Source: an uncultured Flavobacteriales bacterium (GTDB lineage: Bacteria; Bacteroidota; Bacteroidia; Flavobacteriales_D; CAJJDF01). Taken from it: a stretch of DNA of 44,074 nt. Each line of letters begins with the position of its first letter. Within the stretch, counting starts at the first letter, position 1. A program made the translations under genes and the position numbers. The stretch is from positions 1 to 44,074 of the forward strand of contig CAJJDF010000019.1 in NCBI GenBank assembly GCA_905182785.1, written 5' to 3'. The notes under the pieces were generated by a model. That model was not told the origin of the DNA. It ran no database searches and was given only the letters and a program-made list of their open reading frames with translations. Positions 1-44,074 of this stretch are shown here, piece after piece.

Positions 1-173
1 ATTTGTAAAAAACGAAATAATAGAATTGGAATTGGAACAACAAGAATAAGTAAATAATATCCTTTCATATATATTGCAAATAGAATAATCATCCCAACAG
101 TTGAAAGAGAAACCAAAGGAAGCATAATCCAAAGAAACTTTTTTAATTCTAATATTTGAAGTTTATATTCCAT
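1..173 (-). CDS. Membrane protein, N-terminal part only
   Basis: This reading frame starts at an ATG (complement of 171-173) and runs off the left end of the window after about 57 residues. It begins MEYKLQILELKKF, then shows two hydrophobic stretches (about residues 14-34 and 38-52) separated by a short YMKGYY turn, so it looks like an integral membrane protein with at least two helices. The ATG lies 6 bases past the stop codon of the upstream yqhD-like gene, so the two are probably co-transcribed. Family and function cannot be judged from this fragment. Confidence 0.6.
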   Translation of the reverse strand, partial: MEYKLQILELKKFLWIMLPLVSLSTVGMIILFAIYMKGYYLLILVVPIPILLFRFLQ

Positions 174-179
174 TATATA

Positions 180-1340
180 CTAATAACTCATCTCTACAAT
201 TTGCTCTACATCATTAGGTGTTAATTTACCGTGTTCGCCAATCCCAGTCCATCCTCTTTCTGTAAATCTTTCGGCAATTTTTTGTGCTGTTCCTTCGTAT
301 TCTTTGGTATAGCTAGAAAGTGAAGTTCCAATACCTAATGATAAGAAAAACTCTTCAATGGCCTCAATGCATTGTTCTGCTTTTTCTTGTTCGTCTCCTT
401 CAGTAATTCCAAAAACACGTTCGGCACATTGTGCTAATTTTGCTTGTTTCGATTTCAAGTTGTAGGTGTAATGACTTTTAGTCAAAATTGCTAAAGTTCT
501 CGCGTGATCTATTCCGTAAAAAGCTGTTAATTCGTGTCCAATCGCATGAATTGCCCAGTCGTTAGGAACTCCTTTTTGGATTAATCCATTAAGCGCCATA
601 GTACAATTCCACATAAAGTTAGCGGCCGATTTATAATCACTCGTATCTTCCATGATGAGTGGAGCAGTTTCTAAAATTGAACTCAAAATACTTTCTGCAA
701 ATCTATCTTGTAATTTTGCATCTACAGGGTAAGTCATGTATTGTTCTAGCACGTGTGTGAAAGAATCGGCTAATCCGTTTGCAATTTGTCTCTCTGGAAT
801 AGAGGAAACAACAGAGGGGTCTAAAATCGAAAATTGAGGAAATAATCCTGGCCCTCCCATTCCGTATTTTTCTTGAGTTTCTTTTCTTGTTACCACAGCT
901 CCGGAATTCATTTCACTTCCTGTTGCTGGCAAAGTTAAAACTGTTCCAAAAGGCATTCCTTTATCTGTTTTTATTTTCTTAGCAAGAATATCCCACGGTT
1001 CATCCCCTTTATACAAAGATGCCGAAGACAAAAATTTAGTTCCATCAATCACAGAACCTCCTCCAACAGCAAGTAAATAAGTGATGTTTTCTTTCTTGAT
1101 TACTTCCAATGCTTTAAGCAATACTTCATATTCAGGATTGGGTGGTATTCCTCCAAACTCCATCCAATCGTATTCTCCCAAAGCATCTTTTACTTGTTCA
1201 TAGATTCCATTTTTCTTGATACTACCACCCCCAAAAAGCATTAATACTTTTGCGTCTTTTGGGATTTCGTTTTTTATTTTTTGTATCTCTCCTTTTCCAA
1301 AAATTATTTTGGTAGGATTGTATAATTCAAAGTTGTTCAT
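180..1340 (-). CDS. yqhD: YqhD-type NADPH-dependent aldehyde reductase (iron-containing alcohol dehydrogenase)
   Basis: The 386-residue protein aligns from end to end with E. coli YqhD (387 residues), a cytoplasmic NADPH-dependent reductase that detoxifies short-chain aldehydes, for example those from lipid peroxidation. It opens MNNFELYNPTKIIFGKG. It carries both glycine-rich nucleotide segments (GGGS at 37-40 and 93-96), the LPATGSE block (138-144), and the four metal ligands of the family: D192 and H196 in ADSFTHVLEQY, H265 in DWAIHAIGHE, and H279 in GIDHART. Conservation exceeds that of a generic Fe-ADH, so YqhD is preferred over butanol dehydrogenase. It is likely last or next to last in a minus-strand run that includes the gene at 1-173. 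I saw no clear -7 element in the 63 bases upstream. Confidence 0.9.
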   Translation of the reverse strand: MNNFELYNPTKIIFGKGEIQKIKNEIPKDAKVLMLFGGGSIKKNGIYEQVKDALGEYDWMEFGGIPPNPEYEVLLKALEVIKKENITYLLAVGGGSVIDGTKFLSSASLYKGDEPWDILAKKIKTDKGMPFGTVLTLPATGSEMNSGAVVTRKETQEKYGMGGPGLFPQFSILDPSVVSSIPERQIANGLADSFTHVLEQYMTYPVDAKLQDRFAESILSSILETAPLIMEDTSDYKSAANFMWNCTMALNGLIQKGVPNDWAIHAIGHELTAFYGIDHARTLAILTKSHYTYNLKSKQAKLAQCAERVFGITEGDEQEKAEQCIEAIEEFFLSLGIGTSLSSYTKEYEGTAQKIAERFTERGWTGIGEHGKLTPNDVEQIVEMSY

Positions 1341-1403
1341 TTTTCTAATTTTTGTATTATAAAATTAAGTTACTTTTAGTTAAAAAGTTAATAAAAAGAA
1401 GAC

Positions 1404-2435
1404 TTAAAATATCTTAATTCCTAGTTTTGTTTCAAGGTGTAATTCTAAAATTTGCCCCATTGTTTTAAATTCCAAAAACATAGGATTGTTGTAATAAATC
1501 GCAAATTCTTTTTTTAGTGTGTTAACATTTTCTTTGGTAGAAATGTTGTCTTTTTTCATTCTCCTAAGCAATGATTTTGCTCTTTGTTTGTAAGCTAGAT
1601 ATCTTTTTTTCATAGCTACACGCTCCTGTTTCATGTATTGTTGTGCCATTTCATTGGTCAGTAATTCCTGCGCAACATCTACCAAGTGCTTGTTGTCTTT
1701 ATAGTATTGAGGTAAATACATGTTTTTTCTTCCTTCAAAACTTTGTTGGTCAAAATCCATTGCACGCAATCGATATTGTACGTTATCAAAATCTTGAGTA
1801 ATTTCTACAACAAAATTATAAGCACGCATGTCGCCCAAAAGTCGCACAAAACATCTTTCATTAAATTTCACAAACTCTTTGGCAAAACGGAGTCTATTTT
1901 CAATTTTAGTTTTCTTATTCCTTTTAATAAATTCATCACATGGAATCCCTACCACATGATCCTCTATTAATGTAGATTTATTGACAAGAAAAGTAACTTT
2001 ATCTGGAGAGAAAATCTCTTCTAATTCTAATCCATAAATCCTTGAAGCATCTGCTTTTTTCACATAGAAATAATCATAATTATCGTTTATTTCATTAATT
2101 ATTTTTATTCTAAAGGGTTTGGAGTTCCCAAAGGAGCAATAGTCAATACTACCTACTTTTACATAACTCAAAATATCACCATCCGAAACCAAGGTTTGAT
2201 AAATATTCACCAATTCTTCTTGAAAATAAGCTTGTTCGTCAATTGGATAAAGTGCAGAGAACCAATTTGTTTCCTTTCCGCTATCGTCTGTAATTGGGAT
2301 CAGTTGCTGGTAACGCAACAAGTCGTCATAAGAAAGAGAAATATCTGACAATCTCGAGTATTGTTCGAGGTGATCTCGTAACGGAGCCTTTATTTTATAA
2401 ATAGGTTTTTTGTACTCAATGTGGTTGAATGCCAT
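1404..2435 (-). CDS. Conserved protein with kinase-like motifs, function unknown
   Basis: I do not recognise a named family for this 343-residue, soluble, lysine-rich protein. Residues 201-207 read GDMRAYN and are followed by FVV, and residues 226-229 read MDFD. Order and spacing resemble the catalytic loop (GDxxxxN) and metal-binding aspartate (DFD) of protein-kinase-like or aminoglycoside-phosphotransferase-like enzymes. A possible N-lobe lysine pair is at K126-K127 in a YFYVKKA strand, and IPCDEFI near 164-170 could be a hinge. The last 90 residues are basic and helical. The kinase fold is inference; the motifs are seen. It sits 45 bases after the 128-residue protein gene, probably in the same operon. 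There is no signal peptide or membrane helix. Confidence 0.75.
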   Translation of the reverse strand: MAFNHIEYKKPIYKIKAPLRDHLEQYSRLSDISLSYDDLLRYQQLIPITDDSGKETNWFSALYPIDEQAYFQEELVNIYQTLVSDGDILSYVKVGSIDYCSFGNSKPFRIKIINEINDNYDYFYVKKADASRIYGLELEEIFSPDKVTFLVNKSTLIEDHVVGIPCDEFIKRNKKTKIENRLRFAKEFVKFNERCFVRLLGDMRAYNFVVEITQDFDNVQYRLRAMDFDQQSFEGRKNMYLPQYYKDNKHLVDVAQELLTNEMAQQYMKQERVAMKKRYLAYKQRAKSLLRRMKKDNISTKENVNTLKKEFAIYYNNPMFLEFKTMGQILELHLETKLGIKIF

Positions 2436-2480
2436 TGGTAATTTATGATTTTACTGATTAAGCTATAAGTTACCAATATT

Positions 2481-2867
2481 CTATAGAATTGACAAATTAC
2501 TTGCAATTCTTTCTTTCCCCATCTGAATAATCCTTCGATTAATTTCAGATTTAGTAGTCAGGTAAAATTCGTGTTCTTTCAAGCTAAATAATCCAATTAT
2601 CATCCCAACAATTGTATTTCTTAATCCTTGGTTTTTCATCATAGAACTTTCTATAAAAACGATTTTTTTTTCGTTAGAAATTGACCCCCAATCTTTTTTG
2701 TAACTTCTGGCAAATTGTGAGAAATGAATCGATAATAAGTCATTTTGAAATTTGAGAATAGGGCGTAAGGTAGTGTTTTGAAATTGTTCAATTTCGGTCA
2801 TAGTTCCGTTCACATCTGCTTGTGGAATTTCTGGCCTTAGTTTAATTAAATTGCGTCCTCGTTCCAT
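2481..2867 (-). CDS. Small conserved Bacteroidota protein (sometimes labelled glyoxalase), function unknown
   Basis: This is a 128-residue soluble protein. Its layout (RPEIP near 12-16, then FQNTTLRPILKFQND at 29-43, then a helical half with GMIIGLFSLKEHEFY at 88-102) matches a small Bacteroidota family that databases often label glyoxalase. I see none of the metal-binding His/Glu pattern of true glyoxalases, so that label should not be trusted. Its start lies inside the 3-prime end of the upstream rlmG-like gene, with a 22-base overlap in another frame, which implies translational coupling. A role linked to translation or stress would only be a guess. Confidence 0.8.
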   Translation of the reverse strand: MERGRNLIKLRPEIPQADVNGTMTEIEQFQNTTLRPILKFQNDLLSIHFSQFARSYKKDWGSISNEKKIVFIESSMMKNQGLRNTIVGMIIGLFSLKEHEFYLTTKSEINRRIIQMGKERIASNLSIL

Positions 2868-3958
2868 CTTTTGTCTTTATCTGGGTAAGCATTAAAGCAG
2901 GAATAAACAATAAATTTATCGTTATCATGCACCACTTTCACCATTTTGAATATCTTCTCCAAATGAGGTTTGTAATTCAAATGAGTATTGGCAACAACCT
3001 GAAATTTACCTTCTGGTTTTAGTTTTTTTTCTGCTGCTCTAAACAACCTTAAAGGAAGACTAATGTCTATTTCGTATTCTACATGAAAAGGAGGGTTACA
3101 TACAATGTAATCCATTGTGTTGGAGCCTAAATCTTCTAAATTGTTATTGTGGTAGAAATGGTAGTTGTCTCCTCTTACATTCAATTTTGCGCTTTCTATT
3201 GCAAGCATAGAGTCGTCTATCAAATGATATTCAGCTGCAGGAAATTCCTTAGCTACTTCTTTGGCTAAAATTCCGTTTCCACATGCCAAATCGAGTACTG
3301 TTTCCACTATTTCTGGAGGTTCTAGATTTTCTATTAGAAATTGAGTTGCATAATCAATCTTTTTTGCTGAAAAAACACCAAAATATTGCTTTATCTCTCC
3401 TTTTTCTTGAGTAATTGTATTAATAAATACTTTTTTCTCTACATTCTTGGGCTTAGATAAGATTAATAATCTTGCTTTTTTCTTAGATAAAGACTGTTCT
3501 ACCACCTCAAAATATTCGCCTGCAATTTCAAGCATTTGTTTTGTGAAATTTCTTGTCATAAATCCACAAGCAAGAAATCCAGTTTTGTATATGTTTTGAG
3601 CAGCATGACTTAAAAACATTTCAAAAAGGTCCAATGATTTTGGAATTTTCATTAATCCAATTTTCGCCTTTTTATCTGCTTTTTTTAATAAAGAGATTGG
3701 GATAATGCAACTTGAATCCAATTTGTTTGTTTCAAAGTTTTCAAGTGTAGCTTTTTCTTGACTTTTAAGATCAGTTGCTAAGAATACAGTTCTTGGAGCA
3801 GCATGAGCAGCAAGGTATCCAAAAGAATCATTATATACAGTTACAGACTCAGGGTTTTTTTCTTCCAAAAAATCTATTAGTAATTCATCTGCAGCACTCC
3901 AAGCACGTAAGGATTGGTTGGTAGATTCTGGAACTCTATTTAAAGTAAGGTTTTTCAT
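2846..3958 (-). CDS. rlmG: RlmG-like 23S rRNA (guanine-N2) methyltransferase
   Basis: The 370-residue protein has the two-domain layout of RsmC/RlmG: a degenerate N-terminal methyltransferase-like domain (about 1-185, opening LTLNRVP and AWSAADE as in E. coli RlmG) and a catalytic C-terminal domain (about 195-360). The SAM-binding loop is DLACGNG (about 223-229). The catalytic NPPF tetrapeptide, typical of m2G methyltransferases, is in YIVCNPPFHVE (about 285-295). E. coli RlmG methylates G1835 of 23S rRNA, and its length (378) and N-terminus fit better than RsmC. It leads a probable operon with the overlapping 128-residue gene. RsmC-like specificity cannot be ruled out. Confidence 0.78.
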   Translation of the reverse strand: MKNLTLNRVPESTNQSLRAWSAADELLIDFLEEKNPESVTVYNDSFGYLAAHAAPRTVFLATDLKSQEKATLENFETNKLDSSCIIPISLLKKADKKAKIGLMKIPKSLDLFEMFLSHAAQNIYKTGFLACGFMTRNFTKQMLEIAGEYFEVVEQSLSKKKARLLILSKPKNVEKKVFINTITQEKGEIKQYFGVFSAKKIDYATQFLIENLEPPEIVETVLDLACGNGILAKEVAKEFPAAEYHLIDDSMLAIESAKLNVRGDNYHFYHNNNLEDLGSNTMDYIVCNPPFHVEYEIDISLPLRLFRAAEKKLKPEGKFQVVANTHLNYKPHLEKIFKMVKVVHDNDKFIVYSCFNAYPDKDKRWNEDAI

Positions 3959-4069
3959 TGTTCTGTGGTAAATTCTTTTCTAGAGAGCCTTCCCAATTTT
4001 AGGAAAGGATTAGAGAAGTAATAATTTGAACTCACTTACCTAGGAGGTTTGTCAGTTTTTTTTAAAATG

Positions 4070-5299
4070 TTACTTCGTTTTAAGTGTTTGGCTTTTGAGT
4101 GTGTGCCCCATTTTATCTCTTTTGGTTTCCAGGTAACTTTTATTGTGTTCGTTTGCTTCAATTTCTATTGCAACATTTTCTACAACTTCTAGCCCATAAC
4201 CAATTAGTCCTGTTCTTTTAGTAGGATTGTTGGACATTAATCTCATTTTAGAAACACCTAATTCTCTTAGAATTTGAGCACCAATTCCGTAATCTCTTTG
4301 ATCGCCTTTAAACCCTAATTTTAGGTTTGCTTCCAACGTGTCGTAGCCTTCTTCTTGCAGTTTGTAAGCTTTTAATTTATTTAATAACCCAATCCCTCTT
4401 CCTTCTTGGTTCATGTAAAGGATAATTCCTTTCCCTTCTTTTTCTACCATTTTCATAGCAGTTTGTAATTGTGGACCACAATCACATCTGCAAGATCCAA
4501 AAATATCACCTGTCATACAACTAGAATGGACTCTTACTAAAATTGGTTCGTCTTTTTTCCACTCCCCTTTTACAAGTGCTAAATGTTCTTTTCCGTCTGT
4601 ATTTTGAGAAAAATGCACCAATTTAAAATCACCATATTCAGTAGGTAATTTTATTTCAATTTGTTTCTCGACCAAGCTTTCATGCTGTAATCGGTATGAA
4701 ATTAAATCTTCGATAGAAATAATTTTTATGTTGTGCTTTCTGCTTATTTTCATCAATTGAGGAAGACGAGCCATTGAACCATCTTCGTTGAGGATTTCAA
4801 CAATTAATCCCGCCTCTTCAAATCCCGCCATTCTAGATAAATCTACGGCAGCTTCAGTATGTCCAGCCCTTCTTAAGACACCTCCATTTCTTGCTCTCAA
4901 AGGGAAAATATGTCCTGGCTTTCCTAATTCGATTGGTTTTGTACGTGGGTCAATAAGTGCTTTTATCGTTTTGTCTCTGTCACTTGCAGATATTCCTGTA
5001 GTACAGCCATTTCCAACTAAATCTACAGAAATAGTGAATGGAGTTTCGTAATGCGAGTTATTATTCTGAACCATTAATTCAAGGTTCAATTCAGTACATC
5101 TATCTTCAGAAAGGGGAGCACAAATAAGTCCTCTTCCGTGGGTAGCCATGAAATTTATAATTTCTGGAGTCGAGTTTCTTGCTGCAGTTAAAAAATCACC
5201 TTCATTTTCTCTGTCCTCATCGTCTACAACAATGATTACTTTTCCTGCTCTAATGTCCTCTAACGCTTCTTCTATCGTATTCAATTTGATTTCTTCCAT
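4070..5299 (-). CDS. ribBA: RibBA: 3,4-dihydroxy-2-butanone-4-phosphate synthase / GTP cyclohydrolase II
   Basis: This bifunctional cytoplasmic enzyme (409 residues, full length) supplies both precursors of riboflavin, from ribulose 5-phosphate and from GTP. The RibB half (about 1-205) has [11 protein letters not shown] (26-36) and [10 protein letters not shown]. The RibA half (about 210-405) has the zinc-binding cysteines of [16 protein letters not shown] and the NQEGRGIGL loop. Key residues of both halves are present, so both activities are expected. The gene stands alone, facing fabG. A TACTTTTG -7 element lies 34 bases upstream. The short leader shows no FMN riboswitch sequence. Confidence 0.96.
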
Positions 5300-5332
5300 T
5301 TCTTTAATTGGTTATAATCTCTTTTAATACCA

Positions 5333-5340
5333 CAAAAGTA
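5333..5340 (-). promoter_or_regulatory. Putative -7 promoter element for ribBA
   Basis: Read on the minus strand this is TACTTTTG, an exact match to the Bacteroidota TAnnTTTG element. It would start transcription about 25-27 bases before the ribBA ATG. I see no convincing TTG at -33. Confidence 0.45.
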
Positions 5341-5429
5341 CATCAAATTATTATGGTGTTCACAGTATTTAACTACTTTTTCAGTCCATTATTTATGAAT
5401 GATTTTCTTTATTTTCATCAATTAAAAAT

Positions 5430-5437
5430 TATCTTTG
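5430..5437 (+). promoter_or_regulatory. Putative -7 promoter element for fabG
   Basis: TATCTTTG matches the Bacteroidota TAnnTTTG element 28 bases before the fabG ATG, leaving a leader of about 20 bases. The -33 region is T-rich but has no exact TTG. With the minus-strand element at 5333-5340 it makes the ribBA-fabG gap a compact divergent promoter region. Confidence 0.45.
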
Positions 5438-5465
5438 AAGTAAACGATTATAAAATTATAACCTT

Positions 5466-6212
5466 ATGAAATTATTAGCAGATAAAGTTGTCCTTATAAC
5501 AGGAGCATCCCAAGGAATTGGAAAAGGAATAGCAATTAGATGTGCGAAACATGGAGCTAACATTGCATTTACCCATTTATCATCTCCTGATAAAGCAAAA
5601 GAAGTTGAAAATGAGCTGATTGCAATAGGTGTAAAAGCTAAAGGTTATCAATCAGATGCTTCAGAATTTGAATCTTCTCATAAATTAGTAGAAGATGTAA
5701 TGGAAGATTTTGGACAAATTGATGTATTGGTAAATAATGCAGGAATTACAAAAGATGGATTGCTGATGAGAATGTCTGAGCAAGACTGGGATGATGTATT
5801 AAGAGTTAACTTAAAGTCAATTTTTAATATGACAAAAGCTGTGCAACGAACTATGCTCAAGCAACGTAAAGGTTCTATTATTAATTTGAGTTCAGTTGTC
5901 GGTGTAAATGGAAATGCAGGACAATCAAATTATTCTGCCTCAAAGGCGGGAATGATTGGTTTCACAAAATCTATCGCAAAAGAATTAGGTTCAAGAAACA
6001 TAAGAAGTAATGCAATTGCTCCAGGTTTTATAGCGACTAAAATGACAGCTAAATTAGATCAAGATGTTGTAGGCAATTGGGTGAAAGAGATACCACTAAA
6101 AAGAGCTGGAACAACAGAAGATGTTGCAGATGTATGTGTATTCCTTGCTAGTGAAATGAGTGCTTATGTTACTGGGCAAACAATCCATGTGTGTGGAGGA
6201 ATGTTAACATAA
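5466..6212 (+). CDS. fabG: FabG, 3-oxoacyl-[acyl-carrier-protein] reductase
   Basis: This 248-residue short-chain dehydrogenase carries out the NADPH-dependent first reduction of fatty acid elongation. The Rossmann motif TGASQGIG is at 12-19 and NNAG at 90-93. The catalytic set is serine in NLSSVVG (142-143), Y156 and K160 in YSASKAG. The C-terminus VTGQTIHVCGGM is the classical FabG ending. Length equals the usual 244-248. It is the only clear fatty-acid-synthesis gene here. A vWA membrane protein follows after 28 bases on the same strand. Another SDR reductase with a different substrate is possible, but sequence and length favour FabG. Confidence 0.92.
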   Translation: MKLLADKVVLITGASQGIGKGIAIRCAKHGANIAFTHLSSPDKAKEVENELIAIGVKAKGYQSDASEFESSHKLVEDVMEDFGQIDVLVNNAGITKDGLLMRMSEQDWDDVLRVNLKSIFNMTKAVQRTMLKQRKGSIINLSSVVGVNGNAGQSNYSASKAGMIGFTKSIAKELGSRNIRSNAIAPGFIATKMTAKLDQDVVGNWVKEIPLKRAGTTEDVADVCVFLASEMSAYVTGQTIHVCGGMLT

Positions 6213-6240
6213 TCAAATAATCAAATAAAAATAACAGCTT

Positions 6241-8307
6241 TTGAAACTGATACTTAATTCTCCTTTTTGGTGCATTTTGCTTTGTATTGCAATTGGAGCA
6301 TTAGGTTCTTTTTTATTATATAGAAAAGATAAAAGTTTGGGTGAGTTATCTAGCCTTTGGAAAAAAACATTGGCAGCTTTAAGGTTTCTGAGTATTTCGT
6401 TTTTAGCTTTTTTATTACTAGAACCTTTGTTAGAGTTCTCTAAAGAAAAAATAGAAAAACCAATTCTTGTTCTTGCTAATGATAGTTCAGAATCTATGGT
6501 TTTTTCTAATGATTCTTTACAAGTAAAACAACAACTAAAGCTAGATTTTGAAGAGCTTGAAAAGAAGCTGTCTTCTAAATATGAAGTGGTGAGTTATAGT
6601 TTTGGAGATGAAATCAAAGAAGGTTTTGATTTTGATTTTGACTCAAAAATGACTAATATTTCTAGTTTTTTTAAAGAAATACAAAACAGATATTACAACA
6701 GAAACTTAAGTGGAATTGTGATTGCAACTGACGGAATTTACAATTCTGGAAGTAACCCTTTGTTTGAGACTAAGAAACTAAAGAACATTCCAGTTTATTC
6801 AATTTCAGTTGGTGATACAGCTACAAAAAAAGATGTTTTTATAGATCAAGTTTTACACAATAGACTGGTGTATAGGGGGAGTAAATTCCCTGTAGTGGTA
6901 GAGGTGAAAGCAGAACAATTTAGAGGAAAAAGCTGTTTAGTTAAAATTTCTAAAGGAGGAAAAACTGTAGAGGAAAAGGCAATAAATTTTACAGTTATTT
7001 CTGATCTCAAGCAAGTTTCATTTGAACTGACGGCAGAAGGAAGTGGATTACAGAAATACTCTGTGTCGGTCAGTGAGCTTGATGGAGAATTCTCTACAAA
7101 CAACAATTACAAGAGTTTTTATATAGATGTACTGGAGAGTAAAGAGAAAATATTAATTCTGTCAAATTCACCTCACCCTGACGTAAATGCTGTTAAATTG
7201 GCTTTGGAATCCAATGAAAACTACGAAGTAAAAACAGAGTTGATTTCTGATTTTAAAGGTAAGTTGGAAGAATATAACTTGGTAGTCGCTTTTAGCTTGC
7301 CGTCTGGAGCAAATAAATTAGAGGAAACTAATATTCCGGTTTTGTATATGCTGGGTAATCAGACTGATTTCAATAAATTTAATGCGCTAAAAAAAGGAGT
7401 AGAAGTTTTAAATTCTAAAGGTTTTACTGAATCACAGGTTTATTTCAGTCCTAGTTTTTCTTCTTTTATTGTGAGCCAAGAATTGAACTCATTTGTAACC
7501 TACTTTTCTCCCTTACAAGTTCCTTTTACTACTCAATACAGCCTTAATAATTCTGCAGAAGTTGTTTTATTTCAAAAGATTGGTCCTGTAAAAACAAAAT
7601 ATCCATTGCTAGCTTTTAATAAGACAAATGGCATAAAATATGGATTTTTTATAGGGGAGGGGGTTTGGAGATGGAAATTACAAGATTATTCTTTGAATGA
7701 ATCGAATGAACGGTTCAATGAATTATTTACTCAATCGGCTCAGTATTTAATCTCTAAAGAAGATAAAAGTCTGTTTAGAGTATTTGGCAATAACACTTAC
7801 AAGGAGAATGATAAAATAAAATTTGAAGCAGAAATTTATAATGGTAGTTATGAATTAGTGAATACAAATGAGGTGCAAATGAAAATAATAAATGAACAAA
7901 ATAAAGAGTTTACTTATTTGTTTTCTAAAGAAGGAGAGAGGTATGGATTGGAAGTGGGAGTTCTCCTTGCGGGAAATTACAAATACATTGCATCAACCAA
8001 TCTTAAAGGTAAAAACACAACTCGCTCTGGAGAATTTTCTGTGAATGAGGTTAAATTAGAACAGAATAATTCGGTTGCCAATCATCCATTATTATTTAAT
8101 ATGAGTGATGTAACAGGCGGAAAAATGGTTAGTTTAGAAGAGGTCAATTCTCTTGGAGATTTTATCTTAGAAAATGGAGATGACAGTAATGTGATTTTTC
8201 AAGAAAAAGACATTGATGATTTAATAAACATCAAGTTTATTTTCTTTTTATTACTATCCTTACTAACCATTGAGTGGTTTTTGAGGAAAAAAAATGGAGG
8301 GTATTAA
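6241..8307 (+). CDS. Membrane-anchored vWA-domain protein
   Basis: The 688-residue protein has two N-terminal helices (about 9-27 and 45-61), a large extracytoplasmic region and a C-terminal helix (about 663-682) before a basic tail. The region after helix 2 looks like a von Willebrand A domain. It has a full MIDAS-type DxSxS at 81-85 (DSSES) after a hydrophobic strand (PILVLAN), and ATDG near 161-164 as the later metal-binding loop. About 500 residues of probable beta-sandwich follow. Similar Bacteroidota proteins relate to the BatA/BatB class, but no moxR or batA neighbour is visible, so the role is unassigned. The start is TTG (6241); no in-frame ATG exists before the first helix. The 3-prime end overlaps the convergent response-regulator gene by 4 bases. 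Confidence 0.82.
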   Translation: MKLILNSPFWCILLCIAIGALGSFLLYRKDKSLGELSSLWKKTLAALRFLSISFLAFLLLEPLLEFSKEKIEKPILVLANDSSESMVFSNDSLQVKQQLKLDFEELEKKLSSKYEVVSYSFGDEIKEGFDFDFDSKMTNISSFFKEIQNRYYNRNLSGIVIATDGIYNSGSNPLFETKKLKNIPVYSISVGDTATKKDVFIDQVLHNRLVYRGSKFPVVVEVKAEQFRGKSCLVKISKGGKTVEEKAINFTVISDLKQVSFELTAEGSGLQKYSVSVSELDGEFSTNNNYKSFYIDVLESKEKILILSNSPHPDVNAVKLALESNENYEVKTELISDFKGKLEEYNLVVAFSLPSGANKLEETNIPVLYMLGNQTDFNKFNALKKGVEVLNSKGFTESQVYFSPSFSSFIVSQELNSFVTYFSPLQVPFTTQYSLNNSAEVVLFQKIGPVKTKYPLLAFNKTNGIKYGFFIGEGVWRWKLQDYSLNESNERFNELFTQSAQYLISKEDKSLFRVFGNNTYKENDKIKFEAEIYNGSYELVNTNEVQMKIINEQNKEFTYLFSKEGERYGLEVGVLLAGNYKYIASTNLKGKNTTRSGEFSVNEVKLEQNNSVANHPLLFNMSDVTGGKMVSLEEVNSLGDFILENGDDSNVIFQEKDIDDLINIKFIFFLLLSLLTIEWFLRKKNGGY

Positions 8308-8978
8308 ATTAAGTTATTGTTCATTGCAAACTTTATAAGGCCAGCTGTATTCTTTACATTCAGCTTATTTACAATATTATACCTGTGAGAGTCAATTGTT
8401 CTTCTGCTTAGTTTTAATTTTTTAGCAATTTCGACATTTGTAAATTCATTAGCAATCAATCTCAAAACCTGAATCTCTCTATTGGATAATTCTGCTATTT
8501 TCACCATTGGTTTAGATGAGCTTATAGCTGGATTAATGTCATCTCCTTTGAAATCACCAAGTAGTTTTAAAGCAACTTCATTGCTGTAATATTTATTTCC
8601 ATTTAAAATGGTTTTTATAGCTCTGTTAAGCTCTTCTGATTCAGTGTTTTTTAAAATGTATCCAGAGGCTCCAGATTTTATCATGCTTTTAATTTGGAAC
8701 TCCTCACTGTGCATGGATAGCGCAATTATTTTGTTCTCTCTGGTTTTGTCACTTTTTATTTTTCTTGTAGCTTCAATACCATCCATAATTGGCATATTGA
8801 TATCCATGAATATAAGATCGTAATCAAATAATTCAGCTTTTATTACTGCTTCCTCTCCATTTGAAGCTTCATCCATCCTCTCAAATTCAAAAAGACTATT
8901 GTCTTGCGACAAAGTTATTTTAATTCCTTCTCTTACTAATTTATGATCGTCTGCAATAAGTATCTTTAATTTCTCCAT
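8304..8978 (-). CDS. NarL/LuxR-family response regulator
   Basis: The 224-residue protein has a receiver domain (about 4-125) with the acidic pocket D10/D11, phospho-acceptor D59 in LIFMDINMP, the ALSMHS switch and the GYILKN lysine. After a linker comes a LuxR-type helix-turn-helix (about 160-220, starting LSNREIQVLRLI). It is a DNA-binding transcription regulator. Its start is 2 bases from the stop of the histidine kinase gene, so the two are surely co-translated partners. The divergent promoter region of this operon holds a perfect palindrome (10641-10670) that is a natural candidate for its binding site; that link is inference. Confidence 0.93.
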   Translation of the reverse strand: MEKLKILIADDHKLVREGIKITLSQDNSLFEFERMDEASNGEEAVIKAELFDYDLIFMDINMPIMDGIEATRKIKSDKTRENKIIALSMHSEEFQIKSMIKSGASGYILKNTESEELNRAIKTILNGNKYYSNEVALKLLGDFKGDDINPAISSSKPMVKIAELSNREIQVLRLIANEFTNVEIAKKLKLSRRTIDSHRYNIVNKLNVKNTAGLIKFAMNNNLI

Positions 8979-8980
8979 TT

Positions 8981-10144
8981 TTAATTTATTTTAGGAAACG
9001 TAATTTTAAGTCTAGTCCCTTCGTTTTCTTTACTTGTAAGACTATATTCTCCTTCAAAAGCATTCACCTTCGTTTTTAAGTTGTTTATACCCCTTCCGTC
9101 TGTATTAGGTTTCAATTTTTTAAGATTAAATCCGACACCATCATCTTTTAATTCAATAAAGAAGTTATTATCCCCATTTATTTTGGTTACAATAGTCACG
9201 TTTTTAGCTTTCGAATGCTTGATGGAATTATTAATAAACTCCTGAACTATTCTAAATATTACAATTTCAATTTCAGAGTTAAGGTTGTCAAAGTTACCTT
9301 CTGATTTATAGTGGAATCGAATAATGTTCTGAGAATTTAATTTTTTTACAAACTCAGAAAGAGCAATTTCAATATTTCCCTTTATTAGTACACTCGGCAT
9401 TAAGTTATAGCAGATTTCACGGATATGAGTTATTGCCTCATCTAAGATGTGTTTTGAAGTTTGAATTAATTTATTGAAATTCTGGTCATTTTTTTCTCCG
9501 TATACCTCTAAATTAGTAACCATTAGTTTTGCCATAGCAACTTCTTGAGCAAGTGAATCATGCAGGTCATCCGCCATTCTTTTTTGCTCGTTTTGTTCCG
9601 TTCTTACAATCGTTTGTATAATTTTTTGTTCCGTTTTTTTGGCCTGTGTTATATCTTTTATTTTAATCAAAAAACCTTGTTTGTTATTGACTCTGTCAAT
9701 AATTTTAGAACTAGTTAAAAGACCAATTATTTTAATGTTATTGTAATCAATCTCTGCCTCAAAAGTATAGGAGTTAATAGAAGAGTCTTTTATTCTTTCG
9801 AATTTAGAAAAAGTAGATTTCTTATCGCCAATTATATGATAAATACTTTTTCCTATTACTTCGTTTAGTTCAATGTTAAAAAGGGAACAAACAGAAGAAT
9901 TTATATCCGAAATATTTTGATTGTTATCAAGAATAATAATCAAGTCAGTAACAGCATTGTAGATACTAAAAAAATAGTCTTTAGAGACATTGGTTGCCAT
10001 TAATTCTTCACCCAGCATGTTTATTCCTTGGATGATCATGTCGACTTCGTCTTGCTTTTCCGACAATTTGCCCTTCACAGTATAATTCCCTGCTGCATAT
10101 TCAATAAGTAAGTTACTTAATTCTTCTTCTTGTGATTTTAGCAT
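8981..10144 (-). CDS. Cytoplasmic PAS-domain sensor histidine kinase (HisKA_3 type)
   Basis: The 387-residue protein has no membrane helix. Residues 8-50 resemble a HAMP segment (EYAAGNYTVKGKLSEKQDE), residues 55-170 form a PAS domain (AVTDLIIILDNN...IGKSIYHI), and residues 180-250 a HisKA_3 dimerisation domain with phospho-accepting H195 in MADDLHDSLAQE. The C-terminal HATPase_c domain has the N-box (FINNSIKHSKA) and G-boxes (DDGVGF, GRGINNL). This class pairs with LuxR-type regulators, and the next gene encodes one. A HAMP-like segment without a preceding helix suggests the signal is cytoplasmic or comes from a partner, perhaps the SpoIIAA-like protein encoded 29 bases upstream. Confidence 0.92.
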   Translation of the reverse strand: MLKSQEEELSNLLIEYAAGNYTVKGKLSEKQDEVDMIIQGINMLGEELMATNVSKDYFFSIYNAVTDLIIILDNNQNISDINSSVCSLFNIELNEVIGKSIYHIIGDKKSTFSKFERIKDSSINSYTFEAEIDYNNIKIIGLLTSSKIIDRVNNKQGFLIKIKDITQAKKTEQKIIQTIVRTEQNEQKRMADDLHDSLAQEVAMAKLMVTNLEVYGEKNDQNFNKLIQTSKHILDEAITHIREICYNLMPSVLIKGNIEIALSEFVKKLNSQNIIRFHYKSEGNFDNLNSEIEIVIFRIVQEFINNSIKHSKAKNVTIVTKINGDNNFFIELKDDGVGFNLKKLKPNTDGRGINNLKTKVNAFEGEYSLTSKENEGTRLKITFPKIN

Positions 10145-10173
10145 GGAATTTATATTCTACACTAAGATAAGCC

Positions 10174-10572
10174 TTATTTTTTTTCAACAAAGTTTTCAAG
10201 CCAATTTATTGCTAGTTTCTTATTCGAAAATATTTTTGTTGGAAAATGAGTAGTTTTATTGGATATTTTTAGAAAGAAATTTATGATGTATTTATTGAAA
10301 GCAGAGTTGGTCTGGAATGCAGCAGCTACAATACCTTCTTTTGATTTACCGTGGCCCATGAATTCGCGTGCTTCTCTATCCATTCCATTTATCCCAATTC
10401 CTTCGTCACAAACCAAAAAAGGATAGGATTTTCCTTTGCAAAAATCAAGTCTAACTTCAACTAATTCCTTAGCTATATCAAGCGTTATTGGTCCTTTTTT
10501 ATAAATAACGATCAATATACCGTCTTGTATTGAGAGGTTTATGAAGTCGGTATTAAAAAATATTTCTGTCAT
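10174..10572 (-). CDS. SpoIIAA/STAS-like small protein (DUF7793-type)
   Basis: This 132-residue soluble protein appears alpha/beta. It opens with short strands (DGILIVIYKKGPITLD) and has a central YPFLVCDEGIGINGMDREAREF block. The second half ends with FPTKIFSNKKLAINWL, where a helix packs on the sheet. This pattern resembles the SpoIIAA-like/CRAL-TRIO-type family common in Bacteroidota and now filed as DUF7793. Such proteins often sit beside cytoplasmic histidine kinases, as here. It is the first gene of the operon with the kinase and response regulator. A role as sensor or anti-sigma-like switch partner is inference; no ligand can be named. Confidence 0.72.
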   Translation of the reverse strand: MTEIFFNTDFINLSIQDGILIVIYKKGPITLDIAKELVEVRLDFCKGKSYPFLVCDEGIGINGMDREAREFMGHGKSKEGIVAAAFQTNSAFNKYIINFFLKISNKTTHFPTKIFSNKKLAINWLENFVEKK

Positions 10573-10601
10573 TTGTAAATAAAAATCAATTTGATCTTAT
10601 T

Positions 10602-10631
10602 TAAAGGTAGTCTTTATTATTTAAACAACAA
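10602..10631 (-). promoter_or_regulatory. Putative promoter of the SpoIIAA-like/kinase/regulator operon
   Basis: On the minus strand TACCTTTA (complement of 10602-10609) is one base off TAnnTTTG, and a TTG (complement of 10629-10631) lies 19 bases upstream, the usual spacing for Bacteroidota promoters. Transcription would start about 30 bases before the ATG. The upstream edge of this promoter is about 10 bases from the 30-base palindrome. Confidence 0.4.
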
Positions 10632-10640
10632 GACTTTTAC

Positions 10641-10670
10641 TAAGTATTTATACTTAAGTATAAATACTTA
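10641..10670. promoter_or_regulatory. Perfect 30-base palindrome, candidate operator
   Basis: The left half is TAAGTATTTATACTT and the right half is its exact reverse complement, 15 of 15 bases, with no spacer. Flanking bases 10640 and 10671 do not pair, so the symmetry ends cleanly. It lies between the divergent regulator operon and the PLP/GNAT fusion gene, just upstream of the putative -33 of the former and about 55 bases upstream of the -7 of the latter. No T-run makes it a terminator. A dimeric regulator, perhaps the response regulator at 8304-8978, is the simplest reader. Confidence 0.6.
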
Positions 10671-10724
10671 TTTTTTGCTTTCGAACATAGTTATTTTACT
10701 GTTTCAGCCTTAAGCTTAGTATTA

Positions 10725-10732
10725 TATATTTG
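10725..10732 (+). promoter_or_regulatory. -7 promoter element that fixes the start of the PLP/GNAT fusion gene
   Basis: TATATTTG is an exact TAnnTTTG match. It overlaps an in-frame TTG at 10730 that would otherwise be a possible start. Transcription from this element begins near 10739, so translation must start downstream, at the ATG at 10766. Confidence 0.5.
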
Positions 10733-10765
10733 TTATTGATATTAACACTTAAAACAAAAATCATT

Positions 10766-13213
10766 ATGGCAAGATATAAAATTTATGAAACGGTAGAGAA
10801 AATTGTTAAGAACGCAAAACAAAATGGAGTTGCACATTTAACGACAGAGGATAAGAAATTAAATAATAATTCAATTCAAATAAAAGGAGAGAATTATGTT
10901 AATTTTGGTTCATGTAGCTATTTAGGACTAGAGTTCAATGAGAACATAAAGAATGGAGCAAAACAAGCCATTGATGATTATGGTTCCCAGTTCTCTTCCT
11001 CAAGAGCCTATGTCTCTCCTCGTTTCTATGATGAGCTTGAAACAAAGCTTTCGAAAATATTTAACGCTTCTGCTGTCGTGACTCCAACGACTACACTGGG
11101 TCATATTGCTGCAATCCCTGTTTTAGTAGGTCCCAATGATGTCGTAATTTTGGATCATCAAGTTCATAGTTCTGTTCAAACAGCTGTTGCTTTGGTAAAG
11201 GCTAAAGGTGTGAAAGTGGAAATGGTGAGGCACAATAGAATGGACTTATTGGAAGATAAGATAAAAGAATACAAAGGAGAATACGACAACATTTGGTACA
11301 TGGCAGATGGTATTTATTCAATGTATGGTGATGCTGTTCCTTTGGATGAAGTGTTTGCTTTGATGGATAAATACGAACAATTTCGTTTTTATGTAGATGA
11401 TGCTCATGGTATGAGTTGTTACGGAAAACATGGAAGAGGGTATGTATTAGCTGAAAGAGACATCCACAAACAAATGGTTATGGCTACCTCTTTTGCAAAA
11501 GCATTTGCTACAGGTGGCGGAGCATTATTATTCCCTAATGCTGAATTAGCAATGAGTGTGAGAAGTCTTGGTGGACCAATGATTACTTCGGGACCAATGC
11601 AACCCAGTGCATTGGGAGCTGCAATTGCTTCTGCCGATTTTCATTTATCTGAAGAAATTAACGAGTATCAAGAAGAGTTACAAGAGAACATTAAGTACAC
11701 TCACTTGATGTTAAGTAAATATAAATTACCAAACTTAGCGGCAGACTTCTCCCCTATATTCTTTGTAGGAGTTGGCTTGCCAAAAATAGCTTACAGTTTG
11801 GTGAATAAATTAATGAAGGATGGTTTTTTCTTGAATATCGGAATTTTCCCTGCTGTACCTATCAAAAATACAGGGGTAAGATTCACAATCACTAGGCTGC
11901 ATACATTCGAGCAAATTGAAAGCATGGTAAAGTCTATGGCAAGTCATTTTTTAACTGTTTTAAAAGAAGAGGATTTTTCAGTTCAACAAATTTGTCAAGC
12001 TTTTAAAATTGAGGATATTTATTCTGAAAATTTAGAAGGAGAAGCTCTACTAGTAAATGAAAACCAATTGACATTGGAGCATGCCGATACGATATTGGAT
12101 ATTCCGAAGTCTCAATGGGATACTTTATTAGGAAATAGAGGGACGTTTGATTGGAATGGTTTGAATTTACTTGAGAACTCATTTAAAAATAATGAATTGG
12201 ATGAAGAAAATTGGGATTTTGATTATTTAACAATAAAAGATAAAAATGGGAAAGTTGTATTAGCAACATTTTTAACTACGGCCATGACTAAAGACGACAT
12301 GCTTTCGCCAGAAGATATATCTTATGAAATAGAACAAAAAAGAATTAATGACCCTTATTTTTATACGAGCAGAACTCTTCAGGTAGGTTCTTTGTTAACG
12401 GAAGGAAATCATATCTATTTGGATAGAACATCAGAGGACTGGAAACAAGCTATGACTATGTTTTTAACAAAAGTTTCTGAAATTCAGGAAATCAATAATG
12501 CAAATAGCGTAATGATAAGGGATTTATCAATGGTTGATAATGAAATGGATGATTTTATGATTAATAACGGATATTTCAAAATGGAAATGCCAGAAAATAA
12601 TAAAATAGAAAATATGAATTGGACGGATGATTTAAGTTTAAAAGAATCTTTGTCTAAAAGATCAAAAAAACATATAACTCAAGATGTTTTTAGACATAAG
12701 AACAAATTTGACGTTAATGTTATTGAGAACTGCTCAGAAAAAAACATTGAAAAGTACTATGAATTATATTTAAATGTAAAAAGTAATAGTCTAGCTTTAA
12801 ATACTTATAAATTACCTTACGAATTGTTTAGAAAATTTGCGACTAATAAAGATTGGGAGTTTATTACCCTGAGTTTAAAATCAGAGTTCACTTCAGAAGA
12901 AGATAATGAAGCAATAGCAGTCTGCATTTGTCATAAGGGAGAAGAAAACTATTCTTTCTTACTCGTAGGTGTAGATTATGAAACAAATAGAGAACATAAT
13001 ACTTATAGACAAGCAATGTATAGAGTTTTACTAAGAGCAAAAGAGTTAGGGTATGAGAAAGTTGAATTAGGTTATTCAGCTGTTACCGAAAAAAGAAAGT
13101 TTGGTGCAACTCAAACACAATCTTGTGCGTATATGCAAGTAAAAGATAATTATAACATGGAATCTCTTAATGCTTTGAGCATATCAAAGTCTAATAAAAA
13201 CTCAAAAATATGA
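10766..13213 (+). CDS. Fusion of an alpha-oxoamine-synthase-type PLP enzyme with a GNAT/BioF2-like acyltransferase region
   Basis: This 815-residue protein is about twice the usual length of its N-terminal family. Residues 1-400 are a serine palmitoyltransferase/AONS/KBL-type PLP enzyme: SYLGLE, HQVHSS, DGIYSMYGD, VDDAHGMS (cofactor Asp and His) and SFAKAFATGGG with Schiff-base Lys at about 245. Residues 410-800 look like tandem GNAT-type folds as in FemAB or BioF2-like proteins (for example YLTIKDKNGKVVLATF and LRAKELGYEKVELGYS). Alpha-oxoamine synthases join an amino acid to an acyl thioester, the first step of sphingolipid and sulfonolipid synthesis. A fused GNAT could N-acylate that product, as bacterial ceramide synthases do. 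Both substrate and product are inference. The ATG at 10766 is chosen over TTG 10730, which lies in the promoter. It faces a two-component operon across a palindrome. Confidence 0.85.
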   Translation: MARYKIYETVEKIVKNAKQNGVAHLTTEDKKLNNNSIQIKGENYVNFGSCSYLGLEFNENIKNGAKQAIDDYGSQFSSSRAYVSPRFYDELETKLSKIFNASAVVTPTTTLGHIAAIPVLVGPNDVVILDHQVHSSVQTAVALVKAKGVKVEMVRHNRMDLLEDKIKEYKGEYDNIWYMADGIYSMYGDAVPLDEVFALMDKYEQFRFYVDDAHGMSCYGKHGRGYVLAERDIHKQMVMATSFAKAFATGGGALLFPNAELAMSVRSLGGPMITSGPMQPSALGAAIASADFHLSEEINEYQEELQENIKYTHLMLSKYKLPNLAADFSPIFFVGVGLPKIAYSLVNKLMKDGFFLNIGIFPAVPIKNTGVRFTITRLHTFEQIESMVKSMASHFLTVLKEEDFSVQQICQAFKIEDIYSENLEGEALLVNENQLTLEHADTILDIPKSQWDTLLGNRGTFDWNGLNLLENSFKNNELDEENWDFDYLTIKDKNGKVVLATFLTTAMTKDDMLSPEDISYEIEQKRINDPYFYTSRTLQVGSLLTEGNHIYLDRTSEDWKQAMTMFLTKVSEIQEINNANSVMIRDLSMVDNEMDDFMINNGYFKMEMPENNKIENMNWTDDLSLKESLSKRSKKHITQDVFRHKNKFDVNVIENCSEKNIEKYYELYLNVKSNSLALNTYKLPYELFRKFATNKDWEFITLSLKSEFTSEEDNEAIAVCICHKGEENYSFLLVGVDYETNREHNTYRQAMYRVLLRAKELGYEKVELGYSAVTEKRKFGATQTQSCAYMQVKDNYNMESLNALSISKSNKNSKI

Positions 13214-13440
13214 ATTTAACCAAAGAAGAGTTTTCTTTGTTTAATCTCAAATCAAGATTAAAGCTCTTAAAAAAAGACGGGAAGCTTCTGCGGCAAAGAT
13301 ACCCAGGAGAATACATGTTGGTCTCTCTTTATTCTATATATGGATTTCATATAGAAACGATTTATGATGTGGATAATTTTAAAACCTTATCGGTCAATTC
13401 AATTTTGAATCCTGATGTGTATCAATTATATCCACCCTAG
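13210..13440 (+). CDS. Small protein coupled to the PLP/GNAT fusion gene, function unknown
   Basis: The 76-residue protein starts at an ATG that shares bases with the stop of the fusion gene (ATGA overlap), so it is almost certainly translated by coupling. The N-terminal half is basic and helical (SRLKLLKKDGKLLRQR), the centre is hydrophobic and aromatic (YMLVSLYSIYGFHIE) and the end is proline-rich. No known motif or signal peptide is seen. It may be an accessory subunit. Small subunits of eukaryotic serine palmitoyltransferase are a functional parallel only, with no visible sequence link. A strong terminator follows at 13465, so it ends the operon. Confidence 0.75.
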   Translation: MNLTKEEFSLFNLKSRLKLLKKDGKLLRQRYPGEYMLVSLYSIYGFHIETIYDVDNFKTLSVNSILNPDVYQLYPP

Positions 13441-13464
13441 TAAATCCTAGAAAATAAGACATAA

Positions 13465-13504
13465 CAAAAAAGCCTACTTACAATTTGTAAGGAGGCTTTT
13501 TTTT
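13465..13504. terminator. Bidirectional intrinsic terminator
   Basis: AAAAAGCCT then CTTACAA face TTGTAAG then AGGCTTTTT, giving a long stem with one opposed A/G position and a tight AT loop. It has a T-run on the right and an A-run on the left. It ends the fusion-gene operon on the plus strand and the tRNA-Met transcript on the minus strand. Confidence 0.85.
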
Positions 13505-13505
13505 G

Positions 13506-13579
13506 TAGCGAGAACGAGATTTGAACTCGTGACCTCTGGGTTATGAATCCAGTGCTCTAACCAACTGAGCTACCTCGCC
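13506..13579 (-). tRNA. tRNA-Met (CAU)
   Basis: The minus strand folds as a 74-base cloverleaf. The acceptor stem starts GGCGAGG and ends TCTCGCT plus discriminator A, with G-U pairs at both ends. The D-loop contains AGTTGGTTAG, the T-arm GTTCAAATC. The anticodon loop is TTCATAA, with CAT complementary to 13543-13545. No CCA is encoded. The last pair of the anticodon stem is an A/C mismatch. It lacks initiator features, so it is an elongator tRNA-Met; a lysidine-modified tRNA-Ile cannot be fully excluded from sequence alone. Confidence 0.93.
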
Positions 13580-13595
13580 ATTTTTTTTGGGTGTG

Positions 13596-13603
13596 CAAAT
13601 ATA
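13596..13603 (-). promoter_or_regulatory. -7 promoter element for tRNA-Met
   Basis: The minus strand reads TATATTTG followed by C, an exact TAnnTTTG match placed 16 bases upstream of the mature 5-prime end. The same TATATTTGC precedes tRNA-Ser at 16397-16405, which supports both. Confidence 0.55.
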
Positions 13604-13685
13604 AGAGAACATTTAAATTTTAAAAAAAATAACGTCAATTAATATTACATTTATGGTCTAAAACATTTTAAAGACCAAATTCACT

Positions 13686-14276
13686 ATGAACTTTCTCGCT
13701 CACGAATACTTGTCAAAGCACCATAGAGAGATAAGAGTTGGGAATTTTTTAGCTGATTTTATTCGTGGAAATAATTTAGAAAAATATTCCAAAGAAGTGC
13801 AGTTAGGAGTAGAATTACACAGAAAAATTGATGAATTTACCGATTCTCATGAATTAGTTCACGAAAGTAAAAGAATGTTACATCCAAGACAAGGAAAATA
13901 TTCCTCTGTTTTATTGGATATTTATTACGATTATTTTCTGGCCAAAAACTGGAATAAGTTTTCTGAAGAGCCTCTCCAAGAATTTGCAACGAGTGTGTAT
14001 GATGATTTCTGGGAAATGAGAAAAGTATTTCCCGAGAAAGTGGTAAAATTTTTACCAAATATGCGAAAACAGAATTGGTTTTATAACTACCAATTTTATT
14101 GGGGAATAGACAAAGCCTTGCACAGTATTGCACGAAGAGCAAAATATTCCAATACAATAAAAAACTCTCTGCAAGATTTACAAGAACTGGAAACAGAGCT
14201 GGAAGCTAATTTTTTAATTTTTTTTCCAGAGTTAGAAAAAATGGCATTCGATTTTTTGGCAGAACATAATCTGTAG
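13686..14276 (+). CDS. acpH: Acyl carrier protein phosphodiesterase (AcpH family)
   Basis: The 196-residue protein matches E. coli AcpH (193 residues). It opens MNFLAHEYLS and has GNFLADFIRGN (20-30), LHRKIDEFTD (about 47-56) and the helix LDIYYDYFLAKNW. The family belongs to the HD-like metal hydrolases, and the His/Asp residues in these blocks are the likely metal ligands. AcpH removes 4-phosphopantetheine from holo-ACP, although orthologues outside enterobacteria are less well tested. It stands between tRNA-Met and the paaG-like gene, which follows after 56 bases. Confidence 0.85.
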   Translation: MNFLAHEYLSKHHREIRVGNFLADFIRGNNLEKYSKEVQLGVELHRKIDEFTDSHELVHESKRMLHPRQGKYSSVLLDIYYDYFLAKNWNKFSEEPLQEFATSVYDDFWEMRKVFPEKVVKFLPNMRKQNWFYNYQFYWGIDKALHSIARRAKYSNTIKNSLQDLQELETELEANFLIFFPELEKMAFDFLAEHNL

Positions 14277-14332
14277 CGGTTCTTTTTTATTTAATAGAAG
14301 AATCCGTATTTTTAACCAAACAAAATTACTAG

Positions 14333-15109
14333 ATGGAATTTATAAAGAAAGAAGAAAAAGAAGGAGTTGGGATTATCACTCTCAATCGCCCCGAAGTTTA
14401 CAATAGTTTTAATATTCCTATGGCATTGGAAGTACAAGCAACTTTGGATGAATATGAAACAGACGATTCTATCCGTGCAATTATTTTAACTGCCGAAGGA
14501 AAGGGGTTTTGTGCAGGGCAAGATTTGAAAGAAGCAACAGGAGAAAATGCTCCAAGTATTGAAACCATTGTAGATACAACTTACAATCCTATTGTGATGA
14601 GATTGAGAAACATTGAGAAACCAATTATTGGAGCCGTTAATGGAGTTGCAGCAGGAGCAGGAGCAAACATTGCAATTGCTTGCGACATCACTTTTGCGAG
14701 TGAGAAAGCGAGTTTTATTCAGTCGTTTAGTAGTATAGGATTAATTCCAGACAGTGGAGGAACTTTCTTTTTGCCTCGATTAATAGGAATGCAAAGAGCA
14801 ACTGCTCACATGTTTTTGGCAGATAAGTTTACGGCTCAAAAAGCCAAAGAGATAGGAATGATTTACGAAGTGGTGGAGCATGAAAAACTGCAAGAAACTG
14901 CATTTGAATTTGCAAAACTATTGGCACAAAGACCTACCAAAGGATTTGGATTGACCAAAAGAGCTTTGAACAAGGCATTGACAAATGACTTGGAAACACA
15001 ACTTACAGTGGAAAGAGATTTGCAAGCGCAAGCATCAAAAACTGACGACAATAAAGAAGGAATTGAGGCTTTCTTGGAGAAGAGAAAACCAGTATTTAAG
15101 GGGAAATAA
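14333..15109 (+). CDS. paaG: Enoyl-CoA hydratase/isomerase, PaaG type
   Basis: This is a 258-residue crotonase-fold enzyme with the oxyanion-hole segments GKGFCAGQDLKEA (about 56-68) and NGVAAGAGANIAIACD (about 104-119), and IGLIPDSGGTFFLPR (about 136-150), typical of PaaG. PaaG isomerises the ring 1,2-epoxide of phenylacetyl-CoA to an oxepin and assists later steps. The next gene encodes a PaaH-like dehydrogenase, and this pair often sits in phenylacetate clusters. No oxygenase paaABCDE or paaZ is visible here, so a general beta-oxidation role is possible. The two genes are 101 bases apart, separated by repeat-like DNA. Confidence 0.82.
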   Translation: MEFIKKEEKEGVGIITLNRPEVYNSFNIPMALEVQATLDEYETDDSIRAIILTAEGKGFCAGQDLKEATGENAPSIETIVDTTYNPIVMRLRNIEKPIIGAVNGVAAGAGANIAIACDITFASEKASFIQSFSSIGLIPDSGGTFFLPRLIGMQRATAHMFLADKFTAQKAKEIGMIYEVVEHEKLQETAFEFAKLLAQRPTKGFGLTKRALNKALTNDLETQLTVERDLQAQASKTDDNKEGIEAFLEKRKPVFKGK

Positions 15110-15115
15110 GAATAG

Positions 15116-15210
15116 ATTAAAGATCGCTTCGCTCTTAGAAAAAAAGATTTTAGAGCAATAAAAATTAAAGCGAGAATCAACTAATGGCTATTTACTAATT
15201 ACTAAAAAGA
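15116..15210 (+). repeat. Intergenic repeat-like segment between paaG and paaH
   Basis: The segment contains CGCTTCGCTCTTAG, a facing TTTAGAGC, then GCGAGAATCA (15170-15179) and CTAATGGC (15181-15188), then TACTAATTACTA just before the paaH ATG. The two middle words recur in the same order and with similar spacing upstream of the phosphatase gene (40916-40925 and 40936-40943). It resembles the degenerate interspersed elements common between genes in Flavobacteriales. Confidence 0.5.
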
Positions 15211-16365
15211 ATGAATATAGGAATAATTGGAGCAGGAGCAATGGGTGCTGGAATAGCACAGGTTGCAGCTACGGCAGGAGAAGAAGTAATGGTGTTTGAT
15301 ACAAACTCGGCTTCTTTGGATAAAGCTGGAGCAAAATTGAATAAGTTATTTGATAGATTAGTAGAAAAAGAAAAGTATACTAGAGAAGATGCAGATGCAA
15401 TTCTTGGAAGAATAACGTTTATAGAAAGCATGGATTATTTCGAAAACTCGGAATTAATCATTGAAGCAATTATAGAAAATTTAGAGGTAAAACAAAGTGT
15501 GTTTTCTAAGTTGGAAGAAATTGTATCGGAAGATTGTATTTTGGCTTCCAATACTTCTTCTTTGAGTATTGCTTCTATTTCTTCGGCTTGTAAAAACCCG
15601 GAGAGAGTTATTGGAATTCATTTCTTTAACCCAGCCCCATTAATGAAATTGGTTGAGGTAATCCCTGCTATTACCACTGCGCAGGAGGTAACCGATAAAG
15701 CAAAATCTACGATTGACAGCTGGAAAAAAGTAACAGCATTGGTAAAAGATACTCCAGGATTTATTGTGAATCGTGTGGCTCGTCCTTTTTATGGAGAAGC
15801 ATTGAGGATTTACGAAGAGGGGATTTCAGATTTTGCCACAATTGATTGGGCAATGAAAGAAATTGGCGGTTTTAGAATGGGACCTTTTGAGTTGATGGAT
15901 TACATAGGAAATGACATCAACTACACAGTAACAGAGACTGTGTTTACTTCGTTTTATTGTGATCCACGATACAAACCTTCGTTTACGCAAAAACGGTTCT
16001 CTGAGGCTGGATTATTGGGAAGAAAAACAGGGAAAGGGTTTTATGATTACAAAGAAGGAGCAATAAATGCTGAACCTAATAAAGACGAGAAGTTAGGAAA
16101 AGAAATTTTTGAAAGAATCTTAGCAATGTTAATTAACGAAGCGGCAGATGCAGTTTTCTGGCAAGTAGCTTCTAAAGAAGATATTGATTTAGCAATGCGC
16201 TTTGGGACCAATTACCCAAAAGGTTTATTAGCATGGTGTGATGAGCTGGGAGCCAACAAGGTTTTGACGATTTTGGAAAACCTATATCAAACCTATTGCG
16301 AAGACCGATATAGACCCAGTAGTTTGCTAAGAAAAATGGCAAAAGAAAATGCAAGATTTTTTTAA
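15211..16365 (+). CDS. paaH: 3-hydroxyacyl-CoA dehydrogenase, PaaH type
   Basis: The 384-residue protein has an N-terminal NAD-binding domain (GAGAMGAGIAQ at 7-17, SNTSSLSI near 113-120, the catalytic histidine in IGIHFFNPAP near 135-144) followed by two 3HCDH C-terminal domains (about 185-280 with GRKTGKGFYDY, and about 295-380). It oxidises 3-hydroxyacyl-CoA to 3-oxoacyl-CoA; in phenylacetate breakdown PaaH acts on 3-hydroxyadipyl-CoA. The double C-terminal domain makes it longer than a minimal HBD-type enzyme (about 285). Its partner paaG is upstream. Substrate assignment rests on that pairing and is inference. Confidence 0.85.
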   Translation: MNIGIIGAGAMGAGIAQVAATAGEEVMVFDTNSASLDKAGAKLNKLFDRLVEKEKYTREDADAILGRITFIESMDYFENSELIIEAIIENLEVKQSVFSKLEEIVSEDCILASNTSSLSIASISSACKNPERVIGIHFFNPAPLMKLVEVIPAITTAQEVTDKAKSTIDSWKKVTALVKDTPGFIVNRVARPFYGEALRIYEEGISDFATIDWAMKEIGGFRMGPFELMDYIGNDINYTVTETVFTSFYCDPRYKPSFTQKRFSEAGLLGRKTGKGFYDYKEGAINAEPNKDEKLGKEIFERILAMLINEAADAVFWQVASKEDIDLAMRFGTNYPKGLLAWCDELGANKVLTILENLYQTYCEDRYRPSSLLRKMAKENARFF

Positions 16366-16396
16366 GCCTTTTGTTTTTTGTGTAGATAAACTTTTC

Positions 16397-16404
16397 TATA
16401 TTTG
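16397..16404 (+). promoter_or_regulatory. -7 promoter element for tRNA-Ser
   Basis: TATATTTG matches TAnnTTTG exactly and lies 23 bases before the mature tRNA 5-prime end. It begins 31 bases after the paaH stop, so the tRNA has its own promoter. A TTG lies at 16378-16380, 16 bases upstream, which is a little close. Confidence 0.55.
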
Positions 16405-16427
16405 CAAACCTTAATCGAAAGGAAATT

Positions 16428-16515
16428 GGAGAGATGCCTGAGTGGCCGAAAGGACTTGTTTGCTAAATAAGCGTACCCCAAAAGGGTACCCAGGGTTCGA
16501 ATCCCTGTCTCTCCG
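16428..16515 (+). tRNA. tRNA-Ser (GCU)
   Basis: This 88-base class II tRNA has the acceptor stem GGAGAGA facing TCTCTCC with discriminator G. It has the serine-type D-arm (TGCCTGAGTGGCCGAAAGG), an anticodon loop TTGCTAA with GCT at 16462-16464, and a long variable arm (GTACCCC facing GGGTAC). The T-arm contains GGTTCGAATCC. It reads AGC and AGU serine codons. Its own promoter and terminator flank it. Confidence 0.96.
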
Positions 16516-16522
16516 CAAAAAG

Positions 16523-16558
16523 AAAAACCCATTAACGTAAGTTGATGGGTTTTTTTTG
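16523..16558 (+). terminator. Terminator of tRNA-Ser
   Basis: AAAACCCAT and AAC face GTT and ATGGGTTTT around a GTAA loop, with one mismatch, followed by a run of T. It begins 8 bases after the tRNA end. Confidence 0.82.
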
Positions 16559-16616
16559 GTTTAAGACTATTTATTAGTGAGAATTCTATTTTTTTTTGAG
16601 ATAAAAAATAAAGCAC

Positions 16617-16645
16617 AAAAAAAGCCCGAAGCAAATGTCTGGGCT
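16617..16645 (-). terminator. Terminator of the minus-strand genes at 16869-17669
   Basis: On the minus strand AGCCC (16641-16645) faces GGGCT (16623-16627) and is followed by seven T. The stem is short (5 pairs plus 2 after a mismatch) but the U-tract is good. It lies about 225 bases past the S4-protein stop, so the transcript would have a long 3-prime tail. Confidence 0.55.
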
Positions 16646-16695
16646 AATCTTATTTTTTATGAAATTATTAAGGTGTCTTTTTTAAAAATAGCTAA

Positions 16696-16872
16696 AACAA
16701 GGCGAATGTTAATGTTAGTTCGAAATCAGAAGGAGGAATAGGTTGTATAGATGATTCCGATTACTTTGATTTAAATTATATTCAACTTTATTTTATATCA
16801 GATTCTTCCCAAGAGCATATAAAGTTCTGGAAATTTTTAGAAGTTGAATTAAGTAAAATTCAACAAAGTTAA
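16696..16872 (+). pseudogene. Possible gene remnant, C-terminal fragment
   Basis: This stretch lies in a 353-base gap between tRNA-Ser and the S4-protein gene. One plus-strand frame stays open for 58 codons without an ATG and ends at TAA 16870-16872. The translation has protein-like composition, for example CIDDSDYFDLNYIQLYF and EHIKFWKFLEVELSKIQQ. An in-frame TAA just upstream (16693) blocks extension. It looks like the tail of a lost gene rather than random A+T-rich sequence. The family is unknown, and chance is a real alternative. Confidence 0.3.
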
Positions 16873-17081
16873 ACGACCTTAATAAAGTTCCCTTCAAATA
16901 CCACTTCATCTCCAGGGCGCACTTTTAGTCGCATTCGGTAGTCAACTTCACCATTGTAGTAAACCAATCCATCTAGTACGCATTCTTTGGCTTCTCCGCC
17001 ACTTCCTACAAATGACATTGCTTTCAATAATTGAATCATGTGAATGTATTCGCCAGTAATTTTAAATTCGTGTTCTTTCAA
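16869..17081 (-). CDS. S4-domain RNA-binding protein (YbcJ-like)
   Basis: This 70-residue protein is a single S4 domain. FKITGEYIHMIQLLKAMSFVGSGGEAK gives the two helices and glycine turn, and VLDGLVYYNGEVDYRMRLKVRPGDEVVFEG the strands. Length and order match E. coli YbcJ, a small RNA-binding protein thought to act on structured RNA. The exact target is not known. It lies 15 bases after the membrane-anchored protein gene on the same strand, probably in one transcript that ends at 16617. Confidence 0.88.
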   Translation of the reverse strand: MKEHEFKITGEYIHMIQLLKAMSFVGSGGEAKECVLDGLVYYNGEVDYRMRLKVRPGDEVVFEGNFIKVV

Positions 17082-17096
17082 AAGGGGAGTTTTTTA

Positions 17097-17669
17097 TTAT
17101 TTTATTACTTGCTTAATTTCAGCTTTCAAATAATCCAAAGCAATCTGCGATGGAGATTTGGGTAGCATCATCATTTTTTCGAAAATAGCACGAGTTAAGT
17201 CGTTACTGTTTCCATTTGTATCCAATGAATTTGCGGCAAGATTTAGGATGTTTATCGTTTCCTCTTTAGCTTGTTTTGTAAGGTTCCAAGCATTATCCGA
17301 GATGTAAATTTGTTGCGAGACATTGTTTTCGTATTCTTCTCTAATGTTGTTAAGCAAAACGCCATGAAGCTGCTGAGCTGTCATGTCATTTGTTTTACTT
17401 CTCATTACCAAGTTACTGGGTTCAATGCGTTCCATGAATAAGACAATTCTCTCGTAGGCTTGTAGTTGAAGAGGGAATAGGTGTTTTTGCTTTTCGTCTA
17501 CTCCTTGTTTTACAGACTGAGGTTTGTAAGGCTCAATTGTGGGTGGAGTGGGAGCAGTTTTTTTATTGTTTACTATCGACTTGAAAACTAAGTACAAAAG
17601 TAAAGAAGTTACAATGACAAAAAATATCATTATTCCAAACAACATAAAATCTGCGCTAAATAATTTCAT
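17097..17669 (-). CDS. Membrane-anchored Bacteroidota protein (DUF7935-like), function unknown
   Basis: The 190-residue protein has one N-terminal helix (about 8-31, FMLFGIMIFFVIVTSLLLYLVF), a proline-rich linker (APTPPTIEPYKP) and a helical soluble domain. That domain contains LQAYERIVLFMERIEPSNLVMR (about 68-89), a block I associate with a conserved Flavobacteriia family filed as DUF7935. The helix is followed by KSIVNNKK, so the soluble part is probably cytoplasmic. Co-transcription with the S4 protein suggests, weakly, an RNA- or ribosome-related role. The 213 bases upstream hold no recognisable element beyond A+T-rich DNA. Confidence 0.75.
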   Translation of the reverse strand: MKLFSADFMLFGIMIFFVIVTSLLLYLVFKSIVNNKKTAPTPPTIEPYKPQSVKQGVDEKQKHLFPLQLQAYERIVLFMERIEPSNLVMRSKTNDMTAQQLHGVLLNNIREEYENNVSQQIYISDNAWNLTKQAKEETINILNLAANSLDTNGNSNDLTRAIFEKMMMLPKSPSQIALDYLKAEIKQVIK

Positions 17670-17861
17670 AAAAGTTTAATTTTTATAGTGTTGATTTTAA
17701 GAATTCTATTTTCTTTCTTAATCTTGAAATTTCAGAATAATATTAAAAACTTAGAACAATATTTTAATGCGTAAAGCTACATAAAATTTTACATAAAGAA
17801 ATAGCGAGTGAGTCATTAGAAAACAAATTGCATTACAAATATTTGATTTAAAGAACGAAAA

Positions 17862-17886
17862 ATAACCAATAATTGATTGGGTTTAT
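17862..17886 (-). terminator. Weak terminator-like hairpin at the end of the YD-repeat gene
   Basis: On the minus strand AACCCAAT faces ATTGGTT (one bulged C) and is followed by ATTTTT. The hairpin begins over the stop codon of the upstream gene. It is A+T-rich and short, so this is only a suggestion. Confidence 0.3.
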
Positions 17887-18887
17887 TCATAATACTCAAT
17901 CGTTCTTTTCACAACATTAAAGGGTTTTTCCGTATTCCAAGAGGCCGATTTTTGAGTCCAATTCCCTTCGGAATCATACTTATATTTATTCGTCTCTGAA
18001 TTTATTTCTCCCTTATAATTAGTTTCAATCATTTCAATCTGATTATTCTTAGTGTCGTATTTATAGATCTTGTTTATTTCATCCATATAGGGATAAATAA
18101 GGTGAGTCATTTTAACTTTATTACCTGCATCATTATATTGATAGGCTTCTTTATAACTTAATTCCCCATTCCAATCATAATAAATAATCTCAATCAGATT
18201 ATCCTTGTTGTTGTATTTCAATTGATACTTTCTCCCCCTGCCATATGAGACTACTTCTATGCGATTACCTTTGTCGTCTTTTTTAAGTGAGTCACTTTGT
18301 TTTATTCTACCGTCAGAATAAAATGAAACGATTCCAATCTTATTATTCTCATCATCATAGTTGTAAATCGTAGCATCATAGGTAATACTATCCGATCTAT
18401 AGCTAATTTTTTCAATTAAACTCTGGTCATTGTATTGATAAGTCAAAGTATGATTTATACCTTCGGCAAGGTCATTGATAACCCCTTTCACCTTATTGCC
18501 TTTATTGTCGTATTGATAGGTTTTTTTACTGTATCCGTAACCATAAGGGTTAGGATGTCTTATGTATTCAATCAAATTGTTTTCAGTATCGTATTTATAG
18601 GACTCCTGAAGCCTGCCTTGTCCGTCTTCGTATTTAACAGATTCAGTTAAATACCCCATATTGTTGTATTTATAGGACTCTACAGGAATAGAATTTTCAA
18701 TATAATCATCATCTCCTTCAATGTATTGTGCATTTTCTGGATTAATAATTTCTACTGATTTTATTTTTCCTTTTAGGTTGCCTATTTGTAAATCATTTTT
18801 AATTGAATCACTTCCTGATGTAGTATTTTTCCCACAATTATTTACCTGACTACAAGCTATGTAAAGTATAATAAATGGAACTTTCAT
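17883..18887 (-). CDS. YD-repeat-like putative lipoprotein
   Basis: The 334-residue protein has a short hydrophobic N-terminus (MKVPFIILYIACSQ) with a possible lipobox cysteine at 12. About nine imperfect repeats of roughly 25 residues follow, with the pattern Y-x-Y-[DN]-x-x-[GN]-N-x-[IV]-E, for example YKYDTENNLIEYI, YQYDNKGNKVKG and YKYDTKNNQIEMI. This is the YD repeat of Rhs-type beta-cage proteins. Here the repeat forms the whole protein, with no RhsA core, toxin tip or immunity gene. Such stand-alone secreted YD proteins are frequent in Bacteroidota and their function is unknown. In-frame stops just upstream fix the start. It is probably tethered to a membrane facing the periplasm or outside. 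Confidence 0.72.
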   Translation of the reverse strand: MKVPFIILYIACSQVNNCGKNTTSGSDSIKNDLQIGNLKGKIKSVEIINPENAQYIEGDDDYIENSIPVESYKYNNMGYLTESVKYEDGQGRLQESYKYDTENNLIEYIRHPNPYGYGYSKKTYQYDNKGNKVKGVINDLAEGINHTLTYQYNDQSLIEKISYRSDSITYDATIYNYDDENNKIGIVSFYSDGRIKQSDSLKKDDKGNRIEVVSYGRGRKYQLKYNNKDNLIEIIYYDWNGELSYKEAYQYNDAGNKVKMTHLIYPYMDEINKIYKYDTKNNQIEMIETNYKGEINSETNKYKYDSEGNWTQKSASWNTEKPFNVVKRTIEYYE

Positions 18888-18936
18888 AATTTGTAGTTAT
18901 TAATGATTTATAAAATAGACAGCTAAGCTATTGACT

Positions 18937-20781
18937 TTATTCTACTGTAACAGATTTAGCCAAATTTCTTGGTTGATCTACGTCACACTCCCTCATTACC
19001 GCCATGTGATAACTTAAGAGTTGGAAAGGAATTGTAGCCAATATAGGTGTAAATTGTTCTTCTGTGTGAGGGATTTCGATTACGTGATCCGCAATAGCTT
19101 TCACGTCTACATCTCCTTCTGTTACAACTGCAATAATCTTCCCTTTTCTCGCTTTCACTTCTTGGATATTGCTTACTACTTTTTCGTAAGAAGGTCCTTT
19201 TGTAGCTACTACAAATACAGGCATTTCTTCGTCAATTAGTGCAATTGGTCCGTGTTTCATTTCTGCAGCTGGATATCCTTCTGCGTGTATGTAAGAAATT
19301 TCTTTTAGTTTCAATGCTCCTTCTAATGCAACTGGGAAACTATATCCTCTTCCAAGGTAAAGTGCATTGGTTACATCTTTGTAAATCGCAGCAATTTTCT
19401 TGCAAGTGTCATCCGATTTCAAAACTTCAGCTACTTTGTCTGGAATAGATTCCAATTCAAAAAGTAATCTATTTAATTTCGATTTTTCTAAGGTTCCTTT
19501 CTTTTGAGCCAAGCTCAAAGCTAACAAGGAAAGCACAGTTACTTGTGCAGTAAATGCTTTGGTCGAAGCAACCCCAATTTCTGGTCCTGCATGCGTGTAT
19601 GAACCTGCATGCGTTTCTCTAGAGATTGTAGAGCCTACTACGTTACAAATTCCAAGGATGGTTGCACCTTTAGATTTTGCCAATTTTATTGCAGCCAAAG
19701 TATCTGCTGTTTCTCCCGATTGAGAAATTGCTAGTACAATGTCATTTTCATTTATTATTGGATTTCTATACCTAAATTCCGAAGCATACTCTACTTCTAC
19801 AGGAATTCTTGCTAGGTCTTCTATCAAATATTCCCCTACTAATCCTGCGTGCCAAGAGGTTCCGCAAGCTATAATTACTATTCTGTTAGCATTTACTATT
19901 TTAGTAGCATATTCTTCAATCCCACCAAGTGATACAAAACTCTTTTGAGCATCAATTCTTCCTCTCATACAATCGAGGATAGTTTTTGGTTGCTCAAATA
20001 TTTCTTTTAGCATAAAGTGAGGATAACCTCCCTTTTCCAAAACATCCAATTTCATTTGTAATTCTTGAATGGCTGGAGAAATATCTTGGTTGTTCAATTT
20101 CTTGATTTTCAATCCCTCTTTTTTGCTAATTATTGCAATTTCTTCGTCTTCTAAATACACTACATTTTTTGTATATTCTATAATCGGTGTAGCATCCGAT
20201 CCTACATAGAAATCATTGTCTCCAATTCCTATTACAAGCGGACTACTTTTTTTAGCTAAGACCAATTCGTCTGGATTGTTTTTATCCATCACTACAATTG
20301 CATAAGCTCCTACAACTTCAGTTAAGGATAATCTTACGGCTTCAAAAAGACTTACGTTTTCTTGTTTTTTCACTTCTTCTATAAGGTGAATAAGAACTTC
20401 AGTATCGGTTTCACTTAAGAATACGTGACCTCTTTTTTCAAGCTCTTTTTTCAAACTTACATAGTTCTCAATAATTCCATTGTGAATAAGAACAAGGTTT
20501 CCATCTCCAGATGCATGCGGATGTGCATTTACATCATTGGCTGGCCCATGAGTTGCCCATCTTGTGTGGCCAATCCCAATAGTCCCTTCGGTACTTCGGT
20601 CTCCAATAAATTCTTCGAGATTCGCAACTTTGCCCTTTCTCTTATAAAATTTTAAATCTTTCTCTTGTCCAGATATAGCAATTCCAGAGCTATCATAGCC
20701 TCTGTATTCTAATCTTTTTAATCCTTTGATAAGGATGTCGTAGGCTTGTTTTTCACCTACATAACCTACAATTCCACACAT
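18937..20781 (-). CDS. glmS: GlmS, glutamine-fructose-6-phosphate aminotransferase (isomerizing)
   Basis: This 614-residue cytoplasmic enzyme makes glucosamine 6-phosphate, the entry step to peptidoglycan and LPS amino sugars. The N-terminal Ntn amidotransferase domain starts MCGIVGYVG with nucleophile Cys2 and contains HTRWATHG. Two SIS domains follow (about 290-430 with CGTSWHAG and SQSGETADT, and about 460-600 with EGALKLKEISY). The ending PRNLAKSVTVE is the classical GlmS C-terminus. It is the third gene after the glycogen-synthase-like and DUF4270 genes, with only 11 bases from the latter. I see no glmS ribozyme upstream; the gap is too small. Confidence 0.97.
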   Translation of the reverse strand: MCGIVGYVGEKQAYDILIKGLKRLEYRGYDSSGIAISGQEKDLKFYKRKGKVANLEEFIGDRSTEGTIGIGHTRWATHGPANDVNAHPHASGDGNLVLIHNGIIENYVSLKKELEKRGHVFLSETDTEVLIHLIEEVKKQENVSLFEAVRLSLTEVVGAYAIVVMDKNNPDELVLAKKSSPLVIGIGDNDFYVGSDATPIIEYTKNVVYLEDEEIAIISKKEGLKIKKLNNQDISPAIQELQMKLDVLEKGGYPHFMLKEIFEQPKTILDCMRGRIDAQKSFVSLGGIEEYATKIVNANRIVIIACGTSWHAGLVGEYLIEDLARIPVEVEYASEFRYRNPIINENDIVLAISQSGETADTLAAIKLAKSKGATILGICNVVGSTISRETHAGSYTHAGPEIGVASTKAFTAQVTVLSLLALSLAQKKGTLEKSKLNRLLFELESIPDKVAEVLKSDDTCKKIAAIYKDVTNALYLGRGYSFPVALEGALKLKEISYIHAEGYPAAEMKHGPIALIDEEMPVFVVATKGPSYEKVVSNIQEVKARKGKIIAVVTEGDVDVKAIADHVIEIPHTEEQFTPILATIPFQLLSYHMAVMRECDVDQPRNLAKSVTVE

Positions 20782-20792
20782 AGTTTATGACT

Positions 20793-22130
20793 TTAATACT
20801 TAGTATAAGTAATGGTTAATTTTGGTTTATTCATCACAGAATTGTGACCAAAAAATACGGCTCTGTTTGGTGTAACCATAGAGGAAACAGTTTCGAGAGT
20901 TAAGTTATTATTTGGAAATTTTCCGTTCAAAATATTGTTTATGTATCTTGTAATTACAAATTCGTATTGGCTATCGTCTTCGTTCCATTCTCCTCCAACA
21001 TTTGCTAATCCAGCTGTTCCAGCAAACATAGTTTGGTCTGGAATTAAAAACTTATTCCCCTCTTCATTTCTTATAACAAGTAACTGAGGATTTGGCTCAA
21101 AAGAACTTCCAGTTGTAAAGTCTACTGGCATAGTTAATACTGCTTTGTTTATAATTATCCCAGAATCTCTTAATCTAAGGATGTCATCAAAGTTCACTTC
21201 AGTTTTTACTCCCTGTAGTCCTTGAATATACACTTCGTTTTGGCCCAAAGTGGAGTCAGAAATCTGAGCATCTACTTGTGTTCCAGTGTAATCATGTTTG
21301 TTTAGGTTTACTCTTGAAGCATAAGTGTTTATCAATAAATCAAATGATGTTGTGTCTTTTGTTGCAGTATCTCTATAGTATAAAGTTACTTTAGAATTGA
21401 CTGATAAAAGGTCAAAAAGTAAAATAGCACCTTCTCCTGTAGCTTGTCCAGGATTATTCGCTTTCACCTCTATTCCCTTCATAAATTGCGCAAAACTTTC
21501 GTTATCCGATAAGGTAGAATTTCCACTTTCGTTAAGGATAGATTGTCCAAAACTGTTATCTAATTTAATTCTTAGTTGTGCAGGAAGTGTATCTCCATTA
21601 GCGTAAACTGTTGAGCTAGGGTCGGGTATTTGTGTTTGTGTTCCAGCTTTAACTAAGTCTGTTCCTAAATTAGTAAAACTCTTCCCGTTATAATAAGCAG
21701 AGTCAATTTCTATGTCTTGTCCTACTTGGAATACTTCAAAAGTTTGTGCATCCAGACTTCCGTAATGATCTTTGTATTCCAATGATAAAACTACCGAGTC
21801 AAGAACAATATTAGTTAGTGGTCCAGCTCCAGAAAAGTTAACATTGTCAACAGGGAGTCTTAATTGTGTAAAAAAACTTGAATTTGTTTTCCCCATAACC
21901 ATGTCGTTCATACTTCCAAGAGTAGAAATTGAGATTTCATCTGCTCTTAAAGAATCAGCTAAAGTAGTATAGGTTTGGATAGTGAAATTGTCTATTTTGG
22001 AAACATTAATGTCTTCGTTTTGAATTTCTGTTCCAATAAAGTTTTCGTCTTTTTTACAATTAAGTATTAAAGCAAATAAGGAAAGCCATATGGCTTTCCT
22101 TATTATATGAGTTGATGAAGTTATATTCAT
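20793..22130 (-). CDS. DUF4270 family lipoprotein
   Basis: The 445-residue protein has a signal peptide with lipobox (AIWLSLFALILNC, Cys at 25). It then follows the Bacteroidota DUF4270 pattern: DNFTIQTYTTLADSL near the start of the mature protein, long beta-rich segments, and a C-terminus with NNILNGKFPNN, APNRAV-like PNRAVFFG and PKLTITYTKY. The family is of unknown function and is typically found beside the truncated glycogen-synthase-like gene, as here (21-base gap). A perfect 30-base palindrome covers codons 10-19. It is an exported lipoprotein, probably in the outer membrane or on the surface. Confidence 0.88.
   Translation of the reverse strand: MNITSSTHIIRKAIWLSLFALILNCKKDENFIGTEIQNEDINVSKIDNFTIQTYTTLADSLRADEISISTLGSMNDMVMGKTNSSFFTQLRLPVDNVNFSGAGPLTNIVLDSVVLSLEYKDHYGSLDAQTFEVFQVGQDIEIDSAYYNGKSFTNLGTDLVKAGTQTQIPDPSSTVYANGDTLPAQLRIKLDNSFGQSILNESGNSTLSDNESFAQFMKGIEVKANNPGQATGEGAILLFDLLSVNSKVTLYYRDTATKDTTSFDLLINTYASRVNLNKHDYTGTQVDAQISDSTLGQNEVYIQGLQGVKTEVNFDDILRLRDSGIIINKAVLTMPVDFTTGSSFEPNPQLLVIRNEEGNKFLIPDQTMFAGTAGLANVGGEWNEDDSQYEFVITRYINNILNGKFPNNNLTLETVSSMVTPNRAVFFGHNSVMNKPKLTITYTKY
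22075..22104 (-). promoter_or_regulatory. Perfect 30-base palindrome inside the DUF4270 signal-peptide codons
   Basis: The half-site AATAAGGAAAGCCAT is followed directly by its exact reverse complement, and symmetry stops at 22074/22105. In the mRNA it covers nucleotides 27-56 of the DUF4270 reading frame and can form a stem of up to 13-14 pairs. It is not followed by a long U-run, so a translation-controlling or attenuating hairpin, or a DNA-binding site, is more likely than an ordinary terminator. Confidence 0.5.
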
Positions 22131-22151
22131 TCTTAGGTATTCATTTTAAAT

Positions 22152-22985
22152 TTATTCAGCTAATTTAGCTTCTTTTCCCATGATTTGATCATAAAACGTA
22201 GAGCAATTATCGAAGTGTTCGTCTTCTTTAACAAACTTTAACGTATCAGCCTTAGAATCATTAGCATAATCAATAATTTCCTTGTCGATATTATCAGAAA
22301 ACAAGACAACACCATCCGAATGATCAATCGCAGTTTTTGTTAAACTAGCGTAAGATAAATCATTTTTGAAATGATTGAAATAAGAATCTTCTACTCCGTC
22401 AAATTTCAAAATATCTAACGTGTTTTTATCTAATTCTCCTGTGAATGAATCTTCATAAATTGAGCTTATGACTTTCGTATTAGCATAATGGGGATCATCT
22501 TTAAAATATGTTTTCAAGTACATTGGAAGTAATGCAGTCAACCAACCGTGGCAGTGAATTACATCAGGAATCCATCCTAGTTTCTTTACAGTCTCTAAAG
22601 TTCCTCTAATAAAGAAGACAGATCTTTGTGTGTTATCGTCAAAATATTTTCCTTTTTCATCTTTTACAATAGCCTTTCTTTTAAAAAACTCTTGGTTATC
22701 GATAAAATAAACTTGCATTTTTGCAGAAGGAATAGAAGCGACTTTTATAATTAATGGATGATCTACATCATTGATAATCATGTTCATTCCTGATAAACGA
22801 ATTACTTCATGTAGTTGATTTCTTCTTTCGTTTACTAGGCCATATCTTGGCATAAAAACTCTAATCTCTTTCCCACTTTCTTGCGTTTTTTGCGCTAATG
22901 TTTTTACATTTGAAGATATCTCAGAAGCTTTCAAAAAAGGTGTAACCTCTTGTGAGATATATAAAATTCTTTTTTTACTACTCAT
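22152..22985 (-). CDS. Glycogen/starch-synthase-like protein, catalytic N-domain only
   Basis: The 277-residue protein corresponds only to the N-terminal GT5 domain: ISQEVTPFLKASEISSNVKTLA (10-31) in place of the family's KTGGLADV-type loop, MPRYGLV (44-50) and PDVIHCHGWLTALLP (about 140-154). Glycogen synthases have about 470 residues and need the C-terminal GT-B half for ADP-glucose binding and catalysis. That half is absent without sign of frameshift. The substrate-loop glycines are also changed (KASEIS). This short form is widespread in Bacteroidota next to panC, so it is a stable family rather than a decayed gene. A glycosyltransferase activity is doubtful; the role is unknown. It leads the operon with DUF4270 and glmS. 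Confidence 0.82.
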   Translation of the reverse strand: MSSKKRILYISQEVTPFLKASEISSNVKTLAQKTQESGKEIRVFMPRYGLVNERRNQLHEVIRLSGMNMIINDVDHPLIIKVASIPSAKMQVYFIDNQEFFKRKAIVKDEKGKYFDDNTQRSVFFIRGTLETVKKLGWIPDVIHCHGWLTALLPMYLKTYFKDDPHYANTKVISSIYEDSFTGELDKNTLDILKFDGVEDSYFNHFKNDLSYASLTKTAIDHSDGVVLFSDNIDKEIIDYANDSKADTLKFVKEDEHFDNCSTFYDQIMGKEAKLAE

Positions 22986-23027
22986 ATATTTAAACTATGA
23001 TTTTTGATTGATTAAAGTTAATCTTGA

Positions 23028-23058
23028 CAAAAGTACGAAAAATTACCATAAATATCAA
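23028..23058 (-). promoter_or_regulatory. Promoter of the glycogen-synthase-like/DUF4270/glmS operon
   Basis: On the minus strand TACTTTTG (complement of 23028-23035) matches TAnnTTTG exactly and a TTG (complement of 23056-23058) lies 20 bases upstream. The start would fall about 35 bases before the ATG at 22985. Confidence 0.6.
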
Positions 23059-23100
23059 TATTTTCAGTTAGTTTAGCTCAACAAATTATTAGTTTTATCA

Positions 23101-23937
23101 ATGAAAGTAACCAATTTTAAAAAAGAATTAACTTCTCTTATTGAAGAGAAAAAGAATAAAGGAAAAACTGTAGGTTTTGTCCCTACCATGGGTGCTTTGC
23201 ATAATGGGCATCTTTCATTGATAAAAAAAGCAAGTGAAGAATGTGATATTGTGGTGTGTAGTATTTTTGTAAACCCAACCCAATTTAATGTATCCAGTGA
23301 CTTAGATAAATACCCAAGAACACTTGAGGCAGATAAAAAATTGATTGAGGATTATTGCGATATTTTATTCTTCCCAGAATCTCCAGAAGAGGTGTATGGA
23401 GCTAAAATGGAAATGATTGAATTTGATTTTGAAGGGTTAGAAAATGAACTGGAAGGAGAATTTAGACCTGGTCATTTTCAGGGAATGGCAAATGTTGTAG
23501 CTAAATTTTTGACTATCGTAAACTCTGATAAAGCTTATTTTGGATTAAAGGATTTTCAACAATATAAGATTGTATGTAAGCTGGTAGAGTTAATAAAGCT
23601 GGACACAGAGATTGTGGGCTGTGCAATTATTAGAGAGGAGAATGGATTGGCAAGAAGTTCACGAAACGAGTTGTTAACTAAAGAAGGAAGAGAAGCAGCT
23701 TCGGTAATAAGTTATGCAATGAATTACATCTTAAAATACCATTCCTGTTTTACGGTAATTGAAATTCAGAAAAAAGCTAAAGCAATGATTAGTGGAATTA
23801 TTGAGGTGGAATACTTAGAAATAAGAGATTCAAATTCGTTATTGAATTTTGAGAATTGGGAAGATAGCAAAGAGGTATTTGTTTCGTTTGCTGGTCATAT
23901 TGATGGAGTGAGATTAATTGATAATGTGAGATTTTAA
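23101..23937 (+). CDS. panC: PanC, pantothenate synthetase
   Basis: This 278-residue cytoplasmic ligase joins pantoate and beta-alanine with ATP. It shows PTMGALHNGHLSLI with the HxGH nucleotide motif (H34, H37), SIFVNPTQF (about 55-63), FRPGHFQGM, FGLKDFQQY and the KMSKS-like LARSSRNELL. Full length for the family. It is divergent from the glycogen-synthase-like operon, an arrangement conserved in Bacteroidota. A 53-residue zinc-knuckle protein is translationally coupled downstream. PanD, often the next gene in relatives, is instead near 43 kb here. Confidence 0.96.
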   Translation: MKVTNFKKELTSLIEEKKNKGKTVGFVPTMGALHNGHLSLIKKASEECDIVVCSIFVNPTQFNVSSDLDKYPRTLEADKKLIEDYCDILFFPESPEEVYGAKMEMIEFDFEGLENELEGEFRPGHFQGMANVVAKFLTIVNSDKAYFGLKDFQQYKIVCKLVELIKLDTEIVGCAIIREENGLARSSRNELLTKEGREAASVISYAMNYILKYHSCFTVIEIQKKAKAMISGIIEVEYLEIRDSNSLLNFENWEDSKEVFVSFAGHIDGVRLIDNVRF

Positions 23938-24098
23938 TGGTGGAAAAATTAAAAATCGATTGCACTAATTGTAATTCTGACAATGTGATTAGAGGTAAAC
24001 AACCTGGAGTTGCAATGATCCTTTCTTTGGTGTTGTTTTTTGTACCTATTCCATTTTTTTGCAAAGGATATTTTTGTTTTGAATGGAAAAATGAATAG
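23937..24098 (+). CDS. Small zinc-knuckle membrane protein coupled to panC
   Basis: The ATG shares its A with the panC stop (TAATG), giving a 53-residue protein. C9 and C12 form a CxxC knuckle (CTNC), followed by N-S-x-N-V-I-x-G-K typical of zinc-ribbon N-halves. Residues 25-41 are a hydrophobic helix with two prolines, and C42 and C47 come straight after it. The layout is a zinc ribbon split by a hydrophobic segment, loosely like LITAF-type domains. The second knuckle is irregular (CKGYFC then FEW rather than FxC), so metal binding may be incomplete. It could be an accessory to panC or merely coupled. No established function is known to me. Confidence 0.65.
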   Translation: MVEKLKIDCTNCNSDNVIRGKQPGVAMILSLVLFFVPIPFFCKGYFCFEWKNE

Positions 24099-24130
24099 AA
24101 AATAAAAAAATAACAGAATGAATTTAATTA

Positions 24131-24559
24131 CTACATAAATTTCCTAAAGAAAGTTATTCCTGCTTGGTTAAGTAAATTATAATATTTCACTCCATCTTTT
24201 TTGAAAATGATATAACTACTCTCGTTTGTTATTGATATTTCTGCATCCATATAGAAATCATCTTTCACAAGAATCATAACGTATGCTGTGTTTTGTTTAT
24301 TGAAATTTACTGTGGATTTTCCCTGGAGAAAGGTTAAAAAATAGTTAGTCCCCCCTAGATTCGGCAATGAAAAAGTCTTAGAAGTATGGTACATAGTCAC
24401 TTCAACTCCAGACCCATTTGTTTTCAACTCATTATAAATAGAAACAGGAAGAGGGTTTATTAGAATTACTTTTTCAGCAGTATCTACTTGTTTTATTGTG
24501 TCTTGTGAAATTCCTGTAATGGATAAGATCACAAAAAGAAGACTTGCTATTAATTTCAT
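24131..24559 (-). CDS. Secreted protein of unknown function
   Basis: The 142-residue protein has a clear signal peptide (MKLIASLLFVILSITGISQ, cleavage probably after SQ near 19-21). A beta-rich mature domain of about 120 residues follows. It contains two threonine/serine-rich strands (GVEVTMYHTSKTFSLPNLGG) and ends in a hydrophobic-aromatic IIFKKDGVKYYNLLNQAG segment. There is no C-terminal T9SS signal and no lipobox. It is likely periplasmic or outer-membrane associated. It lies 32 bases after the start side of the TraB/GumN-like gene region on the same strand, so the two may share a transcript. Confidence 0.65.
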   Translation of the reverse strand: MKLIASLLFVILSITGISQDTIKQVDTAEKVILINPLPVSIYNELKTNGSGVEVTMYHTSKTFSLPNLGGTNYFLTFLQGKSTVNFNKQNTAYVMILVKDDFYMDAEISITNESSYIIFKKDGVKYYNLLNQAGITFFRKFM

Positions 24560-24591
24560 AATGTAAATTTGATTGGTAAAAGTAAAGATAG

Positions 24592-25470
24592 TTATTGAAT
24601 TTTTTCAATTTTATATCCTTTCAGAAATAAGTAATCAAAAAAGTTCTCTTTTCCAAAAAGATGCTGAACATCAATAGAAATAAAGCATTTTTCTTTGCTC
24701 AAAAAAGAATCAATTGTATTAGCCCAATTTTCATGTTTTTGTTTCCATAAAGTCCCGTGATTACTTTTGTTGTAAGTGAATTTCTCCAAATGAGCATCAT
24801 ATATGTTTTTGTATTCACCCTCAAAATATGAATTTGTTACTATCGAACTAAACTCCTTTTTAAACTCTTTAATGTCCCCAATTGATTCCATGAATTCTAT
24901 TTGTTCGGCAAGGGTAACTTGCGATAAATCTTGGTAATGCTTTTGGAAAGATTCAAGTCCAGTAATACTTTTTTGAGTTGCCATGGCTTGTTTTAACCAC
25001 AAGTATTCAAAATAAATATTTTCTCCATCATTTTGATAAAGAATATCTTGCAAGTAAAATAGGAGCTTTATTCTTGCACTGTCTGGCGACTGAAAAGTAT
25101 TGTTGGCGGTTTTGCTCCATTGGTTTTTTAATTTGGATAAAGTAGTAAAGTTTTCTTCTGAAAGGATCTCTTTCAGTGTTCTATTCATTCCAATTTCTAT
25201 TTCATTTTTAGACAATAGTAAATCAGAGCCGATAATATCTATTTCGGTAATGTAGGTTGAAGAGCTATCAAACAACTCACTGACTCTTTTAGTAATAATC
25301 GTTTCGTTTCCTTTTGTTTTTAGGTGTTTTATGGTTCCAACCAAATAAGATTTTGGAGCTTTGGATTTGGTTATTTCCCAAACGGGCATTTCGGATTTTT
25401 CTCCACAAGAAACTAGGATTGAAAGCAGTAAAAAAGAGGCTAAAAACTGAAGTAGATTGAGTCTATTCAT
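24592..25470 (-). CDS. TraB/GumN-family lipoprotein
   Basis: The protein is taken as 292 residues from the ATG complementary to 25468-25470, because this start gives a normal lipoprotein signal (FLASFLLLSILVSCGEK, lipobox Cys at about 22). An upstream in-frame ATG at 25566 would put 32 non-signal residues in front of it. The mature part follows the TraB/GumN pattern: WEITKSKAPKSYLVGTIK at its start, ITGLESFQKHYQ in the middle, and DVQHLFGKENFFDYLFLKGY at the end, where the family has a GxxHLxG motif. Here the first glycine is replaced (ISIDVQHLFG). Family members are proposed metal-dependent proteases or erythromycin-esterase-like hydrolases. The function here is unproven. Confidence 0.75.
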   Translation of the reverse strand: MNRLNLLQFLASFLLLSILVSCGEKSEMPVWEITKSKAPKSYLVGTIKHLKTKGNETIITKRVSELFDSSSTYITEIDIIGSDLLLSKNEIEIGMNRTLKEILSEENFTTLSKLKNQWSKTANNTFQSPDSARIKLLFYLQDILYQNDGENIYFEYLWLKQAMATQKSITGLESFQKHYQDLSQVTLAEQIEFMESIGDIKEFKKEFSSIVTNSYFEGEYKNIYDAHLEKFTYNKSNHGTLWKQKHENWANTIDSFLSKEKCFISIDVQHLFGKENFFDYLFLKGYKIEKIQ

Positions 25471-25571
25471 TCCAATAAATTTTAAAATTTGAATTTCGGT
25501 TGTATTACTCCTAAAAGTAACCCAATAATCTCTATATTTAAAAAATAAATCCAAAAAATAACACACGTTTC

Positions 25572-27023
25572 ATGTCGCCATTTTTTCTTTTTTCTTTACT
25601 TATAGCCTATTTCCTTCTTTTAATTGGGATTTCATATGTAACAAGTCGTGGTGCAAATAATGAAACATTTTTCTTAGCCAATAAAAAGTCTCCATGGTTT
25701 TTGGTAGCCTTCGGAATGATTGGAGCTTCGCTTTCAGGAATTACATTTATTTCCATTCCAGGTTGGGTGGGAAATTCTGCCAAGCAATTTGGTTACATGC
25801 AAATGGTTTTGGGTTATTTGGTGGGTTACTTCGTTATAGCTTATGTTCTCATGCCTTTGTATTACAAAATGAACGTGACTTCCATTTATACTTACTTAAA
25901 AAATAGATTTGGATTTTATTCTCATAAGATTGGCGCACTTTATTTTTTGCTTTCAAGAATAATCGGAGCGTCAATTCGCTTATTGTTAGTGTCTAATGTG
26001 CTTCAAGTCTTTGTTTTTGATGAGTTAAATATTCCATTTGAAATTACCGTGTTAATTTCTATTGCTCTTATTTGGGTGTATACTTTCAAAGGAGGAATAA
26101 AAACTATTATTTGGACAGATACTTTACAAACGCTTTTCATGTTGCTTTCTCTTGGTTTTACATTTTGGTTTTTATCCAAAGAGCTCAGCTTATTAGAAAC
26201 GGGAGGAGTAATAGAAACGATTATAAACAGTAAGTATTCACAAATTTTCTTCTTTGAGGACTGGAATAGTGGAACTCATTTTGTCAAAATGTTCTTTGGT
26301 GGAATTTTTATTGCAATAGGCATGACGGGACTTGATCAAGACATGATGCAGAAAAACTTGAGTTGTAAAAACTTAAAATCTGCACAAACGAATATGGTCT
26401 TTTTTAGTATTGTATTGGTTTTTATTAATCTTATATTTTTAGGCTTGGGAGCATTACTTTATATGTATGCCGAGCAACAAGGAATCGCGATTCCTGAAAA
26501 AACAGATTTATTATTTCCTCAAATTGCATTAAAAAGTAACATGGGTATTGGGATAGGAGTATTGTTCTTATTAGGATTAATTGCTGCAGCTTATTCTTCT
26601 GCTGATTCTGCTCTTACTTCGCTTACAACTTCTGTATGTGTCGATTTTGTGGAGACAGAAGAAAAGAAAGTGTCAAAATCTACTCGTATGAAAATTCATA
26701 TAATCATGTCGGTAGTTTTGTTTATTACCGTTATTATTTTGAATTCCACTTTGGATGAAAGTGCAATTTGGACATTAATCAGGTTAGCTGGATATACCTA
26801 CGGTCCTTTAATAGGGTTGTTTTTCTTTGGGATTTTAACCAAATTCAAGATTTATGATAAGTTTGTAATTATTGCTTGTATTATTCCTCCCATCTTGTCT
26901 TACTATATTGATAAATACTCGGTAGATTTATTCAATGGATTTCAGTTTGGAGGAGCATTAATAATATTGAATGCAGTACTAACTTTTTTGAGTTTGCTGA
27001 CTATTATAAAAAGAAAGAATTAA
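25572..27023 (+). CDS. Sodium:solute symporter (SSS family)
   Basis: The 483-residue protein is an inner-membrane transporter with about 13 hydrophobic helices. It starts [20 protein letters not shown]. It shows the SSS hallmarks: [28 protein letters not shown] in TM2, [13 protein letters not shown] in the middle and [17 protein letters not shown] (about 338-354), the Na2-site helix. It couples sodium entry to uptake of an organic solute that cannot be named from sequence. The closest general classes are the sialic-acid/sugar-like and uncharacterised Bacteroidota SSS proteins. It is divergent from the TraB/GumN-like gene and convergent with the TPR gene, which overlaps its end by 4 bases. Confidence 0.92.
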
Positions 27024-28411
27024 GAATTGAAATTCTCAATAATAGAAATGTATTCAGGTAATTCGACAATTTCTGGATAATAATCAAGCAAGTCTTTGTG
27101 ACCTTCGTATTTTTCATCCAAACATTTCTCCAGCAGATTAATTGCTTTTTTTGTTTGTCCCAACATTTGTAAATAGGCAATTAATCGGTATTGAGCTTTT
27201 ATTTGATCCGATTTTTTAATGTAATCTATAGCTTCTTCCAAAGAAAGATTTTCTGCAATAAAATTCGAAAAATCTAAAATGATCTGAATGTTTTTTTCAG
27301 TGTTAAATTCATCCGCTTTATTATAAGAAAAATAGGCGTCTTCATACCTTTCTAGTCTATTGAAAACTTCTCCAGCAATGTACCAGCTATCTGCATTCTT
27401 TGGGTATAATCTATTGGCTTTTTCAATAAACGGCAAAGATTCAATTGTAAGTCCCAGTTTATCTTTTATTATTGCCATTCCTACCAAAGCTTCCTGGATA
27501 TTTTCGCTAATGGAAAGAGCTATTTCGAAACTTTTTTCAGCTTCTTTATAATTTTCTAATTTTTCGTAACATTCACCAATGTAGCAGAAAGTAATTGCTT
27601 GGTTGTCTTCGTATTCAAATGTTTTATAATAACACTCAAGCGCTTGCCCGTATTCTTTTAAATTATAATGAGCATTCGCTTTATTGAAATAGGCAGAAGC
27701 GAAATCGTCTTTAATTAAAGTGGCGTATTCAAAAGAAAAAACTGCTTTTTTATACTCTTTCTTTTCATTGTATACAATTCCTAGGTTGTACCAAGCATTG
27801 TAAGAATATGGGTTTTCATCCAAGAATTTATTATAAAATGCAATGCATTCGTCTTGTTTACCCATTTCCTCATAGAAATAAGCAATTTCGAACAGTAATG
27901 TGTCCTCTTCTGGGTTCAATTCTAAAGCAAGAATTAGATACTTCAGTGCATTATCATAATCCCTTAACGATTCGTATTCCCAAGCCATGTCATTATAAAT
28001 TAAATCGAGATTTTCTCCTTCATTTCTATCCAAGTACTCTTGGTAAAATCCGATTGACTTTTTGTGATTTCCCTGGTAGCTAAAAATCTCAGCCTTTATT
28101 ATTAATATTTCTAGATTGTTGGGTTCAACTTCAAGAGTTTTGTTGGCGTATTTAAGGGCAGTTTTATATTCGCCTTGTGCCAAGTATACTTGTGCTAAAT
28201 GAAGCCTCACATCTCCAGATACAGGGTGTAGATTAAGTCCAATTTTAAGAATAACTAAGGCCTTATTTATGATTCCCTTTTCCAAATAATAATTGGCAAC
28301 ATTGCTTATTTCCTCAACATCCAAGTAGAAGGAATCTTTGTTTTTAAGTTTAAGCTCAATGTTTTTAATTAATGATTTAAACTCTTCGTTATTGGCGTCA
28401 AAATCATGCAT
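27020..28411 (-). CDS. Tetratricopeptide-repeat protein
   Basis: The 463-residue acidic protein consists almost wholly of TPR units. Repeating W/Y-x-L/I-x-x-A/G-x-x-Y patterns recur every 34 residues, for example [31 protein letters not shown] and [28 protein letters not shown] count about ten to eleven repeats. There is no signal peptide or membrane helix, so it is a cytoplasmic scaffold for protein-protein contacts. It is the third gene after the sigma factor and rsmG (13-base gap), an order recurrent in Bacteroidota. The partner is unknown. Confidence 0.88.
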
Positions 28412-28424
28412 AGGAGTGTTGTTT

Positions 28425-29051
28425 TTAAATTACAACTTGAATTACTTTTTTTGTTTCGAAAAAATCTTCTGCAAAATACGAAGATATTGGATAAGAAGTA
28501 TATTTTTTTCTTATTTCATTCAATTCTTCTGTTAAATCTCCACCTTTTAGGTAGAGAATTCCGTTTGGTAATTCATTAAAACCTTTTTTATTGAAATTTG
28601 CTTTAATCCAATCAATAAAAGGATCTAATCTTGTCACAGCTCTGCTCACAACAAAATCATATTTATCATTTATTTGCTTGGCATTTATGTGGCTTCCTTT
28701 TACGTTTTTTAATCCCAAAGATTTAGCTACACCATTCACAACTTTTATTTTTTTTCCGATAGAATCTACTAAATGAAAGTGGCACTTTGGAAAAATAATG
28801 GCTAAAGGAATTCCAGGAAAACCTCCTCCAGTTCCCACATCAAGAATTCTTGTGTTTGGCTTAAAATTTAAAACCTTTGCAATGGCTAAAGAATGAAGTA
28901 CGTGTCTCTCGTAAAAATTATCCATGTCCTTTCGACTAATTACATTAATTTGAGCATTCCACTCTTCGTAAAGTGGTTTTAGTTCTTGTAATTGCTTAAC
29001 CTGAATAGGGTTTAGGTTAGGAAAATAATGTAGTATTTGTTCAAAGTCCAT
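28425..29051 (-). CDS. rsmG: RsmG, 16S rRNA (guanine527-N7) methyltransferase
   Basis: The 208-residue SAM-dependent enzyme modifies G527 in the 530 loop of 16S rRNA, and its loss gives low-level streptomycin resistance in other bacteria. Diagnostic blocks are YEEWNAQINVISRKD (28-42), ERHVLHSLA (48-56), DVGTGGGFPGIPLAI (71-85), DSIGKKIKV and VVSRAV (about 132-137). Its ATG overlaps the stop of the sigma factor gene by one base (TAATG), showing translational coupling. Full length for the family. Confidence 0.95.
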   Translation of the reverse strand: MDFEQILHYFPNLNPIQVKQLQELKPLYEEWNAQINVISRKDMDNFYERHVLHSLAIAKVLNFKPNTRILDVGTGGGFPGIPLAIIFPKCHFHLVDSIGKKIKVVNGVAKSLGLKNVKGSHINAKQINDKYDFVVSRAVTRLDPFIDWIKANFNKKGFNELPNGILYLKGGDLTEELNEIRKKYTSYPISSYFAEDFFETKKVIQVVI

Positions 29052-29662
29052 TAAATGTAATCCATTTTAGGTTTAATAATTTCTTCTAGGGTTTTTCTAG
29101 CTCTATACAACTGAGCTTTAACTGTACCAAGTGATAAATCTAATTCAGTAGAAATCTCATCATAAGACAATCCTTTGAAATACCTCATTTCAATAAGCAA
29201 TTTGTACTGGGGCTTTAGCTCAGAAACTAATTCCCTCATCAATTTGAATTTTTGGTTTCTAATTGCTTCTTCTTCCGGGTTCCTTCCTGTAGAAGGTAAG
29301 AAAATATAAGGCGCATTATTGTCGTCACTCGAGTAATCAATGTCAATGGATGTAGTCTCCATTTTTTTCTTTCTTAGGTGGTCAATACAATTGTTAGATG
29401 CAATTCTAAACAACCAAGTACTAAATGCAAATTTTGGAGAGTATTGTTCTAGATTCATAAAAGCTTTTCCAAAGGCTTCGAGTGTTAAATCTTCTGCATC
29501 ATCTTTATTTCTTACCATTTTCAAGAGCATGAAATAAATAGAATCTTTGTAGCGTGACATTAATTCCGTGTAAGCGCTATCGTCTTTTTTATGAATAGCC
29601 CTTTGGATTAATTCATAATCTCCTTTGGCTTTTTCCGAAAAATTTTCTCCTATTTTAGTCAT
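29051..29662 (-). CDS. ECF-type RNA polymerase sigma factor
   Basis: The 203-residue protein has sigma region 2 (about 20-95: YTELMSRYKDSIYFM, NKDDAEDLTLEAFGKAF, FSTWLFRIASNNCIDHLRKKK) and region 4 (about 140-195: LVSELKPQYKLLIEMRYFKGLSYDEIS and LDLSLGTVKAQLYRARKTL). There is no region 3 and no cognate anti-sigma gene. The downstream genes are rsmG (1-base overlap) and a TPR protein. This RpoE-like sigma beside rsmG is seen in several Flavobacteriales, so it is more likely a housekeeping ECF factor than an acquired one. Control appears to be transcriptional rather than through an adjacent anti-sigma factor. Confidence 0.93.
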   Translation of the reverse strand: MTKIGENFSEKAKGDYELIQRAIHKKDDSAYTELMSRYKDSIYFMLLKMVRNKDDAEDLTLEAFGKAFMNLEQYSPKFAFSTWLFRIASNNCIDHLRKKKMETTSIDIDYSSDDNNAPYIFLPSTGRNPEEEAIRNQKFKLMRELVSELKPQYKLLIEMRYFKGLSYDEISTELDLSLGTVKAQLYRARKTLEEIIKPKMDYI

Positions 29663-29693
29663 TTATATAGTTAGCTTGCATTTTAAAATTACT

Positions 29694-29726
29694 CAAAAAT
29701 ATAAGTTCTATACTACTTTCAGCAAA
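29694..29726 (-). promoter_or_regulatory. Putative promoter of the sigma/rsmG/TPR operon
   Basis: On the minus strand TATTTTTG (complement of 29694-29701) matches TAnnTTTG and TTTG (complement of 29723-29726) lies 21 bases upstream. The leader would be about 25 bases. The rest of the 319-base gap to tgt holds one hairpin near 29766-29796 (CTGTCAGTA facing TATTGACAG) and otherwise nothing I recognise. Confidence 0.5.
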
Positions 29727-29916
29727 GTACTTACAAACGGTTAATTGTTATTATTTAATCGAAGCTGTCAGTATTTTTTTTAAACTATTGACAGATAGAA
29801 TTTAATGAGACTTTAAGGCTGTTGTTTACATGGGAGACTAAAAAAATAGATAGATTTATTATTCTATTTTTTTTCTTACCTAAGAAGCAAGCAAATAAAC
29901 TATGACTTGTTCTATT

Positions 29917-29945
29917 CCATAATTAGATGAAAAGTATTAGTTTTG
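29917..29945 (+). promoter_or_regulatory. Promoter of tgt, deciding its start codon
   Basis: TTG (29917-29919), an 18-base spacer and TAGTTTTG (29938-29945) form a good Bacteroidota promoter. The -7 element overlaps an in-frame TTG at 29943, so that codon cannot be the start. The next in-frame start is the ATG at 29982. Confidence 0.6.
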
Positions 29946-29981
29946 TTTACATATATTTCATCAATAAAAACTTTATCCTAC

Positions 29982-31112
29982 ATGGATTTTAAACTATTAA
30001 AAGTAGACCAAGATACACGAGCAAGAGCTGGAGTTATAAAAACAGATCATGGAGAAATTGAAACGCCAATTTTTATGCCTGTAGGGACTGCCGGAACTGT
30101 AAAAGGTGTTCATCAAAGAGAATTGGATGAGGACGTAAAAGCACAAATTATTCTTGGAAATACATACCATTTGTATTTACGTCCCAAAATGGAAGTGCTA
30201 GAAAAAGCTGGAGGTTTACACAAGTTTATGAATTGGGACAAACCAATTTTAACGGATTCAGGTGGATATCAAGTTTATTCTCTCTCTGGAAGAAGAAAAA
30301 TTACGGAAAAAGGGGTGACTTTTAAATCTCACATTGATGGATCTAGTCATTTTTTCTCGCCAGAATATGCAATGGACGTTCAAAGAACAATTGGAGCAGA
30401 TATTATAATGGCCTTTGATGAATGTACTCCTTATCCTTGCGAATATGGATATGCAAAGCGCTCTATGGAAATGACCCACAGATGGCTAAAAAGATGTTGC
30501 ACAAGATTTGACGAAACAGAAGCAAAATATGGTTACAACCAAACATTATTTCCTATTGTACAAGGAAGTGTCTATGATGATTTGAGAGTAAAATCAGCAG
30601 AGTTTATTGCAAGCATGGATCGTGAAGGGAATGCAATTGGTGGATTATCAGTTGGGGAGCCAGCAGAAGATATGTATAAGCACACAGATATTGTTACGAA
30701 TATTTTACCAAAAGACAAGCCAAGGTATTTGATGGGAGTAGGAACTCCAATCAATATATTAGAAACTATTGCACTTGGTATTGATATGTTTGACTGTGTA
30801 ATGCCAACTCGTAATGCCCGCAACGGGATGTTATTTACAAGCGAAGGTTTTATTAATATCAAAAATAAGAAGTGGGCAGAAGATTTTTCACCTATAGATC
30901 CAAACGGAACTTCTTACGTAGATTCCTTTTATAACAAGGCTTACTTAAGGCATTTGGTAATTTCTAAAGAAATATTGGGAGCACAAATTGCGAGTATACA
31001 CAATTTATCTTTCTATGTTTGGTTAGTAAAGGAAGCTAGAAAACACATTATTGCAGGAGATTTCCATCCATGGAAAACTGAAATGGTGAGAAAAATGGCA
31101 ACTAGACTTTAA
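29982..31112 (+). CDS. tgt: Tgt, queuine/preQ1 tRNA-guanine transglycosylase
   Basis: The 376-residue enzyme exchanges guanine 34 of Asp, Asn, His and Tyr tRNAs for preQ1. It has the N-terminal PIFMPVGTAGTVKG block, LTDSGGYQVYSLSGRRK with the active-site Asp, IMAFDECTPYPC, GGLSVGEP, and the second catalytic Asp in FDCVMPTRNARNG. The usual structural zinc site (CxCxxC then His) is altered. Where the cysteines belong the sequence reads NGTSYVDSFY, while the fourth ligand's histidine in SIHNL remains. I recall the same in other Bacteroidota Tgt proteins. The ATG at 29982 is preferred because the earlier TTG lies in the promoter. The LptF/G gene follows after 7 bases. Confidence 0.94.
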   Translation: MDFKLLKVDQDTRARAGVIKTDHGEIETPIFMPVGTAGTVKGVHQRELDEDVKAQIILGNTYHLYLRPKMEVLEKAGGLHKFMNWDKPILTDSGGYQVYSLSGRRKITEKGVTFKSHIDGSSHFFSPEYAMDVQRTIGADIIMAFDECTPYPCEYGYAKRSMEMTHRWLKRCCTRFDETEAKYGYNQTLFPIVQGSVYDDLRVKSAEFIASMDREGNAIGGLSVGEPAEDMYKHTDIVTNILPKDKPRYLMGVGTPINILETIALGIDMFDCVMPTRNARNGMLFTSEGFINIKNKKWAEDFSPIDPNGTSYVDSFYNKAYLRHLVISKEILGAQIASIHNLSFYVWLVKEARKHIIAGDFHPWKTEMVRKMATRL

Positions 31113-31119
31113 ATAACTT

Positions 31120-32211
31120 ATGTTTAAAACAATAGATAAATACATAATTAAGAAAATACTGAGGACATTCTTCTTCTCAATTATCTGTGTACTTTGTATT
31201 ATCGTAGTGTTTGATATTTCTGAAAAGATAGATGATTTTCTGAAGACTAAACTTTCTATTTTAGAATTGTTGACTCAGTATTACAGTGGATTTGTAGTGT
31301 ATATAGGGAACATGTTTTTTCCTTTGTTTGTACTCATTACTATTGTGATGGTTACGCTTAAGCTAAATCAAAGAAGTGAAATAACGGCTATTCTCAGCAC
31401 AGGAATTAGTTTCAATAGAATGTTGAGACCCTTTTTTGTTGGAGTTGGACTAATAGTTATGTTTTCATTTTACATTAATTTTGTGTTGTTGCCCAAGGCA
31501 AACCAAAAAAGGATGGCGTTTGAAAACGTACACACCAATTACGCATCTATTCTTTCTGGAGTTCATTTTGAAGTCGTCCCAGGGACTATTGTTTCTTATA
31601 AATCCTATAATTTTAAAGAAATGAAATCTGTATCGGAATTATGGATGGATAAATACGTGAAAGATGAATCTGGCCTGAATAAGTTACATTATACTTTGTA
31701 TGCCAATTATGCTTATGGCGATAGTAATACAAATCATTTTAGTCTTAAGAACGTTACTGAAAGGTTTCATTTACCTATGGGTGATAGTATATTGAGACAT
31801 AGAACAAAAGACACTACGCTTAGTTTTGGGCTCAAGGATTTGGGACAAAGAAACGAAGTGGTTTCAACTATGTATTATGGCGAATTGATTGCTTACAGAG
31901 ACAAAGAAAAAATGAAAGGTTCAGCAATAGTTCCTTTTGTAGAAATAGAAATTTATTCAAGAACTTCTAACCCCTTATCTCTTTTTATACTGGCTTTATT
32001 GGGCGTTTGTATTAGTATTTCTCCTGCAAGAAGTAAAGTTGGATTAACGATATTACTTGGGATTGGTTCTGTAGCACTTTATTTTGTATTCAATAGGTTT
32101 TCTACGGTTGCAGCAACCAATGCCGGATTAAATCCTTTTATTGCTGTTTGGGCACCAAATCTTATCCTTTTAGTCTTTTCTTTGTACTTATATTGGAGAA
32201 CTCCAAAGTAA
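31120..32211 (+). CDS. LptF/LptG-family LPS-export permease
   Basis: The 363-residue inner-membrane protein has the YjgP/YjgQ layout. It shows an N-terminal FKTIDKYIIKKILRTFFFS segment and three helices (about 13-33, 55-80, 98-120), a periplasmic beta-jellyroll of about 130 residues (about 130-275), and three C-terminal helices ending YLYWRTPK. LptFG with LptB2 drives LPS from the inner membrane to the LptA bridge. Whether this is LptF or LptG is not clear from the sequence; Bacteroidota have both, with one commonly next to tgt as here. Seven bases separate it from tgt, so they form an operon. Confidence 0.92.
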   Translation: MFKTIDKYIIKKILRTFFFSIICVLCIIVVFDISEKIDDFLKTKLSILELLTQYYSGFVVYIGNMFFPLFVLITIVMVTLKLNQRSEITAILSTGISFNRMLRPFFVGVGLIVMFSFYINFVLLPKANQKRMAFENVHTNYASILSGVHFEVVPGTIVSYKSYNFKEMKSVSELWMDKYVKDESGLNKLHYTLYANYAYGDSNTNHFSLKNVTERFHLPMGDSILRHRTKDTTLSFGLKDLGQRNEVVSTMYYGELIAYRDKEKMKGSAIVPFVEIEIYSRTSNPLSLFILALLGVCISISPARSKVGLTILLGIGSVALYFVFNRFSTVAATNAGLNPFIAVWAPNLILLVFSLYLYWRTPK

Positions 32212-32289
32212 TTTAGTTTAAAGCGATTGTTAAAAATTCGGTAATATTGTTTAAGTTTATAGTATTAAACAAATTACAGAAAAGAAGAA

Positions 32290-34647
32290 ATGAAAAATCT
32301 TGTTGCAATCTTGATGTTGGTCCTATCTGTCAATTCTTTTTCTCAGAACCCTGGAAATTTAGGAACAGTAAATCTCACAGCCTGGTTTAAGCCAGATGCA
32401 TTAGCATTGGGGAATTTAACAAATTGGACTACAACATTTCCTGTTGGAGTAGGTAGTATTTCTGTTACTGATAATACTGCGCCATACCCTTTTGTAACGA
32501 ATGTGCCTGCAGGAAATAGCTCTAATTACAATTCTACTATTGAATTTGCTGCTAATTCAAATACTACAATTAAAGCTTTGCAAAATACGGGGTCACTTAA
32601 TTTACTAAACAATTCAACTAGTACAAGTCAAGGAACTTTTTTTGCTGTTTATTATTTCCCAACCTTTGTTAGAAACAATAATCACATGATGCTTTATAAT
32701 GAAGCGGGTAGTGACGCTATTCAGTTTAGAAATTTAGGGGCAGTAGGTCGTTTTGCAACTGGAAAAGGATTAGGGACGAGTACAAATGCATCAAGAGATT
32801 GGACTGAAAATAACATTCCTACAATTATTTCCTACAAAGGGAATAGAAGTGGAGTAGGAACTTTAACAACCAATGAAAATTCAAAGGTTTTTACTGGAGG
32901 TGGAGCTTCTCAATCTTCAGGTTCAACTGGCTTATACTTTGGAATTATGCCAGGAAATACTAATTCACCATTTAATGGTTTTTTGAATGAATTTATTTTT
33001 TACAACAGAGATTTAACTGCTTCAGAAATGAGTAAAGTTCATGCTTATTTAGGAGTAAAATATGGAGTCACACTTGATAATACTGGAGGGGGAATACAAG
33101 GAGATTATACTGCAACTGATGGAACAATCATTTGGGACGCTTCTGTTAATCCTACTTATCACAATGACGTAATAGGAATTGGGAGAGATGATAGCCAAGC
33201 TTTATTGCAAAGACAATCTCATAGTTTTGATGATGTAACAAGAGTTTATTTAAATACTTTACAACCCACAAACATAGCTAATACAGGAGTTTTTAATTCT
33301 GACACCTCTTATGTTATGATGGGTAGTAATGGTGGGTTGATGTGTTCTAGATTTACAACAGTTTTGGAGGTGCCACCAACACCCTTATTAAATTCAAGAC
33401 TAGAAAGAGAATGGAAGGTGACTAAATCAAATTTTTCTCAAAATTTAAATTGTGATTTTACAATAAGCCCTTGCGCAACAGGTAATGATTTTGACACGTC
33501 ATGTCTTGCTTTATTAGTAGATGATGATGGTGATTTTACAAATGCAACTGTCTACAATTCAACTAGTGGATTAGGTTTTTCAATATCAGGTAATGTGATT
33601 ACAGTTTCTGGAATTTCAAATCTACATATTCCAGATGATAGTACTAGGTATATCACTTTAGCATCTGTATTCTTCACAAAAGAATTAAGTAATGACACTA
33701 TAAAATGTGAAGGAGATAGTGTTTTACTAGATGCTGGAAATACTGGCGCTACTTATTTGTGGAGTAATGGAAAAACAACTCAAACTATATATGCCACTAC
33801 TCAAGGGACTTATTCAGTTATTTTATCTTCCAATGGTTGTTTTGAATACGACACAGTGGTTGTCACAGATCAAGTTACTGGAGCATCATTCTTTACAATT
33901 GATACAAGTGGTTGTGTTCCTGTGACTATCAATTTTACAGATTTATCTACAGTCAATTTTGGTATGATAGTACAATGGGGATGGAAATTTGGAGACGGTA
34001 GTTTTTCTACTATTCAAAACCCAGTTAAGACTTATGCCATTCCAGGTTCTTATTCTGTTGAACTTGAAGTTACATCAAGTTTGGGGTGTAAAGATGACAC
34101 AGTTATTATTGGCTTTATTGATGTTTATCCATTTGCTATAGCAGATTTTGATTTTACTCCAGCTTTTACCAATACAAGAGAGTTGGTTATATTTTCAAAT
34201 TTTTCAATTAATACTTCTTCATTCAAGTGGTATTTTGGAGATGGAGATTCGTCTGTTTTAGCTAGTCCAACTCATGAATATTTAGAAGAAGGTTTATACG
34301 AAATTACTTTAATAGCAATGAATCCTTTTGGGTGTAACGACACCATTATAAAAACAATTGAAATAAAAAATGAGCTATATTTTGTAGCAAATAGTTTTAC
34401 TCCATATCCAGAAGGAAAGAATCCAGAATGGGGATTTGTAGGATTGAAACAATTAGATGAATTTGAGTTGCAAGTATTTGATAGGTGGGGTGAAGTAGTT
34501 TTTGAAACAACAGATCCGAGCAACACTTGGGATGGAAAATATGAGAATGAATTATGTCCACAAGGTGTTTACACTTGGCGAGTGAAGATGAAATTTAAGA
34601 GTCGTAAAATAGTCGAAAAGATTGGGCATGTTAATTTGTTGAGGTAG
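32290..34647 (+). CDS. Secreted multidomain protein with PKD repeats and T9SS C-terminal domain
   Basis: The 785-residue protein has a signal peptide (MKNLVAILMLVLSVNSFSQ). After it comes a LamG/concanavalin-like region (about 20-255, ending LNEFIFYNRDLTASEMSKVHAYLGVKYGV), then a DUF8202-like beta domain (IGIGRDDSQALLQRQS, about 285-440). An Ig/PKD-like unit (ATYLWSNGKTTQTIYATTQGTYSV, about 475-525) precedes two PKD domains, each with W-x-F-G-D-G (about 535-620 and 625-700). The last 85 residues match the gliding-motility-type (CHU_C, type B) sorting domain: NSFTPYPEGKNPEW, LQVFDRWGEVVFET, NTWDGKYENELCPQGVYTW. It should cross the outer membrane by type IX secretion and stay surface-bound, probably as an adhesin. 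It has a relaxed, repetitive codon composition. Confidence 0.9.
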   Translation: MKNLVAILMLVLSVNSFSQNPGNLGTVNLTAWFKPDALALGNLTNWTTTFPVGVGSISVTDNTAPYPFVTNVPAGNSSNYNSTIEFAANSNTTIKALQNTGSLNLLNNSTSTSQGTFFAVYYFPTFVRNNNHMMLYNEAGSDAIQFRNLGAVGRFATGKGLGTSTNASRDWTENNIPTIISYKGNRSGVGTLTTNENSKVFTGGGASQSSGSTGLYFGIMPGNTNSPFNGFLNEFIFYNRDLTASEMSKVHAYLGVKYGVTLDNTGGGIQGDYTATDGTIIWDASVNPTYHNDVIGIGRDDSQALLQRQSHSFDDVTRVYLNTLQPTNIANTGVFNSDTSYVMMGSNGGLMCSRFTTVLEVPPTPLLNSRLEREWKVTKSNFSQNLNCDFTISPCATGNDFDTSCLALLVDDDGDFTNATVYNSTSGLGFSISGNVITVSGISNLHIPDDSTRYITLASVFFTKELSNDTIKCEGDSVLLDAGNTGATYLWSNGKTTQTIYATTQGTYSVILSSNGCFEYDTVVVTDQVTGASFFTIDTSGCVPVTINFTDLSTVNFGMIVQWGWKFGDGSFSTIQNPVKTYAIPGSYSVELEVTSSLGCKDDTVIIGFIDVYPFAIADFDFTPAFTNTRELVIFSNFSINTSSFKWYFGDGDSSVLASPTHEYLEEGLYEITLIAMNPFGCNDTIIKTIEIKNELYFVANSFTPYPEGKNPEWGFVGLKQLDEFELQVFDRWGEVVFETTDPSNTWDGKYENELCPQGVYTWRVKMKFKSRKIVEKIGHVNLLR

Positions 34648-34713
34648 AAATTATTAGGCTGTAATTTCACAGCATTAAAGTTTTATTCTATATTTAATTA
34701 AAAGTAATTCGTT

Positions 34714-34860
34714 ATGAAAATCGCAGTTTAATTACCTGATAACAAGGTAACTTTATTTCTTGAATTGCTTCGAGATTTTAAAACATTGGAAGAGTTTAAC
34801 TAGAAGTGTTTGATAATTGATGAATTGAATGATTTGTTGAAAGAGAGTATTGGTAAATAA
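34714..34860 (+). pseudogene. Decayed small gene, possibly antitoxin-like
   Basis: An ATG at 34714 opens a frame that reads MKIAV, stop (TAA 34729), LPDNKVTLFLELLRDFKTLEEFN, stop (TAG 34801), KCLIIDELNDLLKESIGK and final TAA 34858-34860. Between the stops the protein-like sequence continues in the same frame, and each stop is one base away from a common Gln or Lys codon (CAA, AAG). The beginning, hydrophobic strand then P-x-N-K-V then an amphipathic helix, resembles short antitoxin-like proteins common in Bacteroidota. No toxin gene is adjacent. It lies in the 356-base gap between the T9SS cargo gene and rny; the rest of that gap holds only the terminator at 34948. Confidence 0.55.
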
Positions 34861-34947
34861 TTACAAAATGATATGTTTTGTTTCCATTACTGATAAAAAA
34901 TAAATGCTCTGCATGTTCATTAGATTAAACTGATTGTAATTCCCATT

Positions 34948-34986
34948 AAAAAAGCCTCAATAATCTTAGATTATTGAGGCTTTTTT
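34948..34986. terminator. Strong bidirectional terminator
   Basis: GCCTCAATAATC faces GATTATTGAGGC around a TTA loop, 12 perfect pairs, flanked by A6 on the left and T6 on the right. It serves rny on the minus strand, whose stop is 18 bases away, and the plus-strand genes upstream. Confidence 0.9.
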
Positions 34987-35003
34987 AATTTTAAGTTTAA
35001 TTG

Positions 35004-36545
35004 TTATTTAGCAATACCAACTGCTCTTTTCTCGCGAATCACAGTCACTTTTACTTGTCCTGGATAAGTCATGTCAGTTTGTATTTTTTGTGAAATTTCG
35101 AAGGCTAATTCGTCTGCACGTTTGTCAGATACTTTAGAACTTTCTACCATTACACGAACTTCTCTTCCTGCTTGAATAGCAAAGGCTGTTTCTACTCCAT
35201 CAAAATCAAGAGCTGTTCTTTCTAGGTCTTTTATTCTTTGAATATAAGATTCTACCACTTCACGTCTTGCACCTGGTCTTGCACCAGATATTGCATCACA
35301 AACTTGTACGATTGGAGAATACAAAGTAGTCATTTCCATTTCATCATGGTGAGCTCCAATTGCATTCACTACATCTGGTTTTTCACCATATTTCTCAGCC
35401 CATTTAGCACCAAGGATTGCGTGTGGCAATTCTGGCTCATCTTCCGGTACTTTTCCAATATCGTGAAGTAATCCAGCTCTCTTGGCAGTTTTAGGATTCA
35501 ATCCTAATTCACTTGCCATGGTCGCACATAAATTAGCAACTTCTCTGGAGTGTTGCAATAAGTTTTGTCCATATGAAGAACGGTATTTCATTCTTCCTAC
35601 CAGTTTCAATAGTTCTGGGTGAAGTCCATGAATTCCTAAATCAATGCAAGTCTTTTTACCTGTATCAATAATTTCATCATCCAATGATTTCTTTGTTTTC
35701 TTAACTACTTCTTCAATTCTAGCAGGGTGAATTCTTCCATCCGATACCAATTGGTGAAGTGCAAGTCTTGCGATTTCTCTTCTAATAGGATCAAAACAAG
35801 ATAAGATAATTGCTTCTGGTGTATCGTCTACAATTATTTCTACTCCTGTTGCAGCTTCAAGTGCTCTAATGTTTCTTCCTTCTCTTCCAATAATTCTTCC
35901 TTTAACTTCATCACTAGGGATGTTGAAAATAGAAACAGAATTTTCTACAGCTTTTTCCGTAGCAACTCTTTGTATCGATTGAATTACAATTTTCTTAGCT
36001 TCTTGATTTGCCGATAGTTTTGCTTCGTCAGCAATGTTTTTGATGTAAGCCATTGCATCTGTTTTAGCTTCATCTTTCAATGTTTCTATCAGTTGTGCTT
36101 TCGCTTCATCCTTGCTATAACCCGATAGTTTTTCTAGTTCAGCAACTTGCTTTTCTTGCTTTTTAGAAAGCTCTTCTTTTTTGTCAGAAACTATTTCTAA
36201 TTGGCTTTCAAGGTCTGTTTTTACTCTACCTAAGTCTTTTTCTTTCTTAGAGCTTTCCTCCAATTTTTGAGAAATTTGTTTCTCTTTACTTTTAATTCTG
36301 TCTTCGGCAGATTGCATTTTTCTATTTCTGTCGTTCACAGAAGTTTCATGCTTTTCTTTTAGCGAAAGAAATTTTTCTTTTGCTTGTAAGATTTTTTCTT
36401 GCTTGATAGTTTCTTGTTTCAGTTTTACTTCTGAAAGCATTCCATCTTTTTCTTTTTTAAGAAGTCCTTTCGAGAACATAAACACTGCAACTCCACCAAT
36501 TATGAGCCCTATGATTGCTCCAATTAGTATACTTAATGGTTCCAT
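35004..36545 (-). CDS. rny: Ribonuclease Y
   Basis: The 513-residue endoribonuclease starts mRNA decay at the membrane. It has an N-terminal helix (about 4-27, [20 protein letters not shown]), a long lysine/glutamate-rich coiled coil (about 30-190), and a KH domain with the [10 protein letters not shown] loop (about 212-221). The HD domain contains LLQHSREVA and the metal-binding pair in LLHDIGK (about 363-369), and the C-terminus is [18 protein letters not shown]. Full length for the family. It lies 58 bases after zapA and ends at a strong terminator. The zapA-rny order is common in Bacteroidota. Confidence 0.96.
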
Positions 36546-36603
36546 TTTTTAATATTTTTTTAGTTAAACAAATAAAACAAATGAACAGAATAAGTGGTGT
36601 AAT

Positions 36604-36891
36604 TTAAGAGGTAGCTTCGTTAAGTAATTCAATAATACCATCCAATTTTGAGGTGTAATTGATTTCTGTAGAAACTGTTTTAGTTGGTGTGTTTTGAGCC
36701 TTTGTTGCAAACTCTAAGCAAGTCATGGCAAGTAAATCTTGAGAATCATTTATATTATATTGCTTCTTAAGTTTAAGGATGTTTTCTTCTATATTTTTTA
36801 CAGAAGTATTCACACCATTTTCCTCACTATCGCTAATAGTAAGTGGATAAACTCGGTCACCAATTTTTATTTTAATGTTCTTTTGACTCAT
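36604..36891 (-). CDS. zapA: ZapA, cell division protein
   Basis: The 95-residue protein fits ZapA: an N-terminal beta-alpha globular part (KIKIGDRVYPLTISDSEEN, about 6-24), where ZapA proteins have a characteristic I-x-G-x-x-Y-x-L strand, followed by a long helix (about 30-70) for the anti-parallel coiled coil. ZapA bundles FtsZ filaments at midcell. The neighbour upstream, 16 bases away, encodes another small coiled-coil protein, and rny follows. The zapA-rny order supports the assignment. Confidence 0.88.
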   Translation of the reverse strand: MSQKNIKIKIGDRVYPLTISDSEENGVNTSVKNIEENILKLKKQYNINDSQDLLAMTCLEFATKAQNTPTKTVSTEINYTSKLDGIIELLNEATS

Positions 36892-36907
36892 TCAAAAAAC
36901 TATATAT

Positions 36908-37195
36908 TTAACTCTTGAGTAATGCAAGGCATTCCTCAATCTCTTTAATCATTCCACTGATTTTTACTTCATCTAAGTTGTCACTTTTATCAGGTGAAGT
37001 TCTATCAGTTGTCTTTAATAATTCTATCTCTTTTTCAAGGTTCGAGTTTTGATCTGCAAGTGTAAATCGTTCTTCTTTTAAAGTCTTCAACTCTTCATTA
37101 AGCCTTTCTATTTCATTGTCTTGATGATTTTTTATTCCAATCAAAACATTGACTTTATCCGAAATTAAATTTATTTTTTCCAGTTCGATACTCAT
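36908..37195 (-). CDS. Small coiled-coil protein upstream of zapA
   Basis: The 95-residue acidic protein is mainly one coiled coil. Residues 12-65 show heptad spacing of Leu/Ile (NEIERLNEELKTLKEE, then NSNLEKEIELLK), then a polar linker (DRTSPDKSDN) and a short helix (MIKEIEECLALLK). Size and position recall ZapB, which binds ZapA in enterobacteria, but coiled-coil resemblance is weak evidence. The position before zapA in the operon suggests a role in Z-ring assembly. The upstream region has a near-match -7 (TATTTTCG on the minus strand, complement of 37222-37229). Confidence 0.75.
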   Translation of the reverse strand: MSIELEKINLISDKVNVLIGIKNHQDNEIERLNEELKTLKEERFTLADQNSNLEKEIELLKTTDRTSPDKSDNLDEVKISGMIKEIEECLALLKS

Positions 37196-37327
37196 TTCTT
37201 CTTTTATGCGATAGATTTCTACGAAAATACAAATCTTAATTCAATCACACTAATTTTATTTCCTTTTTGTCCCAAATCAAAAGTGAATAACTTTTTTTTG
37301 TTTTCTCAATAAATACTGTCAATTCTC

Positions 37328-37335
37328 TATTTTTG
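37328..37335 (+). promoter_or_regulatory. -7-like element overlapping the start region of the M23 gene
   Basis: TATTTTTG matches TAnnTTTG but ends only 4 bases before the first ATG (37340). If used, the mRNA would start at or just after that codon, and translation would begin leaderless or at the in-frame ATG at 37349. No TTG at the proper -33 spacing is seen. Confidence 0.3.
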
Positions 37336-37339
37336 CTCT

Positions 37340-39076
37340 ATGAGAAATATGAAAGGTTGGTTTGTTATTTTTATTATTGTTTGTCAAATGATTAGCATGA
37401 ATTCTTTTTTGGCTCAAGTTTCGCCAACTAACACAAATTTCAGATCTCCCCTAGATATTCCATTAATTATAGCAGGAAATTTTGGTGAAGTTCGTTCCAA
37501 TCATTTTCATACTGGTATCGATTTTAAAACTATGGGAGTGGAAGGAAAAAACATTTACTCCATTGATGAAGGGTATGTTTCACGCATTGCATTTTCTCAC
37601 TATGGATACGGAAGAGTGATTTATATCAATCATCCAAACGGTTACACAAGTGCTTATGCTCATTTGTCAAAATTTAAAAGTCCAATAACTGAATACGCAA
37701 AGAGTTACCAGTATAAAATTCAAAAAGAGACTTTTAATGTTTATTTAGATTCTGGAGAATTAAGAGTAAAAAAAGGTCAAGTCATTGCTTTAAGTGGAAA
37801 TTCAGGAAGTTCTTCTGCTCCACATTTGCATTTTGAAATTAGAGAAACTGAGTCAGAAAATCCAATGAATCCTTTTCTATTTGGCTATAAAGTGACGGAC
37901 ACTAAAAAACCAATGATTAATAATTTAAAGATTTTTCCTTTAAATGACAGTTCTCTGGTAAATGGAGTTTATAGCGATAAGGTAATTCATGTAAAGAAAA
38001 ACAAAAACGGAACTTATTACCTGAATAAAAAAATCACTGCCCACGGGAATATAGGTTTTGCCTTGCACTCAACCGATAGATTAAATGCAAGGAATATTTG
38101 TGGATTGTACACTTTGAATTTAAAAGTAAATGGAAAAGAACTGTTTTCTCATAAGCTAGATAAATTAGATTTTTCTACCAATCGTTATGTTAATCATCAT
38201 GTAGATTATTTGAGACACAAAAGAAACAACCAAACTTTCCATAAGTCATTTATGAAAGGGAATAATTTACTTGATATCTACAATTATGTGGATAATGGAT
38301 ATTTATATGCAGAAGTTGATTCGGTTTATACAATTAGATATGAGGCAGAAGATTATGCAGGTAATTCATCTAGTTTGACTTTTAAGGTAAAAGGAGATGA
38401 TACTAAAAAACCAACTAAATTGAGTGGCATAGAATCGTGTGATAAAGTATTTAAATTTTCTGAGTCTAATTATTTTAAGTCAAAAGGATTTAATTTATTA
38501 ATGGCAGAAAACACTCTGTATGATGATTTATGTTTTAATTATAGAGCGAGTTCCGATTCCAATTATTTATCTGCTGTACACCATTTGGCTATGAATTATG
38601 TTGGAGTTCATCAGTATTACAAATTATCGATAGCTTTAAGTCAAGAGTTGGATTCGGTATTGTTGCAAAAACTCTTAATTGTAAAACTAGATGACAAAGG
38701 AAGAATGAGCGACAAAGGAGGTGATTTTGAAGAAGGGTTCGTAACGACTAGAGTTCGTGAATTTGGAAAATTTGCTATTTCAATAGATACAACAATGCCA
38801 GTTTTGATATTAGAAGACAATCAAAATGTAAATGTATTTAAATCAAACGGCACAATCAATTTTAAGATTGGAGATAATCTTTCAGGAATAAAATCATATT
38901 CTGCATCAATTGATAGTAAATGGATTTTGACAAGTTATAAGAGAAAAAGAAACCGACTTGTTGTTTCACTTTCTGAAATAGAGGAGTTGACTCAAGGAAC
39001 TCATGATTTGGAAATAGAAGTGGTGGACAAGAGAGGGAATATTAATCTTAAGAGATTGAAGATTTTTGTGGAGTAG
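37340..39076 (+). CDS. Exported M23 (LytM-type) metallopeptidase
   Basis: The 578-residue protein has a signal peptide (about 5-27, GWFVIFIIVCQMISMNSFLA) and an M23 domain (about 40-200). The zinc ligands are in HTGIDF (first His and Asp) and HLHFEIRE (HxH), with the second core block GYTSAYAHLS between. The remaining 380 residues are beta-rich domains of the kind found in Bacteroidota M23 proteins. Because all ligands are present it is likely an active peptidoglycan endopeptidase in the periplasm, not an EnvC-type activator. Two in-frame ATG codons (37340, 37349) are possible; the second fits better with the promoter-like element upstream and loses only three residues. Confidence 0.9.
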   Translation: MRNMKGWFVIFIIVCQMISMNSFLAQVSPTNTNFRSPLDIPLIIAGNFGEVRSNHFHTGIDFKTMGVEGKNIYSIDEGYVSRIAFSHYGYGRVIYINHPNGYTSAYAHLSKFKSPITEYAKSYQYKIQKETFNVYLDSGELRVKKGQVIALSGNSGSSSAPHLHFEIRETESENPMNPFLFGYKVTDTKKPMINNLKIFPLNDSSLVNGVYSDKVIHVKKNKNGTYYLNKKITAHGNIGFALHSTDRLNARNICGLYTLNLKVNGKELFSHKLDKLDFSTNRYVNHHVDYLRHKRNNQTFHKSFMKGNNLLDIYNYVDNGYLYAEVDSVYTIRYEAEDYAGNSSSLTFKVKGDDTKKPTKLSGIESCDKVFKFSESNYFKSKGFNLLMAENTLYDDLCFNYRASSDSNYLSAVHHLAMNYVGVHQYYKLSIALSQELDSVLLQKLLIVKLDDKGRMSDKGGDFEEGFVTTRVREFGKFAISIDTTMPVLILEDNQNVNVFKSNGTINFKIGDNLSGIKSYSASIDSKWILTSYKRKRNRLVVSLSEIEELTQGTHDLEIEVVDKRGNINLKRLKIFVE

Positions 39077-39098
39077 GATTCATTAACTCTAATAAACA

Positions 39099-39198
39099 GT
39101 CATTCTGAATTTATTTCAGAATCTCAATTCAAAAAGATATTGCCTGAGAATAAAAGTGAAATATTTTTCGCTAGATAGTGAATCAAGTTCAGCATGAC
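39099..39198. repeat. Interspersed repeat with inverted ends
   Basis: The left end GTCATTCTGAATTTATTTCA and the right end, read on the other strand GTCATGCTGAACTTGATTCA, match at most positions, giving a 100-base element with imperfect inverted termini. Sequences of the form GTCATTCTGAA...TTCAGAATCT are a familiar intergenic repeat class in Flavobacteriales. It lies in the convergent gap between the M23 and DUF4442 genes and may also form a transcript hairpin. No coding capacity. Confidence 0.65.
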
Positions 39199-39230
39199 AC
39201 GTGTTAGTTTTTAATTATATTTCATTAAAC

Positions 39231-39734
39231 CTAAACCTTAGTCTTTACCTTTTTCCAATCTTTAATTTGCCAATTTGTGGTGCAAGTAGCAATATGATTT
39301 CCTTCTTTGTCGTGAAGTTTTACTTCGCATTTTTTATAAGCAATACTTTCGTCTTTCAGTTTAGATTTTATTTCTGCTAATTCTACATCTGTAAATTCAT
39401 AACTCGCAGTTACATCACTCTTGGCTTGGTAATGGAATTTTATTTCTAGTGATTCCATAATTATTCGGTAATCCTTCATTCCTAATTTATAGAGTAACAC
39501 TAATCCTGTACAAAATTCAGCACAAGTTGCCAATCCACAGGCGTGAATTCCTTTTATGTGGTTGTGATTAATTTTCCATTTAGGGATTTTTGTAGTAACA
39601 GAGTCGTCCAATATCTCAATCACTTTTATGCCATGAGGACGGTTGAATGGAATGAATCTTTGCAAGCCAAAGTTTAGTTTCCACATCCCAAATGAGGATT
39701 TTTTTGCTTTCTCTACTATTTTGTTGAAATCCAT
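39231..39734 (-). CDS. DUF4442 (hotdog-fold thioesterase-like) protein
   Basis: The 167-residue soluble protein has the layout of the DUF4442 branch of the hotdog superfamily: an N-terminal helix segment (GMWKLNFGLQRFIPFNRPHG, about 16-35), the central helix with HIKGIHACGLATCAEF (about 58-73), then five strands including MESLEIKFHYQAKSDV and the final ATCTTNWQIKD. Related proteins hydrolyse acyl-CoA or other thioesters, but substrates are mostly unknown. The two cysteines in the central helix are noticeable. It is a single-gene unit, and no exact promoter match was found in the upstream 92 bases. Confidence 0.8.
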   Translation of the reverse strand: MDFNKIVEKAKKSSFGMWKLNFGLQRFIPFNRPHGIKVIEILDDSVTTKIPKWKINHNHIKGIHACGLATCAEFCTGLVLLYKLGMKDYRIIMESLEIKFHYQAKSDVTASYEFTDVELAEIKSKLKDESIAYKKCEVKLHDKEGNHIATCTTNWQIKDWKKVKTKV

Positions 39735-39826
39735 AATTGTTTAATTTTTTATCCAAATTAATAAAAAAAGGATACTTTTTTCACAAAATTGGCGTAATAC
39801 TAATAGTAAATGAAAATACTTGAATT

Positions 39827-39964
39827 ATGAAAACTAAAAAATCAACAGTTGTAGCTATAGGATTATTAGCAATGTTTATCCTGGGAATGAGTTGTGCATC
39901 TGCCAAAGGACCAAAAAAATGTGATGGAACTAAAGGACAAAAGACCAGAATGGGAACAATGTAG
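39827..39964 (+). CDS. Tiny putative lipoprotein
   Basis: The 45-residue product starts MKTKKSTVVAIGLLAMFILG and continues MSCASAKGPKKCDGTKGQ, ending KTRMGTM. The hydrophobic segment (8-20) followed by MSC looks like a lipoprotein signal with Cys at 23, although cleavage by signal peptidase I after ASA is also possible. The mature peptide is about 20 residues, basic, with one further cysteine. The TAG at 39962 is followed by the peroxiredoxin promoter region, so it is monocistronic. Function unknown. It may belong to the very small Bacteroidota lipoproteins that are usually left unannotated. Confidence 0.6.
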   Translation: MKTKKSTVVAIGLLAMFILGMSCASAKGPKKCDGTKGQKTRMGTM

Positions 39965-40039
39965 TTTAGGTATTGATATTTTTTGTTTTTTTATGACAAT
40001 TATCAACCCATATTATAGACTTATCTAGTATATATTTTG

Positions 40040-40047
40040 TAATTTTG
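40040..40047 (+). promoter_or_regulatory. -7 promoter element for the peroxiredoxin gene
   Basis: TAATTTTG matches TAnnTTTG and lies 36 bases before the ATG, giving a leader of about 30 bases. A second partial match (ATATTTTG, 40032-40039) is adjacent. No OxyR-type or other operator is evident. Confidence 0.45.
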
Positions 40048-40083
40048 AATCATTATAAATAACATTCAAAAACAATATAAAAT

Positions 40084-40716
40084 ATGTCAGTATTAGTAGG
40101 AAAAAAAGCACCATCATTTAGTGCTCCAGCTTTAATTAACGGAAACGATATCGCTCAAGATTATTCTTTGGACCAATTCATTGGAAAGAACGAAGTAATC
40201 TTTTTCTTTTACCCAAAAGATTTCACATTTGTTTGCCCGTCTGAATTGCACGCATTTCAGGATAAAATGTCTGAATTTGAAAAAAGAGGAGTAAAAGTTG
40301 TTGCTTGTTCAACAGATACAGAAGAGTCTCATTGGGGATGGGCACAAGTAGAAAAAAATCACGGAGGAATTAAAGGAATTAAATACCCAATAGTTGCCGA
40401 TACAAACAAAACAATTTCTGATGCTTATGGAGTATTAGTAGGAGAATACGATTATGACGAAAACGGAGCATTAATTGCTACAGGTCCAATGATCGCTTAC
40501 AGAGGATTGTTCTTGATTGATAAAGCAGGAGTTGTTCGTCACCAATTGGTAAACGATTTGCCATTAGGTAGAAACGTAGATGAAGCAATCAGAATGGTAG
40601 ATGCATTGCAATTTACAGAAGAAAATGGAGAGGTTTGCCCAGCAAACTGGACTGAAGGAAAAGAAGGAATGACAGCTTCTTTTGACGGAGTTGCAGATTA
40701 TTTGGCTAAAAATTAG
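40084..40716 (+). CDS. Typical 2-Cys peroxiredoxin (Prx1/AhpC group)
   Basis: The 210-residue cytoplasmic enzyme reduces hydrogen peroxide and organic hydroperoxides. Peroxidatic C51 is in YPKDFTFVCPSE (43-54) and resolving C185 in GEVCPANW (182-189), both in the standard context. An acidic insert, GEYDYDENGA (120-129), precedes the GLFLIDKAG strand. The helix that carries GGLG in oxidation-sensitive eukaryotic enzymes reads GGIKG, and the tail is DYLAKN, so sensitivity to over-oxidation cannot be read off simply. No ahpF or thioredoxin-like reductase is adjacent. It has its own promoter and terminator, suggesting strong single-gene expression. Confidence 0.95.
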   Translation: MSVLVGKKAPSFSAPALINGNDIAQDYSLDQFIGKNEVIFFFYPKDFTFVCPSELHAFQDKMSEFEKRGVKVVACSTDTEESHWGWAQVEKNHGGIKGIKYPIVADTNKTISDAYGVLVGEYDYDENGALIATGPMIAYRGLFLIDKAGVVRHQLVNDLPLGRNVDEAIRMVDALQFTEENGEVCPANWTEGKEGMTASFDGVADYLAKN

Positions 40717-40749
40717 TCTTAAGTAAAACAGTTCTTAGTAATAAGTATT

Positions 40750-40783
40750 AAAACCTTTCCGATTTTATTGGAAAGGTTTTTTT
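40750..40783 (+). terminator. Terminator of the peroxiredoxin gene
   Basis: AAAACCTTTCC faces GGAAAGGTTTT, 11 perfect pairs, around a 9-base loop and continues in T. It lies 34 bases after the stop codon. Confidence 0.88.
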
Positions 40784-40795
40784 GTTTTGTAAATT

Positions 40796-40892
40796 GTCAC
40801 ACCGAGCGAAGTTGAAATGTATTTTAGCATCTTTATTTATTGAAATAAGGAATGTGAATTATTCTTTTTAAAAAAAACTTCGACTTAGTCCG
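40796..40892. repeat. Degenerate interspersed repeat
   Basis: GTCACACCGAGCGAAGTTGA on the left faces, on the other strand, CGGACTAAGTCGAAGTT on the right, giving an element with imperfect inverted ends just under 100 bases long. The GAGCGAAGT(C/T)GAA word is typical of another common Flavobacteriales intergenic repeat. It follows the peroxiredoxin terminator directly and carries no gene. Confidence 0.5.
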
Positions 40893-40910
40893 TTTGAGAA
40901 TAGTTGAATA

Positions 40911-40965
40911 CTAATGCGAGAATCATAATTATTGCCTAATGGCAAAAACTAATAACTAGAAAAAG
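40911..40965 (+). repeat. Second copy of the GCGAGAATCA / CTAATGGC segment
   Basis: GCGAGAATCA (40916-40925) and CTAATGGC (40936-40943) recur here with nearly the spacing seen upstream of paaH (15170-15188), and again an AATAACTA-type run leads straight into an ATG. A small hairpin TTGCC/GGCAA is part of it. The shared segment probably forms part of the mRNA leader of the phosphatase gene. Confidence 0.45.
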
Positions 40966-41421
40966 ATGAAAATACTAATGGTTTGCTTGGGAAATATTTG
41001 TCGCTCGCCTTTGGCAGAGGGTATTTTGACTCACAAGGTGAAAGAAAACGGACTGAACTGGGAAATTGATTCGGCTGGAACTGCGGCTTATCATGTAGGG
41101 AATTTACCAGATGAACGCTCAATAGAAGTTGCAACTAAGTACGGAATAGATTTGACTAGCCAAAGAGCAAGGCAATTCAAGGCAAATGATTTTAAGGAAT
41201 TTAATGTGATTTATGCTATGGACACAGAAAATTACAACAACATTCTTAACTTAGCAAAATACGAAACGGAGGAGCAAAAGGTAAAACTTATTCTGAATGA
41301 GATTGAACCTGATTCCAATTCATCAGTTCCAGACCCATATTACGGAGGAGAAGAAGGGTTTGAAAATGTTTATCAGATGTTAGATTTGGCATGTGAAGAG
41401 GTATTAAATAAGTTTAAATAA
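40966..41421 (+). CDS. Low-molecular-weight protein-tyrosine phosphatase
   Basis: The 151-residue enzyme has the complete P-loop CLGNICRS (C7, C12, R13, S14) at the N-terminus and the general-acid aspartate in VPDPYYGG (about 128-135), both diagnostic of active LMW-PTPs. Bacterial members remove phosphate from tyrosine kinases (Wzc/BY-type) or arginine residues (YwlE-like); the isoleucine before C12 does not settle which. No Wzc-like kinase is nearby. An RsmI-like methyltransferase gene follows after 74 bases, and this pair recurs in Bacteroidota, often near dnaA, which is not seen here. Confidence 0.93.
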   Translation: MKILMVCLGNICRSPLAEGILTHKVKENGLNWEIDSAGTAAYHVGNLPDERSIEVATKYGIDLTSQRARQFKANDFKEFNVIYAMDTENYNNILNLAKYETEEQKVKLILNEIEPDSNSSVPDPYYGGEEGFENVYQMLDLACEEVLNKFK

Positions 41422-41457
41422 GACACTGTTTTTAATAATTACGTTTTGCAAATCTGT

Positions 41458-41491
41458 AATTATCAATTATTAGTTGTCAATTATCAATTAT
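41458..41491 (+). repeat. Short direct repeat in the leader of the RsmI-like gene
   Basis: AATTATCAATTAT occurs at 41458-41470 and again at 41479-41491, a 21-base period with TAGTTGTC in between, ending 4 bases before the ATG. Such TAATTATCAATTA-type runs before genes resemble other degenerate Flavobacteriales intergenic repeats. Confidence 0.6.
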
Positions 41492-41495
41492 AAAA

Positions 41496-42191
41496 ATGAG
41501 TAAAGGAAAATTATATATGTTGCCTATCACAATGGGCGAGTACAACATGGAAATGACAATTCCTGTGGGAGTTCAAAAAATAATGGATGAAGTACAGGTT
41601 TTTATAGTAGAAAACGTAAAAACCACTAGAAGGTATTTGAGAAAAATAAATCCAACTTACCCAATTGATGACAAAGAATTTTTTGTGATTGACAAACGAA
41701 CTTCTCAAAAAGAGCTGAGTGAATTTGTAAGTAATAACCGAGACTTGGTAATTGGAGTAATGTCTGAGGCAGGTTGTCCAGGGATTGCAGACCCAGGTGC
41801 CGAAGTGGCTACTTTGGCTCATAAAATGAAGATAGAAGTAGTTCCTTTTGTAGGACCTTCCTCTATTTTGTTGGCATTAATTGCCTCCGGTAAAAACGGA
41901 CAAAACTTTACATTTAATGGCTATTTACCTAAGGAAAGAGGGGAAAGAGTTAAAACTTTAAAAAACCTGGAAAGATTGTCTCGTAGTGGTATTACTCAAA
42001 TTTTTATGGAAACTCCTTTTAGAAATAATCACTTGATAGAAGATGTTCTAATTCATTGCGACAATAACATGGAGCTTTGCATTGCTTCGAATATCACATT
42101 ATCTAATCAAAAAATAAAAACAAGCACAATAAACGACTGGAAAAAGGACAAACCAGATTATCATAAGGATTTTTGTATTTTTGTGATGTAA
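41496..42191 (+). CDS. RsmI-like SAM-dependent methyltransferase (tetrapyrrole methylase fold)
   Basis: The 231-residue protein has the two-lobed TP-methylase fold. It shows KLYMLPITMGEYNMEMTIP at the N-terminus (where RsmI has a PTPIGN loop), the SAM loop GVMSEAGCPGIADPG (about 87-101; RsmI has SDAGTPGISDPG), VVPFVGPSSILLALIASG (about 115-132) and FNGYLPKERGER. RsmI 2-prime-O-methylates C1402 of 16S rRNA, but this shorter, divergent form (RsmI is about 280) lacks the standard N-terminal PTPIGN motif. A different RNA or small-molecule target is possible. It lies between the phosphatase and a beta-barrel-like gene. Confidence 0.8.
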   Translation: MSKGKLYMLPITMGEYNMEMTIPVGVQKIMDEVQVFIVENVKTTRRYLRKINPTYPIDDKEFFVIDKRTSQKELSEFVSNNRDLVIGVMSEAGCPGIADPGAEVATLAHKMKIEVVPFVGPSSILLALIASGKNGQNFTFNGYLPKERGERVKTLKNLERLSRSGITQIFMETPFRNNHLIEDVLIHCDNNMELCIASNITLSNQKIKTSTINDWKKDKPDYHKDFCIFVM

Positions 42192-42238
42192 GCAATGAAT
42201 GGATTAAATTGTTGTTAATTTAAATAAATACCTTAAAT

Positions 42239-42805
42239 ATGAGTTTCAAATCACTACTACTATTACTCTTTATTATTCCTGTAAGTATCTCGTATTCGCA
42301 ATACGATCCAGATTATAATTCTGAGGACGAGGACGATTTAAGCGAATTAGATTTTAAAGATAGATTGTATACTGGAGGAAATGTTTGGGCTCAATTAGGC
42401 TCAATAACTAGTGTTGAAATTGCACCAATTTTAGGTTATAGAATTTCCAAAGAGTATTCTATTGGGGTTGGAGCAAAATATAATTACTATAGAGTAAACC
42501 CTCGATTGGGATCGGCAGTTTCTACCAGTATTTATGGAGGAAGCATTTTTACAAGGTATGTGTTTTTAGATCAATTTGTAGCTCACGCAGAGTTTGAAAC
42601 ACTCAATGTTGAACTACTGAATACAAGAAAAACTGGTGACCGAAGATGGGTTCCAATCGGATTAATAGGTGGAGGGTATGTAAATAACGGTTTACAAGTG
42701 ATGTTATTGTATGATGTGATTGGGGATAGGAATAGCCCTTACTACGGAAGCTTTGGAGATGACTCTAGAGTATATTTAAGAGTTGGGTTTTTATTTAATT
42801 TATAA
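42239..42805 (+). CDS. Exported small beta-barrel-like protein
   Basis: The 188-residue protein has a signal peptide (LLLLLFIIPVSISYSQ, cleavage about 21) and an acidic linker (DPDYNSEDEDDLSELD). Its mature part has alternating hydrophobic and aromatic strands (GGNVWAQLGS, GVGAKYNYYRVN, GGSIFTRYVF, RVYLRVGFLFNL) ending in a terminal aromatic-hydrophobic strand, as outer-membrane barrels do. Eight or so strands would fit this length. No ligand can be proposed. It ends 3 bases before the convergent panD stop, so no terminator can lie between them. Confidence 0.72.
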   Translation: MSFKSLLLLLFIIPVSISYSQYDPDYNSEDEDDLSELDFKDRLYTGGNVWAQLGSITSVEIAPILGYRISKEYSIGVGAKYNYYRVNPRLGSAVSTSIYGGSIFTRYVFLDQFVAHAEFETLNVELLNTRKTGDRRWVPIGLIGGGYVNNGLQVMLLYDVIGDRNSPYYGSFGDDSRVYLRVGFLFNL

Positions 42806-42808
42806 AAA

Positions 42809-43156
42809 CTAAACCAATTTATTTCCTTCTCCAGGAAATACCATAGATGGTTTGTATGTTTTAGCTTCTTCAAAGTCCATGTAACCATAACCAATAATAA
42901 TTATTTGATCACCTACTGCTACCATTCTTGCAGAAGGACCATTAAGACAAATAACACCCGAGTTTCTTTCCCCTTTTATTACGTAAGTTTCAAGTCTTGC
43001 AGCATTTTGTAAGTTCACAATTTGCACTCTTTCTCCTTCAATAATATTTGATGCTTCTAGCAATGCTTCATCAATTGTAATACTTCCAATGTAATTCAAT
43101 TCTGCTTGAGTAATTGATACTCTATGAATTTTTGATTTTACGGCTTTTATCATCAT
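42809..43156 (-). CDS. panD: PanD, aspartate 1-decarboxylase proenzyme
   Basis: The 115-residue pyruvoyl enzyme makes beta-alanine for PanC. It self-cleaves between G24 and S25 in NYIGSITID, which are exactly at the conserved positions. Also seen are the catalytic-site TYVI tyrosine (near 58), [15 protein letters not shown] (about 65-79) and [10 protein letters not shown]. Full length for the family. In many Bacteroidota panD follows panC; here the two are about 19 kb apart, and panD stands alone between a beta-barrel gene and purB. Confidence 0.96.
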
Positions 43157-43218
43157 AATAGTTTGAGGCTATTTCGTGTTTAAATTAATTTAGGTTCTAA
43201 AAGTAAGATTTTTTTTCT

Positions 43219-44074
43219 TTATACAATCATCATGTCTATTCCAGTATAATTATGGGGAGAAATTAATAATAACTCTTCCTTCACATCATCTGACACATCC
43301 AATGTGTTTATGAACTCATGAATTGTTGTTTCAGTCATTTTCTCGTTTTTACGAGTCAATTCTTTTAACTTTTCATAAGGTTTTGGATAAGATTCTCTTC
43401 TTAGTACAGTCTGAATTGCTTCAGCTACAACAGCCCAATTATCTTCCAAGTCTGCTTTAATTACTGCTGAGTTTAGCATTAATTTACTCATTCCTTTCAT
43501 CAATGATTTAAATGAAATAATAGTGTGAGCAATAGGAACTCCTACGTTTCTTAAAACGGTAGAATCGGTTAAATCCCTTTGTAATCTTGAGATTGGTAAT
43601 TTAATAGATAAATGCTCAAAAATTGCATTTGCAATTCCAAAGTTTCCTTCAGCATTTTCAAAATCAATAGGGTTTACTTTGTGTGGCATTGCAGAAGACC
43701 CAACTTCTTCAGCAACAATCTTTTGCTTGAAATAATTCATTGCAATGTATTGCCAAACATCTCTACTAAAGTCAATTAATATGGTGTTTATTCTTTTTAA
43801 GCAATCAAATAGGGCAGCAAGGTTATCGTAATGTTCTACTTGTGTAGTGTATTGTGATCTCTTAAGACCCAATGTTTTTTCTACAAAAGTATCAGCAAAT
43901 CCCATCCAGTTTCTTTCTGGATAAGCAATATGGTGAGCATTAAAATTTCCAGTTGCTCCTCCAAACTTTGCAGAATATTCTATACTTTTTAATTGTTTTA
44001 ACTGAGATTGTAACCTTTCTACAAAAACATATATTTCTTTACCAAGAATAGTTGGAGAAGCAGCTTGTCCATGA
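43219..44074 (-). CDS. purB: PurB, adenylosuccinate lyase, C-terminal part
   Basis: The frame enters from the right edge and covers about 284 residues; an internal Met at 43905 is not the real start. Upstream of it the sequence continues HGQAASPTILGKE and FGGATGNFNAHHIAYPE. The fumarase/aspartase signature GSSAMPHKVNP (with catalytic Ser) is present, and IDFENAEGN and LTDSTVLRN follow as in E. coli PurB, so about 170 N-terminal residues are missing beyond the window. It acts twice in purine synthesis (SAICAR to AICAR, and adenylosuccinate to AMP). HGQAAS replaces the usual HGQPAT/S, a small change next to the conserved active-site histidine. Confidence 0.95.
   Translation of the reverse strand, partial: HGQAASPTILGKEIYVFVERLQSQLKQLKSIEYSAKFGGATGNFNAHHIAYPERNWMGFADTFVEKTLGLKRSQYTTQVEHYDNLAALFDCLKRINTILIDFSRDVWQYIAMNYFKQKIVAEEVGSSAMPHKVNPIDFENAEGNFGIANAIFEHLSIKLPISRLQRDLTDSTVLRNVGVPIAHTIISFKSLMKGMSKLMLNSAVIKADLEDNWAVVAEAIQTVLRRESYPKPYEKLKELTRKNEKMTETTIHEFINTLDVSDDVKEELLLISPHNYTGIDMMIV

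Follow-up and report, generated by a model that had tools for sequence, protein, structure and literature searches.

A 30-bp palindrome as the probable double operator of a LuxR-type regulator upstream of an oxoamine-synthase fusion gene in Bacteroidota

The analysed window (44,074 nucleotides of contig CAJJDF010000019.1, from an uncultured Flavobacteriales bacterium) harbours two divergently oriented gene groups (Table 1): a DUF7793-kinase-regulator operon on the minus strand and, on the plus strand, the gene of an alpha-oxoamine synthase fused to an acyltransferase-like domain, followed by a small ORF. The nearest structural relatives of the fusion protein were found to be serine palmitoyltransferase and BioF structures. 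Although its N-terminal half matched the serine palmitoyltransferase family NF047600 (5e-51, 173.5 bits), the curated cut-off of that family is 640 bits and the sequence also fell below the cut-offs of related families; hence, we did not assign it to serine palmitoyltransferases. The C-terminal domain was recognised by the Acetyltransf_6 profile in 15 out of 21 fusion homologues (best value 5.8e-10).

A homologue search recovered 80 loci that encode the fusion protein, and in approximately 48 of them (mostly from Bacteroidota) the DUF7793-kinase-regulator operon is placed divergently upstream, while small ORFs (small-ORF families 5 and 6) are found 3' of the fusion gene in approximately 32. 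As both the divergent arrangement and the small downstream ORFs recur across loci, we regard the module as an evolutionary unit. Its distribution is patchy, considering that the three other genomes from this genus yielded neither the fusion gene nor the kinase. The 76-aa ORF, for which no Pfam match was obtained, represents an undescribed fifth gene of the module. We additionally observed an apparently truncated fusion gene (L006:1396-2019, G028), in which residues 2-175 match before the frame diverges and which is adjoined by DUF7793 and kinase genes, as well as full-length fusion homologues lacking an adjacent two-component system outside Bacteroidota (L104, L111 and L114; Mycobacterium asiaticum, Nannocystis).

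Table 1. Genes and putative regulatory elements of the module, with window coordinates.
Feature	Position	Strand	Basis or remark
NarL/FixJ (LuxR_C/GerE) response regulator, presumed operator binder	8304..8978	-	PF00072 5.9e-25, PF00196 8.5e-18
PAS/HisKA_3/HATPase histidine kinase	8981..10144	-	domain matches
DUF7793 protein, first gene of the divergent operon	10174..10572	-	Pfam 9.4e-28; position conserved
Distal operator copy A, TAAGTATTTATACTTA, 7-2-7 inverted repeat (putative)	10641..10656	+	joint best motif match in the window, 18.8 bits
Distal operator copy B (putative), 16-mer of copy A on the opposite strand, 2 bp overlap with copy A	10655..10670	-	motif match
Proximal degenerate operator copy (putative), ACATAGTTATTTTACTGTTT, abutting the -33 position	10685..10704	+	starts exactly 44 bp after the start of copy A, the commonest spacing among relatives
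Predicted -33 position, fusion-gene promoter; reads TTT, where most relatives have TTG	10702..10704	+	aligned with the proximal motif
-7 box of the fusion-gene promoter, TATATTTG (TAnnTTTG)	10725..10732	+	6/6 match, exactly 20 nt past the proximal site
Alpha-oxoamine synthase (residues ~1-395) fused to GNAT/FemAB-like acyltransferase domain, 815 aa, presumed target	10766..13213	+	Pfam Aminotran_1_2 5e-28
76-aa ORF overlapping the fusion-gene stop (ATGA)	13210..13440	+	conserved small downstream gene

The region between the two gene groups contains the palindrome TAAGTATTTATACTTAAGTATAAATACTTA (10641-10670), which is single-copy in the 2.32 Mb genome even when three mismatches are allowed. Its halves (TAAGTATTTATACTT and AAGTATAAATACTTA) pair at 15 of 15 positions without a spacer, just as the initial annotation had read them. 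The positions given there also hold approximately, as promoter-like elements (TTG/TACCTTTA) of the minus strand are separated from the palindrome by about 10 bp, and the -7 box of the plus strand is found 54 bp past its end.

Blind EM on 44 non-redundant intergenic regions (in which the palindrome was not used as a chosen seed) yielded a single motif, TAmGTnTTTAtACkTA, present in approximately 37 of them and supported by a log-likelihood of 235, as compared to 73-81 in six dinucleotide-shuffle controls. By leave-one-out scoring, the intergenic site was the best of the whole locus in 27 of the 44 cases. When the matrix was built from other loci only, copies A and B emerged as the two best sites of the 44 kb window, at 18.8 bits each (the next one reaching 13.7), and since they jointly span the 30 bp, we interpret the palindrome as two 16-bp operators that overlap by 2 bp. 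Each copy reads TAAGTAT-TT-ATACTTA (i.e. two heptamers around a 2-bp spacer) and thus has the inverted-repeat structure of a NarL/FixJ operator. The earlier idea of a 30-base operator is supported as far as the operator is concerned, while its unit is the 16-bp 7-2-7 site; among relatives that keep both operons the motif is retained, but the exact 30 bases are not. The pair of sites with a 14-bp offset was also encountered in L048, in L059 (whose palindrome, TAAGTATTTATACTTAATTATAAATACTTA, has one base different from that of the window) and at G060:C4:43011-43040, whereas in L045, L047 and L053 two sites lie 28 bp apart.

The centre of the distal site is located 114 +/- 13 bp from the ATG of the fusion gene and 98 +/- 109 bp from that of DUF7793 (the distance to the DUF7793 start ranging from 17 to more than 400 bp). 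As the distance is constant to the fusion gene and not to the regulator operon, control of the former is well supported; of the operator shared by divergent promoters that had been proposed initially, the fusion-gene side is therefore upheld, and a conserved position toward both promoters is not. A second blind search, covering the stretch from the distal site to the fusion gene, recovered TmAGTnTTTAATnGGTTG (log-likelihood 215, versus 55-67 in mononucleotide shuffles), which is related to the first motif and at its end runs into the -33 TTG. The spacing between distal and proximal sites has modes at 43-45, 55 and 65 bp (approximately one helical turn apart, with a few cases at 27-31), and in 24 other loci a TAnnTTTG-like -7 box shows a sharp positional peak exactly 20 nt beyond the proximal site. 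In the window, the centre of copy A is situated 76 bp upstream of the -7 box, a distance found to be identical in seven other loci, while the sequence of the proximal copy is by itself a weak match (approximately 0.8% of positions score equally well). In lying ahead of the -33/-35 element of the presumed target promoter or directly next to it, the sites are placed as is expected of NarL/FixJ operators.

Taking 14 bits or more as the threshold for site presence, sites were detected in 33 of the 49 fusion-gene loci where the two-component system lies divergently upstream, as against 2 of the 30 where it does not (p=3e-9, related loci being not fully independent). An operator of a NarL/FixJ regulator should be kept with its regulator and absent without it, and the linked regulator does carry the receiver and GerE/LuxR_C domains of this family. 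The suggestion that the palindrome serves the adjacent LuxR-type regulator is thus strengthened by a motif that is kept in relatives and tracks the presence of the regulator. One of the two exceptions, L091 (the same locus as L005), carries its two-component genes downstream of the fusion gene and co-directional with it, and retains the site before the fusion gene. The other is L064, whose contig begins 231 bp upstream of the fusion gene, leaving the upstream genes out of view.

Most regulators accompanied by canonical sites have the recognition helix T[IV]D[ST]H. The clade with a DNH helix is mostly devoid of the canonical site and often shows TAGTA-N6-TACTA instead, while the group with a G-E-Y helix has degenerate sites. 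A separate EM for the clade with long intergenic regions (L073-L086) recovered only the -7 region, and the TAGTA-N6-TACTA repeat recurs there. It is suggestive that variant helices mostly pair with altered or missing sites, although the clades are not independent events and L070 combines a D-N-H helix with a canonical site.

Judging from the sequence comparisons, we consider it highly likely that the palindrome is a double operator of the linked LuxR-type regulator that activates the fusion-gene promoter, the motif being very probably the switch by which the regulator turns the enzyme gene on. In such a scheme the kinase, upon a presumed signal, would phosphorylate the response regulator, whose dimers would occupy the distal double site (the two overlapping 16-bp 7-2-7 inverted repeats) and also the weaker proximal site immediately beside the -33 box; once bound, the regulator would bring RNA polymerase to the promoter that serves the fusion gene and its small partner. 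We infer activation, rather than repression, from the position of the site only.

The same palindrome might also autoregulate the DUF7793-HK-RR operon, as in the window it lies approximately 10 bp upstream of the minus-strand TTG/TACCTTTA elements (a plausible position for an activator). We lean somewhat against this shared use, given that in about ten loci the site is only 17-46 bp from the DUF7793 start, which leaves too little room for a conserved upstream activator site, and that in L091 it stays before the fusion gene though the two-component genes lie downstream; self-regulation of the operon is possible in this organism, though it is no conserved feature. The binder could in turn be an unlinked regulator (a LuxR-type paralogue or a member of another family), with the neighbouring two-component system being only genetically linked. 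Several module-bearing genomes do carry additional copies of the motif at other genes, and therefore paralogous regulators could also bind it. Nonetheless, we find this explanation unlikely, since the site tracks the presence of the adjacent two-component system, its geometry is that of the NarL family (the linked regulator's own), and the window's genome, searched by exact degenerate-pattern matching, has only this one match to the motif pattern.

Two further readings would deprive the palindrome of any role as a protein-binding site. The run of six T (10671-10676) that directly follows it on the plus strand could point to a transcription terminator or another RNA element; the initial annotation had dismissed a terminator, which the present results support, and had reported no T-run, which is not quite right. 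An intrinsic terminator consists of a G+C-rich hairpin followed by a T-run downstream of a gene, while here no plus-strand gene ends just upstream, the stem is nearly all A/T (almost without G-C pairs), and the terminator scan returned nothing at the palindrome. Together with the lack of a T-run after the near-identical palindrome of L059, the retention in relatives of 16-bp operator-like sites with free middle bases (rather than a 30-bp stem), and the absence of a credible Rfam match for the palindrome, this makes an RNA-level function very improbable. That the palindrome arose by chance would be helped by the A/T-rich surroundings, yet it is scarcely credible: a zero-spacer palindrome of this length has a naive expectation of 2.3e-4 per window, half-lengths of at least 15 were absent from 100 dinucleotide shuffles of the 44 kb window (the longest was 12), and the motif is kept across distant loci, a conservation that already refutes chance.

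As a double operator of the linked regulator, the palindrome appears to belong to the known type of NarL-family 7-2-7 sites. This type is exemplified by the narG site at -89, TACCCCTAAAGGGGTA (PMC4549865), and by the NarL-activated ogt promoter of E. coli, where tandem 7-2-7 sites are centred at -44.5 and -77.5 and one of them abuts the -35 element (PMC7419079). The likeness to the E. coli operators (narG -89, yeaR, ogt) comprises two heptamers that form, with 2 bp between them, a 16-bp inverted repeat with outer TA..TA, the TAC..GTA ends of the consensus TACGTnT-TT-AnACGTA, the linked NarL/FixJ regulator and, as regards ogt, the tandem arrangement in which one site adjoins the -35/-33 element. 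The differences reside in the inner bases (GTnT-TT-AnAC here, YYMT-NN-AKRR there), the Bacteroidota-type -33/-7 promoter, the distal-proximal spacing (approximately 46 bp, with variants of 57 and 67, versus 33 bp at ogt) and the doubling of the window's distal site with a 14-bp offset. A site of the E. coli NarL regulon proper (TACYYMT / AKRRGTA) was considered and set aside: the window has TAAGTAT/ATACTTA and the consensus is TAmGTnT, so that the geometry is alike and the inner bases differ.

The enzyme side of the module has its own parallels. The N-terminal half resembles, by profile, the serine palmitoyltransferase and cysteate-C-fatty acyltransferase of Bacteroidota sphingolipid/sulfonolipid synthesis (PDB 3a2b, 28eh), from which the protein differs by its C-terminal acyltransferase-like fusion and by scores below the family cut-offs. 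In the Legionella lqs and Vibrio cqs loci, the gene of the alpha-oxoamine synthase LqsA/CqsA is found beside a sensor kinase system, and the present module likewise links an alpha-oxoamine synthase gene to a two-component system; among the distant matches of the fusion-protein profile is the CAI-1 synthase structure. Unlike in lqs/cqs, the synthase here carries a fused GNAT/FemAB-like domain, the module additionally includes DUF7793 and a small ORF, and the kinase has PAS/HisKA_3 domains with no receptor domain detected. One may speculate that the five genes constitute a self-contained Bacteroidota signalling circuit analogous to cqs/lqs, in which an acylated amino-ketone lipid made by the fusion enzyme would be sensed by the DUF7793/PAS kinase and the 7-2-7 sites would close the loop, but we hold this to be quite improbable.

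A search of the open literature on DUF7793, the module and the motif found nothing relevant (which is not proof of absence), and neither the module nor its cis-code appears to have been described in the open papers covered. The 7-2-7 sites with their fixed spacing to a -33/-7 promoter provide a concrete and testable cis-regulatory code for a NarL-family regulator of Bacteroidota. Moreover, an uncharacterised oxoamine-synthase/acyltransferase fusion is now linked to a single two-component system across many species, and by virtue of this dedicated association its product and the signal can be sought together.

A genome-wide scan for the half-site, as suggested by the initial annotation, showed no enrichment (23 sites for 16-mers with 2 mismatches, against 36 in the reversed control), and therefore we do not claim a large regulon. 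Elsewhere, a near-identical 30-bp double operator, TAAGTATTTATACCTAGGTGTAAATACTTA, was found approximately 83 bp ahead of an unrelated gene for a secreted protein (L133 / G060:C4:43011-43040), and in two Crocinitomix-like genomes (G035, G062) the motif occurs close to a gene resembling GH25 lysozymes and to a second gene homologous to it (L142 and L144, at ~1500), a candidate further regulon member there. The window holds another perfect 30-bp palindrome without spacer, AATAAGGAAAGCCATATGGCTTTCCTTATT (22075-22104), which falls immediately within the 5' end of a lipoprotein-like ORF (20793-22130, minus strand), approximately 48 bp beyond the point where the upstream gene stops. It is either a terminator, with the start codon misplaced, or a palindrome in coding sequence. 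Lastly, a perfect inverted repeat with 22-bp arms and a 1-nt spacer (34945-34989) is situated between converging genes and looks like a bidirectional terminator.
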